Part shown: positions 1 to 64,000 of the stretch, piece by piece
Layout of the letters: every line of letters begins with the position of its first letter
Position numbering within the stretch: the stretch's first letter is position 1
Source of the DNA: Spongiibacteraceae bacterium
Lineage (GTDB): Bacteria; Pseudomonadota; Gammaproteobacteria; Pseudomonadales; Dasaniaceae
Direction of reading: 5' to 3'
DNA length: 64,000 nucleotides
Assembly: GCA_030621845.1 (NCBI GenBank)
Contig: JAUXHA010000001.1
Span: 1-64,000, forward strand
The notes under the pieces: model-generated
Database searches by the model: none
What the model saw: the letters and a program-made list of their open reading frames with translations, nothing else
Told to the model about the DNA's origin: nothing
Position numbers and translations under genes: made by a program

Positions 1-1
1 A

Positions 2-874
2 TTCCTGAGAGGTGGCGGTCTGTTTTGTAAGGGTGGTTATGGCAAGCTGGCAGAAGCCTGCTGTGAAGGCGTGCGCAGAAATGGCGGTACCGTATTAATG
101 GGAACCCGCATCGAAGAGGTATTGGTGGAAAATGAAGCCATAGCAGGCATTCGCACCAAAGCCGGCGAAACTTATACTGCCCCGATTGTTGTCAGTAATG
201 CGGGTATTCAGCCGACAGTGCTGAAACTCGTAGGCGAAGAACATTTCGGCAACGATTATGTAGAGCGGGTCAAGGCACTGGTTCCCTCTTATTCATTATT
301 GGGCTACCGTTATTTCTTCAAGCAGCCAATTACCGATAAAGGCTTCGGTACAGTGTTTTCCGACACCAGCCCCTGGAGCGTGGAGCGCCTTAAACTGGCG
401 GAGCAAGGCAAGGGGTCACGTGAAGGGGTGCTCTACTATGAGGTGCCAGCCAACTACGACCCAGGTTCATCACCTGAAGGTACCCAGGTCGTTGTAACCG
501 GTACGTTCTGCCCAGCAGATCCCAATATGAGCAAGGAAGATATCAAGGCCTGGGCCGATGCGGGCGAAGAGATATTCTTTGGTTTGTTCCCCGAGGCGCG
601 AGATTTGATCGAAGAAAAAAATCTGTATACGACCAAGAGTGTATCCAATGCCACCCGGGATGCTACCGTAGCAGGTGCCGGTGGTGAGACTATCGGAGTC
701 GCCCAGATCGTTGGGCAGTGCGGCAGTTCAAAACCGTCAATCAAAACACCACTGGAAGGGCTCTATATTGTCGGTTGCGATGCGGGTGGAACCGGCATCG
801 GCACCCAGCAAGCCATCATGTCGGGCTTTAATGTGGCCGATGCGGTGGAGCAGAAAATAGGACACCCTCAATGA
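2..874 (+). CDS. FAD-dependent oxidoreductase, phytoene desaturase-like (5' end outside window)
   Basis: The reading frame is already open at base 2 and closes at TGA 872-874, so only the last 290 residues or so are visible. They match the C-terminal half of the phytoene desaturase/carotenoid isomerase-type NAD(P)/FAD oxidoreductases. The best evidence is the closing flavin-contact motif GLYIVGCDAGGTGIGTQQAI near the end, which in this family closes over the FAD. The dinucleotide-binding N-terminus is missing, so the substrate cannot be read. Many marine gammaproteobacteria carry such paralogs that are not carotenoid enzymes, and no carotenoid genes follow here. The GTG at 71 is an internal codon, not a start. 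Confidence 0.8.
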   Translation, partial: FLRGGGLFCKGGYGKLAEACCEGVRRNGGTVLMGTRIEEVLVENEAIAGIRTKAGETYTAPIVVSNAGIQPTVLKLVGEEHFGNDYVERVKALVPSYSLLGYRYFFKQPITDKGFGTVFSDTSPWSVERLKLAEQGKGSREGVLYYEVPANYDPGSSPEGTQVVVTGTFCPADPNMSKEDIKAWADAGEEIFFGLFPEARDLIEEKNLYTTKSVSNATRDATVAGAGGETIGVAQIVGQCGSSKPSIKTPLEGLYIVGCDAGGTGIGTQQAIMSGFNVADAVEQKIGHPQ

Positions 875-1078
875 GTTGCGTGCCAGTGGCGCGTCAACCG
901 CAGGAGCTTGGCGATTGCCAATAGTCTGCTTTTTATTGTAGATTGGGAGATATGAGGGGGTTAATGCTTCCTATACTCTGACAAGATTATTTTTCTATAT
1001 GCTCAGGGTATGACAGCCCGCGAGATCTATACTCAGCCCCGTATCAGTATTACGAAGAAAATATTTAAGAAGATAATT

Positions 1079-1144
1079 ATGTCGAATTTAATGAAAGGTA
1101 TCGCAGCTGGATTCATTGCTACGATCATTCGACGTATGGAATAA
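1079..1144 (+). pseudogene. 21-codon remnant or micro-ORF resembling the start of a small membrane protein
   Basis: The 299 bases between the flavoprotein and plsC contain one short frame, MSNLMKGIAAGFIATIIRRM plus one residue. From memory, the first 16 residues look like the N-terminus of DUF6789-type small membrane proteins, which usually continue for more than 100 residues. Here the frame turns basic and stops at TAA 1142-1144. No strong ribosome site precedes the ATG. It is either a broken gene end or chance. The rest of the gap shows nothing I recognise. Confidence 0.3.
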
Positions 1145-1173
1145 ATTCATTGGCTATATTTTAAGGTTCGGAC

Positions 1174-1926
1174 TTAAGCAGGAGTGGGTGCCATTTTCTC
1201 CATTTCATTTTCTATCCACTGCTCGATTTCAGCGGTTAGCTCACGGCTTTCCCGGCCGCTTGTTTCGATGGGCTTACCGATCACTACGGTAATGGTACCT
1301 GGAAACTTTAAAAATTTATCGGAGGGCCAGCACTCGCCCGCATTGTGGGCAATGGGAATAATAGCGGCATTTGATTTTGTGGCGATATTCGTTCCCCCCC
1401 TCGCATACTTACCTTTTTGTCCGGGATCAATGCGGGTACCCTCGGGGAAAATAAGCACGGAAATACCACGGGCCAGACGCTCAGCGCCCTGTTCCATAGT
1501 TTGCTTTAATGCTTTTTTCGGTGAGCCCCGGTCTATGGCGATAGGGTCGGTTAGTTTTAGTCCCCAGCCAAAAAAAGGCAGGTACAAGAGTTCATGTTTT
1601 AATACTACGCATACCGGGGAAAGAAAATATTGTAAAAAAATAGTTTCCCATGAGCTCTGGTGTTTGGATAAGAAAACATAGGGGCCGCCAGATAAATTTT
1701 CAGCCCCTTGAACGGTAAAGCGTATACCGCAGATTATTCTCAGCCAGGCCATGGCCAGTTTATTCCAGTAAAGAATATAGTGGCTGCGAATACGGTAGGG
1801 GAAAAAACTCAGCAGAAGTGCACCCGATACACTAAACCAAATTAGCATGAGCACATAGACCAGATAAAAGAGGCTGGCTCGAATGGCAAGGAATAGTTTA
1901 TTCATAAGTGACACACGGGGTAACAT
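1174..1926 (-). CDS. plsC: 1-acyl-sn-glycerol-3-phosphate acyltransferase (PlsC family)
   Basis: The product should transfer an acyl chain to lysophosphatidic acid at the inner membrane, the second acylation step of phospholipid synthesis. The 250-residue protein has a hydrophobic N-terminus (about residues 15-45), the acyltransferase block I as KHQSSWE (H89 to E94, an HX4E version of HX4D) and block III FPEGTR (160-165). The longest frame starts at 1926; an ATG at 1905 (MNKLFLAIRA) is an equally natural start. It lies downstream of glyS on the same strand with a 70-base gap. In Pseudomonas a PlsC gene is also near glyQS, usually with gmhB between, which is absent here. Confidence 0.88.
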   Translation of the reverse strand: MLPRVSLMNKLFLAIRASLFYLVYVLMLIWFSVSGALLLSFFPYRIRSHYILYWNKLAMAWLRIICGIRFTVQGAENLSGGPYVFLSKHQSSWETIFLQYFLSPVCVVLKHELLYLPFFGWGLKLTDPIAIDRGSPKKALKQTMEQGAERLARGISVLIFPEGTRIDPGQKGKYARGGTNIATKSNAAIIPIAHNAGECWPSDKFLKFPGTITVVIGKPIETSGRESRELTAEIEQWIENEMEKMAPTPA

Positions 1927-1996
1927 TATTATGCCGGTAGATTAAAAGACCCAGACAATAACGGCTTGGTTTAACGCTGTACGCTTTATACATGGT

Positions 1997-4075
1997 TTAT
2001 TTCGAAAGCGCTAAATAGGATATATCAATAACACCAAGAAAAAGCGCATTCAGTTTAGTCAGTAAAGCCAATCGATTATTGCGCGTAGTTTCATTATCGG
2101 CGACTACCATGACTTCATCAAAAAAGGTGCTTACCGGTTGTTGTAACCTGGACAGTGCCTCAAGTTGCTGCTCAAAGTTGGCAGGTGTGCAGTCAATTTT
2201 TTCCTGTGCCGTTTCAATGGCAGTAGCCAGTTCTTTTTCAGCGCTTTGAATCAGTGCCGCAGTATCAATATTCGCTTGCGGGCTGGGGTTTTTAGCGAGG
2301 ATATTGCGTGTGCGTTTGGCCGCTTCGGCAAGATCGCTGGCCGCCTCGGATTGACTAAAATTCATTACCGTCTGCGCGCGGTGATAGGCGCTTAGAGGTA
2401 CATCGAATTGATGGCCGGGTGCATTGATGGTGGCGCGGAAACCCTGTACGGAAACGCCCTGTTCCACAATCATATTTTCAAAGCGATCTTTTATATACTC
2501 AAGTACTACAGTAACAACGGTGTCGGCTTCGGGAAGATTGTCGTATTGAGCGGCTGCGGCTTCCAGTAATTCCTTAAGGCTGAGGGAAAATTCGCGCTCG
2601 ATTAAAATTCTCAGCACGCTTAAGCTGGCCCGGCGCAAGGCAAAGGGATCTTTTGATCCGGTCGGTGGTTGGCCAATGCCGAAGATACCTATCAGGGTGT
2701 CGAGGCGATCGGCTAACGCCAGCGCACAGGAGACGGGGTTTTCCGGTAAGCTATCGCCGGAGAATTTCGGCAGGTACTGGTCTTTAATGGCCTGGGCAAC
2801 CTCATCCGGCTCACCATCATTGAGGGCGTAATAGCACCCCGCCACGCCTTGCATTTTGTCGAACTCCAATACCATATCGGAAACCAGGTCGCATTTACCC
2901 AGCTCAGCAGCGCGACCGGCATAAGCGGGGTTGCCACCGATGAGCTCGGCGATAGTGACGGCCAGGGCCTTAACGCGCAGGGTTTTTTCATAGATCGTGC
3001 CCAGTTTTGCCTGGAACACAATGGACTTGAGTTTATCCAGGCGGGCTTCTAGTTTGATTTTTTTATCGTTTTCATAAAAGAAGGCAGCATCACTTAAGCG
3101 CGGACGGATAACGCGCTCATTACCCTGGATGACCTGGCTGGGGTCTTCACTGCTGATGTTTGCCACGGTGATAAAGTTGGGCAGCAGTTGGCCTTCGTTG
3201 TCGACCAGGTGGAAATATTTTTGATGCTCCTTCATTGAGGAGATCAGCGCTTCGGCGGGTACGGATAAAAAACGCTGTTCAAAACTACCGGTTAAGGCTA
3301 CCGGCCATTCGACCAGGGCGGTAACTTCATCCAGTAAGTCAGCGCCGATAACTGCTTCGCCGCCAGCTTGTTTACCTTCGGCGGTGACTTGCTCCCTAAT
3401 CATCTGTTGGCGCTGCTGGTAGTCAGCAATAACATGACCGCTGGAGGCCAGCAACTCTTCATAACAGTCGGGGTTAGCGATAGTCAGTTGGGTGTCGCAA
3501 TGAAAGCGATGACCGCGAGTGAGGTTGTTGGAGGTAACGCCGAGTATTTCAGCGGGAATGATTTCGCTGCCGAAGAGCATCACCAGCCAGTGCACCGGAC
3601 GAATAAATTCATTGCGGCTGGCTCCCCAGCGCATACGCTTGGGAATAGGGAGTTGGCGGAGGGATTTTTCTACAATGGCGGGCAGGCACTGTGTGGTGAT
3701 TGACCCTTTGACGCTGGATTTAAACGCCAGCCTCGGCCCCTTGTTGGTCTCGGCGGTGGTTAATTGTTCGGGCGTTACCCCATTTTTACGTGCGAAGCCC
3801 TCGGCTGCCTTGGTCCAGTTGCCGTCGTCATCCCTGGCATTACTGGTGGGTGGGCCCAGCGCTTCAATGTTTTTGTCCGGCGCCTGGGCGATCAGTTCAT
3901 CGACAATCACCGCCAGACGGCGGGGGGTAGCAAACCATCGCACCTGGCCGTGGTCCAGGTTTGCTGCCTTGAGGCCGGATTCGATACCCTCTTTAAAGGC
4001 GAGGGCTAGCGGCTTTAATGCCATGGGTGGCAGTTCTTCGGTGCCAATTTCTATTAACAGGGCATCGCTATGCAT
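1997..4075 (-). CDS. glyS: Glycyl-tRNA synthetase beta subunit
   Basis: This is the beta subunit of the bacterial alpha2beta2 glycyl-tRNA synthetase, needed for tRNA binding while the alpha subunit carries the aminoacylation site. The 692 residues match the family length. The N-terminus ([17 protein letters not shown]) and internal blocks such as MRWG, RGHRFH and a late segment near GIGQPPTGSKDPFALRR are characteristic. Its ATG (4073-4075) overlaps the TAA of glyQ by one base (TAATG), so the two chains are translationally coupled and can be made in equal amounts. Confidence 0.97.
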   Translation of the reverse strand: MHSDALLIEIGTEELPPMALKPLALAFKEGIESGLKAANLDHGQVRWFATPRRLAVIVDELIAQAPDKNIEALGPPTSNARDDDGNWTKAAEGFARKNGVTPEQLTTAETNKGPRLAFKSSVKGSITTQCLPAIVEKSLRQLPIPKRMRWGASRNEFIRPVHWLVMLFGSEIIPAEILGVTSNNLTRGHRFHCDTQLTIANPDCYEELLASSGHVIADYQQRQQMIREQVTAEGKQAGGEAVIGADLLDEVTALVEWPVALTGSFEQRFLSVPAEALISSMKEHQKYFHLVDNEGQLLPNFITVANISSEDPSQVIQGNERVIRPRLSDAAFFYENDKKIKLEARLDKLKSIVFQAKLGTIYEKTLRVKALAVTIAELIGGNPAYAGRAAELGKCDLVSDMVLEFDKMQGVAGCYYALNDGEPDEVAQAIKDQYLPKFSGDSLPENPVSCALALADRLDTLIGIFGIGQPPTGSKDPFALRRASLSVLRILIEREFSLSLKELLEAAAAQYDNLPEADTVVTVVLEYIKDRFENMIVEQGVSVQGFRATINAPGHQFDVPLSAYHRAQTVMNFSQSEAASDLAEAAKRTRNILAKNPSPQANIDTAALIQSAEKELATAIETAQEKIDCTPANFEQQLEALSRLQQPVSTFFDEVMVVADNETTRNNRLALLTKLNALFLGVIDISYLALSK

Positions 4076-5022
4076 TATGATTTGGCTCCGGCCACTAACG
4101 GCTCCTGGCGTAAATTGTCTGGTGCCAGGGGAAAGCCCAGAGCCTGGCGAGTATCAAAATAAGCTTGGGCAACCGCTCGGGATAATGTGCGCACGCGTAA
4201 AATAAAGCGCTGGCGCTCGGTGACGGAAATAGCGTGGCGGGCATCCAGCAGGTTAAAGGCATGGGAAGCCTTCATTACCATTTCATAGGCAGGTAGCGGC
4301 AAACCATTTTCAATCAAACGCAAGCTGTCGGCTTCATAGTGGTCAAAACTGCTAAACAATTGCTCCACATCCGCGTGCTCAAAATTATAGCGGGACATTT
4401 CGACTTCATTTTGGTGGAAAACATCACCGTAACTTACCGGACCCTCGGGGCCGTTTGCCCAAACCAGGTCATAAATACTGTCGACACCCTGTAAATACAT
4501 GGCGATACGCTCAAGGCCATAAGTGATCTCACCGGTAACGGGGAAGCATTCGAGACCACCCACCTGCTGGAAATAGGTAAACTGGGTAACCTCCATGCCG
4601 TTAAGCCAAACCTCCCAGCCTAAACCCCAGGCACCCAGGGTAGGTGATTCCCAATTATCTTCTACAAAGCGAATATCATGGATTATCGGGTTGATGCCGA
4701 GCATACGCAGGGAGTCCAGGTACAGTTCCTGAATATTATCGGGTGAAGGCTTAAGCACTACCTGAAATTGGTAATAGTGTTGCAGACGATTCGGGTTTTC
4801 ACCATAGCGGCCATCGGTGGGTCGACGACAGGGTTGTACATAGGCGGCGTTCCAGGTTTCAGGCCCGATAGCACGAAGAAAGGTGCCTGGGTGGAAGGTG
4901 CCCGCCCCCACCTCCATATCCAGAGGTTGTAATAATACACAGCCCTGTTCTGCCCAGAATTGCTGTAGAGCAAGAATCAGCCCCTGGAACGTTTGACTGT
5001 TTGCGCTGGTCTCGGTTGTCAC
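4075..5022 (-). CDS. glyQ: Glycyl-tRNA synthetase alpha subunit
   Basis: This is the catalytic alpha chain of glycyl-tRNA synthetase, a class II enzyme. The signature stretch [13 protein letters not shown] followed by [15 protein letters not shown] is intact. The frame stays open upstream to an ATG at 5112, but the family begins just before the [13 protein letters not shown] block. A GTG at 5020-5022 gives a normal 315-residue protein and is preceded by a purine-rich AAGTGGTG. I therefore prefer the GTG start; the extra 30 residues at the ATG look unlike the family. The gene is first in a leftward glyQ-glyS pair, divergent from djlA across about 160 bases that must hold both promoters. Confidence 0.95.
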
Positions 5023-5184
5023 GCATTCACCACTTGTTATTGCTTTGGCCAAAAACCGGCCATTATACAGAGTGTTGCCGGTGGTTAGTAGGCGCTTTGC
5101 GTTGGAGAACATACGGGAAAGCGGTATTATCGACGCTTTATTTTCATAACTTTGTTGCAGCTTCGGAGAGGATAGATAAACAGA

Positions 5185-5988
5185 ATGGTTTTTGGGAAGT
5201 TAATTGGTGGCATATTGGGTTTTTCCGCCGCAGGCATAGTCGGCGCGATTATCGGCATAATAGCCGGTCATATTTTTGATAAGGGTTTTGGCCAGGCACT
5301 GGGTTTTGACTTTTCTGCTGAGCGGGAAAGGCTGCAGCAATTATTTTTTGAAACCAGTTTTAGTCTTATGGGTTACCTGGCCAAGGCGGATGGGCGCATT
5401 AGCGAGGAAGAAATAGCCCAGGCGGAGGCAATTATTGCCCGGGTAGGACTAATTGATGAGCACCGTGAGCGGGCTATCGATTATTTTAAGCAGGGCGCGA
5501 CGGCTGAATTCCAATTCGAGCCGGCGATTGCAAAATTTGTCAGTGGTGGTGGGCGGGGTCATCGTCTGCCGGTACTGTTGCTGGAGTTTTTACTGAGCAT
5601 GGCCCTGGCTGACGGCGTGATTCACCCGGCAGAACAGGAAGTATTGAACCGGGTTGCCAGTGCCCTTGGTATTAATGCGCGACAGTTTCAGCAATTACTG
5701 TCGATGTTGATGGCGCAGCATAGCTTTGGCCAGCAGGGGCAATATCGCGACAGTGGTCAAGCCCGCCCATCGGTGGATGCGCTGGCACAGGCTTATCTGG
5801 CGCTGGGTGTAGAGCGCGGGGCAAGTGATAAGGAGGTTAAGCGAGCGTACCGAAAACTGATGAGTGAGCATCACCCGGATAAGCTGATAGCCCGGGGAGT
5901 TCCCGATGATATGCTTAAAATCGCCACCGAAACCGCCCAGGAAATTCAGGCAGCTTATGAGTTGATCAGGAAGGCGAGAAAGTCCTAG
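5185..5988 (+). CDS. djlA: DnaJ-like co-chaperone DjlA
   Basis: DjlA is an inner-membrane co-chaperone that stimulates DnaK through a C-terminal J domain. The 267 residues show the expected order: one glycine-rich membrane segment (about 6-30), a TerB-like helical domain (about 45-165) and a J domain from about 200 with the HPD motif at 230-232 in SEHHPDK. Length is close to the E. coli protein. The final TAG (5986-5988) lies inside the left end of a short repeat element that recurs elsewhere in the window. Downstream is a convergent Lrp-type gene. Confidence 0.93.
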
Positions 5989-6029
5989 GGCCCGCAGAGA
6001 ACGCTTGCCATTATTCAGAGGTGCCCTAG
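5984..6029 (+). repeat. Reduced copy of MITE-like repeat (CTAGGGC...GCCCTAG)
   Basis: Bases 6005-6029 match the right arm of the 102-bp element at 51510-51611 at 24 of 25 positions, beginning TTGCCATTATTCAGAGGTGC. The left side keeps only the outer CTAGGGC (5985-5991), the inverse of GCCCTAG at 6023-6029, with a 31-base interior. It looks like an internally deleted copy. It spans the djlA stop codon and lies between the convergent djlA and Lrp-type genes. Confidence 0.7.
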
Positions 6030-6032
6030 TGC

Positions 6033-6506
6033 CTACTTCAGGTGTTCGAGGGGCAGTGCTTTCCGGTCGATGGTTTTTTTCATCACAAAGCTGGAATGCA
6101 CACCGGTGACCCCTTCGATACGGGTGAGTTTACCGAGTAAAAACTCCTGATAATAATCCATATTCGGCACCATGATTTTTAATTGATAGTCCGCGGAATG
6201 GCCGGTAATCAGGTAGCACTCGACCACTTCCGGGTAGTCACAGACATGCCGTTCAAAGTTTTCAAAGCGAGCGGGTGTGTGTTTATCCATGCTGATCTGC
6301 ACGATAGCCGTCATGGTTAAACCCAGTTTTGCCGGGTCGAGCAGGGTCACGGTATGATCGATGATGCCGCTATCTTCAAGCTGCTTCACCCGCCGAGCAC
6401 AGGGCGAGGGTGACAGGCCTACCCGCTCTGCCAGTTCCAGGTTGCTGATGCGGCCATTTTCCTGCATGGCGGCTAAAATACGGCGGTCGATTCGATCAAG
6501 CTTCAT
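6033..6506 (-). CDS. Lrp/AsnC family transcriptional regulator
   Basis: This is a small (157-residue) feast/famine regulator. An N-terminal helix-turn-helix is visible (MKLDRIDRRILAAMQENG, then SNLELAERVGLSPSPCARRV, about 20-41). A C-terminal RAM/AsnC effector domain follows, with the VECYLITGHSADYQLKI core. It is transcribed divergently from leuA, so leucine or another amino acid is a reasonable effector and leuA a reasonable target; that is inference. An inverted repeat lies 32-67 bases upstream of its start. Which Lrp-family member this is cannot be settled from the sequence. Confidence 0.92.
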   Translation of the reverse strand: MKLDRIDRRILAAMQENGRISNLELAERVGLSPSPCARRVKQLEDSGIIDHTVTLLDPAKLGLTMTAIVQISMDKHTPARFENFERHVCDYPEVVECYLITGHSADYQLKIMVPNMDYYQEFLLGKLTRIEGVTGVHSSFVMKKTIDRKALPLEHLK

Positions 6507-6537
6507 TGTTTATCCCCAAGATTCTAAAAATGTAAAC

Positions 6538-6573
6538 TATATCACTTATTATTATTAGTATAGTGGTGATATA
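6538..6573. promoter_or_regulatory. Inverted repeat in lrp-leuA divergent region (candidate operator)
   Basis: TATATCAC (6538-6545) and GTGATATA (6566-6573) form a perfect 8-base inverted repeat with a 20-base AT-rich spacer, so the half-site centres are 28 bases apart. It sits 32-67 bases upstream of the Lrp-type start codon. Autoregulation is usual for Lrp/AsnC proteins, which makes it a candidate site. Binding is inferred. Confidence 0.45.
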
Positions 6574-6813
6574 AGCTAATGTAACGCAATATTAGTAGTG
6601 AGTTTGCAAACATTCTCCAATGGTTGTTCCCTATACTCTCTCCCATAGCTTGTTACGGCCCCCGCTGGCCGCTACCCATAAGGTCGGTCGGCGCAAAGAT
6701 TCCTCATAAGGGAGTTTGTGGCTTATTCCAGATGGAAGAGGCCCGGGGCTGAAGCTATTCGCCGAGAGCGGTGATCGGATGAATCTTAGCAGCGCAGTAT
6801 CAAGGGGAAACAC
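6574..6813 (+). promoter_or_regulatory. leuA upstream and leader region, no gene found
   Basis: This is the leuA-side part of a 307-base gap between two divergent genes. The part from about 6650 to leuA is GC-rich and has several short self-complementary pieces: TTCC/GGAA around AGAT near 6730, ATAAG/CTTAT near 6708-6727, and CCG/CGG around AGAG near 6762. I found no leader peptide rich in leucine codons and no clear intrinsic terminator. A structured leader is possible but not shown. Confidence 0.3.
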
Positions 6814-8484
6814 ATGTCATCATTTAATCATCGCAAGTACCAGCCCTTCCCCGTCGTTGCCATGCCTGATCGACAGTGGCCCGATCAATTGATTGAACGG
6901 GCACCCCGCTGGTGCAGTGTGGATTTGCGTGATGGTAACCAGGCGTTGATAGAGCCGATGAGCGTGGCCAGCAAAAGGATGCTGTTTGAATTATTAGTAA
7001 AGGTGGGATTTAAGGAAATTGAAGTGGGCTTCCCGGCGGCCTCGCAACAGGATTTTGATTTTGTTCGCCAATTGATTGAAGCGGGAAGTATTCCGCAGGA
7101 TGTCACCATTCAGGTGTTGACCCAGGCCAGGGAGGATTTGATTACACGAACCTTTGAGGCGCTTAAAGGTGCGCGCCGCGCAATTGTTCATGTGTACAAT
7201 TCAACATCGACGGTACAGCGTGAACAAGTATTTAAGCAGGATAAGCAGGGCATTATTGATATCGCCGTGAGGGCTGCCGAGGCGGTAAAAACACAGGCGC
7301 AGCAACAGGCTCAAACGCAATGGGTATTTCAATATTCGCCAGAAAGTTTTACCGCAACGGAGCTCGATTTTGCGGTAGAAGTGTGTGATGCAGTGACGGC
7401 GGTGTGGCAGCCAACGGAGGACAACCCGATAATTCTTAATTTGCCCTCGACCGTAGAAATGGCAACGCCAAATGTTTATGCGGATCAAATCGAATGGTTC
7501 TGCCAACATATTCAGCGCCGCAACGCAGTAATTATCAGTGTCCATACGCACAATGATCGCGGCTGCGCGGTGGCGGCGGCCGAGCTGGCGGTGATGGCTG
7601 GCGCGCAGCGGGTTGAAGGTACCTTGCTGGGTAATGGTGAGCGAACCGGCAATATGGATATTGTTACTATGGCGATGAACCTTTACAGCCAGGGTATCGA
7701 TCCGGCGCTGGATTTGTCAGATATGGATGAAATTATTCGCTGTGTTAAAGCGTGTACTCAATTACCGGTTCACCCCCGCCACCCTTATGCTGGCGAGTTA
7801 GTGTTTACCGCCTTTTCCGGTAGCCACCAGGATGCGATTAAAAAATGTTTGGCATCTTATCAGCAGGATGAACCCTGGCAGATTGCTTATTTGCCGATAG
7901 ACCCAAGAGACCTTGGCCGCAATTATCAGGAAATTATTCGAATTAATAGCCAGTCGGGCAAGGGCGGCATTGCTTATGTGTTAGAACATGAATACGGCTT
8001 GCAGTTACCACGATGGTTACAAATAGAATTCAGTCAGTTGGTACAAAAACAGGCAGAAAACGCACAAAGCGAAATGTCATCGGCGATGATATGGGAATTA
8101 TTCCAGCAACATTATCTTGTTAATGCCAACCCATGCCAATTGGAAAACTATACGGTGACGCGCAATAAAATCGATAAATTATCGGCGGTTATTGTACGGC
8201 GGGGTGAATTAATTAAAATAGAGGCGGAAGGTGTTGGCGTGCTGGAAGCGTTTATTAACGCCTTATTTTTGCGCTTCGCTATTCACATTGATGTTGTGGA
8301 ATATAGCGAGCATGCGATGGGATCCGGGGTGGAAGAACAAGCGGCCAGTTATATGAAGATTAAATGTGAGGGTCGAAATTATATTGGTGTGGCGATGCAT
8401 AAAGACATTATCTGTGCAACGTTGAATGCTGTGCTGGTGGCGATCAGCCAGGTTGAGAAGGTATTTGAAGACCGGGTGGCTTGA
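6814..8484 (+). CDS. leuA: 2-isopropylmalate synthase (long form)
   Basis: LeuA condenses acetyl-CoA with 2-oxoisovalerate, the committed step of leucine synthesis. The 556 residues fit the longer LeuA type seen in Pseudomonas. The N-terminal TIM barrel carries the metal/substrate motif RWCSVDLRDGNQAL, SVHTHNDRGCAVAAAELAV and the GNGERTGN loop. The C-terminal part (after about 425) is the regulatory domain, ending near HAMGSGVEEQAASYMKI. The start has a purine-rich AAGGGGAAACAC just upstream. It stands alone; leuB, leuC and leuD are not in the window. The divergent Lrp-type gene suggests amino-acid control. Confidence 0.96.
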   Translation: MSSFNHRKYQPFPVVAMPDRQWPDQLIERAPRWCSVDLRDGNQALIEPMSVASKRMLFELLVKVGFKEIEVGFPAASQQDFDFVRQLIEAGSIPQDVTIQVLTQAREDLITRTFEALKGARRAIVHVYNSTSTVQREQVFKQDKQGIIDIAVRAAEAVKTQAQQQAQTQWVFQYSPESFTATELDFAVEVCDAVTAVWQPTEDNPIILNLPSTVEMATPNVYADQIEWFCQHIQRRNAVIISVHTHNDRGCAVAAAELAVMAGAQRVEGTLLGNGERTGNMDIVTMAMNLYSQGIDPALDLSDMDEIIRCVKACTQLPVHPRHPYAGELVFTAFSGSHQDAIKKCLASYQQDEPWQIAYLPIDPRDLGRNYQEIIRINSQSGKGGIAYVLEHEYGLQLPRWLQIEFSQLVQKQAENAQSEMSSAMIWELFQQHYLVNANPCQLENYTVTRNKIDKLSAVIVRRGELIKIEAEGVGVLEAFINALFLRFAIHIDVVEYSEHAMGSGVEEQAASYMKIKCEGRNYIGVAMHKDIICATLNAVLVAISQVEKVFEDRVA

Positions 8485-8534
8485 TCTGCAAGCGTACAGT
8501 GTTGATGCCTAACGGCCAAGCAGGATTATATTGA

Positions 8535-10433
8535 TCAATGAGTGCTGTGTTGAGAGGCCCAGGCGGGAAATTTGTCAGCGGCCAGAGGTTTACTGAATAA
8601 ATACCCCTGTAACATGTCACATTCTTTTTCTTCTAAGTACTGCTGTTGAGTGACTTCTTCAACGCCTTCGCCGACAACTTTGAGACCCAGACTGTGTGCC
8701 ATTGCTACCACCGCCGATGTCAGTGCTGCATTTTCCGGGTCGGTGTGGAGGTCGCGGACAAAAGAGCGATCGATTTTCAAAACATCGAAAGGAAAGCGTT
8801 TTAAATAACTCAGGGAAGAATAGCCGGTACCAAAATCGTCCAGGGATAAACTGACGCCTAATTTTTTAAGTTTTTCCATGGTATTGAAAGCATTATTTGA
8901 ACTATCCATTAATAGACTTTCTGTTAATTCCAGCTCCAGGCAATTCCCCGGTAAATTATAATCTTTAAGGGCTTTTTCTACGGTTTTATACACCGAGTCA
9001 TCGGTGAATTGACGGCTGGAAATATTCACGGCGATACGCAAATCCTTAAGGCCCTGCTGTCGCCATTCCGCCAGCTGCCGGCAGGCCTGGTTTAAAACCC
9101 AATCCCCAATGGGAATAATCAGTCCGGACTCTTCGGCCAGTGGAATAAAATCCAGTGGAGGAATTGCGCCCAATGCTTCACTGTTCCAGCGCAATAAGGA
9201 TTCAACAGCCACCAGGCGTTGGGTTTTTGCATCAATCACCGGTTGATAATGAAGTTCCAGTTCATCGCGTTCGATAGCGTGGCGCAGCTCTGACTCCATG
9301 GTCAGGCGCTGCATGGCCTGTTCGTTCATTTCAGGGGTGTAGAAGTGGTATGTATTGCGGCCAAGCTCTTTGGCGATATACATGGCAGCATCCGCATTAC
9401 GCATTAGCGTGGCGGCGGTTTGGCCATCGTCGGGATAGACAGTAACACCGATGCTGGCGGTGACATTACACTCCCTGTTCTCCACGGTAAATGGATGATC
9501 AATCGAGTCGATAACTTTTTGCAAAATGGTAGATGCATTAGCAATCGATGCGTCCGTAGTAAGGATGATCAGGAATTCATCGCCACCGAGCCGGGCAATG
9601 GTGTCTTCTTCCCTGATACAGTTCTTAATACGCAAAGCGGCTTCAATCAGTAGTTGATCGCCCTGCTCATGCCCGAGGCTATCGTTAACAATCTTAAAGC
9701 GATCCAGGTCGATACACATTAGCATTACAGAGCGCCTGGTGCGCTCGGCGTTATTGATCGCCTGAGTCAGTCGGTCATTGGCCAATGCGCGGTTAGGCAG
9801 GCCGGTCAGCTCATCATAATTTGCCTGGCGGAATAAATTTTTCTTGTAGTTAATGCGCTCTGAAATGTCTTCCTGTAAATAATAGATATGCTGAAGTTGC
9901 TTGTTACTGTCCAATACCGGCCTGATAGTGATGGAAGAATGGTAGTGTTTGCCATCGCGGTGGCGCTGGCTTAATTCGCCCCGCCAGACGGCGCCTTCGC
10001 TGATGTGTTGAAGAATTTCACTGTAGACCTGTTTGACGACAGTTTCGTTTTTAATTTGGTTAACATTTTGACCGATAAGTTGTTCGGGGCTGTACCCGGT
10101 GATTTCACAATACTTGCTATTAATAAATTCGATTACACCTTTATTATCAGTAATCAGCACCGAAGAAGGACTTTGTTCAAGAGCCATTTGAAATTTACGC
10201 AGTTCTTTTTCAATAAGGCTTTTATCATGGTAAAGCTTGTGGAAATACAGTCCGCGCCGCCAGATAATAAATGACAGACCCACCAAGGCAATGATTAGGC
10301 CAAAACTGATCACAGTGGCGCTGCTGCTGGCGGTAATAGGGAAATGATCTTGTGCCGCGGTATAGCTGCCCGAGCCAATAAAACTGGGCAGGCAATAGAG
10401 TGCGAGCATTTTCGATGATTTACGTTTGTTCAT
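8535..10433 (-). CDS. Membrane PAS-GGDEF-EAL cyclic-di-GMP enzyme
   Basis: This bifunctional-looking enzyme would make and/or degrade cyclic di-GMP. The 632 residues run: N-terminal hydrophobic segments with a membrane helix near 41-58, a PAS/PAC sensor (about 80-200), GGDEF (motif at 283-287, with an RxxD inhibitory site at 274-277) and EAL. The EAL signature is ESL (411-413). The key acidic and lysine positions are present: N470, E505, DDFGTGYSS at 532-540, K553 and the VVGEGVE region. Both domains therefore look intact, and net activity cannot be read. It is convergent with leuA across a 50-base gap and stands alone. Confidence 0.92.
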   Translation of the reverse strand: MNKRKSSKMLALYCLPSFIGSGSYTAAQDHFPITASSSATVISFGLIIALVGLSFIIWRRGLYFHKLYHDKSLIEKELRKFQMALEQSPSSVLITDNKGVIEFINSKYCEITGYSPEQLIGQNVNQIKNETVVKQVYSEILQHISEGAVWRGELSQRHRDGKHYHSSITIRPVLDSNKQLQHIYYLQEDISERINYKKNLFRQANYDELTGLPNRALANDRLTQAINNAERTRRSVMLMCIDLDRFKIVNDSLGHEQGDQLLIEAALRIKNCIREEDTIARLGGDEFLIILTTDASIANASTILQKVIDSIDHPFTVENRECNVTASIGVTVYPDDGQTAATLMRNADAAMYIAKELGRNTYHFYTPEMNEQAMQRLTMESELRHAIERDELELHYQPVIDAKTQRLVAVESLLRWNSEALGAIPPLDFIPLAEESGLIIPIGDWVLNQACRQLAEWRQQGLKDLRIAVNISSRQFTDDSVYKTVEKALKDYNLPGNCLELELTESLLMDSSNNAFNTMEKLKKLGVSLSLDDFGTGYSSLSYLKRFPFDVLKIDRSFVRDLHTDPENAALTSAVVAMAHSLGLKVVGEGVEEVTQQQYLEEKECDMLQGYLFSKPLAADKFPAWASQHSTH

Positions 10434-10599
10434 GGATTGTGGTCGTTCTGACTCTTTTTAAGGTAATGGTTGCCGACGCTGCCGAATATTATTTTTAAAG
10501 CTATCGAAGAGTATAGGTGAAAATACCCATATCAACAGTGGCTTGGGGGAGGTTTAGTGCTATGGGCGTAGTTTGAGACCTGTCACAACTATTGAATGG

Positions 10600-11190
10600 T
10601 TATAGTTTACAATTTTCGTCTGCTTGAGCGCTTCGTTGGGCGATTAGATAACTCATAGTACCTTGGCCGTGGCGGCTATCCCCTGCTAGCCCATCCTCGC
10701 GGTAGAGGAGGATATTGAGGGGAGAAAACAATGACAGTAATTCGTTTTTCCCTAACAGGTAATCGCTGTTGCTGGGCCCATTGCTGGATAATTTGTTGGT
10801 ATTGAAGGTTTGATAGAACAATAGCCCGCCGGGATTTAAGGCAGCGCTTAAATGGGCACACAGGGGGCGGTGGAGAAACTGGCTGACGATGATAAGGTCA
10901 AAGCTTTCGGGCGTTGGGGGGTTAAGTTCAACATTTTGTTGCCGGGTGTGCACAATCACCTGGCGACTGGCTGCAAAGCGAGCCAGCTTGTCCAGTGCTA
11001 CCGTCGAAATATCCCAGCCGTGACTTTCGAGACCCTGTTCCGCAAGATACAGGGCATTGCCGCCAAGGCCACAGGCCAGATCCAGGCTGCGACCCTGGCT
11101 GGGTAATAGGTGAGAAAATTCGGCAAGCAGCCAACAGCATTGGCCGGGGCTACTGCTGTTGGCGTAACGTTGATCCCACTTTTCCTGCAT
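10600..11190 (-). CDS. Class I SAM-dependent methyltransferase, TehB-like
   Basis: This 196-residue protein has one Rossmann-type methyltransferase domain. Motif I is LDLACGLGGNALYLA (about 37-51); the acidic residue after the second strand is in SHGWDIS, and the post-motif segment is FDLIIVSQFLHRPL. The substrate is unknown; small proteins of this kind are often called tellurite-resistance or thiopurine methyltransferase-like. It starts three bases after the trkH stop on the same strand, so it is probably the last gene of the def-fmt-rsmB-trkA-trkH operon. Confidence 0.82.
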   Translation of the reverse strand: MQEKWDQRYANSSSPGQCCWLLAEFSHLLPSQGRSLDLACGLGGNALYLAEQGLESHGWDISTVALDKLARFAASRQVIVHTRQQNVELNPPTPESFDLIIVSQFLHRPLCAHLSAALNPGGLLFYQTFNTNKLSSNGPSNSDYLLGKNELLSLFSPLNILLYREDGLAGDSRHGQGTMSYLIAQRSAQADENCKL

Positions 11191-11193
11191 CGG

Positions 11194-12642
11194 TTAATGC
11201 CGCCAGAAAACCGGGGTAAAAATGACCAGCAGGGTAAATACCTCCAGCCGGCCCAATAACATGGCGAAGCATAGAATCCACTTGGAAGTTGCCGAAATAT
11301 CGCCGTAGTGTGAGGCGACATCACCCAGGCCGGGCCCCAGGTTGTTCATGGCGGCAGTAACGGCAGAAAAAGCGGTAGTGAAGTCAAGACCGGTGGCCAT
11401 TAACAGTAGTAAAATAACGATGAAGGCAAAGAGATAAACGGCGACAAAGCTCCACACGGCACTGACGACTTTAGCCTCAACACGTCGCTTGCCTACTTTC
11501 AGCGGAATAACGGCATTGGGATGTACCAGTTGAGAGAGTTCGCGCACGCCCTGTTTGGCGATTAACATAATTCTCACGGCCTTCATTCCGCCGCCGGTTG
11601 ATCCGGCACAGCCGCCCATAAAAGACAGGATGATTAGCATAATGGGTAAAAAGTGTGGCCAGTTAAAGTAATCACGGGTAGTAAAACCGGTGGTGGTCGC
11701 CATCGATACTGTTTGGAACAAGCCATGCAACAGGCTCTCGCTGAGCGATAACTTGCCAGAAAGAATTAATGCGCAGCAAACAATAAGCACCGAAAAAGAG
11801 ATGACGTAAGTAAAAAACCTGGTCTCTGAATCACGAAAGTAATGCTTGAAGGTGTGCATTCTGTAGCCGAAATAATGCAGCGCAAAATTCACTCCCGCAA
11901 TCATCATAAATAAGCTGCAAATCAACAAGATCATCGGGTTGTTAAAATAACCCATACTGGCGTCGTGGGTGGAAAATCCACCAATGGCTACGGTAGAAAA
12001 AGAATGACAGATGGCATCAAATGCAGACATGCCAGCCAGCCAATAAGCGGTGCCGCAAGTTACCGTTATTGACAGGTAAACGATAAATAATGCCTTGGCA
12101 GTATGGGTAATTCTAGGGGTTAATTTACTGTCTTTTATTGGCCCGGGTGTCTCTGCTCGATAAAGCTGCATGCCACCAATCCCCAGCATTGGCAATATGG
12201 CGACGGCAATAACGATAATACCTATACCGCCTAACCACTGTAGTTGTTGGCGATAAAACAAAATTGATCGTGGCAGCTCATCGAGGCCGGTGATAACAGT
12301 CGCCCCGGTTGTGGTCAGGCCGGAAATGGATTCGAAGACAGCATCGGAAAGAGATAACTGTGGGCTCTCAGCCATGAGAAAAGGCAGGGCGCCAAATAAA
12401 CCCAGAACGAACCAGAACAGGGAGGTAATTAAAAACCCATCGCGCGTGCTTAGGTCGGATTTTTGCTTGGGAAACGGCAGCCAAATCACCAGGCCACTGA
12501 TAAAGGTAACAATAAATGAGGTGAGAAAAATCTGCTGAAGTGCTTCGTCGTAGAGGAAAGAAACTAACAATGGGCTGAGCATGGTTAAACTGAAAACCAT
12601 CAGCAGCATGCCAAGAATGCGAAGTATCAGGGTGATATGCAT
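11194..12642 (-). CDS. trkH: Trk potassium uptake membrane protein TrkH
   Basis: TrkH is the K+-translocating subunit of the Trk system in the inner membrane. The 482 residues contain the four membrane-pore-membrane repeats, with filter-like segments visible as SGLTTTGATV, STVAIGGFS, TTTGFTTRD and MNNLGPGLGD. Its ATG overlaps the end of trkA at base 12642, so regulator and channel are coupled. In many Pseudomonas genomes trkH is elsewhere; here the pair is complete. Confidence 0.95.
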   Translation of the reverse strand: MHITLILRILGMLLMVFSLTMLSPLLVSFLYDEALQQIFLTSFIVTFISGLVIWLPFPKQKSDLSTRDGFLITSLFWFVLGLFGALPFLMAESPQLSLSDAVFESISGLTTTGATVITGLDELPRSILFYRQQLQWLGGIGIIVIAVAILPMLGIGGMQLYRAETPGPIKDSKLTPRITHTAKALFIVYLSITVTCGTAYWLAGMSAFDAICHSFSTVAIGGFSTHDASMGYFNNPMILLICSLFMMIAGVNFALHYFGYRMHTFKHYFRDSETRFFTYVISFSVLIVCCALILSGKLSLSESLLHGLFQTVSMATTTGFTTRDYFNWPHFLPIMLIILSFMGGCAGSTGGGMKAVRIMLIAKQGVRELSQLVHPNAVIPLKVGKRRVEAKVVSAVWSFVAVYLFAFIVILLLLMATGLDFTTAFSAVTAAMNNLGPGLGDVASHYGDISATSKWILCFAMLLGRLEVFTLLVIFTPVFWRH

Positions 12643-14018
12643 TAGAAAAAAGTTAACCCAACCTGGAACAGGCGCTCAACGTGTTTGATTTTTGTTTTGT
12701 CAGTTAAAAATAATATCAGGTGGTCATCGGTTTCAACGACAATATCCCGGTGGGCAATTAACACCTCGTTATTACGTACCACCGCACCTATGGTGACGCC
12801 TCCGGGGTTTTCAATTTCATCCAGTCTTTTGCCCACCACTTTTGAAGACCGCGCATCGCCGTGGGCGATAACTTCAATGGCCTCAGCTGCTCCCCGGCGC
12901 AGGGAGTGCACGTTGGTGATGTCGCCTTTGCGTATATGGGTTAACAGGCTGCCCATGGTGACCTGCTGTGGTGAAATGGCAATATCTATTTCACCGCCCT
13001 GTACCAGATCGACATAGGCGGGGTTGGTAATCAATGTCACTACTTTCTTTGCGCCGAGTCGTTTTGCCAGCATGGATGACATGATGTTGGCTTCGTCATC
13101 ATTGGTCAGGGCGCAGAAAACATCCATTTCCTCAATGTTTTCAGAGAGTAGCAGCTCGCGGTCAGAGGCGTTGCCGTGCAGCACAATGCAGCGACTGAGT
13201 TTTTCTGACAGTTGGCGGCAGCGCGGATAACTCCGCTCGATCATTTTTACCTTGTAATCTTTTTCCAGTGTTTGGGCCAGGCGCTCACCAATATTGCCGC
13301 CTCCGGCAATCATAATTCTACGGTAGGGGTTGTCCAGTCGGCGCAGTTCACTCATTACCGGGATGATATTTTCACTGGAGGCGATAAAAAAGACTTCATC
13401 ATCGGCTTCAACAATGGTGTTGGCTTCGGGAATAATAGGCGGGTGGTCGCGGCGGAATATCGCGGCAACGCGGGTGTCGACATTGGGCATATGTTTGCGA
13501 ATGTCACGCAGCTCATGACCTACCATTGGCCCGCCATAATAGGCTTTTACCGCCACGAGCTGAACCTTGCCCTCGGCGAAGTCCAGTACCTGTAAAGCAC
13601 CTGGAAACTGGATCAATCGCTGGATATGGCGAGTGACGAGCAGTTCAGGGCTGATAATAACGTCGATGGGAATGCTTTCGTTACAGAATAATTCTTTTTT
13701 GCCCAGATAAGCGGCGGCGCGTATACGGGAGATTTTAGTGGGTGTTCGAAACAGCGAAAAAGCAATCTGGCAGGCGGCCATATTGACTTCGTCAGAGTTG
13801 GTGACCGCGATGAGCATGTCGGCATCATCGGCACCGGCATTACGCAAGACACCGGGATAAGAGCCTGGCCCGGTGACCACGGCAATATCCAGGCGGTCCT
13901 GCAATTCGCGCAGGCGGTCGCTATCGGTATCGACCACGGTGATATCGTTATCTTCATTGGCCAGGTGTTCGGCCAGGCTGCCGCCAACCTGCCCTGCGCC
14001 GAGAATAATTATTTTCAT
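12642..14018 (-). CDS. trkA: Trk system potassium transporter regulatory subunit TrkA
   Basis: TrkA is the cytoplasmic NAD(H)-binding RCK protein that gates TrkH. The 458 residues show two tandem RCK units: [19 protein letters not shown] at the N-terminus and [20 protein letters not shown] from about 235, each followed by a TrkA-C domain. It follows rsmB on the same strand with an 87-base gap and precedes trkH, matching the fmt-rsmB-trkA order conserved near the origin of many gammaproteobacteria. Confidence 0.96.
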
Positions 14019-14105
14019 AGTGGTCTATGCCGTATTGCGGTTGGCAGCTAATTAAGGTTATAGGTTAATAGTAAGTGCTAGTGGGCTACTGGACAAGTCT
14101 ATGAA

Positions 14106-15407
14106 TCATCGCGGTGAGGTATTCTTGCGCAGCAAGGCATAGAAAAACCCATCATGACCTTCTGGCTGGGGGAACAACTGTCGGCCGGACTGTTGGCTGA
14201 TACCCCAATCTGCCTCAAGGACGATGGTTTCGGCCTGGTCTTGCTGCTGGCAAAACTTCGCCACGACATGTTCATTTTCTTCCGGGAGTACCGAGCACGT
14301 TGCATAGAGTAACAGCCCACCCGGAGCCAGTGTTTGCCACAGGCTATTGAGCATGGTGAGCTGCAAGCTGGCAAGCTGGCTGATATCACTGGCGAGGCGA
14401 TGAATTTTGATATCGGGGTTGCGGCGGATAACACCGGTGGCGGAACAGGGGGCATCCAGCAAGATGCGATCAAAAACCTGGCCGTCCCACCAGCGATCCG
14501 GCTGGCAGGCATCCCCCTGCAGCAAGCGGGCGTCCAGGCCCAGCCGTTTGAGATTGTCCTCAACTTTGCTGAGACGGCTTGGGTCGAGGTCCAGTGCTAG
14601 CAGTTCCGATATGGCGGGTTCATGTTCGAGGATATGGCAGCTTTTGCCCCCCGGGGCGCAACAGGCATCGAGCACACGTTGTCCGCGTTCAAGCTGCAGC
14701 AACGGTGCCGCCAGTTGTGCCGCTTCGTCCTGTACGCTAACCGACCCTGTGCTGAAACCGGGCAGCTTGGAGACATCGACAGCGTGCTCCAGCCGCAGGC
14801 CCTGTTGGGAAAACGTGCAAGGGGTGGCGTCTATACCTTGCTCCGTTAAACACGCGAGGTAATCCAGGCGGCTCTGTTGTTGTTGATTGACCCGCAGGCA
14901 CATGGGCGCCTGAAGATTATTGGCCTGTTCAATCGCCAGTGCCTGTCCCGGCCAAGCCTGGTTCAGGGCCTGGTGTAGCCACTCGGGGTGGGCCAGGCTT
15001 TCGGCGGGGGTTAATTGTTGATTAAGTTGATCGTGTTTGCGTTGCCACTGCCGCAGTACGCCATTAATTAACCCTTTGGCCCAGGGTTTTTTCAGGGCCT
15101 TACAGGCACTGACTGTTTCGCCCACGGCGGCATGGTCGGGGATGCGGGTTTCAGATAACTGGTAAATACCCAGTAAAATCAGCATCAGTACATCGCGGTC
15201 TTTATCTTTTAACGGTTTGCGCAGGAGTTGCTGGCTGATGGCAAATAGTCTGGGATAGTAGCGCAGTACGCCGTAGCAGAGCTGCCGTAGCAGAGGCCGG
15301 TCTTTGTCTGCGACAGCGGGCTCATGCCGTGGCAGTTGCTGTTTAAGTGAGGCGCCATTAACGACATCGCGCAGGCACAGGGCGGCGATGCTGCGACAAT
15401 TGCTCAT
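14106..15407 (-). CDS. rsmB: 16S rRNA (cytosine-967-C5)-methyltransferase RsmB
   Basis: RsmB methylates C967 of 16S rRNA. The 433 residues consist of an N-terminal NusB-like RNA-binding domain (about 5-140) and a C-terminal methyltransferase. The SAM motif is [15 protein letters not shown] (246-260). The two catalytic-type cysteines are in [12 protein letters not shown] (C321) and [11 protein letters not shown] (C371). Its start overlaps the end of fmt by four bases (ATGA type), so it is coupled to it. Confidence 0.96.
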
Positions 15408-16372
15408 GCCTTATTCTCGCCGAGACAGGTACCGACGGAGAATAACTCGGCTTTCGAATTCATTACCGCCGCGACATCCAGTGCCTTGCCGCCCGGTAAC
15501 TGTAACTGTGTGACGCAGAGGCTGTTTTTGCCGCAACCGATGACAATGCCCTGCTTGTCGGCCTGGCAAATGGTGCCGGGGTCTGCGCTACAGCCTGCCT
15601 GGGTATGGGCCTTCCAGATTTTTATCCGGTCTTTGCCCAACATGGTGTAAGTAATGGGGAAGGGATTAAAGGCACGGACTTTTCTTTCAATCGCCAGCGC
15701 CGGTTCGGACCAGTCGATGAGTAATTCAGGCTTGCTAATTTTGCGCGCGTAATTACTGTGCTTGTTATCCTGAGCCTGTGGCGTTGCCGTACCGGCGGCG
15801 AGTTGGTCCAGTGTCTGCTTGAGTGCAGGCATACCCAGTTCGGCTAAGCGATCATGGAGGCTGCCCGCGGTATCGTCAGCGGCAATGGGGCAGCTTGCTT
15901 TCAGCAACATGTCACCGGTATCCAGGCCTTCATCCATTTGCATGATGGTGACGCCGGTTTCACTGTCGCCCGCCTCTATTGCTCGCTGTATGGGTGCGGC
16001 TCCGCGCCAGCGTGGCAGCAGGGAGGCATGGACATTGATGCAGCCAAGACGCGGGGTATCGAGTACGGCTTTGGGCAGCAACAGGCCATAGGCCACCACC
16101 ACCATAAGATCAGCATTGATGGTGGCTAATTCGGCTTTGGCCTGCTCGGTTTTTAAGCTTTCGGGTTGGTAGACGGGTAATTGATGCTCGGTGGCTAATT
16201 GTTTTACCGGGCTGGGGCTGAGTTGCCGCCCTCTTCCCGCTGGCCGGTCAGGTTGGGTGTAGACGGCGACGACCTGGTGTCCTGATGCGAGTAGGCTGCG
16301 TAAATGGCAGGCGGCAAAGTCCGGGGTGCCGGCAAAAATAATCCTCAATGAGGATGTTGCGCTCATAGTCAT
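15404..16372 (-). CDS. fmt: Methionyl-tRNA formyltransferase
   Basis: Fmt formylates initiator Met-tRNA using 10-formyltetrahydrofolate. The 322 residues begin with the formyltransferase Rossmann fold ([16 protein letters not shown]) and carry the catalytic signature [20 protein letters not shown] with the expected Asn and His. A C-terminal tRNA-contacting domain follows from about 210. It sits between def and rsmB on the same strand, so the formylation and deformylation steps are co-located. A start at the second or third methionine-like codon is also possible (MTMSATSS). Confidence 0.96.
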
Positions 16373-16414
16373 GGCCTTTTGGTGGTGGAAGATGCGGCGT
16401 AGGTTCGCGACATC

Positions 16415-16921
16415 TTAGCCGTTTTGTCGGTGTTGTTTTTCCAGTTTTTTCTTGATTCGCTGGCGCTTCAGGGGCGACAGGTAATCGACAAATAACTTGC
16501 CATTAAGGTGGTCCAGTTCATGTTGTATGCAGACCGCTAAAAGTCCTTCTGGCAGCATTTCGAAGCTTTTGCCTTCACGATCGAGGGCAGTTACTCGAAT
16601 TTTATCTGGCCGAGTGATTGTTTCGTAAAATCCGGGCACGGACAGACAACCTTCATCGTACTCGTGTTCTTCCCCCTCAAGCACGGTGATAGCGGGGTTG
16701 ATAAAAACCAGTGGCTGGGTTTGTTCATCGCTGATATCAATCACCACCACTTGTTTATGGATATTGACCTGGGTTGCGGCAAGGCCGATACCGGGGGCGG
16801 CATACAGGGTTTCGAACATATCATCCAGTAATTGGTGGATGCGATGGTCTACATCGGCAACGGGTTTGGCGATAGTGCGCAGACGTGGATCGGGAAATTC
16901 AAGAATATCTAATTTGGCCAT
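16415..16921 (-). CDS. def: Peptide deformylase
   Basis: This metalloenzyme removes the N-formyl group from new proteins. At 168 residues it has all three family motifs: GIGLAATQ (44-51), EGCLSVP (90-96, with the metal-ligand Cys92) and QHELDH (133-138, with the two ligand histidines and catalytic Glu). The basic C-terminal tail ([17 protein letters not shown]) is typical of gammaproteobacterial Def1. It is the first gene of a leftward operon. The 243-base gap to the divergent lysM gene holds the promoters. Confidence 0.97.
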
Positions 16922-17164
16922 GTTTAGTTTGTGATGAATGTCATAGTTTCAAAGTGAATCTAGCTTTAGCTGCTAAGATTATGATCAGAAAGCAAATAGG
17001 CTGTTGAATTACAGGCTCGAATTACCAGTTAACTGCTATAGTATATCAGGTTGTTGTTAAAAATTGCCTGGCTGTGGTCATGCGATGGGACAGTTTGTCG
17101 TCAGTGCTAAACCCTGACAGGCTTGTTCCAACGAGGTAAATAACAAGAGATAAAGGATTTTATT

Positions 17165-18184
17165 ATGAAAAAACCAGTACTGGCGGGGCTATTACTGTTA
17201 GTCGTGTCACTATTTTCCCAAGCTGGTGATGTACTCAGTCTCAAGCAGGGTCATCCAGAAACCTACCAAGTGGTTAAGGGCGATACGCTCTGGGATATTT
17301 CCAGTAAATACCTTGAGGATCCCTGGAAGTGGCCGGAAATATGGCATGTGAATCCCCAGGTTGATAATCCCCACCTGATCTATCCTGGCGATGTATTGAA
17401 CCTGGTTTATATTGACGGCCGGCCAAAACTGGTGGTTAAGCGTGGCCGCGACGTTAAGCTCACTCCTGAAATTAGAATTTCGGAATTGGATGATGCCATT
17501 CCAGCGATTCCGCTGGAGGCAATTGGGCCATTCCTGAGCAATAGTCGTGTTGTCACCAGTCGCGATTTTGAGGCGGCGCCCTATGTGCTGGCCGGTACCG
17601 GTGGCCATATTGTTTCGGGTGCAGGTGATGAGCTCTATGGCCGCGGGAATTTTGAAGCGGCGCAGGCCTGGGGCATTTTCCGCCGCGGCGAGGCCTTTAT
17701 GGACCCGGTAAGCGGCGAATTCCTGGGTATTCAGGCAGAGGCGATTGCCTCGGCGCAGAAAGTGGAGGTCAATGGTGATGTGGTGACGATGGCCCTGAAC
17801 CAGTCTTCAGAAGAAGTGCGACGTGGCGATCGCTTTTTTCCCGATGAGGAGCGTCGAATAAACTCAAGTTTTTATCCCAGCGCACCTGATGCCGATATTA
17901 ATGGCTTTATTATTTCCGTTGAAGGCGGCGTTACGCAGATTGGCGCGCTGGATGTTGTGGTTATTAACAAAGGGCTTCGAGAGGGGATGGCGATCGGGCA
18001 TGTACTGGCGATTTATCGTGCCGGTGAGCAAGTGCGCGATCAGGAGACGAATGATGTGATTCAGCTACCGGATACCCGGGCTGGGTTGTTGATGGTTTTC
18101 CGGACTTTCGATAAAGTGAGCTATGCTCTGGTGATAAAAGCCTCGCAAGTACTGACTGTGAATGACCGGGTAAAAAACCCTTAA
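17165..18184 (+). CDS. Secreted LysM peptidoglycan-binding protein
   Basis: This 339-residue protein has a signal peptide (MKKPVLAGLLLLVVSLFSQA) and one LysM domain at about 33-85 (TYQVVKGDTLWDISSKYLED to HLIYPGDVLNLVY). A long uncharacterised C-terminal region follows. LysM domains bind N-acetylglucosamine chains, so it is probably periplasmic and wall-associated. The same arrangement, divergent from def and upstream of dprA, is found in Pseudomonas. The start is supported by AAGAGATAAAGG just upstream. Confidence 0.9.
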   Translation: MKKPVLAGLLLLVVSLFSQAGDVLSLKQGHPETYQVVKGDTLWDISSKYLEDPWKWPEIWHVNPQVDNPHLIYPGDVLNLVYIDGRPKLVVKRGRDVKLTPEIRISELDDAIPAIPLEAIGPFLSNSRVVTSRDFEAAPYVLAGTGGHIVSGAGDELYGRGNFEAAQAWGIFRRGEAFMDPVSGEFLGIQAEAIASAQKVEVNGDVVTMALNQSSEEVRRGDRFFPDEERRINSSFYPSAPDADINGFIISVEGGVTQIGALDVVVINKGLREGMAIGHVLAIYRAGEQVRDQETNDVIQLPDTRAGLLMVFRTFDKVSYALVIKASQVLTVNDRVKNP

Positions 18185-18236
18185 AAAATACGGGGTAGCA
18201 TAGCTACCTCGCTTATTGACTGATCAAGGATGATCT

Positions 18237-19349
18237 ATGAACCCCTCCCTTGCGCGCGCCTGCCTGGCGCTTCACCGTAACCCCAAACTATCTTCTCGCC
18301 AGTTCAACCTACTGCTTTCCTGTCTGGAGAGCCCGGAACAAGCGCTGGACATTACTGTGACCGAGATGGTTGCGCTGGGTTTGCCGACGTCGATTCAAGC
18401 GGCGCTGGGTAAAAACTGGGCGGGCAGTTTGCAGTTACAGCTTGAGCGGGATTGGTCGTTGTTGCAAACGCTGGAAATCGAACTGCTGACGCTATCTTGC
18501 AATGAGTACCCGGCGCCGCTTAAGGAAATTACTGACCCGCCTCCCCTGCTTTATCTTCGCGGCAATAAGGATTTACTCAATACGCCACAGTTGGCGATGG
18601 TGGGAAGTCGTCGCTGTACGGCTCAGGGCAGGGAAAATGCGCGACAATTTGCCGGTCAGTTAGCCAGTGCTGGATTTACCATTACCAGTGGCCTGGCGCT
18701 GGGCATTGATGCCGAGAGCCATCGGGGCGCGTTGGATGTTGGCGGCAATACCCTGGCGGTATTGGGTACTGGCATTGACCGGGTCTACCCGCAGCGAAAC
18801 CGGGTTTTGTTTGAATGTTTGTTGGAGCGTGGTGCGTTGGTGTCAGGGTTTCCTCTGGGCGCGGAGCCACGCCGGGGGAATTTCCCGGTACGGAATCGTT
18901 TGGTTAGCGGTATGAGTCTGGGGGTGTTGGTGGTTGAGGGCGCGCCACAAAGCGGCTCCCTGATAACGGCCCGCTATGCTCTTGAACAGGGGCGGGAGGT
19001 GTTTGCTATTCCGGGCTCTATTCATCATCCGGGTAGCCGGGGCTGCCATCACCTCATTCGCCAGGGCGCAAAACTGGTGGAAACAACGGGCCATATACTG
19101 GAAGAGTTCAGCGGTTGGCTGGGGGCGCCGTCGGTACCGGAGCCAGCGGATCCCGTAGCGTTGACCCGTGAAGAGGCTGGAATTCTCCAGCATTTGGGTT
19201 ACGATCCGGTGAGTATTGATCGGCTGCAACAGCGCTGTGAGCGGCCAGTGGCATCACTGCTGTCAATACTGACCGCGCTGGAATTAAAAGGGGTGGTTGA
19301 GAGCCAGGGAGGATGTTTTCAGCGATTGGCGATATCGCCAGTAAAATAG
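18237..19349 (+). CDS. dprA: DNA-processing protein DprA (Smf)
   Basis: DprA binds incoming single-stranded DNA and loads RecA during transformation. The 370 residues show an N-terminal helical domain, the central Rossmann-like fold (MVGSRRCTAQGRENARQF, TSGLALGIDAESHRGAL, GTGIDRVYPQRN, then NRLVSGMSLGVLVVEG) and a C-terminal winged-helix-like segment. It follows lysM by 52 bases. It is widespread in species not known to be competent, so it does not by itself show transformation. Confidence 0.95.
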   Translation: MNPSLARACLALHRNPKLSSRQFNLLLSCLESPEQALDITVTEMVALGLPTSIQAALGKNWAGSLQLQLERDWSLLQTLEIELLTLSCNEYPAPLKEITDPPPLLYLRGNKDLLNTPQLAMVGSRRCTAQGRENARQFAGQLASAGFTITSGLALGIDAESHRGALDVGGNTLAVLGTGIDRVYPQRNRVLFECLLERGALVSGFPLGAEPRRGNFPVRNRLVSGMSLGVLVVEGAPQSGSLITARYALEQGREVFAIPGSIHHPGSRGCHHLIRQGAKLVETTGHILEEFSGWLGAPSVPEPADPVALTREEAGILQHLGYDPVSIDRLQQRCERPVASLLSILTALELKGVVESQGGCFQRLAISPVK

Positions 19350-19418
19350 AGGCGGTATTAGCGCTTGCAATTGTGGCGACAGTTGGGTATTTTTCGCGCT
19401 TTTTATCGGGGATAATTT

Positions 19419-19922
19419 ATGGCCAAGCCGTTTGTTGCAATTTTAATGGGCTCTGATTCTGACCTGCCAAGCATGGAGCCTTCTTTTGAGGTGCTGAAAT
19501 CCTTTGGTATCGATATCGAGGTAAAAATTACTTCGGCACATCGTACCCCCGGGGTCACCCATGATTATGTTACCGACGCCGATCAACGGGGTTGTGGCGT
19601 TTTTATCTGCGCTGCTGGCATGGCGGCACATTTGGCCGGAGCGGTGGCGGCGACGACATTAAAACCGGTGATAGGCGTGCCAATCAACGCCTCTCTGGAT
19701 GGCCTGGATGCCCTCCTCTCCACGGTACAAATGCCAGGCGGTATTCCTGTTGCCACCGTGGCGATAGGTAAGGCCGGGGCAAAAAATGCGGCGTATCTGG
19801 CCGCCCAAATCCTCGCTACCGCCGATCAGGGCCTGGCCCTGCAGTTACGTCAGGAGCGGGAAAAGAATGCCCAGGCGGTGATGGCCAAGGATGCTGCCTT
19901 GCAGGAAAAACTGAAGGCTTAA
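19419..19922 (+). CDS. purE: N5-carboxyaminoimidazole ribonucleotide mutase PurE
   Basis: PurE converts N5-CAIR to CAIR in purine synthesis. At 167 residues it matches class I enzymes, with [10 protein letters not shown] at the nucleotide-binding N-terminus, [14 protein letters not shown] and the [15 protein letters not shown] block. The usual partner purK is not adjacent; the next gene, tsaC, begins at the base right after the purE stop. The ATG is preceded by a GGGGAT ribosome site. purE between dprA and tsaC differs from the Pseudomonas order. Confidence 0.95.
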
Positions 19923-20492
19923 ATGGCGGCTGCACTGTATTCACACAAGCTGCAAATTGGCGCCAGCTTATTGCGCCATGCCGGGGTAATCGCCTATCCG
20001 ACGGAGGCTGTGTGGGGTCTGGGTTGTGATCCATATAATCAGCAGGCGGTGTACAGTTTATTATCCCTAAAACGTCGGCAAGTGGCTAAGGGGCTGATTC
20101 TGGTAGCCTCATCCATGGAGCAATTTTTGCCCTACTTACAGGGTCTGGACAGTGCCTCAATGGATCGACTGGATGCTTCCTGGCCCGGTCCAACGACCTG
20201 GCTGGTGCCGGATAACGGAACTGCTCCCTGGTGGATCAGCGGGGATTTTGAAACGGTTGCCTTGAGAGTAAGCGCTCACCCTGTTGTGGCGGGCCTGTGC
20301 CGGGCGTTTGCTGCGCCGATGGTTTCCACTTCCGCCAATCGAGCGGGTCTTGCCCCGATGCGGTGGTCCTGGCAAATTAACCGGCAATGGGGAAAACAAC
20401 TGGATGGGATTGTTCACGGTGAGCTGGGAAGCGCTAGCCGGCCGTCAATGATCAGGGATTTATTAAGCGATACTATTGTGCGACAGGGCTAG
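19923..20492 (+). CDS. tsaC: Threonylcarbamoyl-AMP synthase (Sua5/YciO/YrdC family)
   Basis: TsaC makes threonylcarbamoyl-AMP from threonine, bicarbonate and ATP for the t6A37 modification of ANN-decoding tRNAs. The 189 residues start with YPTEAVWGLGCDPYN after a short helix. They contain the KRRQVAKGLILVAS segment (the KxR/K nucleotide-binding region) and the PMVSTSANRAG motif. The ATG directly abuts the purE TAA, giving tight coupling. Position before hemF-aroE is conserved in Pseudomonas. Confidence 0.93.
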   Translation: MAAALYSHKLQIGASLLRHAGVIAYPTEAVWGLGCDPYNQQAVYSLLSLKRRQVAKGLILVASSMEQFLPYLQGLDSASMDRLDASWPGPTTWLVPDNGTAPWWISGDFETVALRVSAHPVVAGLCRAFAAPMVSTSANRAGLAPMRWSWQINRQWGKQLDGIVHGELGSASRPSMIRDLLSDTIVRQG

Positions 20493-21428
<936 letters not shown>

Positions 21429-21463
21429 CGCCCAGCTCCTGGTGCTGTCAAATAATACTGACT

Positions 21464-22300
21464 ATGAATAAAAAAGATAAATATGCAGTCTTTGGTAACC
21501 CGATTAAGCACAGCCAGTCACCTCAAATACATGCGGCATTTGCGACCCAGACTGACCAAAAAATTACTTACCGCGCGCATCAGGTTGAGCCGGGTCGATT
21601 CAAGGAGGTGGCGCGCAGTTTTTTTGATAACGGCGGCAGCGGCCTGAACATTACCGTGCCGTTTAAAATCGATGCCTTTGAATTTGCCGATGAACTCAGT
21701 CACCGGGCTAGGCGAGCGGGTGCGGTGAACACCCTGGCGCTACAGGATGATGGGCGTATTTACGGGGATAATACCGATGGCGTGGGTATGACCCGTGATA
21801 TCACTGAAAACCTGGCGTGGGAAATCGGCGACAAACGTGTGCTGGTTGTCGGCGCGGGTGGCGCGGTGCGAGGTATTCTCGGGCCATTGATTAAACGCAA
21901 GCCTTCCTTGCTGTTAATCGCCAATCGCACGGTCAGTAAGGCGCGGCAGCTGGCCAGTGATTTTTCAGATCTGGGTGATGTACGCGGCTGTAGTTTTGAG
22001 GCGTTGACGGGCAATCAGTTTGATTTAATCATCAATGCCACCAGCGCCAGCCTGGCGGGTGAATTACCGGCTTTGCCCTCGGCTATCGTCAGTGATAAGG
22101 GCTGTTGTTACGATATGATGTACAGTGCCGAGCCCACCCCCTTTATGCGTTGGGCGGCGGAAAATATGGCCTGGGCGGTCTCGGATGGTCTGGGTATGCT
22201 GGTAGAACAGGCGGCCGAGTCCTTTTGTATTTGGCACGGTGTGCGGCCAAAAACCAAACCGGTTATTGAGTTAATTCGAGAAAGCTTGCAGGCGTCCTAA
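21464..22300 (+). CDS. aroE: Shikimate 5-dehydrogenase AroE
   Basis: AroE reduces 3-dehydroshikimate with NADPH in aromatic amino-acid synthesis. From the chosen ATG the protein is 278 residues. It shows the substrate-binding start KYAVFGNPIKHSQSPQIHAAF, the catalytic lysine region NITVPFKIDAFEFAD, DNTDGVGMTRDI and the NADP fold VLVVGAGGAVRGILGPLI with NRTVSKA. The frame extends back to a TTG at 21419 overlapping hemF, but the family begins just before KYAVFG. The TAA stop (22298-22300) lies in the loop of a 12-bp hairpin and overlaps the stop of the convergent SIMPL gene. Confidence 0.95.
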   Translation: MNKKDKYAVFGNPIKHSQSPQIHAAFATQTDQKITYRAHQVEPGRFKEVARSFFDNGGSGLNITVPFKIDAFEFADELSHRARRAGAVNTLALQDDGRIYGDNTDGVGMTRDITENLAWEIGDKRVLVVGAGGAVRGILGPLIKRKPSLLLIANRTVSKARQLASDFSDLGDVRGCSFEALTGNQFDLIINATSASLAGELPALPSAIVSDKGCCYDMMYSAEPTPFMRWAAENMAWAVSDGLGMLVEQAAESFCIWHGVRPKTKPVIELIRESLQAS

Positions 22301-22314
22301 GGGGACGCTTGCAA
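22286..22314. terminator. Hairpin spanning two convergent stop codons (candidate bidirectional terminator)
   Basis: TTGCAGGCGTCC (22286-22297) and GGACGCTTGCAA (22303-22314) can form a 12-bp stem with one G-T pair and a five-base loop. The stop codons of aroE (TAA 22298-22300) and the SIMPL gene (TAG read from 22299-22297) share the CTAA at the loop. There is no run of T on the plus side; the minus side continues with CTTTCTC. It may end transcription in both directions, which is inference. Confidence 0.55.
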
Positions 22315-22995
22315 CAAGTAAACGACACGGATTTGTTGCTGTATTTTCTGCTTGCCGGGTTTCAGTTCCGTGCCGGCAGCGCTGCTGTCGGCTACCTGCA
22401 TCTGTTTGCGGCTGGCAAAGACGGTATGGCCTACCGGTGCAATCTGGTAAATACTGCCTAATTTCAGGCCCATGTGTGAGGCGATGTTACGCGCCTGTTG
22501 TTGCGCATCATCCAATGCACTTTGTAGCGCGAGCTGCTCCAGTTGCGCTCGATGGCTAAAAGAAAACCGCTGCTGTTGTAACCGGGTTACGCCGGTTTTG
22601 AGCAAGCCATCGACAAGGCTGTTATAGCGCTCGGTGTTGTTCAGGGTTAAATGCAGCTGCCGGCTAATTCTTTCGCCCTTGTAAATCTTTTCTTTATCGC
22701 GCCATTCATACTGGGGCGTCGCCTGAATTTTTGAGGCATTGATATCGTCAGTCGTTATGCTGTTTTCGAGGGCGACCTTGATCGCCTTGCTGACAATAGC
22801 ATCAACCTGTGTTTTTGCCTTGGCGTAGTTATCGGCGGTGTGGCTGATGACCAGTTCTAGCTCAATAATATCCGGTAGGCGTTCGATTTCACCGTTTCCC
22901 TGCACGATAATATGTGCCTGCGGTGGCAGTGGCAGATTTTCTGCGAGGGCGGGCAGGGCCAGCGTGAAAACGAGAAGAGAGTAGAATAGTTTCAT
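22297..22995 (-). CDS. SIMPL domain (DUF541) periplasmic protein
   Basis: This is a 232-residue protein with a signal peptide (MKLFYSLLVFTLALPALA) and a SIMPL/DUF541 domain, recognisable from IIVQGNGEIERLPD at the start, a long helical centre and ALQSALDDAQQQARNIA near the end. E. coli YggE belongs to the family and has been linked to oxidative stress; the molecular role is unknown. It lies 25 bases downstream of the gamma-carbonic-anhydrase-like gene on the same strand and overlaps the end of aroE by four bases. Confidence 0.88.
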   Translation of the reverse strand: MKLFYSLLVFTLALPALAENLPLPPQAHIIVQGNGEIERLPDIIELELVISHTADNYAKAKTQVDAIVSKAIKVALENSITTDDINASKIQATPQYEWRDKEKIYKGERISRQLHLTLNNTERYNSLVDGLLKTGVTRLQQQRFSFSHRAQLEQLALQSALDDAQQQARNIASHMGLKLGSIYQIAPVGHTVFASRKQMQVADSSAAGTELKPGKQKIQQQIRVVYLLQASP

Positions 22996-23020
22996 AATAA
23001 GTGCCTGCTAATACATCGTA

Positions 23021-23560
23021 TTATTGATTGAGGTAGTGATTCTTTAATTCAACATAGTTTTCAGCTGAGCTGATGAAATGGCTACGCTCTGCTTCGCTCA
23101 GGGGCCGGGCTTGTTTTGCCGGGCTGCCCAGATAGAGGTAGCCACTTTGCAGCCGTTTGCCCGGGGTGACCAGGCTGCCGGCAGCAACAAGGACGTCGTC
23201 CTCGATGATCGCGCCGTCTAAAACGATAGCCCCAATACCTATTAGCACGCGATTGCCAATACGGCAGCCATGGAGCATCACCTGGTGGCCAATGGTGACA
23301 TCATCGCCAATGATAACGGGGTAACCTTCCGGGTTGTTGGGTTTTGAGCGGGATACGTGAATCACGCTCGCATCCTGAATATTACTGCGCTTGCCAATGC
23401 GTATTTTGTTAACATCGCCGCGAATGACCACCATTGGCCAGATGGAAGATTGTTCGCCGATGTGCACGTCGCCAATGATCGTGGCGTCGGCATCAATATA
23501 GGCGCTGTTGCTGATGGCCGGCATTAGGTCGTTGTAGGGGCGGATACTGTTTGGATGCAT
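23021..23560 (-). CDS. Gamma-carbonic-anhydrase-like hexapeptide-repeat protein (YrdA type)
   Basis: The 179 residues form a left-handed beta helix, seen as repeated [IV]GxxxxI units (for example TIIGDVHIGEQSSIWPMVVI and NRVLIGIGAIVLDGAIIEDD). Histidines in positions typical of the trimer metal site occur in SVIHVSR and TIGHQVMLHG. Relatives bind zinc, but carbonic anhydrase activity is often not shown. In Pseudomonas a homolog also sits beside prlC. A start at the MPAISNSAYID methionine (residue 13) would also fit the family. Confidence 0.9.
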   Translation of the reverse strand: MHPNSIRPYNDLMPAISNSAYIDADATIIGDVHIGEQSSIWPMVVIRGDVNKIRIGKRSNIQDASVIHVSRSKPNNPEGYPVIIGDDVTIGHQVMLHGCRIGNRVLIGIGAIVLDGAIIEDDVLVAAGSLVTPGKRLQSGYLYLGSPAKQARPLSEAERSHFISSAENYVELKNHYLNQ

Positions 23561-23773
23561 GGTTATTCGATTCGGTGGCCGGTTAACATTATCGCCAATT
23601 GTAAAGACTAATGCGGCGAATCGGAACCGGTTGTTTCAGCGGTTTGCTTCTCGTTCGGCGCAGTGACGGAAGAAGGGATGTTGCCGTGGTATTATTCCAG
23701 CAGCTGCGCCGTCACGCAGCAGGATCTATATTAACCGTAAACGGCGGGTTTTATTTAACCAGGTATGCCTCTT

Positions 23774-25804
23774 ATGTCCAGTCAGTCCAACCCGTTACTT
23801 GAGCAACACCCATTGCCGCCCTTTAGCGCGATCAAGCCGGAGCACATAGAGCCTGCCCTGAAAACGGTATTGGCGGAAAATCGGCAACAGTTGGCCGCGT
23901 TATTGCAGCAAGATGAGATACCGAGCTGGGATAACCTGGCGGCGGTACTGGAAGACCTGAATGATCGCATTGAGTGCCTGTGGTCGCCGGTTAGTCACCT
24001 AAATGCGGTGATGAACTCGGATGCGTTACGTGCGGTTTACGCCCGCTGTTTACCGCTGCTGGTTGACTATGCCACGGCGCTGGGCCAGAACAAGCCCCTG
24101 TTCGATCGCTATCAGCAATGGTTTGATAGCGCAGAGTTAAGGCAATTGAATCGTGCGCAGTTAACCACGATTGAGAATACACTGCGGGATTTTACCCTGT
24201 CCGGCGTTGCCCTGGACGACAGTAAGCGCGAGCAGTTTGGGCAAATAAAAAAACGCCTGGCGGATCTGGCCACACAATTTTCCAACAATGTGCTGGATGC
24301 CACCCATGGCTGGCAAAAGCATATTGGTGATCTTGAGCGCTTATCGGGCGTGCCGGAAACAGCCCTGCAAAATTATCGACAGGCAGCCCGCGCGCAACAG
24401 TTGGATGGTTATTTGTTGACCCTGGATGTGCCAGCTTATTTACCCATTATGCAGTATGCGGATAATGCGGCGCTGCGCGAAGAACTTTACCAGGCTTATA
24501 CCACTCGCGCGTCTGCCGAAGGGCCGGGAGCGGGACAGTGGGATAACAGCGAGCTGATGGAGGAAATTATCCGTTTGCGGCAGCAGCTGGCGTCGCTGTT
24601 GGGTTTTAGTGATTACGTGGAGTACTCGCTGGCAACAAAAATGGCAGAGTCAGCGGGCCAGGTTTTTGAGTTTTTGCATGATTTGGCACAGCGGTCATTA
24701 CCTGTTGCCCGCAAGGAGTTTTCCGAGTTGCAGGCTTTTGCCACCTCGTTGGGCCGGACTGACATCGTGGCCAGTGATGTGGCCTATTACAGTGAAAAAC
24801 TGCGGTTAAAAAAATACGCTATTTCCCAGGAGGAACTGCGTGTCTATTTCCCGGCAGAAAAAGTCATTAGCGGACTGTTTGAGATTACCGGAAAGTTATT
24901 TAATCTGGCGTTTGAGCAACAGCAAATCTTCGACAGTTGGCACCCGGAGGTGAAGTTTTTCCATATCACCCGTGACGGTAAACTGTTGGCAAAATTTTAC
25001 CTCGATCTTTATGCACGAGAGAATAAACGTGGCGGTGCCTGGATGGCAGACTGTCGAGTTCGGCGGCGCCTGCCCTCGGGTGAATTGCAATTACCGGTGG
25101 CGTTTTTAAGTTGCAATTTTTCTGCGCCCACCGATGACACCCCCTCGCTGTTAACGCATAACGAAGTGACTACCTTGTTTCATGAGTTTGGTCACGGCTT
25201 ACATCATATGTTGACCAAGATTGACTGTGCTGCCGTTTCGGGAATTAATGGCGTGGCCTGGGATGCAGTGGAGCTGCCCAGCCAGTTTCTGGAAAACTGG
25301 TGTTGGGAAAAAACAGCAATTCCGTTAATTTCCGCTCACTATCAAAGCGGAGAACCTTTGCCTAATGCCCTGCTGGAAAAAATGCTGCAGGCAAAAAATT
25401 TCCAGTCGGGAATGCAAATGCTGCGGCAGTTAGAGTTCGCCCTGTTTGATTTACGCATTCACAGCGGTAACACCGGCGGCATTCAACACGAGTTGGACCA
25501 GGTGCGCGATCAGCTCGCGCTTTATCCGCTGCCTTCTTTTAATCGCTTTCAGCACAGCTTTAGTCATATTTTTGCCGGTGGCTATGCGGCGGGCTATTAC
25601 AGTTACAAATGGGCGGAGTTACTTTCGGCTGATGCGTTTTCACGCTTTCAGCAAGAAGGGATTTTCTGTGAAAAAACCGCAGAGGATTTTTTACAGCATA
25701 TTTTAGAAAAAGGCGGCAGCGAAACAGCGATGAAGCTGTTTATCGATTTTCGCGGCAGGGAGCCGAATGCAGATGCTTTACTACGGCAGGCGGGTATTAG
25801 TTGA
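23774..25804 (+). CDS. prlC: Oligopeptidase A (M3 metallopeptidase)
   Basis: This cytosolic zinc endopeptidase degrades short peptides, including cleaved signal peptides. From the second methionine (MSSQSNPLLEQH) the protein has 676 residues, the usual length. The M3 zinc motif HEFGHGLHH is at about 470-478, and the third ligand lies in ELPSQFLENW. The longest frame begins at 23765 (MPLMSSQ); either start is possible. The last eight bases overlap the end of a convergent small gene. Confidence 0.96.
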   Translation: MSSQSNPLLEQHPLPPFSAIKPEHIEPALKTVLAENRQQLAALLQQDEIPSWDNLAAVLEDLNDRIECLWSPVSHLNAVMNSDALRAVYARCLPLLVDYATALGQNKPLFDRYQQWFDSAELRQLNRAQLTTIENTLRDFTLSGVALDDSKREQFGQIKKRLADLATQFSNNVLDATHGWQKHIGDLERLSGVPETALQNYRQAARAQQLDGYLLTLDVPAYLPIMQYADNAALREELYQAYTTRASAEGPGAGQWDNSELMEEIIRLRQQLASLLGFSDYVEYSLATKMAESAGQVFEFLHDLAQRSLPVARKEFSELQAFATSLGRTDIVASDVAYYSEKLRLKKYAISQEELRVYFPAEKVISGLFEITGKLFNLAFEQQQIFDSWHPEVKFFHITRDGKLLAKFYLDLYARENKRGGAWMADCRVRRRLPSGELQLPVAFLSCNFSAPTDDTPSLLTHNEVTTLFHEFGHGLHHMLTKIDCAAVSGINGVAWDAVELPSQFLENWCWEKTAIPLISAHYQSGEPLPNALLEKMLQAKNFQSGMQMLRQLEFALFDLRIHSGNTGGIQHELDQVRDQLALYPLPSFNRFQHSFSHIFAGGYAAGYYSYKWAELLSADAFSRFQQEGIFCEKTAEDFLQHILEKGGSETAMKLFIDFRGREPNADALLRQAGIS

Positions 25805-26201
25805 TTTCGCCGCGTTTGGCCGTTTCCCAGCTCAGCCAATTCCTGGCGGCGCTTTTACTTTCGAAGAACGCTATTTCGAGGGGGGTATCCAGGATTTCTG
25901 TTCGATAATGTTCAGCCAGTTGCAAAAACAGCGGGATCGGGGGGAAGATGATGGCCATACGGCGGGGTTGATTGAGTTGCCCGAAGAGATGATCGGCGCT
26001 GGCGAAAATAGTCACGTCGGCAACGGTAATACTGGTGGAGGTGACTTGGCTGAAATCGAGTAACAGGCTACTGATCGCCGGATAGCGTGGGTCATTATAG
26101 GCGGCGTGATTTAGCTCGGCGATATCATCGACAGACAGCTCGCCGCTGGCGTGACAGGCAACAGCGTGCGGTTCCCATAAAATACTTGTTGCCATAACCA
26201 C
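25797..26201 (-). CDS. Small SpoIIAA/STAS-like protein of unknown role
   Basis: This 134-residue protein has no membrane segment. The pattern GELSVDDIAELNHAAYNDPR, then ISSLLLDFSQVTS, then ADHLFGQLNQPRRMAIIFPP resembles SpoIIAA-like or STAS-type proteins that bind lipids or act in partner switching. The match is by pattern only. The ATG at residue 3 (MATSILWEP) is an alternative start. It is convergent with prlC and divergent from the YheV-like gene. Confidence 0.7.
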   Translation of the reverse strand: MVMATSILWEPHAVACHASGELSVDDIAELNHAAYNDPRYPAISSLLLDFSQVTSTSITVADVTIFASADHLFGQLNQPRRMAIIFPPIPLFLQLAEHYRTEILDTPLEIAFFESKSAARNWLSWETAKRGEIN

Positions 26202-26258
26202 AATTCAATTGGTAAGTTATTCAGCTTAATATAAAGCAAGGTTTCATAAAATCAAGCG

Positions 26259-26534
26259 ATGAAAAAATTTAAGCGTTTTATAGCCGGTGCGGTATGCCCG
26301 CGTTGTGCAGAAATCGATAAGCTACAGATGCACAGTAATGAGGCAGGTGAACAGGTTCGCGAGTGTGTGCGTTGCGGTTATAGCGACCGGATGACCGCTG
26401 ATGGGCAGCAGCAAGAGATTAAGACCCGGGTTAATACGGTGAAGCCTGGAGAGCAGCCGCTGCGCCATGAGGACGAGCTGCAAATAGTGAAAATAATGCA
26501 GAGCCCGGCGATTAAAAAGCCACCGGGGGCCTGA
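26259..26534 (+). CDS. YheV-like zinc-ribbon protein (DUF2387)
   Basis: This 91-residue protein matches the YheV family of putative metal-binding proteins. It starts MKKFKRFIAGAVCPRCAEID and has a second cysteine pair in ECVRCGYSDRM, making a four-cysteine zinc ribbon at about residues 13-41. The tail after residue 60 is polar and lacks features. The function is unknown. It is a monocistronic gene next to prlC. Confidence 0.85.
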   Translation: MKKFKRFIAGAVCPRCAEIDKLQMHSNEAGEQVRECVRCGYSDRMTADGQQQEIKTRVNTVKPGEQPLRHEDELQIVKIMQSPAIKKPPGA

Positions 26535-26551
26535 ATCAGCCCGCTTCCAGC

Positions 26552-26689
26552 CTAACGTTGTTGTCGCCGTAGTCGCTGGCAGCGTAATTTCCGGCGTTTT
26601 GCCGCTCGTAGTTTCCCCGTATGCCGAAGCACGGCGGTGCAGGGGGTGTCGGCTTCTTCGGCGGGCGCTCTCAGCGTAATACTATTCAT
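26552..26689 (-). CDS. Putative 45-residue basic protein, ATGA-coupled
   Basis: The ATG (26687-26689) overlaps the TGA stop of the upstream gene in an ATGA arrangement, which favours translation. The product MNSITLRAPAEEADTPCTAV followed by a strongly basic tail (LRAAKRRKLRCQRLRRQQR) has two cysteines and eleven arginines. I recognise no family. It may be a real small nucleic-acid-binding protein or a chance frame in GC-rich DNA. Confidence 0.4.
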   Translation of the reverse strand: MNSITLRAPAEEADTPCTAVLRHTGKLRAAKRRKLRCQRLRRQQR

Positions 26690-27348
26690 AGTGATAGTCC
26701 GGCAAGTTGCAGTTTGATTGACAGGTGATCCATCATGCAGGGCCACGGGTCGGGATCGGTATTCAATAAACGTTGCTGTTGTCTTTCGACATAGTCAAAA
26801 AACGGTGAACTTTCATACACGCCCAGGTTGCGGGTGACGCGTTCCAGCGAGTAGTGAACGGCCTCGTCCAGCTCATTGGCAAAGGGTTCGCCAATGAGGT
26901 TGTGAATGACCAGGTTGGATAAGGTCGTATCCATGGGAATAAGCGGTATGCCAGCACTGACCATAAAGCGATCGTTCACTTCTTCCATTAGGCGGTGGGC
27001 GAGGTAGGCCTCATCCATCAGTTCATCCAGGCCGATATGGCCTTGAACAACTTCGGGTGGCTTTAAGAAGTAGGCCTCGGCGATGTTCAGGCAGGGGGTG
27101 GTGTGGTCTTCTATGTGGGCCTCCAGGCTAGTCGTTCGGGCAACTTCGAGAAACTCGGGCACATAGTCGATGTAAGCGATAACAAATTGCAGCAGGCTGG
27201 CAGTGGCGTCCTTTTGTGGTAATTGTATGGCCATATGTACCCGGTCGAATTGCTGGTCCAGTCGCTGTCTCAGATGCCCGGTTTGCTGCTCGTGCTTTCT
27301 CGCCAGTTCAATGGTCTTGCCGATAGCGGTTGCCTTCATGCTTTGCAT
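26686..27348 (-). CDS. Conserved hypothetical cytoplasmic protein
   Basis: I do not recognise a named domain. From MQSMKATAIGKTI the protein has 220 residues, mostly helical by composition, with no signal peptide or membrane segment. A continuous, codon-like frame with acidic and aromatic patches (LMDEAYLAHRLMEEVNDRF, SSPFFDYVERQQQRLL) supports a real gene. The frame stays open to 27429, but that extension is encoded by a GC-rich hairpin (27394-27413) and has low-complexity composition, so I use the ATG at 27348; 27339 is also possible. Confidence 0.7.
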   Translation of the reverse strand: MQSMKATAIGKTIELARKHEQQTGHLRQRLDQQFDRVHMAIQLPQKDATASLLQFVIAYIDYVPEFLEVARTTSLEAHIEDHTTPCLNIAEAYFLKPPEVVQGHIGLDELMDEAYLAHRLMEEVNDRFMVSAGIPLIPMDTTLSNLVIHNLIGEPFANELDEAVHYSLERVTRNLGVYESSPFFDYVERQQQRLLNTDPDPWPCMMDHLSIKLQLAGLSL

Positions 27349-27393
27349 ACACACGATGACGGTGCAGGTCGGGTAAGGGAGTGGCTGTGCGTT

Positions 27394-27413
27394 CGCGGAC
27401 ACAGCTGTCCGCG
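27394..27413. repeat. Perfect 8-bp hairpin upstream of a hypothetical gene
   Basis: CGCGGACA (27394-27401) and TGTCCGCG (27406-27413) flank a CAGC loop. It lies 46-65 bases before the likely ATG of the leftward hypothetical gene, in its 5' region. There is no T run, so it is not an obvious terminator. It could be an operator or an RNA hairpin. Confidence 0.45.
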
Positions 27414-27598
27414 CATAGGGCGGCAGCAAGAAGTTCGGGTGTGGAGCTGTGGGCCATCGTGCTGCGATGGCGGTGTGTCACAGTCTAAGTGATTCCGGTG
27501 GAGACGGATTTCCATGCTGATCGGTCTTATTATTACAACATGAGTTTAAGGCTAGTACATATTGCTGCGGGCGCTATCGGGGGGCAGCATTAAAGTAA

Positions 27599-28939
27599 TT
27601 ATTTGGCTGATTCCTGTGTTTGCCACCAGCCGTTATGGCGGGAAAAGAACCAGAAATAAAACCCCATACTGATGCCTCGGGCAGCATTGAACGCGGCAAA
27701 GGCGAACCAAAGCCCGTGGTTTCCCCATCCACGACTCAAATACCAGCACGGCAGGTAGACCAAGCTCGCCGAAAGTAACATGCTGGTTTGCATCGCCCGG
27801 GTGCGGGTGGCGCCGATAAAAATACCATCCAGTAAATAAGCCCAGACCGCGATGAGTGGTAATGCCACCAGCCAGGGATAGTACATCGCTGCCAGTACCT
27901 GTACCGGCTGGATGGAGGTTAACATGGCAATTAGTGGGTACTTACATACCCAGAATATGCCGGAAAACAGTAGCGCAATCAGCAGTGAGTTGACGGCAGA
28001 TTGGGCACTGACTTGCAGTAGCAGGGGTAATTTACGCTGCCCCACACAGTCCCCAACCAGTGCCTCCGCTGCGTTGGCAATGCCGTCCAGGCCGTAGGCC
28101 ATGAGTAATAGCAAGTTGAGTAAAATGGCATTGGCGGCCAGTACCAGCTCGCCCTGCTTCGCTCCCTGGGCGGTGAAAAATGCGATGCTCGACAGCAGGA
28201 TCAGGGTGCGGATAAACAGCGCCCGATTAATGGCCAGCAAATCCCGGTAATCATGCCAGCGCTTGAGGCGGTGTCGGTCCAGCTTTCCCGGCAGCTGGCG
28301 TAGTTGCCGGCGCATAATGATCAGCGCTAATCCGCAGCCACAGTATTCGGCAATCAGTGTTGCCAGCGCAGCACCGTCGCTGTTCAAGCCCAGACCGAGG
28401 ATGAAATAGAAATCCAGCAGGATATTGAGCAGATTGGTGCTGAGGACAATCAGCAGCGGCAAGCGAGTGTTTTGACGACCAATTAACCAGCCGATAATGG
28501 CGAAATTGACCAATACCGCCGGTGCGCTAAAGATACGGATAGAAATATAGTCCAGTGCCAGCGTATAAGCACCGGCGGGCGGTGATATTAACGCCAGGCC
28601 CAGTCGCAGTAACACCGGGCTGAGTACCAGCAAGCCCAACCCCAGCACTGCTGCCAGCAACAGCGATTGGGCCAGGATTAAACGGCTCTGGTTGTGTTGT
28701 CTGGCGCCAAATGCCTGGGCCGCCAGACCGGTGGTGCCCATGCGCAGAAAGGCGAAACCCCAGTAAAGAAAAGATAAAACACTGACGCCAACGGCCACAG
28801 CGCTTAAATAATAGGCAGAATCCAGGTGTCCGAGGATGGCAGTGTCAACTAAACCCAGTAGCGGAACAGAAATATTTGAAATAATCATCGGCCATGCCAG
28901 ACCCCATATCTTGTGGTGGCCCTGCGGGTTTAACCACAC
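27599..28939 (-). CDS. MATE family efflux transporter (DinF type)
   Basis: This 446-residue inner-membrane protein has about twelve hydrophobic helices in two related halves, the MATE arrangement. The start MWLNPQGHHKIWGLAWPMII followed by NISVPLLGLVDTAILGHL is typical of the DinF branch, which exports organic cations or drugs using Na+ or H+. No substrate is implied. The start codon is GTG. The gene stands alone and is divergent from the cytochrome oxidase locus across about 210 bases. Confidence 0.93.
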   Translation of the reverse strand: MWLNPQGHHKIWGLAWPMIISNISVPLLGLVDTAILGHLDSAYYLSAVAVGVSVLSFLYWGFAFLRMGTTGLAAQAFGARQHNQSRLILAQSLLLAAVLGLGLLVLSPVLLRLGLALISPPAGAYTLALDYISIRIFSAPAVLVNFAIIGWLIGRQNTRLPLLIVLSTNLLNILLDFYFILGLGLNSDGAALATLIAEYCGCGLALIIMRRQLRQLPGKLDRHRLKRWHDYRDLLAINRALFIRTLILLSSIAFFTAQGAKQGELVLAANAILLNLLLLMAYGLDGIANAAEALVGDCVGQRKLPLLLQVSAQSAVNSLLIALLFSGIFWVCKYPLIAMLTSIQPVQVLAAMYYPWLVALPLIAVWAYLLDGIFIGATRTRAMQTSMLLSASLVYLPCWYLSRGWGNHGLWFAFAAFNAARGISMGFYFWFFSRHNGWWQTQESAK

Positions 28940-29042
28940 ATTTATTGTTTGTTTGTATTTGATCGGGGGCTCCGACTGGGCTTTACTTGGTTAAATGTGT
29001 AATTTTAGGGCTCTTGTTGTGGTCTGTCCCGTTAAAGCTGCG

Positions 29043-29048
29043 TATAAT
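29043..29048 (+). promoter_or_regulatory. Candidate -10 box of the cytochrome oxidase operon
   Basis: A perfect TATAAT lies about 115 bases before the coxB start, in the only intergenic space before the oxidase operon. The -35 region is weak (TTGTGG-like, with too long a spacing), which may mean activator dependence. The untranslated leader would be about 105 bases. Confidence 0.4.
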
Positions 29049-29163
29049 TGCCGCGTTTTGTCGCACCCAGCGGCAAATGGGGGTATCTCAAGCACCATTT
29101 TGGTGTTTTTGTACTAATGGACGCTGGGATTAATCTAATAACTTAATAATGGAGACACGGGAG

Positions 29164-30321
29164 ATGCATTCACAAGCGAAGCGGCTGTTAAAGCTGGCGC
29201 TTAGTCCTGTGCTGTTGCTACTCAGTTTTCTGAGTACCGGTGTTTGGGCAGAAGAAGCTCCGCGCTGGCAGGTCAACATGTCACCGGGGGTAACCGAGGT
29301 TGGTGCCAAGATCTACGATCTGCACATGACCGTTATCTGGATTTGTGTAGTAATAGGTGTAGTGGTCTTTGCGATCATGTTCTATTCCATCCTGGCGCAC
29401 CGCAAGTCACCGGATCGGGAGCCAGCACAATTCCACGAAAGCACCACGGTTGAGATCGCCTGGACGGTAATTCCTTTTATCATCCTGGTCGTGATGGCGT
29501 TTCCTGCCACCACTACGCTGATCGATATATACAATACCGACGATGCGGAAATGGATATCCTGATTACCGGATACCAGTGGAAATGGAAATACGAATATAT
29601 CAATCCTGAAGGCGAAAATGTCAAGTTTTTCAGTAACTTGCGTACAGGAAAAACCGAAATTTACAATGAGGATGACAAGGGCGAACACTACCTGTTAGAG
29701 GTAGATGAGCCAATGGTGATCCCGGTGAATACCAAGGTTCGCTTTCTGGTGACGGCTAACGATGTTATCCATTCCTGGTGGGTACCTGCACTGGCGGTCA
29801 AAAAGGACGCTATTCCCGGTTTTATTAATGAAGCCTGGACCGAGGTCAATCAACTGGGTGTGTATCGCGGCCAGTGCGCGGAACTCTGTGGCCGTGATCA
29901 CGGCTTTATGCCGATTGTGGTCAATGTGGTTGAGCGCGAGGAATACGATAACTGGTTGGCCGAAAAAGCGGCCGATGCGGTGAAGATTAAAGAGCTGATG
30001 GCGCAGGAATTTACACTGGACGAATTGGCCGCACGCGGCAAAGACGTTTATATGCGCAGTTGTGTGGCCTGTCATGGTGTTAACGGTGAAGGCGGTGTGG
30101 GTAAAGCCATTGCCGGCAGTGCCGTAGCAACCGGTGATATTGCCACACACCTGGAGATCACCATTAATGGTGTGCCGGGTACAGCGATGCAGGCCTTTGG
30201 CGGTCAGCTCAACGATGTCGATTTGGCGGCGGTTGTTACTTATCAACGTAACGCCTTCGGCAATAATATGGGTGATAAAGTTCAGCCCATCGATGTTTAT
30301 CAATTCAAGCAAGGTCAGTAG
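29164..30321 (+). CDS. coxB: Cytochrome c oxidase subunit II with fused cytochrome c domain
   Basis: Subunit II receives electrons from cytochrome c through the CuA centre. From the ATG at 29164 (GGAG nine bases upstream) the protein has 385 residues: a signal peptide, two membrane helices (about 45-110), a cupredoxin domain with CuA ligands in GQCAELCGRDHGFM (C238, C242), and a C-terminal heme c domain with SCVACHG (C300, C303, H304). This caa3-like fusion is common in marine gammaproteobacteria. The alternative ATG at 29149 would add five residues. Confidence 0.97.
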   Translation: MHSQAKRLLKLALSPVLLLLSFLSTGVWAEEAPRWQVNMSPGVTEVGAKIYDLHMTVIWICVVIGVVVFAIMFYSILAHRKSPDREPAQFHESTTVEIAWTVIPFIILVVMAFPATTTLIDIYNTDDAEMDILITGYQWKWKYEYINPEGENVKFFSNLRTGKTEIYNEDDKGEHYLLEVDEPMVIPVNTKVRFLVTANDVIHSWWVPALAVKKDAIPGFINEAWTEVNQLGVYRGQCAELCGRDHGFMPIVVNVVEREEYDNWLAEKAADAVKIKELMAQEFTLDELAARGKDVYMRSCVACHGVNGEGGVGKAIAGSAVATGDIATHLEITINGVPGTAMQAFGGQLNDVDLAAVVTYQRNAFGNNMGDKVQPIDVYQFKQGQ

Positions 30322-30332
30322 GAGGAGTCATC

Positions 30333-31886
30333 ATGGCACACGGACCTGCTAAAGGTTTAAGCCGGTGGTTATTGACCACCAATCATAAAGACATCGGAAC
30401 CCTGTATTTGTGGTTCAGTTTTACTATGTTTTTACTAGGCGGCTTTTTCGCGATGATTATTCGCGCAGAGCTATTTCAACCGGGTTTACAGTTAGTTGAA
30501 CCGGAATTCTTCAACCAAATGACCACCATGCACGGCCTGGTGATGGTTTTTGGTGCCATTATGCCGTCCTTTGTGGGGCTGGCTAACTGGATGATTCCGA
30601 TGATGATTGGCGCGCCAGATATGGCGCTGCCAAGAATGAATAACTGGAGCTTCTGGATTTTACCCCCAACCTTTTTGATGTTGGCCTCTACCCTCTTTAT
30701 GGAGGGGGGTGCGCCTAACTTTGGCTGGACCTTCTATGCGCCACTGTCGACGACCTATGCGCCGTCCACGGTGACCTACTTTATCTTTGGTGTTCACCTG
30801 ATGGGGCTTTCTTCCATCATGGGCTCGATAAACATTATTGCTACTGTAGTGAATATGCGTGCACCGGGCATGACCTATATGAAGATGCCGATGTTTGTCT
30901 GGACCTGGCTGATCACCGCGTTCCTGCTAGTGGCAGTGATGCCGGTACTGGCCGGTCTGGTGACCATGATGCTGATGGATGTCCACTTCGGTACCTCGTT
31001 CTTTAGCGCGGCCGGTGGTGGTGATCCAGTGTTGTTCCAGCATATATTCTGGTTCTTCGGGCATCCCGAGGTTTACATTATTATCCTGCCGGGCTTTGGT
31101 GTGGTTTCACAAATCATTCCAACATTTTCGCGCAAGCCCCTGTTTGGTTATGACTCCATGGTTTACGCCACGGCGTCGATTGCCTTCCTGTCGTTTATCG
31201 TATGGGCGCACCACATGTACACCGTGGGTATGCCTATCGCTGGTGAGTTATTCTTTATGTATGCCACCATGCTGATTGCGGTACCTACAGGCGTTAAGGT
31301 CTTCAACTGGATTACCACCATGTGGCGGGGTTCGCTGACCTTTGAGACGCCAATGTTGTTTGCGATTGGCTTTGTCTTTTTGTTCACCATTGGTGGCTTC
31401 ACCGGTGTGATGCTTGCCCTTGCCCCGGCGGATTTCCAGTATCACGACAGTTATTTTGTGGTGGCGCATTTCCACTATGTGATGGTGGCCGGTGCGGTGT
31501 TCTCAATGACCGCGGCGGTGTACTACTGGTTGCCCAAGTGGACCGGTAAGATGTATAACGAGAGCATGGGTAAGGCGCAGTTCTGGGTTTCCTTTGTTGG
31601 CTTTAACCTGACCTTCTTCCCGCAGCACTTTGTGGGTCTGGCAGGTATGCCGCGTCGCATCCCGGATTACGCCTTGCAGTTCACTGACTTTAATATGATG
31701 TCATCGATCGGCGCGTTTATTTATGGTGCATCCCAGCTGTTCTTCCTGTTTAACGTTATTCGCACCATTATTGCGGGTGAGCCGGTGAACAGGGACAAAG
31801 TTTGGGAAGGTGCAGAAGGGCTGGAGTGGACGGTGTCTTCACCCCCACCCTACCATACCTTCACCACGCCGCCGCCGGTAAAATAA
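30333..31886 (+). CDS. ctaD: Cytochrome c oxidase subunit I
   Basis: This is the heme a/heme a3-CuB catalytic subunit that reduces O2 and pumps protons. The 517 residues form twelve membrane helices. The signature WFFGHPEVYIIILPGFG, the following HHMYTVG (CuB histidines) and VVAHFHYVMV (heme ligands) are all present. The start has a perfect AGGAGG ribosome site. It lies 11 bases after coxB. Confidence 0.98.
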   Translation: MAHGPAKGLSRWLLTTNHKDIGTLYLWFSFTMFLLGGFFAMIIRAELFQPGLQLVEPEFFNQMTTMHGLVMVFGAIMPSFVGLANWMIPMMIGAPDMALPRMNNWSFWILPPTFLMLASTLFMEGGAPNFGWTFYAPLSTTYAPSTVTYFIFGVHLMGLSSIMGSINIIATVVNMRAPGMTYMKMPMFVWTWLITAFLLVAVMPVLAGLVTMMLMDVHFGTSFFSAAGGGDPVLFQHIFWFFGHPEVYIIILPGFGVVSQIIPTFSRKPLFGYDSMVYATASIAFLSFIVWAHHMYTVGMPIAGELFFMYATMLIAVPTGVKVFNWITTMWRGSLTFETPMLFAIGFVFLFTIGGFTGVMLALAPADFQYHDSYFVVAHFHYVMVAGAVFSMTAAVYYWLPKWTGKMYNESMGKAQFWVSFVGFNLTFFPQHFVGLAGMPRRIPDYALQFTDFNMMSSIGAFIYGASQLFFLFNVIRTIIAGEPVNRDKVWEGAEGLEWTVSSPPPYHTFTTPPPVK

Positions 31887-31898
31887 GCAGGATTGCTA

Positions 31899-32459
31899 AT
31901 GGCAAACACAGCGGATAGCAACGTAACAAAAACCGTCGGCAAATTGCTGGCGGTGGTTGTTGGTATGTTTGCCTTTGTGTTTGTGGTGATGGTGCCGCTC
32001 TACGATGTGCTTTGCGAACAGCTTGGCCTGAACGGTAAAACCGGCGGCCGCTATGAGTATGTTGAGGCGGGCGTTGATAGCAGCCGAGAGATCAAGGTGC
32101 AGTTTGTTGCCAGTAACAACGAGGGCATGCCCTGGGAGTTTCGGCCAACAGTAACCATGATTAAGGTTAATCCCGGTGCTGCTACGGACACGGTTTTTTA
32201 TGCAAAAAACCCGCAGCCGGAAAACATGGTGGCGCAGGCAGTGCCGAGTATTTCGCCTTCAAGGGCGGCCGAGTATTTTCACAAGACAGAGTGTTTTTGT
32301 TTCAATCAGCAGCCCCTGGCGGGTGGTGAGGAAACAGAAATGGCGCTACAGTTTATTGTTGACCAGGATTTACCGGCCGACATTAAAACCATTACGCTTT
32401 CTTACACCTTGTTTGATGTAACGGATAGGGTCGATAGCGATGCAGTGGTAAGCCGCTAG
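31899..32459 (+). CDS. ctaG: Cytochrome c oxidase assembly protein CtaG (Cox11)
   Basis: CtaG delivers copper to the CuB site of subunit I. The 186-residue protein has one N-terminal membrane anchor (about 15-38) and a periplasmic immunoglobulin-like domain with the copper-binding CFCF motif in FHKTECFCFNQQPL. I use the ATG at 31899, preceded by AGGA; an in-frame TTG at 31893 is less likely. It lies between subunits I and III, as in Pseudomonas. Confidence 0.95.
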   Translation: MANTADSNVTKTVGKLLAVVVGMFAFVFVVMVPLYDVLCEQLGLNGKTGGRYEYVEAGVDSSREIKVQFVASNNEGMPWEFRPTVTMIKVNPGAATDTVFYAKNPQPENMVAQAVPSISPSRAAEYFHKTECFCFNQQPLAGGEETEMALQFIVDQDLPADIKTITLSYTLFDVTDRVDSDAVVSR

Positions 32460-32510
32460 CTAACAATATTAGTGTTTTTCCCCTGATGGGAAAATAACGG
32501 AGAGATAAAA

Positions 32511-33485
32511 ATGGCAGCTCAAGATGATTCAACGTATGAAGCCTATTACGTGCCAGAACAGAGCAAAATGGCATTGTGCGCCACGATTGGCCTGGTCACC
32601 GCCCTGATTGGTTTGGCGACGGCTTTCAATGATATGACGTTCGGTGAAGGAACCGAGAATACTCACTCCTGGTTGATTTTTAATCTCGGTCTGGCCTTTT
32701 TTGTTGGCACCCTGTTTGTCTGGTTTCGCACCACCATCCGCGAGAACCGCGCAGGCATGAACAGTGCCCAGTTAAAGCATTCCTATGCCATTGGTATGCA
32801 GTGGTTCATCTTTTCCGAGGTGATGTTTTTTGCGGTTTTCTTTGGCGCGCTATTTTATGTGCGCAACCTGGTCGGCCCCTGGCTTGCCGGAGAAGGTGCC
32901 GGGGAAATGAATTACCTGTTATGGCCTGATTTCTCCTACAGCTGGCCAATGATGGAAACGCCACAGGATTCTGTCGTCGGTGGTGCTGCGGCACAGCCGA
33001 TCGCTAATAATGGCGTTTACACCGGGCCAGAGCGCGATATGAGCTTCCCTGGCTGGAGTAATATTGCTCATTGGCTGCCACTGTGGAACACCGTGATCCT
33101 GCTGTCCTCTTCGTTTACCGTTCACATTGCGCATTTGGGTTTGAAACAAAACAACCGCGCCAAGTTGAATTTATGGTTAGGTATTACGGTATTTCTGGGT
33201 ATTCTCTTTGTTAGCCTGCAAATACTGGAATACTACGAAGCTTACGTTGAGTATGGTTTAAAGCTGACGTCGGGTATTTACGGTACTACGTTCTTTATGC
33301 TGACCGGCTTTCACGGCTTCCACGTTTGCCTGGGTATGTTTATGTTGTTGATTCAGTGGCTGCGCGCGACTACGGCGGGTCATTTTACCGCGGACGATCA
33401 TTTCGGTTTTGAAGCGTCTTCCTGGTATTGGCACTTTGTTGATGTGGTCTGGGTGGGCTTGTTCCTGTTCGTTTACATCCTCTAA
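32511..33485 (+). CDS. ctaE: Cytochrome c oxidase subunit III
   Basis: Subunit III stabilises the oxidase core. At 324 residues it is longer than the mitochondrial protein, owing to a polar insert at about 120-185 that is usual in Pseudomonas-type proteins. Seven membrane helices and the family motifs (FFMLTGFHGFHVCLGMF, SSWYWHFVDVVWVGLF) are present. A GGAG site precedes the start. The stop overlaps the end of the convergent DUF2909 gene (CTAA). Confidence 0.97.
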   Translation: MAAQDDSTYEAYYVPEQSKMALCATIGLVTALIGLATAFNDMTFGEGTENTHSWLIFNLGLAFFVGTLFVWFRTTIRENRAGMNSAQLKHSYAIGMQWFIFSEVMFFAVFFGALFYVRNLVGPWLAGEGAGEMNYLLWPDFSYSWPMMETPQDSVVGGAAAQPIANNGVYTGPERDMSFPGWSNIAHWLPLWNTVILLSSSFTVHIAHLGLKQNNRAKLNLWLGITVFLGILFVSLQILEYYEAYVEYGLKLTSGIYGTTFFMLTGFHGFHVCLGMFMLLIQWLRATTAGHFTADDHFGFEASSWYWHFVDVVWVGLFLFVYIL

Positions 33486-33736
33486 TTATTGGATTGCTGT
33501 TCTACCTGGGGTGTCTTACGGGCATCCCAGGGAGCTTGGGAGCCCAACTGTCCCGACACTACCCCATAAATTAAAACCCCCATAAGCAGCGTCGCTAATA
33601 GCAGGCGAACGCCCAGAGAGTTCCATGTGCGGCGCGTTGACCCCTGGTCTTTTAGCAAAAAGAAAAAGCCCGATCCCAGGCTGATCAGCAAACCAATAAA
33701 CAATACAACAATGACGATTTTTAGCCACATGGTCAT
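33482..33736 (-). CDS. Twin-helix membrane protein (DUF2909)
   Basis: This 84-residue protein has two membrane helices (about 4-26 and 43-62) and a polar tail, the form of DUF2909 proteins. Such genes occur in the same opposite-strand position between ctaE and surf1 in Pseudomonas oxidase clusters, so a part in oxidase assembly is suspected but unproven. The start may be the methionine at residue 3 (MWLKIVIVV). It overlaps ctaE by four bases at the stop codons. Confidence 0.85.
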   Translation of the reverse strand: MTMWLKIVIVVLFIGLLISLGSGFFFLLKDQGSTRRTWNSLGVRLLLATLLMGVLIYGVVSGQLGSQAPWDARKTPQVEQQSNN

Positions 33737-33769
33737 AATCCCTCGTAAATTTTGCTGCAGTATACACCG

Positions 33770-34531
33770 ATGATGGACAATGGCAGCCAGATAAATCTCC
33801 GTTTAACTCCCGATTGGCGCAGCAGTGTTTTTGCCTTGTTAATGTTGCCGGTATTACTCTCACTGGGATTTTGGCAAGTAGAGCGAGCGCAGGAAAAACG
33901 GCAGTTAAAAATGCTTTACCAGCAGCGGCAAGCCGCCGGCCCGGTAACGATTGAGAGCCTTTCAGCGGGGCAGGATATGAGTTACCAGGCGGTTATCCTG
34001 CGCGGTCGCTTCGACAACGATCGACAGCTGTTTCTGGATAATCGAATTCACCAGGGGCGGTTTGGTTATGAGATAATTACCCCCTTTCAGTTACAAGGCA
34101 GTGAACAGTGGGTGCTGGTTAATCGGGGCTGGCTGGCGGGTGATGTCTCGCGGCGCACACTGCCGGTGGCGGTGGCGGTGGAAGGCGTGGTCAGCCTGTT
34201 TGCCGAGGTCTACGTGCCCCTGGGTATGCCGGTGACACTGGGCGAGCCCAGTGTGGAAAAAAACTGGCCGAGGGTGGTGCAAAATCTGCAGCTTGCTACC
34301 CTGGCGGAGGAATTCAAGCAGCCGCTGTTCCCGTACTCGGTGCGCTTGAAGGCCGGTTCTGTGGGGGGCTTTAAACCGAACTGGTTAGTGGTGAATGTAC
34401 AGCCGGAAAAACACCAGGCTTACGCCTTTCAGTGGTTTTCAATGGCTGCAGCGGTAGTGATTATTGTGTTGCTAACGAATACCAACATCGTCGCGTGGCT
34501 GAAGTATAAACGAAAAAAGAAGGTACTATGA
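33770..34531 (+). CDS. SURF1 family cytochrome oxidase assembly protein
   Basis: SURF1 helps heme a insertion into subunit I. The 253-residue protein has two membrane helices near the ends (about 14-31 and 220-240) flanking a periplasmic domain, with the family motifs LGFWQVERAQEKR, FLDNRIHQGRFGYEIITPF, VLVNRGWLAG and the final HQAYAFQWFSMA. A TTG-initiated extension to 33752 is open; the ATG at 33770 or 33773 is preferred. The next gene overlaps its stop (ATGA). Confidence 0.93.
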   Translation: MMDNGSQINLRLTPDWRSSVFALLMLPVLLSLGFWQVERAQEKRQLKMLYQQRQAAGPVTIESLSAGQDMSYQAVILRGRFDNDRQLFLDNRIHQGRFGYEIITPFQLQGSEQWVLVNRGWLAGDVSRRTLPVAVAVEGVVSLFAEVYVPLGMPVTLGEPSVEKNWPRVVQNLQLATLAEEFKQPLFPYSVRLKAGSVGGFKPNWLVVNVQPEKHQAYAFQWFSMAAAVVIIVLLTNTNIVAWLKYKRKKKVL

Positions 34532-35157
34532 AAGACGCATCGAATAAGGCGGCCGGGAATAATAATCGACTGGCTCTGGTATTGATTTTTGCTATCCCGG
34601 TACTGATCATACTCAGCTCCACGGCGCTTTATTATCTTGCCGAGCATAAGGTTCTGGATCTGGGTGAGGTTAGCCGCGGAGAATTGATTACGCCCCCGCT
34701 GCCGATAGCTCAACTGCAGTTAGTGGATGGTGAGGGACAGGCACTGGCCTATGAGTTGCCTGAGCCGCTCTGGACCTATGTGATTTTCGGCGATGCTGAC
34801 TGTGAACAGTTGTGTGAACGGGTACTGTATGTAACGGGGCAAACACATAAGCTTCTGGGCAGGAAAGTAAACGACCTGCAGCGTATTTACGTGAATACGG
34901 GCGGTGAGCCGGGGCCTGCTTTACAGGTGCGGCTGGAGGGGGAGCACAAGAACCTCCGTGTGGTGAATGGGGATCGCGAGGAAATCAGCTTAGCCCTGGC
35001 TAATCTGGAGATAGATCCTATGGCCGATACGGTGTTTTTCCTGGTGGACCCCAGGGGCTGGATGATGATGTACTATGTGCTGGCCGATGACAGGCAGCAA
35101 ACCCTGAGCCAATTGAGCAAGGATATGATCAAGGATCTCAAGCGCCTGATACCGTGA
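34528..35157 (+). CDS. Membrane-anchored Sco-like protein with CxxxC
   Basis: This 209-residue protein has one N-terminal membrane helix (about 16-37) and a periplasmic domain. A CxxxC pair occurs at about C92-C96 in FGDADCEQLCERVLY, in the same place as the copper-binding CPDVC of Sco proteins, but I see no matching downstream ligand histidine. Its place between surf1 and ctaA corresponds to an uncharacterised gene in the Pseudomonas cox cluster. A role in copper or thiol chemistry of oxidase assembly is inferred. Translation is coupled to surf1. Confidence 0.75.
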   Translation: MKDASNKAAGNNNRLALVLIFAIPVLIILSSTALYYLAEHKVLDLGEVSRGELITPPLPIAQLQLVDGEGQALAYELPEPLWTYVIFGDADCEQLCERVLYVTGQTHKLLGRKVNDLQRIYVNTGGEPGPALQVRLEGEHKNLRVVNGDREEISLALANLEIDPMADTVFFLVDPRGWMMMYYVLADDRQQTLSQLSKDMIKDLKRLIP

Positions 35158-35181
35158 ATCTAAAATACAAAGAAAGCAGTA

Positions 35182-36390
35182 ATGAGATTATTTAACGCAG
35201 CGGAAAATCGCAGGGACGGCTTCAAACTGGCGCTGACAGGCTGCGTAGTTGCCGTTATGGTACTTGGCCTGGGCGCTTTTACGCGCCTGGTTGATGCCGG
35301 CCTGGGCTGCCCCGACTGGCCAACCTGCTACGGCCATGCGCTGTGGCCGGAGACGGCGGCAGAAGTGACGGCGGCGAATCAGGCCTTTCCTGATACGCCG
35401 GTGGAACATGACAAGACCTGGCCGGAGATGGTACATCGTTATTTTGCCCAAAGCCTGGGTCTTCTGGTGATCGCGCTTTATGTTGTTGCCCTGCGCCGCG
35501 AAAATAATGGCCAGCCGGTCAAGGTAGTAAGCGGCTTGCTTACCTTGAATGTCGCGATGACGGTGGCGACCATTATTTATGGCGTAGTGCTTGAACCCTA
35601 TGCGGTGGCGTCAGTATTACTCAGTATGCTGCTGTTATTTTTCCTCAGTATCAGTCGGGGTGTTTCCAGCCAGCCGTATAAGCTGCCGGCTTTTATTCTG
35701 GTGTTTATTATTTTACAGGGGCTGTTCGGTATGTGGACGGTCACCTTGAAGCTTTGGCCGCAGGTCGTGACATCACATCTGCTGGGTGGCTTTACCATCC
35801 TCGGCCTGTTGTGGCTGTTAACCTTGCGTTATAACAATCAGCGTTGGCAGTTCCCGGTTGAGGTGCTAACCAGGCTGAAGTCTTTGCGATTGTGGGTGTT
35901 ACTGGGTTTGTTCATGGTGGTCGTACAGGTGGCGCTGGGTGGCTGGACCACCTCCAACTACGCCGCCGTCGCCTGCCCCGATTTGCCTACTTGCCAGAAC
36001 CAGTGGTTGCCGGCGATGGACTTTGCCCAGGGCTTTAACATTACCCAGGGCATAGGGCCTAATTACCTCGGCGGCCTGATGACCAATGAAGCAAGAACCG
36101 CGATTCACTTCGCTCATCGTATTGGCGCTATTGTAACCTCGGTCTATTTACTGGGTCTGGCATTGGCGCTGTTCTGTGTGGTCGCGGTGAAACAGACAAA
36201 AAATCTTGCCGTGGTGTTAATCCTTGTGCTGGTTTTACAAGTTAGCCTTGGCTTGGGCAATATAGTGTTTCATTTCCCGGTGGCGGTGGCGGTGGCGCAC
36301 AACCTGGTGGGCGCGCTGTTGTTGTTAACCCTGATTACCCTGAGCTACAAAGTGCTCAGTGCAGAACTGGCGACCGGAGCTGAACAATGA
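35182..36390 (+). CDS. ctaA: Heme A synthase (COX15/CtaA)
   Basis: CtaA oxidises the C8 methyl of heme O to a formyl group, giving heme A. The 402-residue membrane protein has about eight helices in two halves. The conserved GAFTRLVDAGLGCPDWPTCYG and the second-half VALGGWTTSNYAAVACPDLP are diagnostic; histidines in the MVHRYFAQ and IHFAHRIGA segments are heme ligands. It overlaps ctaB by four bases (ATGA). Confidence 0.96.
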   Translation: MRLFNAAENRRDGFKLALTGCVVAVMVLGLGAFTRLVDAGLGCPDWPTCYGHALWPETAAEVTAANQAFPDTPVEHDKTWPEMVHRYFAQSLGLLVIALYVVALRRENNGQPVKVVSGLLTLNVAMTVATIIYGVVLEPYAVASVLLSMLLLFFLSISRGVSSQPYKLPAFILVFIILQGLFGMWTVTLKLWPQVVTSHLLGGFTILGLLWLLTLRYNNQRWQFPVEVLTRLKSLRLWVLLGLFMVVVQVALGGWTTSNYAAVACPDLPTCQNQWLPAMDFAQGFNITQGIGPNYLGGLMTNEARTAIHFAHRIGAIVTSVYLLGLALALFCVVAVKQTKNLAVVLILVLVLQVSLGLGNIVFHFPVAVAVAHNLVGALLLLTLITLSYKVLSAELATGAEQ

Positions 36391-37301
36391 GCACAGATGC
36401 TGTGAATGCTGGCCCGGCACGCTGGCAGGATTATTATGAAATTACCAAGCCCAATGTTGTTTATTTGATGCTGGTGACTTCGGCGGTAGGCATGTTTATG
36501 GCGACACCCGGGGTGGTGCCCTGGGAAGTGCTGCTTTACGGCAATGTGGGCATTGGCCTGTGTGCCGCCGCGGGCGCAGTGATCAACCATCTGGTCGATG
36601 AACGCATTGATAATATCATGGCGCGCACGCACAACCGCCCTATCGCCACCGGTCGGGTAGGCAAGCTACAGGCTGGGCTATTTGCCGCGGTGCTGGGCGG
36701 CTTGGGTATGGCGTTATTAATTATTAAAATTAATTCGCTTACCGCGTGGTTAACGCTGTTTTCACTGATTGGCTATGCCGGGATTTATACCCTCTGGCTA
36801 AAGCGGGCGACACCACAAAACATTGTTATTGGTGGCCTGCCCGGTGCAGCCCCTCCCCTGCTTGGCTGGACGGCGGTGACCAATGAAGTGCAAGGCCATG
36901 GCTTATTGCTGGTGCTGATTGTTTTTGCCTGGACCCCTCCCCACTTTTGGGCGCTGGCGATTCATCGCCGCGAGGACTACGCCAAGGCCGGTATTCCGAT
37001 GCTGCCGGTAACCCACGGGGTTAAATACACCTCCCTGCATATTCTGCTTTATACGCTGGTGTTGTTGGCTGCGGCTCTACTTCCCTTTGCAACCGGTCTC
37101 AGTGGTATGCTCTACCTTGTGGGCTCAACGGTACTTAGCTTGATTTTTTTGTATTGGGCGATTGCTATTGTTCGTGGCCATCCCGGCGCACCGATGGCGA
37201 CCTTTAAGTTTTCGCTGATTTACCTGATGCTAATTTTTGTGATTATGTTGCTTGACCATTATTTGTTTCCACAAACTATCATCATTGAGGGTTTACGTTA
37301 A
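36387..37301 (+). CDS. ctaB: Protoheme IX farnesyltransferase (heme O synthase)
   Basis: This enzyme attaches farnesyl to heme B to make heme O, the substrate of CtaA. The 304 residues have the prenyltransferase aspartate motifs NHLVDERIDNIMARTHNRP (loop 2-3) and WTPPHFWALAIHRREDYAKAG. About nine membrane helices are present. It overlaps ctaA at its start, and its TAA overlaps the next ATG (TAATG), so the three genes are tightly coupled. Confidence 0.97.
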   Translation: MSTDAVNAGPARWQDYYEITKPNVVYLMLVTSAVGMFMATPGVVPWEVLLYGNVGIGLCAAAGAVINHLVDERIDNIMARTHNRPIATGRVGKLQAGLFAAVLGGLGMALLIIKINSLTAWLTLFSLIGYAGIYTLWLKRATPQNIVIGGLPGAAPPLLGWTAVTNEVQGHGLLLVLIVFAWTPPHFWALAIHRREDYAKAGIPMLPVTHGVKYTSLHILLYTLVLLAAALLPFATGLSGMLYLVGSTVLSLIFLYWAIAIVRGHPGAPMATFKFSLIYLMLIFVIMLLDHYLFPQTIIIEGLR

Positions 37302-37954
37302 TGGCACAGGCGCAACAAAAAAAAGGCATCGTACTGACGGTGGTGGCCATTCTGGCATTTATTGGCCTGATCATTGTGATGTTCATTCACGGTCTTTATC
37401 AGCCGCGAGTACTAACACAAAGCGAGCTGAGGAATAACGGTGCGTTTCTTTTTGATAAACCCCGCGCCTTTAAAGACTTTAGTCTTATCGATGATAAAGG
37501 TCAGCCATTTACGCCTGAGCAGTTACGGGGAAAATGGTCGATGGTGTTTTTCGGTTTTACTTTTTGTCCCGATGTCTGCCCTACTACCCTGGCATTACTG
37601 AATCGTTTTTATGATAAGCAACGCGGCGGTGAATTCGGCGATGACCTGCAAATCATTATGGTCAGCGTAGATCCCGCCCGCGATAGCGTAGAAAAATTAC
37701 ATACCTATGTTGACTATTTTAATCCGGACTTTATTGGTGTAACCGGTGAATTTCTTAAATTACACAGCTTTGCCACGCAGCTGAATATCCCCTTTTCAAA
37801 AGTGCCCGGTGGCGGTGAAAATTATACTGTGGAGCACAGTGGCAATGTGGTATTGATCAATCCACAGGGGCACTACGTCGGGTTTTTTAAATCACCACTG
37901 GATTTATCAAAGCTGAATATCACCTATTCTTCAATCCGCGCCATCAGTCATTAG
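37301..37954 (+). CDS. SCO1/SenC copper chaperone
   Basis: Sco proteins bind copper and prepare the CuA site of subunit II. The 217 residues have one membrane anchor (about 10-32) and a thioredoxin-like domain with the CxxxC motif FGFTFCPDVCPTTLALL (C89, C93) and the downstream ligand histidine in YTVEHSGNVVLIN. It is the last gene of the oxidase operon. A GC-rich inverted repeat (CCGCGG twice near 37971-37990) follows the stop. Confidence 0.95.
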   Translation: MAQAQQKKGIVLTVVAILAFIGLIIVMFIHGLYQPRVLTQSELRNNGAFLFDKPRAFKDFSLIDDKGQPFTPEQLRGKWSMVFFGFTFCPDVCPTTLALLNRFYDKQRGGEFGDDLQIIMVSVDPARDSVEKLHTYVDYFNPDFIGVTGEFLKLHSFATQLNIPFSKVPGGGENYTVEHSGNVVLINPQGHYVGFFKSPLDLSKLNITYSSIRAISH

Positions 37955-38066
37955 TTAGATTGTCCCGCTATCCGCGGGGGAACGCCGCGGCATGTGTGCC
38001 AATGGCAAAAGCTGAATTTGGCGACTACTATAAATTAATGCTAATTAACGATAACAGGGAGCGCAG

Positions 38067-38612
38067 ATGGCGTTGAACAACACGGGGCAAGATTATGGCT
38101 CGCTGGCTAAATTTTTCCACTGGCTGATGTTTTTATTACTACTGGGCGCGATAATTGGCGGCAATCTCGATGCGGCTATGCCCGATGGGCCGGAGAAAGC
38201 GCAGGAACTGGCGATACACAAATCCTTCGGTGTTTTGATTCTTATGGTGTTATCGCTACGCCTGCTGTGGAAATTAAGCAATACCCAGCCCGCGCATGTG
38301 GAGAGTATACCCCGGTGGCAGGCAACAGCATCGACAGTGACACACTGGGGACTTTACCTGTTAATGTTTGCCCAGCCGCTGTCGGGTATTTTAATGTCAC
38401 AGTCTTTTGGTTATCCCGTCCCTTTCTTTGGTCTATTTGATCTGCCAATGCTGGTGGAAGAAAATAAGGCTGTTGCCAAGCTGGTTCATGAAGCACATGA
38501 AATCATCTGGATTTTACTGGCAGCTATCGCCACAGCGCATGCATTGGCGGCTCTGCACCACCATTTTGTGCGCAAGAACGATGTGTTGCGAAGAATGTTA
38601 AGACGCGTCTAG
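38067..38612 (+). CDS. Cytochrome b561 family protein
   Basis: This 181-residue membrane protein has four helices. Histidines are placed as in bacterial b561 di-heme proteins: FFHWLMF (helix 1), AIHKSFGV (helix 2), THWGLYL (helix 3) and VHEAHEIIWILLAAIATAHA (helix 4). It would pass electrons between quinol and periplasmic acceptors, or dismutate superoxide as in CybB; the partner is unknown. It has its own GGGAG ribosome site and follows the oxidase operon by 112 bases. Confidence 0.88.
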   Translation: MALNNTGQDYGSLAKFFHWLMFLLLLGAIIGGNLDAAMPDGPEKAQELAIHKSFGVLILMVLSLRLLWKLSNTQPAHVESIPRWQATASTVTHWGLYLLMFAQPLSGILMSQSFGYPVPFFGLFDLPMLVEENKAVAKLVHEAHEIIWILLAAIATAHALAALHHHFVRKNDVLRRMLRRV

Positions 38613-38638
38613 TCGTAACAAGCCATTGCCCTGCCCCT

Positions 38639-39133
38639 TTAGCCCGGCTCTTTTGCTGTACAGTTGGTACAGACACCAAGTACTTCCACATGCTCCCGCC
38701 TTACCTTGAACCCTTCCATGCCAGCTTGTCTGGCAATGGCGGCGCTGATATTTTCGCCTGGAATTTCAGTGGCGTTGTGGCAGTGTTGGCAGATGAGGAA
38801 ATAGCTTTCATGGTTTCTGGCTGGTCGGCAACAGGCGATGTAGGCATTAATGGATGCCAGGCGATGGATAAGCCGGTTGCTTTGTAAAAAGGCGAGTGCA
38901 CGATAAACCGTTGGCGGGGCCGGTTTCGATGCGCCCGCAGGCAGTGCTTTCGCCAGCGCTTCGAGAATCGTGTAAGCCCCGGTTGCGCGGTGGCTTTGCA
39001 ATATTATAGTGAATACTTGCTTACGAACAGGCGTTAATTTTACTGAGTTTTTATAACAGATTTGCTCGGCAGCGGCGAGTGCTTTATCGATGCAGCGGCG
39101 GTGATCATGGGCGGCGGGTGGTTTGTTTGCCAT
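38639..39133 (-). CDS. zur: Fur family zinc uptake regulator Zur
   Basis: This 164-residue repressor has an N-terminal winged helix (VKLTPVRKQVF, then KPAPPTVYRALAFL, the latter highly similar to E. coli Zur KPPTVYRALDFL). The C-terminal metal domain has a CQHCHN pair and a C-terminal CTNC pair, both typical zinc ligands. The Zur assignment over Fur is supported by that sequence and by a Zur-type palindrome 80 bases upstream of its start. No znu transporter genes are in the window. Confidence 0.88.
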   Translation of the reverse strand: MANKPPAAHDHRRCIDKALAAAEQICYKNSVKLTPVRKQVFTIILQSHRATGAYTILEALAKALPAGASKPAPPTVYRALAFLQSNRLIHRLASINAYIACCRPARNHESYFLICQHCHNATEIPGENISAAIARQAGMEGFKVRREHVEVLGVCTNCTAKEPG

Positions 39134-39212
39134 AGGGGGTTTTAACAGGGCGCTTGGGGTTTGTTGAAGGGAACAGGAAATAAAAGCAAGTTCTGCTGAG
39201 GCTCGCTGTCCG

Positions 39213-39235
39213 TAAATGTTATGTTATATCATTCT
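39213..39235. promoter_or_regulatory. zur: Zur box upstream of zur
   Basis: The 23-base segment starting TAAATGTTATG and ending TATATCATTCT matches the gammaproteobacterial Zur palindrome as I recall it (GAAATGTTATA-N-TATAACATTTC) at 17 of 22 positions. It is 80 bases upstream of the zur start codon. No other promoter facing this spot is evident, so autoregulation is likely. Confidence 0.6.
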
Positions 39236-39342
39236 AGTATAAATTTTAATAATTGCAGTGGAGTGCCTGGTTTGATTTGCTTGGTGTAATGCGGGAGGGG
39301 TGAAGATCTCCGGGGCCTATTGGTCCCGGAGGTTAGCGGTGA

Positions 39343-39603
39343 TTAATCGATCGCATAATCAAGTTCCCGGGTCATTTTATCTTCAAGCTGTTGGTCCAGC
39401 CGGGAAGATATTTTCGCCATGGTTTTGGCTGTGTTGTCACTTTCAGCCTTAACGACAGCGGGTTTATTGTGTGCCGGAGCGGTGTTGATCCACTGTTTGG
39501 CGGTATTGTTGTTCATCGCCATTGCAAGGTTGCTGCTCTCTGTGACGGTTTGTGCATTGGCTGTAGCGCTAAGTAAAACGGCCAGTATAGCCAGCTTGTT
39601 CAT
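39343..39603 (-). CDS. Small exported protein of unknown function
   Basis: An 86-residue product begins with a signal peptide (MNKLAILAVLLSATANAQ) and continues with a polar, alanine/asparagine-rich mature part of about 68 residues with no cysteines (for example NLAMAMNNNTAKQWINTAPA). The start has a CAGGAGAG ribosome site, which supports a real gene. I recognise no family. Its upstream region is rich in TGTTAC/GTAACA hexamers. Confidence 0.65.
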   Translation of the reverse strand: MNKLAILAVLLSATANAQTVTESSNLAMAMNNNTAKQWINTAPAHNKPAVVKAESDNTAKTMAKISSRLDQQLEDKMTRELDYAID

Positions 39604-39640
39604 GATTACTCTCCTGTAGTTGAGCGTGGTTACTAGTATT

Positions 39641-39886
39641 TGTTACCGATCTTGCGGTCTTTTTACAAAGTGTTACCTCGCGAAACAAATAGTAACACAT
39701 TATGTTTTTCTGTCCACCCGTCTTTGATGAATAATATGTTACCCTGGAGTAATAAATTGGTAATAAAAGTAACAGGTCTGTCTAATAACTTGTTGTTAAA
39801 TAAAGATTAATATAAATTATTTTTCTATAGGCTCCAACTAGAGTCCGTAGCGGAAATATACGCTGAAAGCGAATAAAAAGTGTTAC
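39641..39886. promoter_or_regulatory. Cluster of TGTTAC/GTAACA hexamers
   Basis: Six hexamers occur in 246 bases: TGTTAC at 39641, 39671, 39737 and 39881, and its inverse GTAACA at 39692 and 39769. The 12-mer AAAGTGTTACCT occurs twice (39667 and 39877). They lie in an AT-rich stretch between the small exported gene and polA. The arrangement suggests a cooperative binding region for an unknown regulator, probably of the leftward small gene. Confidence 0.45.
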
Positions 39887-39909
39887 CTTTGCTGTTTGTG
39901 GAAGGAAAG

Positions 39910-40000
39910 GCGGCTTGCAACAAGGGCGTAGCTAGACGCTTAACAGGCGTGGTGATACTGTTAGCCGCTGTGGATGGTTGCCGTAGCGTATCCACACAGC
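39910..40000 (+). ncRNA. Candidate structured RNA or polA leader
   Basis: This is the second part of the 437-base gap before polA. Several stems nest: GCGGCT (39910-39915) with AGCCGC (39963-39968), enclosing GCGT/ACGC (39926-39929/39936-39939) and TAACAG/CTGTTA (39941-39946/39958-39963). A stem GCTGTGGAT (39967-39975) with ATCCAC-AC-AGC (39990-40000) follows; it shares bases with the first, so the two may be alternatives. No T run or known RNA family is seen. Confidence 0.3.
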
Positions 40001-40040
40001 GCCGAAACCCTCAAATGTAGAAATAGAAGCCCGTACGCCT

Positions 40041-42764
40041 ATGACAGACAAAAAATCACCGCCCATCGTGTTGGTTGATGGCTCTTCTTATCTTTACCGC
40101 GCCTATCATGCTTTGCCAGCACTTACTAACTCCCACGGGCAGGCTACCGGGGCGGTGAAGGGTGTAATCAATATGCTGAGGCGATTGTTAAAGGATTATT
40201 CCGGGAGCACCGTAGCGGTAATTTTTGACGCCAAGGGAAAAACCTTCCGCGATGCTATTTATCCGCAGTATAAAGCCAACCGCCCCCCTATGCCCGATGA
40301 CCTGCGAGAGCAGGTGGAGCCTATTCATAATATTATTAAAGCCATGGGCCTGCCGCTGGTGATTGTGGACGGAGTGGAAGCAGATGATGTGATCGGTACT
40401 TACGCCAGGCAGGCCACCGAACATCGGCGCGATGTCGTTGTGTCTACGGGTGATAAAGATATGGCGCAGTTGGTGAACGCCCACGTCACACTGGTTAACA
40501 CGATGACTAACACGGTAATGGACGAGGAGGGCGTACAGGCAAAATTTGGTATTCCGCCAGCCCTGATCATCGACTATCTGGCGCTGATGGGGGATAAAGT
40601 CGATAACATTCCCGGGGTGCCGGGGGTAGGGGAGAAGACGGCGCTGGCGCTATTGCAAAACCTGGGAGGACTGGACGACATCTATAGCAAGCTGGAGAAA
40701 ATCTCCGGCATCAATGTTCGCGGTGCAAAAACCCTGGCCGCAAAACTGGATAAAGAAAAGCAAAGTGCGTATCTGTCCTATGAACTGGCGACCATAAAGC
40801 TCGACCTGGAGCTTGAGCAGCCATTAGATACCCTGGCCATGGTGGACGCTGATAATGAGGTCTTGCTCAGTCTGTTCCAACAACTGGAATTTAAATCCTG
40901 GGTAGAAGAGCAGCAGCAATTGAGCGCTGGTGTCCAAACCACATCACCGCTGCCAAAAACGGATTACCAGCTGGTGCTAACGGAACAGGCGCTGGACCAC
41001 TGGCTTGGCAAGTTGCAGGCAGCCGATGTGTTTGCCTTCGATACAGAGACCACCAGCCTAAATTATATGCAGGCAAAAATTGTTGGTGTTTCTTTTGCTG
41101 TTAACATCGGGGAGGCGGCTTATGTGCCTTTTGGTCACGATTACCTCGGTGTGCCAGAGCAGTTGGACGAGCAACGGGTATTGCAAAAATTAAAACCCTT
41201 ATTGGAAGATCCGGCAGTAGCTAAATTGGGACAAAATCTCAAGTACGATAGCAGTGTACTGGCTAATCACGGCATCCATCTTCAGGGCATTGCCTTTGAT
41301 ACCATGTTGGAGTCCTACGTATTGAACTCCACCGCCAGCCGTCACAATATGGATGCCCTGGCAGAATATTACCTTGGCGTCAGCACAATTCACTTTGAAG
41401 ATATTGCGGGAAAGGGCGCTAAACAATTAACTTTTAATCAAATCGAATTGGAGCAAGCTGCACCCTATGCCGCAGAGGATGCTGATATTACCCTGCGTTT
41501 GCACCAGGCGCTATGGCCACAGCTCGAAGCGGAAGCATCGCTGAAGTCGGTGTTCGAAAAAATTGAGTTGCCGCTATTGCCCGTGCTCTCGCGTATTGAG
41601 CGACACGGTGCTTATGTTAGTCGGGAAATGCTGGCCAGGCAGAGCGTCGAGCTGGGGGAGCGACTGCAAATCCTGCAAAAAGAAGCTTATCAGTTGGCGG
41701 GTGAGGAATTTAATCTCAGCTCACCCAAGCAGCTCGGTGTTATCTTATTTGAAAAGCTGGAATTACCTATCCTCAAAAAAACACCCAAGGGTGCACCTTC
41801 CACCGCAGAAGAAGTGTTAGTGGAATTGGCGTTGGACTTTCCCCTGCCGAAAGTATTAATGGAATACCGTGGCTTGAGTAAATTAAAATCTACCTATACT
41901 GATAAATTGCCGGAAATGATTAACCCGGTGACAGGTCGGATTCATACCTCTTACCACCAGGCGGTAACTGCAACGGGACGATTATCTTCTTCAGACCCAA
42001 ACTTGCAAAATATCCCGGTACGAACAGAGCAGGGCAGGCGAGTCAGGCAGGCTTTTGTAGCACCCGGGGGTTACAAGCTGCTGGCAGCAGATTATTCGCA
42101 GATTGAACTTCGTATCATGGCACACTTATCACAGGATCAGGGCTTGTTGGAGGCTTTTGCGCAGGGCAGGGATATTCACCGGGCCACTGCCGCGGAAGTC
42201 TTTGCTGTTGAGCTCGATGCCGTTTCAGTCGAGCAGCGTCGCCGTGCCAAGGCGATTAACTTTGGCTTGATTTATGGCATGTCTGCCTTCGGCTTGGCTA
42301 AACAATTAGGCCTGGGTCGCCAGGAAGCGCAGCAATATATCGATACTTATTTTGAACGCTACCCCGGGGTCAAAGACTATATGGCCAACACCCGCGCCCA
42401 GGCTGCTGAAAAGGGTTATGTTGAAACGCTATTTGGTCGGCGCTTGTATCTGCCGGAAATCAATGCCAGTAACGGCATGCGCCGACAAGCGGCGGAGCGC
42501 ACGGCAATTAACGCACCAATGCAAGGCACCGCGGCTGATATTATTAAGCTGGCAATGATTGAAGTGGATCACTGGCTGAATGCATCGGCGCTGGATGCGC
42601 GCATGATCATGCAGGTACACGATGAATTGGTGTTTGAAGTGGCGACAAGCCAGGTGGATGAACTTAAGCAGCAGGTCACGGCATTAATGAACAGTGCCGC
42701 TGCGCTGGATGTGCCGCTGATCGTCGAGGTCGGGGTAGGGGATAACTGGGATGAGGCGCATTAG
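40041..42764 (+). CDS. polA: DNA polymerase I
   Basis: PolA fills gaps and removes RNA primers. The 907 residues hold a 5' nuclease domain (start ending in [49 protein letters not shown]), a 3'-5' exonuclease domain with intact FDTETTSL (about 334), and the polymerase with [18 protein letters not shown], the O-helix [20 protein letters not shown] and [10 protein letters not shown]. All three activities look intact. It is preceded by 437 bases without a gene. Confidence 0.98.
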
Positions 42765-42804
42765 GAACTACGATTGTCGTCGTTAACATTCCAGTTATTG
42801 GAAA

Positions 42805-42829
42805 TTGCCATTATTCAGAGCTGCCCTGG
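42805..42829 (+). repeat. Solo arm of MITE-like repeat
   Basis: This is a 25-base match to the right arm of the 51510-51611 element (23 of 25 to the copy at 6005), running from TTGCCATTATTCAGAG to CTGCCCTGG. I see no left arm nearby. It is 41 bases after the polA stop. Confidence 0.6.
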
Positions 42830-42908
42830 CGCAGGTCGGTCCTTTTTAGCTTGAGCCCTGGGCCTGGCTGTGGTCATATAAATTCGTTTTTAATTTGGTG
42901 TACCCCTG

Positions 42909-44219
42909 ATGGCATTTATTTCCGATATACAAACTACGGTTGCGCGCAATATCAGTTTGGCCGAGATGGGCATGCGTGGCAGTTGGCGGGTAACGCAGAC
43001 GCTTGCCCGGGTGGCTCCTCGTGCCCTGCGCTGGGGCCTGCAGCGCAAGCGGCCGCCCGCCAGCGAGTTAAGGGAGTTGTTTGAGTCACTGGGCGCTACC
43101 TATATCAAGTTCGGGCAGTTTATCGCCAGCTCCCCCTCAATTTTTCCCAAGGACTATGTGGATGAATTTGAGCAGTTGCTGGATCAAACAACGCCGATTC
43201 CCTTTCGCACCATTAAGAGAATTATGGCAGAAGATTTAGGCTGCCCCCTGACCGAGCTGTTTAGCTATATTGATCCGCAACCGCTGGCCTCAGCATCCAT
43301 TGCCCAGGTTCATGCTGCCACCTTGCTCAGTGGTGAAGACGTCGTGGTTAAAGTACAAAAACCGGGTGTGCAGGCGATCATCACGACGGATTTGCATACC
43401 ATGTACCTGTTGATACGGTTGCTGGAATTTATGCTGCCCAACACCGACCGCGATGCACTGGCGGGCATTGTGGCTGAGATGTACCAGGCGATGATTGATG
43501 AATGTGATTTCATTAAAGAGGCCGGTTATCTGGATGGGTTCCGGGAATTCCTCGATGACGCCGGTATAACGTCAGTGGTCGCACCCAGGGCATATCATCA
43601 GGCCTCCGGTGTTCGAGTGCTGACCATGGAGCGTTTTTACGGCTGTTCACTGACGGACAAGGCGGCATTGAGCTCGTCATCGCTGGATCCTGCGGCAAGT
43701 TTATTTTCAGCACTTAACGTCTGGTTTGCCAGTTTGATGGCATGTGATTTTTTTCACGCCGATCTTCACAGTGGCAATATGTTGTTACTGGCGGACGGTC
43801 GAGTGGGCTTTATTGATTTTGGTATGGTGGGGAAGGTAAGCCCCGAAACCTGGCAAGCGGTGTTCAGCTTGTTTAGTGGGCTCAATGAGCAGGACTACCC
43901 CTTGGTGGCGCGCTCCATGTTAGCAGTTGGCCTAACGCGCGAGAGCATTGACGAACCACAATTGGCTCGTGACATTGAACAGATGTTTTGCAGTATTAAC
44001 GGAGTCGGCGTATCGATGCCGGATAATAGCCAGTCCGCGGACTCGGGCGTTAATGAGCTAATCAACAGCCTTGGCGAGATAGCCAGAAATCATGGCATTC
44101 GTTTTCCTCGCTCTTTTACCATGTTGTTAAAGCAATTTTTATACTTTGATCGCTATGTGCAGTTACTGGATCCAGGTGCGAATCTGTTTAATGATGAACG
44201 GGTGGTGATGGGTTTATGA
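42909..44219 (+). CDS. ABC1/UbiB family atypical kinase
   Basis: This 436-residue protein belongs to the ABC1/UbiB/ADCK family. It has the KxGQ-type motif (GATYIKFGQFIASSP, about 62-76), an alanine-rich nucleotide loop (LASASIAQVH), the VVKVQKPG lysine, an EAGYLDGF-like segment and the FFHADLHSGNML plus GFIDFGMVG catalytic loops. Relatives affect ubiquinone synthesis or lipid handling. It lacks the long hydrophobic C-terminus of UbiB and is not beside other ubi genes, so it may be an ADCK-like paralog. Confidence 0.88.
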   Translation: MAFISDIQTTVARNISLAEMGMRGSWRVTQTLARVAPRALRWGLQRKRPPASELRELFESLGATYIKFGQFIASSPSIFPKDYVDEFEQLLDQTTPIPFRTIKRIMAEDLGCPLTELFSYIDPQPLASASIAQVHAATLLSGEDVVVKVQKPGVQAIITTDLHTMYLLIRLLEFMLPNTDRDALAGIVAEMYQAMIDECDFIKEAGYLDGFREFLDDAGITSVVAPRAYHQASGVRVLTMERFYGCSLTDKAALSSSSLDPAASLFSALNVWFASLMACDFFHADLHSGNMLLLADGRVGFIDFGMVGKVSPETWQAVFSLFSGLNEQDYPLVARSMLAVGLTRESIDEPQLARDIEQMFCSINGVGVSMPDNSQSADSGVNELINSLGEIARNHGIRFPRSFTMLLKQFLYFDRYVQLLDPGANLFNDERVVMGL

Positions 44220-44248
44220 GCGGCTACGGACTGTAGGATGAGCGAGTG

Positions 44249-44983
44249 ATGCAATCCAGACGCTCCCGCCTGGACCGTTTTTTGAGTAATCACTTATGCA
44301 TCAATCGTAGAGACGTGCGTTTATTACTAGCACAGGGGCGGGTAAAGCTCGATCATCGACAGGCCGATGATATTCAGCAATTAGTCGATCAATACACGCA
44401 TGTGCAAGTTGATGGTCGAATTCTGCAAGCTGAAACGGCCAGTTACATTATGCTGCATAAGCCACCCGGAGTGGTGAGCGCAACGAAAGATTCCGTTCAC
44501 CGCACCCTTATTGATTTACTCCCAGCCGGGCACCCTGAAAATCTGCATATTGCCGGTCGCCTGGATTTTAACAGCACCGGCTTGGCGCTATTAACGAATG
44601 ATGGACGCTGGTCGCGTGGCTTAAGTTCACCCGATGCGAATATAGAGAAACGTTATCGAGTGCGTGTAGATAAGCCAGTGTCGCAGCAGCTGGTTACAGC
44701 TTTTTCCGAAGGATTGTATTTTGCTTATGAAAAGCTAACTACTCGTCCAGCCCAGCTTTTTATTATCGATAATCACCATGTTGATGTGATATTAAAAGAG
44801 GGTCGTTACCACCAGGTTAAGCGAATGTTCGGCCGTTTTCAAATCGAAGTATTGAGCTTGCATCGTCTGTCAGTGGGAAAATTAAAACTGGATGAAAATT
44901 TGCTCGAGGGCGATAGCCGTTCGCTGACCGATCAGGAAGTGAGCGCAGCATTGACAGCAAGCTTTCCTTGGTCAGTGCGGTGA
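44249..44983 (+). CDS. rsuA: 16S rRNA pseudouridine synthase, RsuA family
   Basis: This enzyme isomerises a uridine in small-subunit rRNA (U516 in E. coli). The 244 residues comprise an N-terminal S4 RNA-binding domain (RLDRFLSNHLCINRRDVRLL, then QGRVKLDHRQADD) and a catalytic domain with GRLDFNSTGLALLTND holding the catalytic aspartate, followed by EGRYHQVKRMFG. An in-frame GTG at 44246 is adjacent to the chosen ATG, which has AGGATGAG upstream. The last 52 bases overlap a convergent gene. Confidence 0.88.
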   Translation: MQSRRSRLDRFLSNHLCINRRDVRLLLAQGRVKLDHRQADDIQQLVDQYTHVQVDGRILQAETASYIMLHKPPGVVSATKDSVHRTLIDLLPAGHPENLHIAGRLDFNSTGLALLTNDGRWSRGLSSPDANIEKRYRVRVDKPVSQQLVTAFSEGLYFAYEKLTTRPAQLFIIDNHHVDVILKEGRYHQVKRMFGRFQIEVLSLHRLSVGKLKLDENLLEGDSRSLTDQEVSAALTASFPWSVR

Positions 44984-45828
44984 TCATGGTATGGAGCCTG
45001 GTTTTTTCGCAGGTTTTCTTTTAACGCCCATTCACTGAGTAACGCCCGGCTATCTTGTTGCCAGGGGTGGAAGCCGGGTTGGTAAATATCGGTGTACAAA
45101 GACATCGTGCCGATTAAAATGCCGTTGGCTCCAAATAAATCTTTGCAACCCTGCCGCCAGCTTTTTAAACTAAAAAGAATCCCGTCTTTTTTTAACATAA
45201 GGCAGAAACAGCGCAGCATTTCCCTGGCGACAAGAAAAGATGTTCGGCGGGTAATTCTGCGTAATACTTTTTCGCTGCCACCCACGGCCTTGAAGACATC
45301 AAATGCCACGGCTTTATGCTCGATTTCCTCGGCGGAATGCCAGCGCCATAATGCTGCCATTGCAGGATCGGCGGTATCCATAAAGGAATTTTTATTTAAT
45401 ATCTGTTGCGCCATGATGGATGTTAAATGTTCAACAGTGATGGTGGCAGCAAGCCGTTCTATGGGCGAGAATTTTTTATTGGCCATGTCGACCAGTTTGT
45501 GAATAGATGATTCAAGTGCGGCTAGCTCATAGCCTCGCGCGGCACATAGCGTCTCGTTATAATGTTGGTGTTCACGACGATGAAAGCCCTCCTGGCCACA
45601 GAACCCGCGAACGTCCTTCTTCAATGCCGGGTCGGTAATTTGATCACGATAATAGCGCACGCTATCAATAAAGAATTTTTCCCCAACAGGAAAAAAGATA
45701 GACATGGAGTTAAAAAAAGTTGTCAGGAAAGGATTGCCGTTTAACCAGTTGCCGGTTAAGGCAGCGGTAATGTCATGGGCACAATTACGGGGCTGGATAT
45801 GTACATCATCGGGTGTAGTTGACTGCAT
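44932..45828 (-). CDS. Metal-dependent hydrolase (PF10118 family)
   Basis: This 298-residue helical protein resembles the predicted metal-dependent hydrolases of PF10118. Candidate metal ligands occur in GQEGFHRREHQHYNE, TVEHLTSIMA and WRWHSAEEIEHKAVAFDVF, a ferritin-like spacing of Glu and His pairs. Relatives are common in lipid- and steroid-degrading marine bacteria; the substrate is unknown. Its 3' end overlaps rsuA by 52 bases. A dyad TTAGT-TG-ACTAA (45867-45878) lies 39 bases upstream of the start and could be an operator. Confidence 0.8.
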   Translation of the reverse strand: MQSTTPDDVHIQPRNCAHDITAALTGNWLNGNPFLTTFFNSMSIFFPVGEKFFIDSVRYYRDQITDPALKKDVRGFCGQEGFHRREHQHYNETLCAARGYELAALESSIHKLVDMANKKFSPIERLAATITVEHLTSIMAQQILNKNSFMDTADPAMAALWRWHSAEEIEHKAVAFDVFKAVGGSEKVLRRITRRTSFLVAREMLRCFCLMLKKDGILFSLKSWRQGCKDLFGANGILIGTMSLYTDIYQPGFHPWQQDSRALLSEWALKENLRKNQAPYHDHRTDQGKLAVNAALTS

Positions 45829-46046
45829 TACTTCGCTAGCTGAGTATTTTTATAAGTGAGATAATGTTAGTTGACTAAGCGTGAAATGCAGGGGGTAAGA
45901 GTAACGAGAGTTGATTTTTGTTAACTCAATCAATTTTTCAGGGCATAAATACCCAATAATTAAAGAATGTTAATGATGGTATCTGCCATGGTGCTCATTT
46001 ATGCTGTTGCGGCACAAAGACTTTATTCTGACCAGGTTGATAGTTC

Positions 46047-46673
46047 ATGTATGATGGCGAAAAACTAAACAGTATTACTCACCTGGTCGGTGCAGTGTTG
46101 GCATTAATCGGTTTTGGCGCGCTGCTGACCATCGGTATTCAGGAGCACGATCAGCGACTGATTATCAGCTTCATTGTTTTTGGTTTTACCTTAGTCCTGC
46201 TGTATACCATGTCTACCCTGTACCATAGCTTTCATCCGCCCGGATTAAAAAAAATATTCCAGAAGCTCGACCACGTTGCCATATATTTATTAATCGCCGG
46301 GACCTATACGCCTTATATGCTGGTTTCCCTGCGCGATCATGGTGGCATGTTGATGCTGTCATTTGTATGGAGCATGGCGTTGATTGGCCTGTTGCTGGAT
46401 ATTTTCGTGCCCAGGCGTATTGAGTGGCTGCAAGTAATGATTTATCTGGTGATGGGCTGGGTTTGTACGCTGAATTATGCTGAATTGCAGCAAACCGTGC
46501 CGGCCGCTGGTGTGGTCTGGCTGACGGTGGGTGGGCTTGCCTACACCGTCGGCATTGTGTTTTATGTACTCGATAACTTTAAAAAATTACGCCATGCCCA
46601 TGGCATCTGGCATTTGTTTGTGTTGTCGGGTTCCAGCTGTCATTTTATTTCTATCGCTGGATATGTAAGATAG
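46047..46673 (+). CDS. Hemolysin III family membrane protein (TrhA/YqfA)
   Basis: This 208-residue protein has seven membrane helices and the family histidines: NSITHLVGAVLAL near the N-terminus, STLYHSFHP in the first third, and the closing GIWHLFVLSGSSCHFISI. The family is related to the PAQR receptors, and E. coli YqfA affects membrane energetics. Despite the name, a hemolytic role is not implied. It is a single gene after a 218-base gap. Confidence 0.9.
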   Translation: MYDGEKLNSITHLVGAVLALIGFGALLTIGIQEHDQRLIISFIVFGFTLVLLYTMSTLYHSFHPPGLKKIFQKLDHVAIYLLIAGTYTPYMLVSLRDHGGMLMLSFVWSMALIGLLLDIFVPRRIEWLQVMIYLVMGWVCTLNYAELQQTVPAAGVVWLTVGGLAYTVGIVFYVLDNFKKLRHAHGIWHLFVLSGSSCHFISIAGYVR

Positions 46674-47075
46674 TCGAGTGTTAATTCAATGATCGAATTT
46701 TTTTACACTCGTCATTTGAGGGCGCCAGCCCCCGAGAAACGGGTTTGTGTGTTAACGCCGGTGTTGTGAGAACCAGACTGCAAGGGCGCTAGAGCGGCTA
46801 TTCAGCGTTTTAATTGGGCTTAAAATAAACCCCCGCTCATTTGTTTTCGACCAGCCATTTATCACAAGGGCCTGTAAAGTGTCAGCTTTCTTTACAGGTT
46901 TAGCGTCAGTTTCTTGAATAATTATCGCTATGTATTTATCAGCTTGTCTAAGCTGTTGATTTTTTTATATTAAGCAAATGTTGGTATCAATATTGTATTA
47001 ATAAACTTCCCTATGGCGCTAGTAGGAGTTATTCCTATGTGTGATAGGTATATTTTGCTGTAAACAGGAGCGGTA
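46674..47075. other. 402-base intergenic stretch
   Basis: No gene is seen. The stretch contains a CCCG-AGAAA-CGGG hairpin near 46731-46743 and a perfect 9-bp stem CCTGTAAAG/CTTTACAGG at 46871-46898. The last 120 bases are AT-rich and must hold the promoter of the following PEP-CTERM gene. I looked for a sigma-54 site (GG-N10-GC) close to the start and found none with correct spacing. Confidence 0.4.
46871..46898. terminator. 9-bp hairpin, possible terminator
   Basis: CCTGTAAAG (46871-46879) and CTTTACAGG (46890-46898) form a perfect stem with a 10-base loop, about 200 bases after the hemolysin III-like gene. Only a short TTTAG follows, so it is a weak candidate for intrinsic termination. Confidence 0.3.
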
Positions 47076-47762
47076 ATGATGAGGAGTTCGACCAGTAACA
47101 AGGGCCCACGGGGATCAATCCTGGTCTTGGCCATAATCAAACTTAGTTTTCTTTGTCTTGTTTTTTCCGCTCCCGCTAACGCGGCACTGGTTTCCCAGGA
47201 CCACGCCAACTGGGGCGCTGGCAGTATTACCCTGGATACCGATACCGGCCTGCAGTGGCTGGATGTGGATCGCTCCGTGAACTACTCCTATAACAGCATG
47301 CAGGCTGCACTGGGTGATGGCGGCAGCTATGCCGGTTTTCGTTACGCCAGCCAGAGTGAGGTTGAGGCGCTGTTTATTAATGGTGGTGTGCCCGATGTCA
47401 ATTCTGGCTCGGCGGCCAATGTTGACCCTGCGCTTGAGTTGCTAGCGCTGCTCGGAGCCACCTACGACTTCAGGGGTAATGAGGAGCTTTTTGGTATTAC
47501 CGGCACCGCCAGTGCAGGCGGTATGGCATCGGGTACTATCGATCATTTCTTATCCAGTGGTATTGATTCTTATAGTGTCACTACGCTAGGCGCTGTATAT
47601 GGGCTGAACTACAGTGCTGATTCTATTGGTAATTGGTTGGTGGTAGATACCGCTGCCATTCCCGTCCCTCCTGCCTTTTTGCTTTTTAGTTCAGCACTGG
47701 GAGTGCTGGCTTGCCTGAGGCGCCGATCAAGGTATCAACCCAAGTCTTCCTTAAAAATTTAG
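47076..47762 (+). CDS. PEP-CTERM-type surface protein
   Basis: This 228-residue exported protein has a signal peptide (hydrophobic ILVLAIIKLSFLCLVFSAPA). The body holds the pattern LQWLDVDRSVNYSYNSM and GFRYASQSEVEALF that is frequent in PEP-CTERM proteins. The C-terminus has the sorting signal: VPPAFLLFSSALGVLACL followed by RRRS. The tail continues eleven residues beyond the arginines, which is unusual. Exosortase would cleave it in the envelope, but no exosortase gene is in the window. An AGGAG site precedes the start. Confidence 0.8.
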   Translation: MMRSSTSNKGPRGSILVLAIIKLSFLCLVFSAPANAALVSQDHANWGAGSITLDTDTGLQWLDVDRSVNYSYNSMQAALGDGGSYAGFRYASQSEVEALFINGGVPDVNSGSAANVDPALELLALLGATYDFRGNEELFGITGTASAGGMASGTIDHFLSSGIDSYSVTTLGAVYGLNYSADSIGNWLVVDTAAIPVPPAFLLFSSALGVLACLRRRSRYQPKSSLKI

Positions 47763-47792
47763 TCCAATTGCATCTGTGAGAGGGCTGCTCTG

Positions 47793-49574
47793 ATGACGTC
47801 TATAATTCGTTTAGTATCGGTTATTTGTTTTTCCTGCTTGCTGCTGGCCTGCAGTGTTGAGAGCGGTGGTGGTGGAACAACAGGAACCTCGAGCAACGGT
47901 TTTTTACCCGGAAATGAACCTGTTGATCCGGGCAAGCCCGCGGAGCCAGGCAAACCGGTGAATCCGTTACCTCCCGTCGCCGGTAATTGCGTAGATCCCA
48001 TCGATATTCATTCGACGATTCTCTCTAATGGTTTTGGCTTTAACCCGTCGAATACACGCAACCAGTCTTCGGCGATCAACAGCAGCAATGTGGCGGATTT
48101 GGCGCGCAAGTTTGAATACGTAAAGCCTGGCCTGATCCAATTGCGTGGCGCAGCAGCAGTTACTGAGCAGGCAATCTTTTTTACTGCGGGTAATGAGCTT
48201 ATCGCTATTGATCGAGACAGCGGTTGTCGTTATTGGGTTTACCAGGCTGCAGGTGCCGGGGAAGGCTTTACCGCTGCCGCTATTTTACTGGCAGCGATAC
48301 CCGGGCAGGACCCGGTAATTTTTGCCGGTGATTTCAACGGCTTTGTCTATGCCATCGACATGCAGTCGGGTGATTTATTATGGAAACAATTTGCCGGGAT
48401 TACTGGTGATAGCAAAAGCGAATTCAATCATTTTATTACTGGCGGAATGCAATACGATAATGGCCAACTGTTTGTGCCAGTTTCCTCTAAAGAAATTGTT
48501 AGCAACTTGCTGGATCTTGATAACCCCTGCTGTGTAACTCACGGTTTATTGGTGGCGTTTGATGCTTTGACGGGGGATAGAAACTGGACTTTTCACACCA
48601 CACACGCCGCTACAATCGCCAGCGATATTTACCGCATAGGTCCTAATGGCGCGGCAATTGATTCAACGCCAGTTATTGATCCCGCGCGCAATGCAATTTA
48701 TATCAGTACCGGAGCAAACTATACCGAGCCGGTGAGTAATCTCTCCGACGCGATTGTTTCAATTGATATGACGAATGGCGGATTAATCTGGGTTTTTCAG
48801 GCGCGTGATGATGACCAGTGGAACGCTTCATGCCATTTTCCCGATCAGCAGATTGATGTCAACGGAGAGATGCACAATATCTATGATCGCTGTCCCGACC
48901 CCGAGGGTTCGGCTTTCGGTTTTCGTGCAGCACCTATTTTGACCGATGATGGCAATGCGCTGATTGCTGGAGATAAAGGGGGCACCGTATATTCTCTCGA
49001 CCCTGATAGAGGTGATTTAAACTGGATACAAAAGGTCAGCACTGGTGGCATGCTGGGTGGTATTCATTGGGGCATGGCGGTTGATGAATGGGCTGTCTAT
49101 GTTGCGGCGACGGATTTGACCATTGCGAAAGCCAGCGCCTTTGATGATTCGGTTGAGAATAGGATAGAGCCGGTTGCGGATGCCAGGCCCGGTATTTATG
49201 CGCTGGATCTTAGAACCGGTGGCCTGGTGTGGGAGACGCATCCCACACATGAGGGACTGGGTGGCTCAGTGCCGTCACTGTACTCGGCATCCCTGTCGCT
49301 GAGTAATGATGTGCTCTTTGCCGGGTCGCTTGATGGTGTGGTAAAAGCCTTTTCGACGCTAACCGGCGCCGAGTTGTGGTCCCTGGATACTGCGATTGCT
49401 GTCACCGATGTGAATGGTGTGGAAGGCAACGGTGGCGCTATTGATTCGGTGGGCGTGGTGATTGCTGGCGATACGTTGTTGGTCAATTCCGGAGCGGGTT
49501 CGTTTGACTTGGCAGGCCAGTCCCAGGCGGGGCAGGGCGGCGTCCTATTCCTGTTATCCTTGCCGGAAATTTAA
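47793..49574 (+). CDS. PQQ-type beta-propeller lipoprotein (polyvinyl-alcohol-dehydrogenase-like)
   Basis: This 593-residue protein has a lipoprotein signal (LLLACSVESG, lipobox LLAC) and a Gly/Pro linker with PGKP repeats (about 35-62). Its beta propeller shows seven tryptophan-docking motifs, such as AIDMQSGDLLW, AFDALTGDRNW, SIDMTNGGLIW and ALDLRTGGLVW. The segment DDQWNASCHFPDQQ and a vicinal Cys pair (NPCCVTHG) resemble PQQ-dependent alcohol dehydrogenases of the polyvinyl-alcohol type, but I see no heme CxxCH. It is probably periplasmic and membrane-tethered. Cofactor binding is inferred. Confidence 0.8.
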   Translation: MTSIIRLVSVICFSCLLLACSVESGGGGTTGTSSNGFLPGNEPVDPGKPAEPGKPVNPLPPVAGNCVDPIDIHSTILSNGFGFNPSNTRNQSSAINSSNVADLARKFEYVKPGLIQLRGAAAVTEQAIFFTAGNELIAIDRDSGCRYWVYQAAGAGEGFTAAAILLAAIPGQDPVIFAGDFNGFVYAIDMQSGDLLWKQFAGITGDSKSEFNHFITGGMQYDNGQLFVPVSSKEIVSNLLDLDNPCCVTHGLLVAFDALTGDRNWTFHTTHAATIASDIYRIGPNGAAIDSTPVIDPARNAIYISTGANYTEPVSNLSDAIVSIDMTNGGLIWVFQARDDDQWNASCHFPDQQIDVNGEMHNIYDRCPDPEGSAFGFRAAPILTDDGNALIAGDKGGTVYSLDPDRGDLNWIQKVSTGGMLGGIHWGMAVDEWAVYVAATDLTIAKASAFDDSVENRIEPVADARPGIYALDLRTGGLVWETHPTHEGLGGSVPSLYSASLSLSNDVLFAGSLDGVVKAFSTLTGAELWSLDTAIAVTDVNGVEGNGGAIDSVGVVIAGDTLLVNSGAGSFDLAGQSQAGQGGVLFLLSLPEI

Positions 49575-49742
49575 CATAGATTCATCAATGGCTGCTTGAA
49601 CGGTGAGCCGCTGAAAAGTTTTTTTCTCCTGTTCTTCGATACAAAAATGACGGTCTTGTAAAATAATAGCCGAGGGGGTTAAATGAGAACCCTTTACTAC
49701 GGCCCCTTTTCTGTTGTGTGGATTAAACTGGAGAAAATCGTC

Positions 49743-51500
49743 ATGCCCTGGTTACGCTTTTTCGCCTGTACGGTTGTTAGCCTGGTCGCGTTGGTTTCCT
49801 ATACCCATGCAGCAAGTGTTCAGGGGCTGGTGCGTGATAGCAGCGGCGAAGCCATTGCTCATGCCATGGTCACTTTTCGTCATACCGGGCTTGGTAAATC
49901 GATAACAGTTTACAGTGACGACAGCGGCCATTACCAGCTTGAACTTAAAGACAGTGGTGACTATTCTTTGCGCGCCCGTCGTATCGGTTTTAATACGGTG
50001 ATGGAGACCGCTATTAGTATTACCCGGCAGTCGTTGTTGGATAAATCCATTACGCTTAAACCGGTACCCAAAAGCCAGTGGGTGTATGAGCTCCCCGCCA
50101 GCGACTGGTTTGCGCGCGCTGAATTTTCATCCCCTGAATTGCGTGGTCAGTTCGCCATTCAGTGTGCCATGTGTCACCAGCAAGGCAGTAGCACTACACG
50201 GCTAGCCCGCAGTGATGAGGAGTGGCATAAGCTCTTTAATATGATGGGTGAGTACGGTGCGGTGATGAGCCAGGCTTTGTATGACGAGGCGCCTGGCGTG
50301 CTGAACAGAGCCTATGACTTTGCCAACATCGATCTGGCTACTTTTCCCGATACGCCACTGGCTAAATACAGTGGCGAGGTAATAGTTACCGAATGGGAGA
50401 TCGGCGATGCCACGGCCTTTCTGCATGATATGGTGGTTGGGCCCAAGGGCATCATTTACAGCGTCGATTGGATTAACGATAAACTTTATGGATTGAATCC
50501 CGATACTAATGAGATCCATGAGTGGCCGGTTCCCATCGGCGATTTGCCGCCAGGTGGAATCCTTGGCGCTTTGTCAGAGCGTGGTCGTCGCTACCTGCAT
50601 CATACGCCCACGGTAGCGCCACACAGTTTACAGCTTGGACCTGATAATAAGATTTGGATGACGCTTTCCGTTGGTAAGGGCCTGGCCAGCTTTGACCCCG
50701 AGAGCGAAAAATTTACTACATTCGATCATCCCGACCGGGTGAAATACCCGCATACGTTGCGCTTTGATAACGAGGGCAACGTCTGGTATACGGTCTCGAT
50801 GACCAATCATCTGGCAAAATTCAATCTCGAAAATCAACAGTTCACTATTTATGATTTGCCGACACGAAATTTCACCCAATGGGCACTGGCTCGAAGTATG
50901 GGCATGTTGATTTGGGCCAGTAATACCTTTGGCTTTAAGCCGCAGGCGGTGGTTGCCGATCCGGAGATGAGCCCGGTACCCTATGGCATCGATATTACGC
51001 CGGATGGAAGGGTCTGGTTTAGCCAGTTTAATAGTCGTCGTATCGGCAACATTGACCCTGTTACAGAAGTTATCAGCATGGTGGATACGCCTTTTTTGGG
51101 GCCTCGTCGATTACGGGCCGACAGTCAGGGCCAGTTGTGGATACCGTCTTATAATAGTGGTGCGTTTTATCGCTACAGACCCAGTGATAACAATTTCAAG
51201 GAATACCATATACCCACAGGCGCAGGCGATATGGTATATGCGCTGGCCATTGACCCGCGCGATGACAGTGTGTGGCTATGTGGCACTAATTCCGACAGCA
51301 TGATTCACTTTCAACCGGCCAGCGAAAGTTTTGAGGTTTTCCAACTGCCGACACGGGTGAGCTTTACTCGCGAACTGGAAGTGGATGAGCAGGGTAATGT
51401 GTGGACCAGTATCTCCAATATGCCTTTTTATCAAGTTGAGGGTATGCGCGGTAAATTACTTCGCCTGTCTTTTCCCGATGCGGCGTCAGCGCCAAATTAA
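49743..51500 (+). CDS. Streptogramin-lyase-like propeller with CarboxypepD domain and heme c motif
   Basis: From the ATG at 49743 (GGAG nine bases upstream) the protein has 585 residues. It has a signal peptide ending near YTHAA, a carboxypeptidase-type regulatory beta-sandwich (about 25-105: VQGLVRDSSGEAIAHAMV), a CxxCH heme c site (QCAMCHQQ, about C140-H144) and a seven-blade propeller of Vgb/NHL type (repeats like PHTLRFDNEGNVWYTVS and PYGIDITPDGRVWFSQF). The heme site suggests electron transfer rather than antibiotic lysis. It follows the PQQ-type lipoprotein and ends 10 bases before a MITE-like element. Confidence 0.82.
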   Translation: MPWLRFFACTVVSLVALVSYTHAASVQGLVRDSSGEAIAHAMVTFRHTGLGKSITVYSDDSGHYQLELKDSGDYSLRARRIGFNTVMETAISITRQSLLDKSITLKPVPKSQWVYELPASDWFARAEFSSPELRGQFAIQCAMCHQQGSSTTRLARSDEEWHKLFNMMGEYGAVMSQALYDEAPGVLNRAYDFANIDLATFPDTPLAKYSGEVIVTEWEIGDATAFLHDMVVGPKGIIYSVDWINDKLYGLNPDTNEIHEWPVPIGDLPPGGILGALSERGRRYLHHTPTVAPHSLQLGPDNKIWMTLSVGKGLASFDPESEKFTTFDHPDRVKYPHTLRFDNEGNVWYTVSMTNHLAKFNLENQQFTIYDLPTRNFTQWALARSMGMLIWASNTFGFKPQAVVADPEMSPVPYGIDITPDGRVWFSQFNSRRIGNIDPVTEVISMVDTPFLGPRRLRADSQGQLWIPSYNSGAFYRYRPSDNNFKEYHIPTGAGDMVYALAIDPRDDSVWLCGTNSDSMIHFQPASESFEVFQLPTRVSFTRELEVDEQGNVWTSISNMPFYQVEGMRGKLLRLSFPDAASAPN

Positions 51501-51509
51501 CAGCTATAT

Positions 51510-51611
51510 CCTGGGCACCTCTGAATAATGGCAAACGCAGCAGCTGTGCCCTTCTGGTCACGCCCTTCGGAGCCTCCAGAGAGTATTTGCCATTATTCAG
51601 AGGTGCGCTAG
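51510..51611. mobile_element. 102-bp MITE-like element with 21-bp perfect inverted arms
   Basis: The left arm at 51515-51535 reads GCACCTCTGAATAATGGCAA plus A and is the exact reverse complement of 51586-51606. The outer edges are CCTGGG and GCGCTAG, and the interior is about 50 bases with no frame. Relatives of the arm occur at 6005-6029 and 42805-42829. Small size, inverted ends and lack of a gene fit a non-autonomous element. CTAG at the ends of two copies suggests a 4-bp target. It lies just after a stop codon and would form a strong RNA hairpin. Confidence 0.75.
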
Positions 51612-51678
51612 CTATGAGGGTGGCTCAGCCAGGGTTAATAATGTGCTGGAACTTGTTTTGTTTTGATCAGGAATAAAT

Positions 51679-52266
51679 ATGCTTATCGTAAAAATAAATA
51701 AATTCATTGTTTTTCCCTTTTTGCTACTGGGCCTGTTGGCGGCTTGCGACAACGAGCCAGTATCCGATCAGGCCATACAATCTGTTTCCGGACACAGCGA
51801 TGTTTCGGGTGTTAAATTGGAAGTGGGTAAACCGGCGCCAAATTTCACGCTGGCATCGATGGATGGGCGTAAAGTCGAGCTATCGCAATTACACGGTCGC
51901 GGTGTGTTATTGATTTTTTATCGGGGTTATTGGTGCCCGTTCTGTATTGGTCACCTGGATGACATCCAGAGCTTGCTGCCAGAGCTGGCAAAAAAAGATA
52001 TACAGGTCATCGCGATCAGCCCGGATGATCCTGATGATTTAAAAACTATGGCCAATCGGCTGGACAACCCCTATTGGTTTTTGTCAGATCCTGACCTGGC
52101 GGTCATAGAGCGCTATGGTATCCGCAAAGACGAGGAACTTCCCCATCCGGCTGTTGTATTGATTGATAAGGCGGGTGTGGTGCAATGGTTTTATGTGGGT
52201 GAAAATTATAAAGAGCGTCCCAGTGCTTCACAGATCAGGGCGGTAATAGAACGATTAAAATGGTAA
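51679..52266 (+). CDS. Peroxiredoxin-like lipoprotein (AhpC/TSA fold)
   Basis: This 195-residue protein has a lipoprotein signal (FLLLGLLAACDNEP, lipobox LAAC) and a thioredoxin-fold AhpC/TSA domain from about 55. The active site is LIFYRGYWCPFCIGHL, with two cysteines spaced CPFC. The family reduces peroxides with thiol donors; a membrane-tethered periplasmic form is less common than cytosolic Bcp. It stands alone between the MITE-like element and a sulfotransferase gene. Confidence 0.85.
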   Translation: MLIVKINKFIVFPFLLLGLLAACDNEPVSDQAIQSVSGHSDVSGVKLEVGKPAPNFTLASMDGRKVELSQLHGRGVLLIFYRGYWCPFCIGHLDDIQSLLPELAKKDIQVIAISPDDPDDLKTMANRLDNPYWFLSDPDLAVIERYGIRKDEELPHPAVVLIDKAGVVQWFYVGENYKERPSASQIRAVIERLKW

Positions 52267-52328
52267 GCGGTCGAAGTATCGACGCTAAGGCTAGATTTTA
52301 ATCGCGAGTTAAAACATCAGGAGGTGGA

Positions 52329-53426
52329 ATGTTAATTATCGCTGTGCTGAGCGTTTTTATCGTGTTAATTCTATACGCGGTGTATTTCACTAAATTTATG
52401 CGCTGGCAAAAAGAGCAGACTCAGGGTGACGCTTTCTTTGCGCGCCCACTGGAACAGCGACGAGCACTAAAGAAGCGAATTAAACGCCAGGCGCCATTGC
52501 TGCTTCCGGTATTTAAGTTAATGGCTATTCTTAAGCCGTTCAAGATGCCGCCACTTTTTTTTTATAAAGGTGTGGCCGGCCCTGCCGCGGTGGCTTCTAA
52601 AAAATCTTTCCAGGCCGCCGGCGATTATAAGGCCAGCGCCGAGGATATCTTTATTGCCACACAAATGAAGTGCGGCACTACCTGGATGCAGCAAATTGTC
52701 TTTGAGATTTTACATAAGGGTGAGGGAGATCTTTCCGACCAGGGCTATGGTCATATGTACGCCCTGAGCCCATGGATTGAAACCAGTCCCAGGGGCAGTG
52801 TATCACTGGAGCAGGCGCCCCTTGTCAGCGAATATAAAAAACGGCTTATCAAAACACATTTACCGACAGCTTTGTGTCCCTATAGTGAGCGGGCGAAATA
52901 TATTTACGTTACGCGTCACCCTGTCAGTTGCTACGCTTCCATGGCGGATTTCATGGAGTTCCTCATCGGGCCGTTGGCACCGAAGCGTGAATACTTACTG
53001 AACTGGTTTTGCAGTGATAGTTTTTTTTGGCTTAACTGGGCTAAAAATGTTGAGGGCTGGTGGCAATGGTCCCAGCAATACAAAAACGTTAAATTTATTC
53101 ACTTTGAAAAATTGAAAGACGACCCCGGTAAACTGATTGATGAAATAGCAGGTTTTCTCGCTGTACCACTGACGGCAGAACAGCGGGAAAAAGTTATATT
53201 TAAAACGAGCTTTCAGTATATGAAAGACATGGAAGAATATTTTGAAATGGCCGCACCGAGTATTTTTTCCATGAGCAGTAGAAAGCGCTTTATGCAAAGT
53301 GGGAAAATCCGGCGACACAAGGACGTCAGTGAGCAGGATCGTCAGCGGATTAATGCCTATATGGCGACTGAATTAAAAGACAGCGATTACCCGCTGGAAC
53401 AGTTCTATCCGGATGTACGGGCTTGA
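52329..53426 (+). CDS. Sulfotransferase domain protein, membrane-anchored
   Basis: The family moves a sulfuryl group from PAPS to an alcohol or amine. The 365 residues start with a hydrophobic helix (LIIAVLSVFIVLILYAVYF), so the enzyme is probably tethered, then the sulfotransferase fold with the PAPS loop IATQMKCGTTWMQQIVFE (about 116-133), KTHLP, and YVTRHPVSCYASMADF for the 3'-phosphate. The acceptor is unknown; a lipid or sterol is possible given the location near a Rieske steroid-type oxygenase. AGGAGG precedes the start. Confidence 0.88.
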   Translation: MLIIAVLSVFIVLILYAVYFTKFMRWQKEQTQGDAFFARPLEQRRALKKRIKRQAPLLLPVFKLMAILKPFKMPPLFFYKGVAGPAAVASKKSFQAAGDYKASAEDIFIATQMKCGTTWMQQIVFEILHKGEGDLSDQGYGHMYALSPWIETSPRGSVSLEQAPLVSEYKKRLIKTHLPTALCPYSERAKYIYVTRHPVSCYASMADFMEFLIGPLAPKREYLLNWFCSDSFFWLNWAKNVEGWWQWSQQYKNVKFIHFEKLKDDPGKLIDEIAGFLAVPLTAEQREKVIFKTSFQYMKDMEEYFEMAAPSIFSMSSRKRFMQSGKIRRHKDVSEQDRQRINAYMATELKDSDYPLEQFYPDVRA

Positions 53427-53592
53427 GTTGTTCAGGCGGGCCTGGAAATGGCGAATAACTTGACAAGAAGCTGTCGTTATCAATTATGCTGCTAATCAGT
53501 TTGCTGCTAAAACTATTTCATTCTAATAAGACCTGGCCTGAAGGCATATACTAGGGGTAACTTTATTATGTGTTTATGCAGGAGCAGGTAAT

Positions 53593-54354
53593 ATGAGTAC
53601 AGTCAGCCATCACGCACCGGCGTACCCTATTCGAAATGTCCCCCTGACCAGGCCTTTTATCTGGATAGCCAGAGCCTGGGGCGACTTGTTACATCATCGC
53701 CTTGCCAGCCTGGCTTACGGCGTGATGATATCTTCACTGGGATTTTTTATCCTGGCTTATGAGCGACACCCTGTCTATGTCGCTGCGGCCATTTCAGGTT
53801 TTTTGTTAGTCGGGCCGATTCTGGCAGCCGGCTTATGTGAGCTGTCCCGTTGCAGCGACCTTAATGAAAAAACAGACTTTGATACTTCCCTGAAGGCGTT
53901 ACGACGAAATCATGATAGCCTGCTGGGCCTTGCCAATCGCTTACTGGTAATCAGCATGACCTGGTTTGCTTTTTCCTATTTGCTGATGCAGAGCGTACTG
54001 CCGACTGTGACGCCGGGTATTGAGCAAACGGTTTGGGGCGATGTCATGCGTCATTTGAGCGAAAGACAAATCGCGTCCTATTTGCTTTCTGGCGGTATTC
54101 TCGCGGCCATCGTTTTTGCCCTTTCGGTTGTTACCGTGCCGATGATTATTGACCGGCATGTGGATGCCAACACGGCAATACGTACCAGCTTGCGGATCTT
54201 TTTTAAAGATTTACCGGTGATGATGGTTTGGGGTGCTTTGGTGGTGGTATTAGTCGCTGTTGGTTTTGCAACTTTCTTAATCGGTATGGTAGTGATTTTT
54301 CCGTTGCTGGGTCATGCCACCTGGTATGCCTATCGTGATTTGGTAAGGCAATAA
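53593..54354 (+). CDS. DUF2189 integral membrane protein
   Basis: This 253-residue protein has about six membrane helices. The start (VPLTRPFIWIARAWGDLLHH) and the SGFLLVGPILAAGLCELSRC segment are typical of DUF2189, often annotated as a cytochrome c oxidase subunit I-like membrane protein. The function is unknown. A GGAG site eight bases before the ATG fixes the start. The stop is followed by a short A-run/T-run hairpin near 54355-54376 that could be a weak terminator. Confidence 0.85.
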   Translation: MSTVSHHAPAYPIRNVPLTRPFIWIARAWGDLLHHRLASLAYGVMISSLGFFILAYERHPVYVAAAISGFLLVGPILAAGLCELSRCSDLNEKTDFDTSLKALRRNHDSLLGLANRLLVISMTWFAFSYLLMQSVLPTVTPGIEQTVWGDVMRHLSERQIASYLLSGGILAAIVFALSVVTVPMIIDRHVDANTAIRTSLRIFFKDLPVMMVWGALVVVLVAVGFATFLIGMVVIFPLLGHATWYAYRDLVRQ

Positions 54355-54439
54355 AAAAACAAGCGGGCTTTTTTCTGATCGATTTTAAGGCCTGTAGCGA
54401 ATGGGCGATGCCGGGTCGCCCAACTGTTTTGAGCGGGCG

Positions 54440-55483
54440 TTAGTTTTTATGGTAAACCTTGCGTTCTTTCAGTGACGCCGCCACCTGATCAGTCGGTAAC
54501 AGGAATTGTTGGTACCACTGGCGCAGGCGAGTCAATGGGCCATCGCCATCACAGAGGATGGGGTTATCAATAGTCACCTTATCCTTCCAGATAGCCAGGT
54601 CGGCAAATACACCCTCACTATTTTCATCGATTTGCTGATTGACGAATTCAATCTGGGCAACAATATTGCCCTCCATTCCGGGCGGAACAGGGTATTTGAA
54701 ACCGGCCAGGAATTCAAAGCTTTCCAGGCTGGTTGGTACGTTCATCACCAGTGACATGAAGCGCGTATTGATGCCGATATCCATGTCTATCTGCATGCTG
54801 TGGATCATATAGCCTGGCCCATAATAGGTGGCTTTGGATTCCATGGTGCCGGTGGGTGAACGGCCATTCATTAGCTGGGTATAGGTGTGACCCTCACTGA
54901 TGTTGGTAAACAGGGTGATTTCCTCGGTGCCGTGCACTGGGCCGAAGTGGGCTTTGTCGGCCATGTTGTCGATCAGCTCGCGACAATTACTGGCAACCGT
55001 TGCGCGGCGGATAACCCAGGGTGTCCAGCCATCTTCAAACACCTCATCATTACGGGGAATAACTTGTTCCTCGATGGGTGGCCCACCATCGGGGTCGTGC
55101 CAGACATAGACCAACTGGTTTTCTTCCATCACCGACCAGGATTTTATTCGCGCCTTGTCGGGAATTTTTTTTGCATAGGGGATGTCATTACAAAAGCCAT
55201 CCGAGCCCCAGCTCCAGCCGTGAAAAGGGCAAATGACCGAATCCCCCATCACCATGCTGCCTTCACCCGCCAGATTGGCGCCCATGTGTGGGCAGTAGGC
55301 GTCAAGAATATGTACCTGGCCGCTAACCTGCCCCCGGTAGGCGACCAGTGAGCTGCCGAAGTAATCCAGTTTTACTGGCACGCTGGAAAACTCGTAATCA
55401 GTGCCGATACAGAACCATCCCCTGGGATAGCGATCGGGCAATATTCCTTCAATAACATAGGGGGCGGGTAGGGGCTTGTTCAT
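54440..55483 (-). CDS. Rieske non-heme iron oxygenase, 3-ketosteroid 9-alpha-hydroxylase (KshA)-like
   Basis: This 347-residue oxygenase component hydroxylates a hydrophobic ring substrate using electrons from a partner reductase. The Rieske [2Fe-2S] ligands are in AYCPHMGANLAGEG and CPFHGWSWG (about 60-95). The mononuclear iron triad begins in DNMADKAHFGPVHG (about 171-184), close to KshA and cholesterol 7-desaturase-type enzymes. The likely substrates are steroids or other polycyclic lipids. No reductase or steroid catabolic cluster is adjacent. Confidence 0.87.
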   Translation of the reverse strand: MNKPLPAPYVIEGILPDRYPRGWFCIGTDYEFSSVPVKLDYFGSSLVAYRGQVSGQVHILDAYCPHMGANLAGEGSMVMGDSVICPFHGWSWGSDGFCNDIPYAKKIPDKARIKSWSVMEENQLVYVWHDPDGGPPIEEQVIPRNDEVFEDGWTPWVIRRATVASNCRELIDNMADKAHFGPVHGTEEITLFTNISEGHTYTQLMNGRSPTGTMESKATYYGPGYMIHSMQIDMDIGINTRFMSLVMNVPTSLESFEFLAGFKYPVPPGMEGNIVAQIEFVNQQIDENSEGVFADLAIWKDKVTIDNPILCDGDGPLTRLRQWYQQFLLPTDQVAASLKERKVYHKN

Positions 55484-55676
55484 GGTTTGCTCCTTGCAGG
55501 GTGGTTGTTGGCAGGGCGATGTCTTAACTATACGTTTAATGCCTTATATACCGCCATTAAATTTTTGTTAACTGTGCAGCTGATGACGTGCATCAACAGC
55601 AGGCAGAGGCCGTGACAAGCGATGATCTTTCGTACTACTATCGGTTATTATCGATCTTATTAACCACATTGTTACG

Positions 55677-57140
55677 GTGAGCTGTTTGCAAAAAATATCA
55701 CGCTTGTTAATTATAGCGCTCCTACTGCAGAATTTTCTGTTGGTATCCGGTAGTTATGCTCAGGATCCAGACGATAGTTTGCCGGAATTTGGTGGCGGCT
55801 ATGTTACTTCGCTGGGGCAGGAATATTTTTTGGGTAGGATCTGGCTAATGTCATTTCGACGGCAGGCGCCAGTTTTTACTGATCCAATTATGCAGGACTA
55901 TGTCGAAAGTTTGATTTATCGCCTGGCCGCTGTCAGTGAATTAAAAGACCGTCGATTAGAGCTGGTGATGGTCGATGATTCGAGTATCAATGCCTTTGCC
56001 GTTCCCGGTGGCGTTGTTGGTGTTAACACCGGGCTGATTAATAAGGCCGTAACAGAGGCGCAGTTTTCCTCGGTACTAACGCACGAATTAGCCCACGTGA
56101 GCCAGCGGCATTTTGCTCGGGGTATTGAAGCACAAAAGCAGGCGTCGATGACGGCCATGGCGGGGTTGCTGGCGGGTGTGTTGGTTGCAGTGGCCGGCGG
56201 GGGGGCTGAAGGTGCGGTAGCGGCTATAGCCGGTAGCCAGGCCGCCGCGATGCAGGGACAACTACGTTACAGTCGCCACAATGAGCAGGAAGCTGATCGC
56301 ATCGGTATAAAAACCCTGGCGCGTGCTGATATGGACCCCCAGGGTGCGGAGCAAATGTTTAAAATTATGCAGGAGGCCTCCCGCGGTTATGGCGGCAAGC
56401 CGCCTGAATTTTTATTGACACACCCGCTGACAGAAACACGAATTGCCGATGCGCGTAATCGAGCAATGGAATACCCGCGCCGGGTTTATGAAGAAAACTT
56501 GATGTACCAGTTGATGCGGGTTCGGGTCGCATTGAGTTATATCGAGGACAAGGATGAGGCCGTTGCCCAGTTTAGGAAAAAATTATCCCAGGGTGGCCTG
56601 AACGCCGAGCCGCATCAATACGGCCTGGTGCTGGCATTAACCCGGCAAGGAAATACAGCGGAAGCAAAAAAATTATTAGCCCCACTGCGCTCGTACACAC
56701 CGAGCAATATGGTTTATGGCATTGCCGAGGCGGAGCTATTGATGGCCGCGGGAAAATACGATAAAGCGCTGGAATTGCTCAATCGTGGTATGGATCTGGT
56801 GCCGGGAAATTACCCAATTACAATGGCGCTGGCCAATGCCTATATAAAAATGGATGATTATTTTAAAGCCGCAGCGGTACTTGAGAAACAGGCGGAACTT
56901 AGGCCGACCGACCCCGCTGTCTGGTATTTACTCGCCGAGACCCAGGGTAAGGCGGGCAATATACTCGGCGTTCATCGAGCCCGCGCTGAATATTTTCTGT
57001 TAAATGGCCTTCCCGGCAAAGCCCGGCAACAACTGGCTTTCGCCTTACAAATGGAGGGTATTGATAACTTGACCACGATACGGATAACTGAGCGAATGAA
57101 GCAGATGGAGCAGATGGAAAAGATGCTGCGGGGGTTTTAA
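55677..57140 (+). CDS. BepA-type M48 metalloprotease with TPR repeats
   Basis: BepA is a periplasmic protease/chaperone that helps assemble or remove outer-membrane proteins such as LptD. The 487 residues have a signal peptide ending near SGSYAQ, the M48 zinc motif HELAHVSQRH (H136, E137, H140) and a third ligand in NEQEADRIG. Four or so TPR units follow from about 310 (for example YDKALELLNRGMDLVPGNYP). The start is GTG (55677); a TTG at 55686 is another choice. Confidence 0.9.
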   Translation: MSCLQKISRLLIIALLLQNFLLVSGSYAQDPDDSLPEFGGGYVTSLGQEYFLGRIWLMSFRRQAPVFTDPIMQDYVESLIYRLAAVSELKDRRLELVMVDDSSINAFAVPGGVVGVNTGLINKAVTEAQFSSVLTHELAHVSQRHFARGIEAQKQASMTAMAGLLAGVLVAVAGGGAEGAVAAIAGSQAAAMQGQLRYSRHNEQEADRIGIKTLARADMDPQGAEQMFKIMQEASRGYGGKPPEFLLTHPLTETRIADARNRAMEYPRRVYEENLMYQLMRVRVALSYIEDKDEAVAQFRKKLSQGGLNAEPHQYGLVLALTRQGNTAEAKKLLAPLRSYTPSNMVYGIAEAELLMAAGKYDKALELLNRGMDLVPGNYPITMALANAYIKMDDYFKAAAVLEKQAELRPTDPAVWYLLAETQGKAGNILGVHRARAEYFLLNGLPGKARQQLAFALQMEGIDNLTTIRITERMKQMEQMEKMLRGF

Positions 57141-57185
57141 GCCTGGCATGAAAACGATGGCCTAATCAATCAAGCAGGGACTTCC

Positions 57186-57653
57186 ATGAATTCAATAACC
57201 ACGCTCACCGACCTTGCGAATATTATTGAGCTGGCAGTTGCTCCGGTATTTTTATTGGCGGGTATTGCCGGCTTCCTGAATGTGATGTCGGGGCGGCTCG
57301 GTCGAATTGTCGACCGGGCAAGGGTCCTTGAGAGAAGGGTGTCGGCGCTGGACGCGGCCAAAGAAGCTGTCGTGCCTCGGGCGGAGCTAATGACCATCTG
57401 GCGGCGGGTGAGAATAATTAACTGGTCAATAGGTTTTTGTACTATGGCGGGACTGCTAGTGTGTGTTCTGGTTGTCAGCCTTTTTGCCGGTGGTTTTTTG
57501 TCCCTGGCTATCGATGGTTTAATTGTAGGTTTATTTGTGTTGTCGATGCTGTTGTTGATTTTCTCCTTGAGCTTGTTTTTAAAAGAAGTTCAGCTGGCAA
57601 CCCGAACAATGCGTATTGGTGGTGAATCCCAGGTGGAAGAACGTCTGCCGTGA
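57186..57653 (+). CDS. DUF2721 membrane protein
   Basis: This 155-residue protein has three hydrophobic helices (about 14-32, 80-100 and 105-128). The pattern starting IIELAVAPVFLLAGIAGFLN, then RLGRIVDRARVLER, fits DUF2721. The function is unknown. It follows the BepA-like gene by 45 bases with an AGGGA site, so co-transcription is possible. Confidence 0.82.
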   Translation: MNSITTLTDLANIIELAVAPVFLLAGIAGFLNVMSGRLGRIVDRARVLERRVSALDAAKEAVVPRAELMTIWRRVRIINWSIGFCTMAGLLVCVLVVSLFAGGFLSLAIDGLIVGLFVLSMLLLIFSLSLFLKEVQLATRTMRIGGESQVEERLP

Positions 57654-57778
57654 ACTTATCCGGCTGGGGTGAATACTAGCTCGGGGTTAATTCAGTGGCT
57701 GCCTGCGCCGAATGTTGACCTGGTCTGTGCTTTAAGGCTTAAATACCAGCATCTGGATAATACTTCCCCGAGGGCGCT

Positions 57779-58111
57779 ATGTTTAAAAAAATTACTATGC
57801 TGTTGTTGTTAGGATCGCTGCAATTTTTGCTTGCAGGTATAGCTGTCGCGGAGACAGTCTGGATTGATGTTAGGTCGCTGGATGAGTATAAAGCGTCACA
57901 CATAGAGGGTGATTTACATATACCGTACTCGTCGATAGTTGCCGATGTTGAGTCGTACCAGATTGATAAAAATGCAGAGATAAAACTTTATTGTCGCAGT
58001 GGTGGGCGTGCGGGGAAGGCAAAAAAGGCGCTGGAGGCCGCGGGTTATACCCATGTCGATAATGCCGGTGGCATTGATGATGTCCGCCAGTCGAGATCAT
58101 CGGTGCCTTGA
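57779..58111 (+). CDS. Exported single-domain rhodanese
   Basis: This 110-residue protein has a signal peptide (MLLLLGSLQFLLAGIAVA) and a rhodanese-like domain (WIDVRSLDEYKASHIEGDLH, IPYSS) with the active-site cysteine loop YCRSGGRAGKA. It resembles PspE-type periplasmic thiosulfate sulfurtransferases. The last residues after GGIDD look slightly extended and divergent, but the fold is complete. Confidence 0.87.
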   Translation: MFKKITMLLLLGSLQFLLAGIAVAETVWIDVRSLDEYKASHIEGDLHIPYSSIVADVESYQIDKNAEIKLYCRSGGRAGKAKKALEAAGYTHVDNAGGIDDVRQSRSSVP

Positions 58112-58200
58112 ATTGATCGCTGCCGTTTGCCAATCACTGCTCGGCAATGATTTTTGCAGCAGGCTTGATGCAAAATTATCAGCGACTTACCGCCGCTACT

Positions 58201-58770
58201 TCAGCGTATATTAACCGGCGTTAAGCTATTCTTTTGCGGTGACATTTCAGCGTGGTAAAGGCCAAAGCTGCCGCCTTCAATATTTTCATAAGCCTGGATG
58301 ATGGAGTTGTTGGCCTCAGGGTAGGCAACTTCATCCCAGGGCAGTTCGTCGCGGCTAAAGAAGCGAGCTTCCAGCGCTTCATCGCCGGGGTGGCAGCTTT
58401 CACTATCTATGCTGATATGAAAGGCGATATACACCTCACTGATAAAGGTAATGGTGCCGACCATATAGAGTTCCAGCTGTGCCGCGTTAATGGCTATACC
58501 GGTTTCCTCGATCAACTCGCGCGCAGCGGCTTCAGGCAAGGTTTCGCCGTTCTCCATAAATCCGGCAGGGATTGCCCAGTAGCCTTTTTGCGGTGCAAGG
58601 GCTCGTCGCATCCACAGCAGTTTGTTGCCGCAACTGACGAAGCAGGCAACCAGTAGCTTGGGGTGCTGGTAAAATAGTCGCTGGCAGTCATCGCATTGAT
58701 ACACCGGGTGTTGTCGCTCACCCTGTTGTTGCGCCGCTACTTTGCCTCCGCAAGCACTACAAAACTGCAT
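58201..58770 (-). CDS. NUDIX hydrolase with N-terminal zinc ribbon
   Basis: This 189-residue protein starts with a four-cysteine zinc ribbon (MQFCSACGGKV and YQCDDCQRLFY). A NUDIX domain follows with the full box GFMENGETLPEAAARELIEE (catalytic RELIEE) at about 72-95. The architecture resembles NudC/YfcD-type pyrophosphatases, but the NudC SQPWPFPxS signature is not visible, so the substrate is open. The ATG at 58770 has AGGA upstream; the frame is open to 58824 but the extension is basic and unlike the family. Confidence 0.88.
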   Translation of the reverse strand: MQFCSACGGKVAAQQQGERQHPVYQCDDCQRLFYQHPKLLVACFVSCGNKLLWMRRALAPQKGYWAIPAGFMENGETLPEAAARELIEETGIAINAAQLELYMVGTITFISEVYIAFHISIDSESCHPGDEALEARFFSRDELPWDEVAYPEANNSIIQAYENIEGGSFGLYHAEMSPQKNSLTPVNIR

Positions 58771-58865
58771 TGAAAAATCCTGTTGATGTCGGTGCGCCAG
58801 CTTACACCCTCTGTAGCGAGGCATGCAAAATACCTTTGCGGCCGACCGGGTTTGTTAGCGCGGTA

Positions 58866-59822
58866 TCAGCGGGGTCTGTCGGTGAGCTTTTCCCAGCGGG
58901 TGCCCCGCCCCCGCCCGCTGGCCTTGATTAAACCTTTGTTACGCAGCCTGCGTAATACCACCCGGATCATGTCGGGCCCAATGGTGGGAAAGGCGGTGCG
59001 AATCTGTGAAAATAAAAAAGGTTGCTTCTGCTGGGTAATAAAATGCTCAATCAATGCTGTTTTGGCGCCGCGACCGGGAGTGATATTGGCCTGTTGAAGT
59101 TGGTGATTAAAGCGCTGGTAGACTCTTTTTACCACTACCCACCAGTAAGCCATCCACCGAAATGGCGGCGTATTGGCCTGGCTGCAATGGTGTAGCGATT
59201 GGTAAAAAGCTTTTTCCGTTGCCTGCATTTCTGATTCGAGATCGACATAGCAGACCACAGGGTGGCCGTACAGGTTGAACAAGTGCCGCATCAATAAGAG
59301 CATTACCCGACGATTACCATCGAGATAGGGAAACACCCGCATAAAATCCAGGGCAAGCAGAGGAATGGCCACCAATGGCTCGGTGCCTGTCATCATAAGC
59401 CTATTGAAGGCTGCCAGTAATTCGACCAGCGTGGCTTCGATGTCGCTGGTAGCCGTTGCCGTTTGTAGGAGTTCGTTCTCTATATGGCGCAGGGGTACTC
59501 TTGGCTTAACCTGCCGTAACTGGCCCCCGGCGGCATTGAGTTGCCGATGCAGCTGGTTAATATCGTTCAGGGATAGAGGCTTTGCCGGGGGTGATGAGCG
59601 GAGGTGTAGCAAAGCCCGCTGGTAGTGGAAGCCCTGCTGCGGCTGGTCATTCAGTGCCGAGGCGGCCAGTTGGGATTTTACCTGCATGCCTGCCAGTAAG
59701 TCTTGCGAATAATCATCAAGCTTGGATGCCTGTCCCTGCTGGTAGCTAATGCCGGCTAATTGCTGCGCCAGGGCCAGGGGCAGCTTGAGGCTGGGAATTG
59801 TTAGCAGGGCGGCTGTGTGCAT
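58866..59822 (-). CDS. Fic-fold protein with degenerate catalytic motif and C-terminal winged helix
   Basis: This 318-residue protein shows Fic-family layout: an N-terminal helical cap, PLSLNDINQLHRQLNAAGGQ, a helical core and the motif region. Where active Fic AMP-transferases have HPFxDGNGR, it reads FPYLDGNRR (164-172), so the catalytic His is Phe and the last Gly is Arg. The C-terminal 60 residues look like a winged helix (FLFSQIRTAFPTIGPDMIRV, then LRRLRNKGLIKASGRGRG). It may be a regulator rather than an AMPylator. A GTG at 59831 is an alternative start. Confidence 0.8.
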   Translation of the reverse strand: MHTAALLTIPSLKLPLALAQQLAGISYQQGQASKLDDYSQDLLAGMQVKSQLAASALNDQPQQGFHYQRALLHLRSSPPAKPLSLNDINQLHRQLNAAGGQLRQVKPRVPLRHIENELLQTATATSDIEATLVELLAAFNRLMMTGTEPLVAIPLLALDFMRVFPYLDGNRRVMLLLMRHLFNLYGHPVVCYVDLESEMQATEKAFYQSLHHCSQANTPPFRWMAYWWVVVKRVYQRFNHQLQQANITPGRGAKTALIEHFITQQKQPFLFSQIRTAFPTIGPDMIRVVLRRLRNKGLIKASGRGRGTRWEKLTDRPR

Positions 59823-59837
59823 GACTGACACTATAAG

Positions 59838-59940
59838 TGGTATTTATTAATATTAGTACCTATTTATTAGTCAGTGTGTTTATCCTGTTAATGGGCGAGC
59901 TTCTTAACTGAGTAATAAATGAAATTAATACCATTTATTG
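59838..59940. promoter_or_regulatory. AT-rich spaced repeats upstream of the fic-like gene
   Basis: ATTTATTA occurs at 59842-59849 and 59862-59869 (20 bases apart), and again inverted as TAATAAAT at 59913-59920; ATTTATTG follows at 59933-59940, again 20 bases from its neighbour. They lie within 120 bases upstream of the fic-like start. Two-turn spacing suggests a cooperative operator, perhaps for the gene's own winged helix. Confidence 0.45.
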
Positions 59941-60093
59941 TTTCTGCCGGGTTGGCTGCAGTACCGATGGTCAGTTGCTCTGGCGTGTGAGTGAGCTGGA
60001 AGGGTATCATGGCAAGCCGCTTAATCGGCAGAGTTGTGATATCAGCTCTTTAGGGTGCGAAACCGGCGTTTAACTCTGATAGAATGCCCCGCC

Positions 60094-62250
60094 ATGGATG
60101 TCTCTTCAATTTTAAATGATCTCAACGATGCACAGCGCAATGCGGTGGCCGCAAAGCCGGGTAATAGCCTGGTATTGGCGGGTGCAGGCAGTGGCAAGAC
60201 GCGGGTGCTGGTTCATCGTATTGCCTGGCTGGTGCGCGCGGAGGGCTTGTCGCCTCACAGCATCCTGGCGGTGACCTTTACCAATAAGGCGTCGCGGGAG
60301 ATGCGTTCGCGGATTGATGCGTTACTGGGCATGTCGACCGGCAGTATGTGGGTGGGAACCTTTCACGGTATCGCCCATCGTCTGTTAAAAGCGCACTGGA
60401 AAGAGGCCGGGCTGCCACAGAACTTCCAGATTCTCGATTCAGATGACCAGTTACGGATGCTCAAACGCATTCATAAAGAGCTTGATCTGGATGAGTCCCG
60501 CTGGCCGTCGCGGCAGAGCCAGTGGTTTATTAATGGCCATAAAGATGAAGGGCGGCGGGCAGGGCATATTGAAGATTATGGCAAGGATTTAGCGCATAGC
60601 ATGATGCTGCGCGTCTATCTTGCCTATGAACAGGCTTGCCAGCGGCAGGGGGTGGTGGATTTTGCCGAGTTATTGCTGCGTGCCCATGAGTTATGGCTTA
60701 AGCAGCCAGAAATTTTACAGCACTACCAGCGCCGTTTCAGGCATTTACTGGTCGATGAGTTCCAGGATACCAATACCATTCAATATGCCTGGCTACGGGT
60801 ATTGGCGGGCAAGGACATTCCGATAACCGCCGTTGGTGATGATGATCAATCCATCTATGGTTGGCGCGGTGCCCGTATCGAAAACATTCAAAAATTCTCC
60901 AAGGATTTTGACGGCACGCAAATAGTCAGGCTGGAACAAAACTATCGTTCCACGGCGACAATTTTACAGGCGGCTAATGCGGTAATTGAAAATAATACGC
61001 ACCGCATGGGTAAGGAATTGTGGACGGAGGGCGATGAGGGTGAGCTGATTTCATTATACACCGGTTATAATGAGAAGGATGAAGCGCGTTATGTGGTTGA
61101 GCGTATAGAGGACTGGATCAGCGAGGGTAATAGCCGCTCCAGTATTGCGGTGTTATATCGGTCCAATGCGCAGTCGCGGGTATTAGAGGAAGCGTTAATA
61201 CGTGAAGCCGTGCCCTATCGGATTTATGGTGGCCAGCGATTTTATGATCGCATGGAAATTAAAAATGCCCTGGCCTATATGCGGCTGATTAATAACTGCG
61301 ATGATGACACGGCGATAGAACGTGTCATCAACATGCCGGCCAGGGGTATAGGCAATAAAACGGTAGAAACAATCCGCAATTATGCCCGTGAGCACAGTGT
61401 CAGCTTATGGCGAGCGGCGAACAGCATCCTGCAACAAAAAGGGCTGCCGCCCCGGGCGTCTAGTGCCTTGCAGGGTTTCGTGAGTTTGGTGGAGAAAATG
61501 GCTGCTGAAACAGTTGATATGGCGTTGGGTGACTTGGCCGATCATGTGGTGGCGCTCACCGGCTTAATTGAATTTCATAAAAAAGAAAAAGGAGAAAAGG
61601 GACAGGCACGAATTGAAAATCTGCAGGAATTGGTGGTGGCGAGTAAGCAGTTTGAGCCAGAAGATAAAGAGACTAGCGCCTTGCAGGCATTTCTTGATGG
61701 TGCCGCTCTGGATGCAGGCGACCAGCAAGTCGAAGAGTTTGAGGATGGTGTGCAGTTAATGACCTTGCATTCAGCCAAGGGTCTGGAGTTTCCACTGGTG
61801 TTCCTGGTGGGTATGGAAGAGGGCTTGTTCCCACACAAAATGTCAATGGAAGAATCGGGTCGGCTGGAGGAAGAACGGCGGCTCTGCTATGTTGGTATTA
61901 CCCGGGCGATGGAAAAATTGTACATTACCTATGCCGAAATTCGCCGAATGTATGGCAATGAAAACCACAATGCACCCTCACGTTTTATTCGCGAAATTCC
62001 CCAGCAATTGTTGCAGGAAGTGCGATTGAATACCACCATCAGTCGTCCGGTTAGTTTTTCCCCGGCGATGAGTGACTATGAGTTGCCTGGTACGGGAATC
62101 AGCTTGGGTCAACGGGTCAGGCACTCTATTTTCGGGGAGGGTACAGTGCTGAACTTTGAAGGGCAGGACAGCAATGCCAGGGTGCAGGTCAACTTTGATG
62201 AAGGGAGTAAATGGCTGGTGCTGCAATACGCTAAACTGGAAGTTTTATAA
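60094..62250 (+). CDS. uvrD: DNA helicase II (UvrD)
   Basis: UvrD is a 3'-5' SF1 helicase in nucleotide-excision and mismatch repair. From the ATG at 60094 (MDVSSILNDLNDAQRNAVAA, nearly the E. coli start) it has 718 residues. Visible motifs are Walker A GAGSGKT (30-36), motif II LVDEFQDTN, motif III GDDDQSIYGWRGA, motif IV LEQNYRS, motif V LMTLHSAKGLEFP and motif VI VGITRAMEKLYIT. The C-terminal Tudor-like region (GQRVRHSIFGEGTVL) is present. The frame is open to 60055, but the family starts at the inner ATG. Confidence 0.97.
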   Translation: MDVSSILNDLNDAQRNAVAAKPGNSLVLAGAGSGKTRVLVHRIAWLVRAEGLSPHSILAVTFTNKASREMRSRIDALLGMSTGSMWVGTFHGIAHRLLKAHWKEAGLPQNFQILDSDDQLRMLKRIHKELDLDESRWPSRQSQWFINGHKDEGRRAGHIEDYGKDLAHSMMLRVYLAYEQACQRQGVVDFAELLLRAHELWLKQPEILQHYQRRFRHLLVDEFQDTNTIQYAWLRVLAGKDIPITAVGDDDQSIYGWRGARIENIQKFSKDFDGTQIVRLEQNYRSTATILQAANAVIENNTHRMGKELWTEGDEGELISLYTGYNEKDEARYVVERIEDWISEGNSRSSIAVLYRSNAQSRVLEEALIREAVPYRIYGGQRFYDRMEIKNALAYMRLINNCDDDTAIERVINMPARGIGNKTVETIRNYAREHSVSLWRAANSILQQKGLPPRASSALQGFVSLVEKMAAETVDMALGDLADHVVALTGLIEFHKKEKGEKGQARIENLQELVVASKQFEPEDKETSALQAFLDGAALDAGDQQVEEFEDGVQLMTLHSAKGLEFPLVFLVGMEEGLFPHKMSMEESGRLEEERRLCYVGITRAMEKLYITYAEIRRMYGNENHNAPSRFIREIPQQLLQEVRLNTTISRPVSFSPAMSDYELPGTGISLGQRVRHSIFGEGTVLNFEGQDSNARVQVNFDEGSKWLVLQYAKLEVL

Positions 62251-62270
62251 TAATTACAAGCGAAAAAGCT

Positions 62271-63413
62271 ATGGGCGAAAAACAGCTTAATATCTACCCG
62301 GCCATTATTCTGTTACTGGTAACTGCGTTGACAGCCGTGTGTTGGCTCTATGCGGTTGATAAGGCCGCCGAGGTAAAGGTACGGCAACAAATACCGCAAC
62401 AAGCACAGTCGCACAGCGAAGAAATCTATCATTGGAAAATGGTTACCACCTGGCCGAAAAATTTTCCTGGCCTGGGTACAGCGCCGGAACGTTTTGCCGA
62501 GGTACTGAGAATCATGAGCCGTGGACGAATGGATATCACGGTATATGGTGGCGGTGAGCTGGTCCCGGCCATGGGGGTGTTTGATGCGGTATCGCTGGGC
62601 ACCGCTGAAATGGGCCACGGCGCCGCGTATTATTGGAAAGGGAAAATCCCCTCGGCCCCCTTCTTTACAACAGTTCCTTTTGGCATGACGGCCCAGGAGA
62701 TGAACAGCTGGCTCCATTATGGTGGTGGCGAGGAGTTGTGGCGTGAGATATATGCCCCGTTTAATCTATTGCCAATGGCCTGCGGCAATACCGGCGTGCA
62801 AATGGCCGGTTGGTTTAATAAGGAGATTAATTCTGTGACCGACCTGAAGGGCCTGAAAATGCGTATCCCGGGCGTGGGCGGTGAAATATTCAAGCGTGTG
62901 GGCGGTACCGCAGTAACCTTGCCGGGCAGTGAGATCTATACCTCTCTACAGACGGGAGTATTGGACGCAACGGAATGGGTTTCACCCTATAATGATATGG
63001 CGCTGGGCTTACATGAGGTGGCGCAGTACTATTACTACCCTGGTTGGCATGAGCCAGGCCCGACATTGGAGCTTATTATTAACCTTGATGCTTTTGCTTC
63101 CTTGCCCGAAGACTTGCAAAAAATGATTGAGGTGGCGGCACGTTATGCCAATCAGGACATGCTCGATGAATACACTGCCAGAAACAATCAGGCACTGGTA
63201 CAATTACAGGCCTTGTCTACGGTAGATGTGCGTCGCCTGCCAGATGATGTAATACGTGCGTTACACCAGGCTTCTGATCAGTATCTTGAAGAAGTGATTG
63301 CCCGGGATGAAACGGCTAATAAGGTATACCAGTCATGGAAGGCATTTGCCGATGGTGCCAGGCACTACCATGAAATTTCCGAACAGGCTTATATTAATGC
63401 CAGGGATTTATAA
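62271..63413 (+). CDS. TRAP transporter solute-binding protein (DctP/TakP type)
   Basis: This 380-residue periplasmic binding protein has a hydrophobic N-terminal segment (about 9-28) that may be an uncleaved anchor or a signal. The DctP fold begins at WKMVTTWPKNFPGLGTAPER, and the TakP-like signature runs through GAAYYWKGKIPSAPFFTTVP, LKMRIPGVGGEIFK and TEWVSPYNDMALGLH. TakP-type proteins bind 2-oxo acids with calcium. No DctQ/DctM membrane genes are adjacent, so it is an orphan here. Confidence 0.9.
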   Translation: MGEKQLNIYPAIILLLVTALTAVCWLYAVDKAAEVKVRQQIPQQAQSHSEEIYHWKMVTTWPKNFPGLGTAPERFAEVLRIMSRGRMDITVYGGGELVPAMGVFDAVSLGTAEMGHGAAYYWKGKIPSAPFFTTVPFGMTAQEMNSWLHYGGGEELWREIYAPFNLLPMACGNTGVQMAGWFNKEINSVTDLKGLKMRIPGVGGEIFKRVGGTAVTLPGSEIYTSLQTGVLDATEWVSPYNDMALGLHEVAQYYYYPGWHEPGPTLELIINLDAFASLPEDLQKMIEVAARYANQDMLDEYTARNNQALVQLQALSTVDVRRLPDDVIRALHQASDQYLEEVIARDETANKVYQSWKAFADGARHYHEISEQAYINARDL

Positions 63414-63466
63414 GGTTTATGTTTGTTGTCAGCTCTATGGCCAGTTTGTTGATTAGGATAGTTTGA

Positions 63467-64000
63467 ATGAATCACTGCATTTTATCAATAAAAACGCCAG
63501 CGCAAACAATGTTATTGGCTGCTTTACTGGGTTTGGCGGCCTGTCAGCAGCAGCCGACCGTAGTCACTGAAACCGCTTCGGTGGCAGCGGAATCTACGGT
63601 TCAACATTCTGCGCCGGTTGAGGCCTGCGAGTGTCCGCATACTAAGGAGGAAAGCTGCCCGCAACTGGTGGCTGCTGTCGTAGTCGAGCCGGAGCAGGAA
63701 AAAAACCGCACGGTGAATGACAAATTGCTGGTGGGGCGTGTGGAGTATGTGACCTTACAGGCAGATCAGTTAACATTGAAAGCCAAGATTGATACCGGGG
63801 CAAAAACCTCATCCTTGCACGCTTTGGATTTGACGGCCTTTGAGCGCGATGGTGAAAAGTGGGTCAGGTTTGCTATGCTGGATCCAAAGACGGATAAGAA
63901 AATTTCCTTTGAAAGTCGTGTGGTTAAGGAAACTAAAGTAAAGCAGCAAGACGCACAGACTCAGCTGCGGCCAACCGTATCCATGAGTATTACGTTTGGC
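63467..64000 (+). CDS. Lipoprotein of the retropepsin-like zinc protease family (3' end outside window)
   Basis: The frame opens at ATG 63467 with AGGA upstream and is still open at the window end (178 codons seen). It has a lipoprotein signal (MLLAALLGLAACQQQ, lipobox LAAC), a Cys-containing linker (CECPHTKEESCPQ) and the start of a PF05618-type domain with the aspartic-protease-like motif LKAKIDTGAKTSSLHALDL. The family is often named ATP-dependent zinc protease, though the DTG motif suggests an aspartic site. It lies 53 bases after the dctP-type gene. Confidence 0.85.
   Translation, partial: MNHCILSIKTPAQTMLLAALLGLAACQQQPTVVTETASVAAESTVQHSAPVEACECPHTKEESCPQLVAAVVVEPEQEKNRTVNDKLLVGRVEYVTLQADQLTLKAKIDTGAKTSSLHALDLTAFERDGEKWVRFAMLDPKTDKKISFESRVVKETKVKQQDAQTQLRPTVSMSITFG

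Follow-up and report, generated by a model that had tools for sequence, protein, structure and literature searches.

Vgb-like propeller proteins that carry a heme c attachment motif (hereafter heme-Vgb) are linked to PQQ dehydrogenases in other genomes, both by recurrent neighbourhoods and by gene fusions, and electrons would presumably flow between the two partners. One member of each family is encoded in the stretch of DNA analysed here, a window of 64,000 nucleotides, as the second and third of three consecutive genes. We consider it about evenly balanced that they belong to a partnership of quinoprotein and heme-Vgb that has been little described, of which the window form is divergent and may lack the cofactor, and that the first gene, for a PEP-CTERM-like protein, is a passenger. 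A wider reading, which we offer tentatively and regard as somewhat unlikely in its entirety, is that across Pseudomonadota and Myxococcota periplasmic quinoproteins have heme-tagged Vgb propellers as dedicated partners, a widespread and undescribed class whose own pocket serves catalysis or electron relay, and that the window quinoprotein has become cofactor-less.

Three exported proteins and their genes

A sequence-only reading of this DNA had noted three consecutive same-strand genes for exported proteins, and this was borne out, with all three open reading frames intact on the + strand. Their features are as follows (PVADH, polyvinyl-alcohol-dehydrogenase):

47076-47762, +: exported protein of 228 aa with a PEP-CTERM-like C-terminus, intact ORF (tail at 47658-47732)
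47793-49574, +: PVADH-like lipoprotein of 593 aa, an eight-bladed PQQ-dehydrogenase-type propeller without heme (by Pfam matches, alignment and model)
47850-47852, +: lipobox Cys20 (LLAC), read from the sequence
48492-48494, +: Glu234, kept; its counterpart in quinohemoprotein alcohol dehydrogenases is the pocket Glu
48660-48662, +: Asp290, replacing a near-invariant pocket Trp (relatives: Trp 44/45, Tyr 1/45)
48714-48716, +: Ala308, replacing Glu/Gln (relatives: Glu or Gln 45/45)
48813-48815, +: Asp341, kept; at the position of the catalytic Asp by alignment
48975-48977, +: Lys395, an invariant pocket Lys by alignment, kept
49683-51500, +: protein of 605 aa with a CarboxypepD_reg domain, a heme c segment and a Vgb-like seven-bladed propeller (alternative start 49743)
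49815-50057, +: CarboxypepD_reg domain, residues 45-125 (PF13620, 52.6 bits)
50163-50177, +: CAMCH (residues 161-165), the CxxCH motif for heme c attachment (no variation in 37 aligned homologues)
50244-50246, +: Met188, candidate sixth heme ligand (invariant in 37 homologues)
50364-51476, +: Vgb-like propeller, residues 228-598 (VIA-align Z to streptogramin B lyases)

The PEP-CTERM-like gene is followed by the PVADH-like gene (gene 2) after 30 bp, and gene 2 by heme-Vgb after 108 bp, or after 168 bp when counted to an inner ATG at 49743, a start that gives the heme-Vgb protein a normal signal peptide. In a scan around the trio, promoter- and terminator-like matches were at chance level. The exact PEP, PQQ and heme-Vgb trio was found nowhere else among 391 genomes of the order or 80 sampled heme-Vgb loci; outside the window there was only the PEP-PQQ pair (in genome G004) or PQQ families together with heme-Vgb. 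The earlier proposal that all three genes are linked drew no support from their neighbourhoods, and a conserved three-gene operon was rejected.

Between heme-Vgb and a gene for an AhpC/TSA lipoprotein lies an interspersed inverted repeat (51506-51615) with perfect 21-nt arms, GCACCTCTGAATAATGGCAAA, which looks like a MITE. Single arms of this repeat occur at 6004-6024 and 42804-42824, and the arm has 26 matches in its own genome at two mismatches or fewer, as compared with none for a reversed-pattern control.

The C-terminal tail of the first protein, IPVPPAFLLFSSALGVLACLRRR, displays the motif, the hydrophobic stretch and the Arg cluster, and so the PEP-CTERM tail described earlier is right in form; by the VPLPA-CTERM model (TIGR03370), however, it is sub-threshold, scoring 14.2 bits against a curated cut-off of 25.35. 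No exosortase was found in the source genome (G000, a draft that is 84% complete), and exosortases are present in the relatives G004, G006, G002, G076 and G471. The sole close homologue of the PEP gene (49% identity) lies in G004, where the gene 2 orthologue immediately follows it after 47 bp; heme-Vgb is missing there, and a TonB-dependent receptor gene comes next. Since this close homologue adjoins the gene 2 orthologue, the PEP and PQQ genes appear to form a small unit of their own, to which heme-Vgb is an additional gene. Weaker homologues of the PEP gene, in G006 and G076, are located away from the gene 2 orthologue. We regard the PEP-CTERM gene as probably a passenger, standing outside the redox pair.

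The product of gene 2 has a signal peptide, a lipobox cysteine and PQQ_2/PQQ matches above the Pfam cut-offs, and its 593 residues contain no CxxCH motif and hence no cytochrome c domain of its own (such a domain is present in the PVADH-type proteins of Sphingopyxis 113P3 and Haliea), in full agreement with its description as a tethered PQQ-alcohol-dehydrogenase-like propeller lacking heme. The fold predicted for it by AlphaFold (pLDDT 80) is that of an eight-bladed PQQ-dehydrogenase propeller, matching PDB 4mh1, 7wmk, 1yiq and 6zcw with Z ~32 over 420-440 residues. Because BamB-like and designed propellers reached similar Z scores, over fewer residues, the fold alone is no proof of a dehydrogenase. 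Comparison of gene 2 with its G004 orthologue gave differences of 0.28, 0.22 and 0.58 at codon positions 1, 2 and 3, respectively, and this excess at the third position, together with the intact frame, suggests that selection continues to act on gene 2 and that it is not decaying.

As for the third protein, the claim of a second propeller bearing a CxxCH site proved correct, and an N-terminal CarboxypepD_reg domain that had been overlooked was added to it. The Vgb_lyase family (PF24684) matched at 93.8 bits against a cut-off of 50, and the AlphaFold model (pLDDT 87.5) aligned with the streptogramin B lyase structures 2qc5, 2z2n, 2z2o and 2z2p at Z 34.5-35.2 in VIA-align, where the next matches stood at 28.6. 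Given that composition alone predicts 0.0007 CxxCH motifs in this protein, and that the motif and Met188 are both invariant in the 37 homologues, the motif is not a chance occurrence. With C161, C164, H165 and M188 all invariant, the protein has the CxxCH and candidate axial Met of a putative c-type cytochrome; it has no Pfam cytochrome match. Membership of the streptogramin resistance lyases Vgb(A)/Vgb(B) was rejected, with scores of 51.1 and 43.7 bits against a cut-off of 600. In the family tree the window protein forms a long branch (2.44) and falls with the heme-Vgb proteins that have GDH-like partners, outside the clade with PVADH-like ones. A class-wide profile search with A1, covering 369 genomes, yielded only two further genomes at 1e-40, and in a plasmid collection heme-Vgb was matched no more than weakly (28% over 44%).

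The cofactor pocket and PQQ supply

To describe the pocket of the gene 2 product we aligned it with 46 relatives, one of which lacks a residue at these columns, and so the counts are given out of 45. Two substitutions, W290D and E/Q308A, are unique to the window protein among the 46. In an alignment with PDB 1kb0, 1kv9 and 1yiq, position 290 corresponds to a conserved Trp and position 308 to the Asn that follows TG, residues known in quinoprotein dehydrogenases to form the floor beneath PQQ and to bind the metal, respectively; the Sphingopyxis 113P3 protein (locus L192) has Trp and Asn at the equivalent positions, and Asn at the latter is likewise found in MDH-type enzymes. The set of residues that make up the PQQ/metal pocket (Glu, Trp, Glu/Gln/Asn, Asp and Lys) is therefore incomplete in the window protein. 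His425, Trp426 and the Cys246-Cys247 pair are kept alongside Glu234, Asp341 and Lys395, and so some cofactor binding could still occur.

Elsewhere in the gene 2 subfamily, Ser takes the place of the pocket Glu in relatives from G471 (L173:9053-10702) and G076 (L051:9354-11006), which in this alignment would be another sign of pocket change.

Neither pqqB nor pqqE was found in the 84%-complete draft G000, and the complete genome G004, holder of the closest gene 2 orthologue, likewise has no pqqE. This gene is present in G002, G076 and G471; in the latter two, gene 2 orthologues adjoin PQQ biosynthesis genes, and one of the G471 orthologues carries hemes of its own. The missing pqq genes of the draft may reflect assembly loss, or the host may scavenge PQQ. 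Lack of PQQ synthesis would not amount to lack of PQQ use, since G000 has further quinohemoprotein alcohol dehydrogenases, on contig C87 and at the ends of C71 and C42. These two contig ends (L177:3-974 and L179:36-1448, respectively) hold overlapping parts of a quinohemoprotein alcohol dehydrogenase sequence, which suggests that the assembly broke within a gene of this kind or that a repeat is involved.

Heme-Vgb neighbourhoods and fusions

A scan of a genome collection with an 11-row profile gave 180 confirmed heme-Vgb loci, 80 of which were sampled. A PQQ-dehydrogenase gene lay nearby, within the fetched DNA, in 31 of the 80, on the same strand in all but one of these (30) and in many of them overlapping or less than 100 bp away; more than half of the sampled loci had no PQQ gene nearby. 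Among the 47 loci with full flanks (at least 4 kb on each side), 24 had a PQQ dehydrogenase within ~4 kb, compared to ~1 expected under a rough null that assumes eight PQQ propellers per 4-Mb genome, the loci being related to one another. Most commonly the neighbouring gene encodes a GDH-like dehydrogenase resembling TIGR03074 (e.g. in L098, 728.7 bits), and 11 of the 31 PQQ-bearing loci, those of Haliea salexigens, Pseudoteredinibacter isoporae and Zhongshania antarctica among them, additionally hold a PVADH-type quinohemoprotein. In 10 loci a small cytochrome c is encoded one or two genes downstream of heme-Vgb.

In two gammaproteobacterial MAGs a single protein (L118, 1,217 aa; L133, 1,205 aa) runs from heme-Vgb through a second cytochrome c to a PVADH-type propeller, and the propeller of L118 has an intact pocket (VWTTP, TAQN, GDIWN). 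In a further locus, L147, the first two parts of the fusion are visible before the contig ends inside the second cytochrome. These fusions of L118 and L133 are the strongest evidence that the families of genes 2 and 3 work together. Co-occurrence of heme-Vgb with PVADH-like genes across 77 relative genomes was not significant (5 shared, p = 0.09). The recurrent neighbourhoods and the fusions make genes 2 and 3 plausible partners by family.

Two other kinds of gene were seen at these loci. A small lipoprotein (~181 aa; L106:2328-2882) and its homologues, lacking any Pfam or NCBIfam match, adjoin heme-Vgb in 16 loci, and in loci of the Pseudoteredinibacter type (L126, L127 and L142) an exported protein of 337 aa whose start resembles glyoxalase/VOC is encoded between heme-Vgb and the dehydrogenase.

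Proposed mechanism, alternatives and known systems

We propose that the families of genes 2 and 3 constitute a periplasmic or outer-membrane quinoprotein module. In intact systems the PQQ dehydrogenase would oxidise its substrate, and the heme-tagged Vgb propeller would serve as its dedicated c-type cytochrome partner, with the CxxCH motif and the invariant Met as likely heme ligands. The window lipoprotein, two of whose PQQ/metal pocket residues are lost, probably holds no PQQ or binds it abnormally, and may act as an 'empty' surface propeller with a binding or scaffold role. It would feed electrons to the window heme-Vgb only if it still works; the source may alternatively be another quinoprotein of the cell, with the quinohemoprotein alcohol dehydrogenases of C87 and C71/C42 as examples. 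Gene 2 and the PEP-CTERM gene probably share a transcript, but the PEP-CTERM protein would stand outside the redox pair. The idea of a dehydrogenase passing electrons to a separate heme protein, put forward in the sequence-only reading, thus survives at the level of the families, by their neighbourhoods and fusions, but is weakened for the window copy, whose role as electron donor is doubtful because Asp and Ala replace two pocket residues and no PQQ synthesis gene (pqqB or pqqE) was found in G000.

Three other explanations were weighed. Adjacency of gene 2 and heme-Vgb could be due to chance, such that the PEP and PQQ genes form a conserved two-gene unit and heme-Vgb merely lies downstream with a promoter of its own; the G004 pair, with a TonB-dependent receptor gene in place of heme-Vgb, the 108-168 bp before heme-Vgb (several times the 30-bp PEP-PQQ gap) and the confinement of the trio to the window all fit this, yet the two families come together time and again in other genomes, with fusions in two MAGs, and we hold it to be rather unlikely. 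That the window lipoprotein is instead an active PQQ dehydrogenase, delivering electrons to the heme of the adjoining Vgb protein, also draws on this linkage and fusion, as well as on the retained catalytic Asp and pocket Glu and on the gene 2 orthologues that adjoin pqq genes in G076 and G471; moreover, a G471 orthologue has its own hemes, so that the window form, having none, would depend on another protein as acceptor. The W290D and A308 replacements and the failure to find pqqB and pqqE in G000 speak against such activity, which we regard as unlikely.

A third possibility places the chemistry in the Vgb-like propeller itself, which would act as an enzyme (a lyase, lactonase or oxidoreductase) on the product of the dehydrogenase, using its heme as a redox centre. 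Residues at the rim of its pocket are invariant in the 37 homologues (H248, H314, Y434, R475 and R563) or nearly so (H357), PDB 2z2p is titled as a catalytically inactive H270A variant, and by rotating the alignment register the conserved His of adjacent blades, H314 and H357, can be brought opposite the two blades of 2qc5 that bear His, a register that is just one of several; on the other hand, the Glu that follows 'WFT' is missing from all seven window blades, and we give this enzyme little credence.

Under the preferred reading, a divergent and possibly cofactor-less quinoprotein next to a heme-Vgb partner, the window form raises the question of whether a quinoprotein can lose its cofactor yet be kept. 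The partnership lends itself to direct tests through the L118 and L133 fusions and the three-gene operon of Haliea salexigens, a cultured species. The name 'virginiamycin B lyase family' would lead such genes to be misread as antibiotic-resistance-like, when many of them sit in quinoprotein clusters and carry a heme motif.

Judging by titles and the opening lines of abstracts, we recognised no open-access paper as describing a heme-Vgb/quinoprotein module. Its parts compare with known systems as follows. The window heme-Vgb shares with streptogramin B (virginiamycin B) lyase Vgb a seven-bladed fold (Z ~35) and a PF24684 match above cut-off, but it adds the CarboxypepD_reg and heme segments, lacks in all seven blades the Glu found after 'WFT' in Vgb lyases, and reaches 51 bits where resistance-type Vgb(A) calls for 600. 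Membrane-type PQQ dehydrogenases (TIGR03074; glucose/quinate/shikimate), here without the membrane domain, resemble the usual heme-Vgb neighbours, that of L098 matching PF01011 over its full length; the L098 protein nevertheless scores 728.7 bits, below the cut-off of 832.65, and the window has no such gene. The acido-empty-quinoprotein group A (TIGR04528) sets, in its name, a precedent for propellers that resemble quinoproteins yet have no PQQ site, although the window protein matches it weakly (56.6 bits, far below the 650-bit cut-off) and belongs to another subfamily.

The closest parallel for gene 2 is the pva operon of Sphingopyxis sp. 113P3, which encodes a PVA dehydrogenase, an oxidized-PVA hydrolase and a cytochrome c (PMC4611681) and is placed on both the megaplasmid and the chromosome by the genome paper (PMC4611681). 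At L192 (NZ_CP009453.1 142594-154063), a plasmid record of this strain, we found a hydrolase, a PVADH-like quinohemoprotein and a c-type cytochrome, a gene content by which this cluster would be the published operon. Its cluster differs from the window in having a hydrolase and no Vgb propeller, and its dehydrogenase in having an N-terminal heme and an intact Trp and Asn, whereas the window lipoprotein is heme-less with an altered pocket; the two have in common a PQQ propeller of the PVADH type, 31% identical over 529 columns, that is clustered with a c-type cytochrome.
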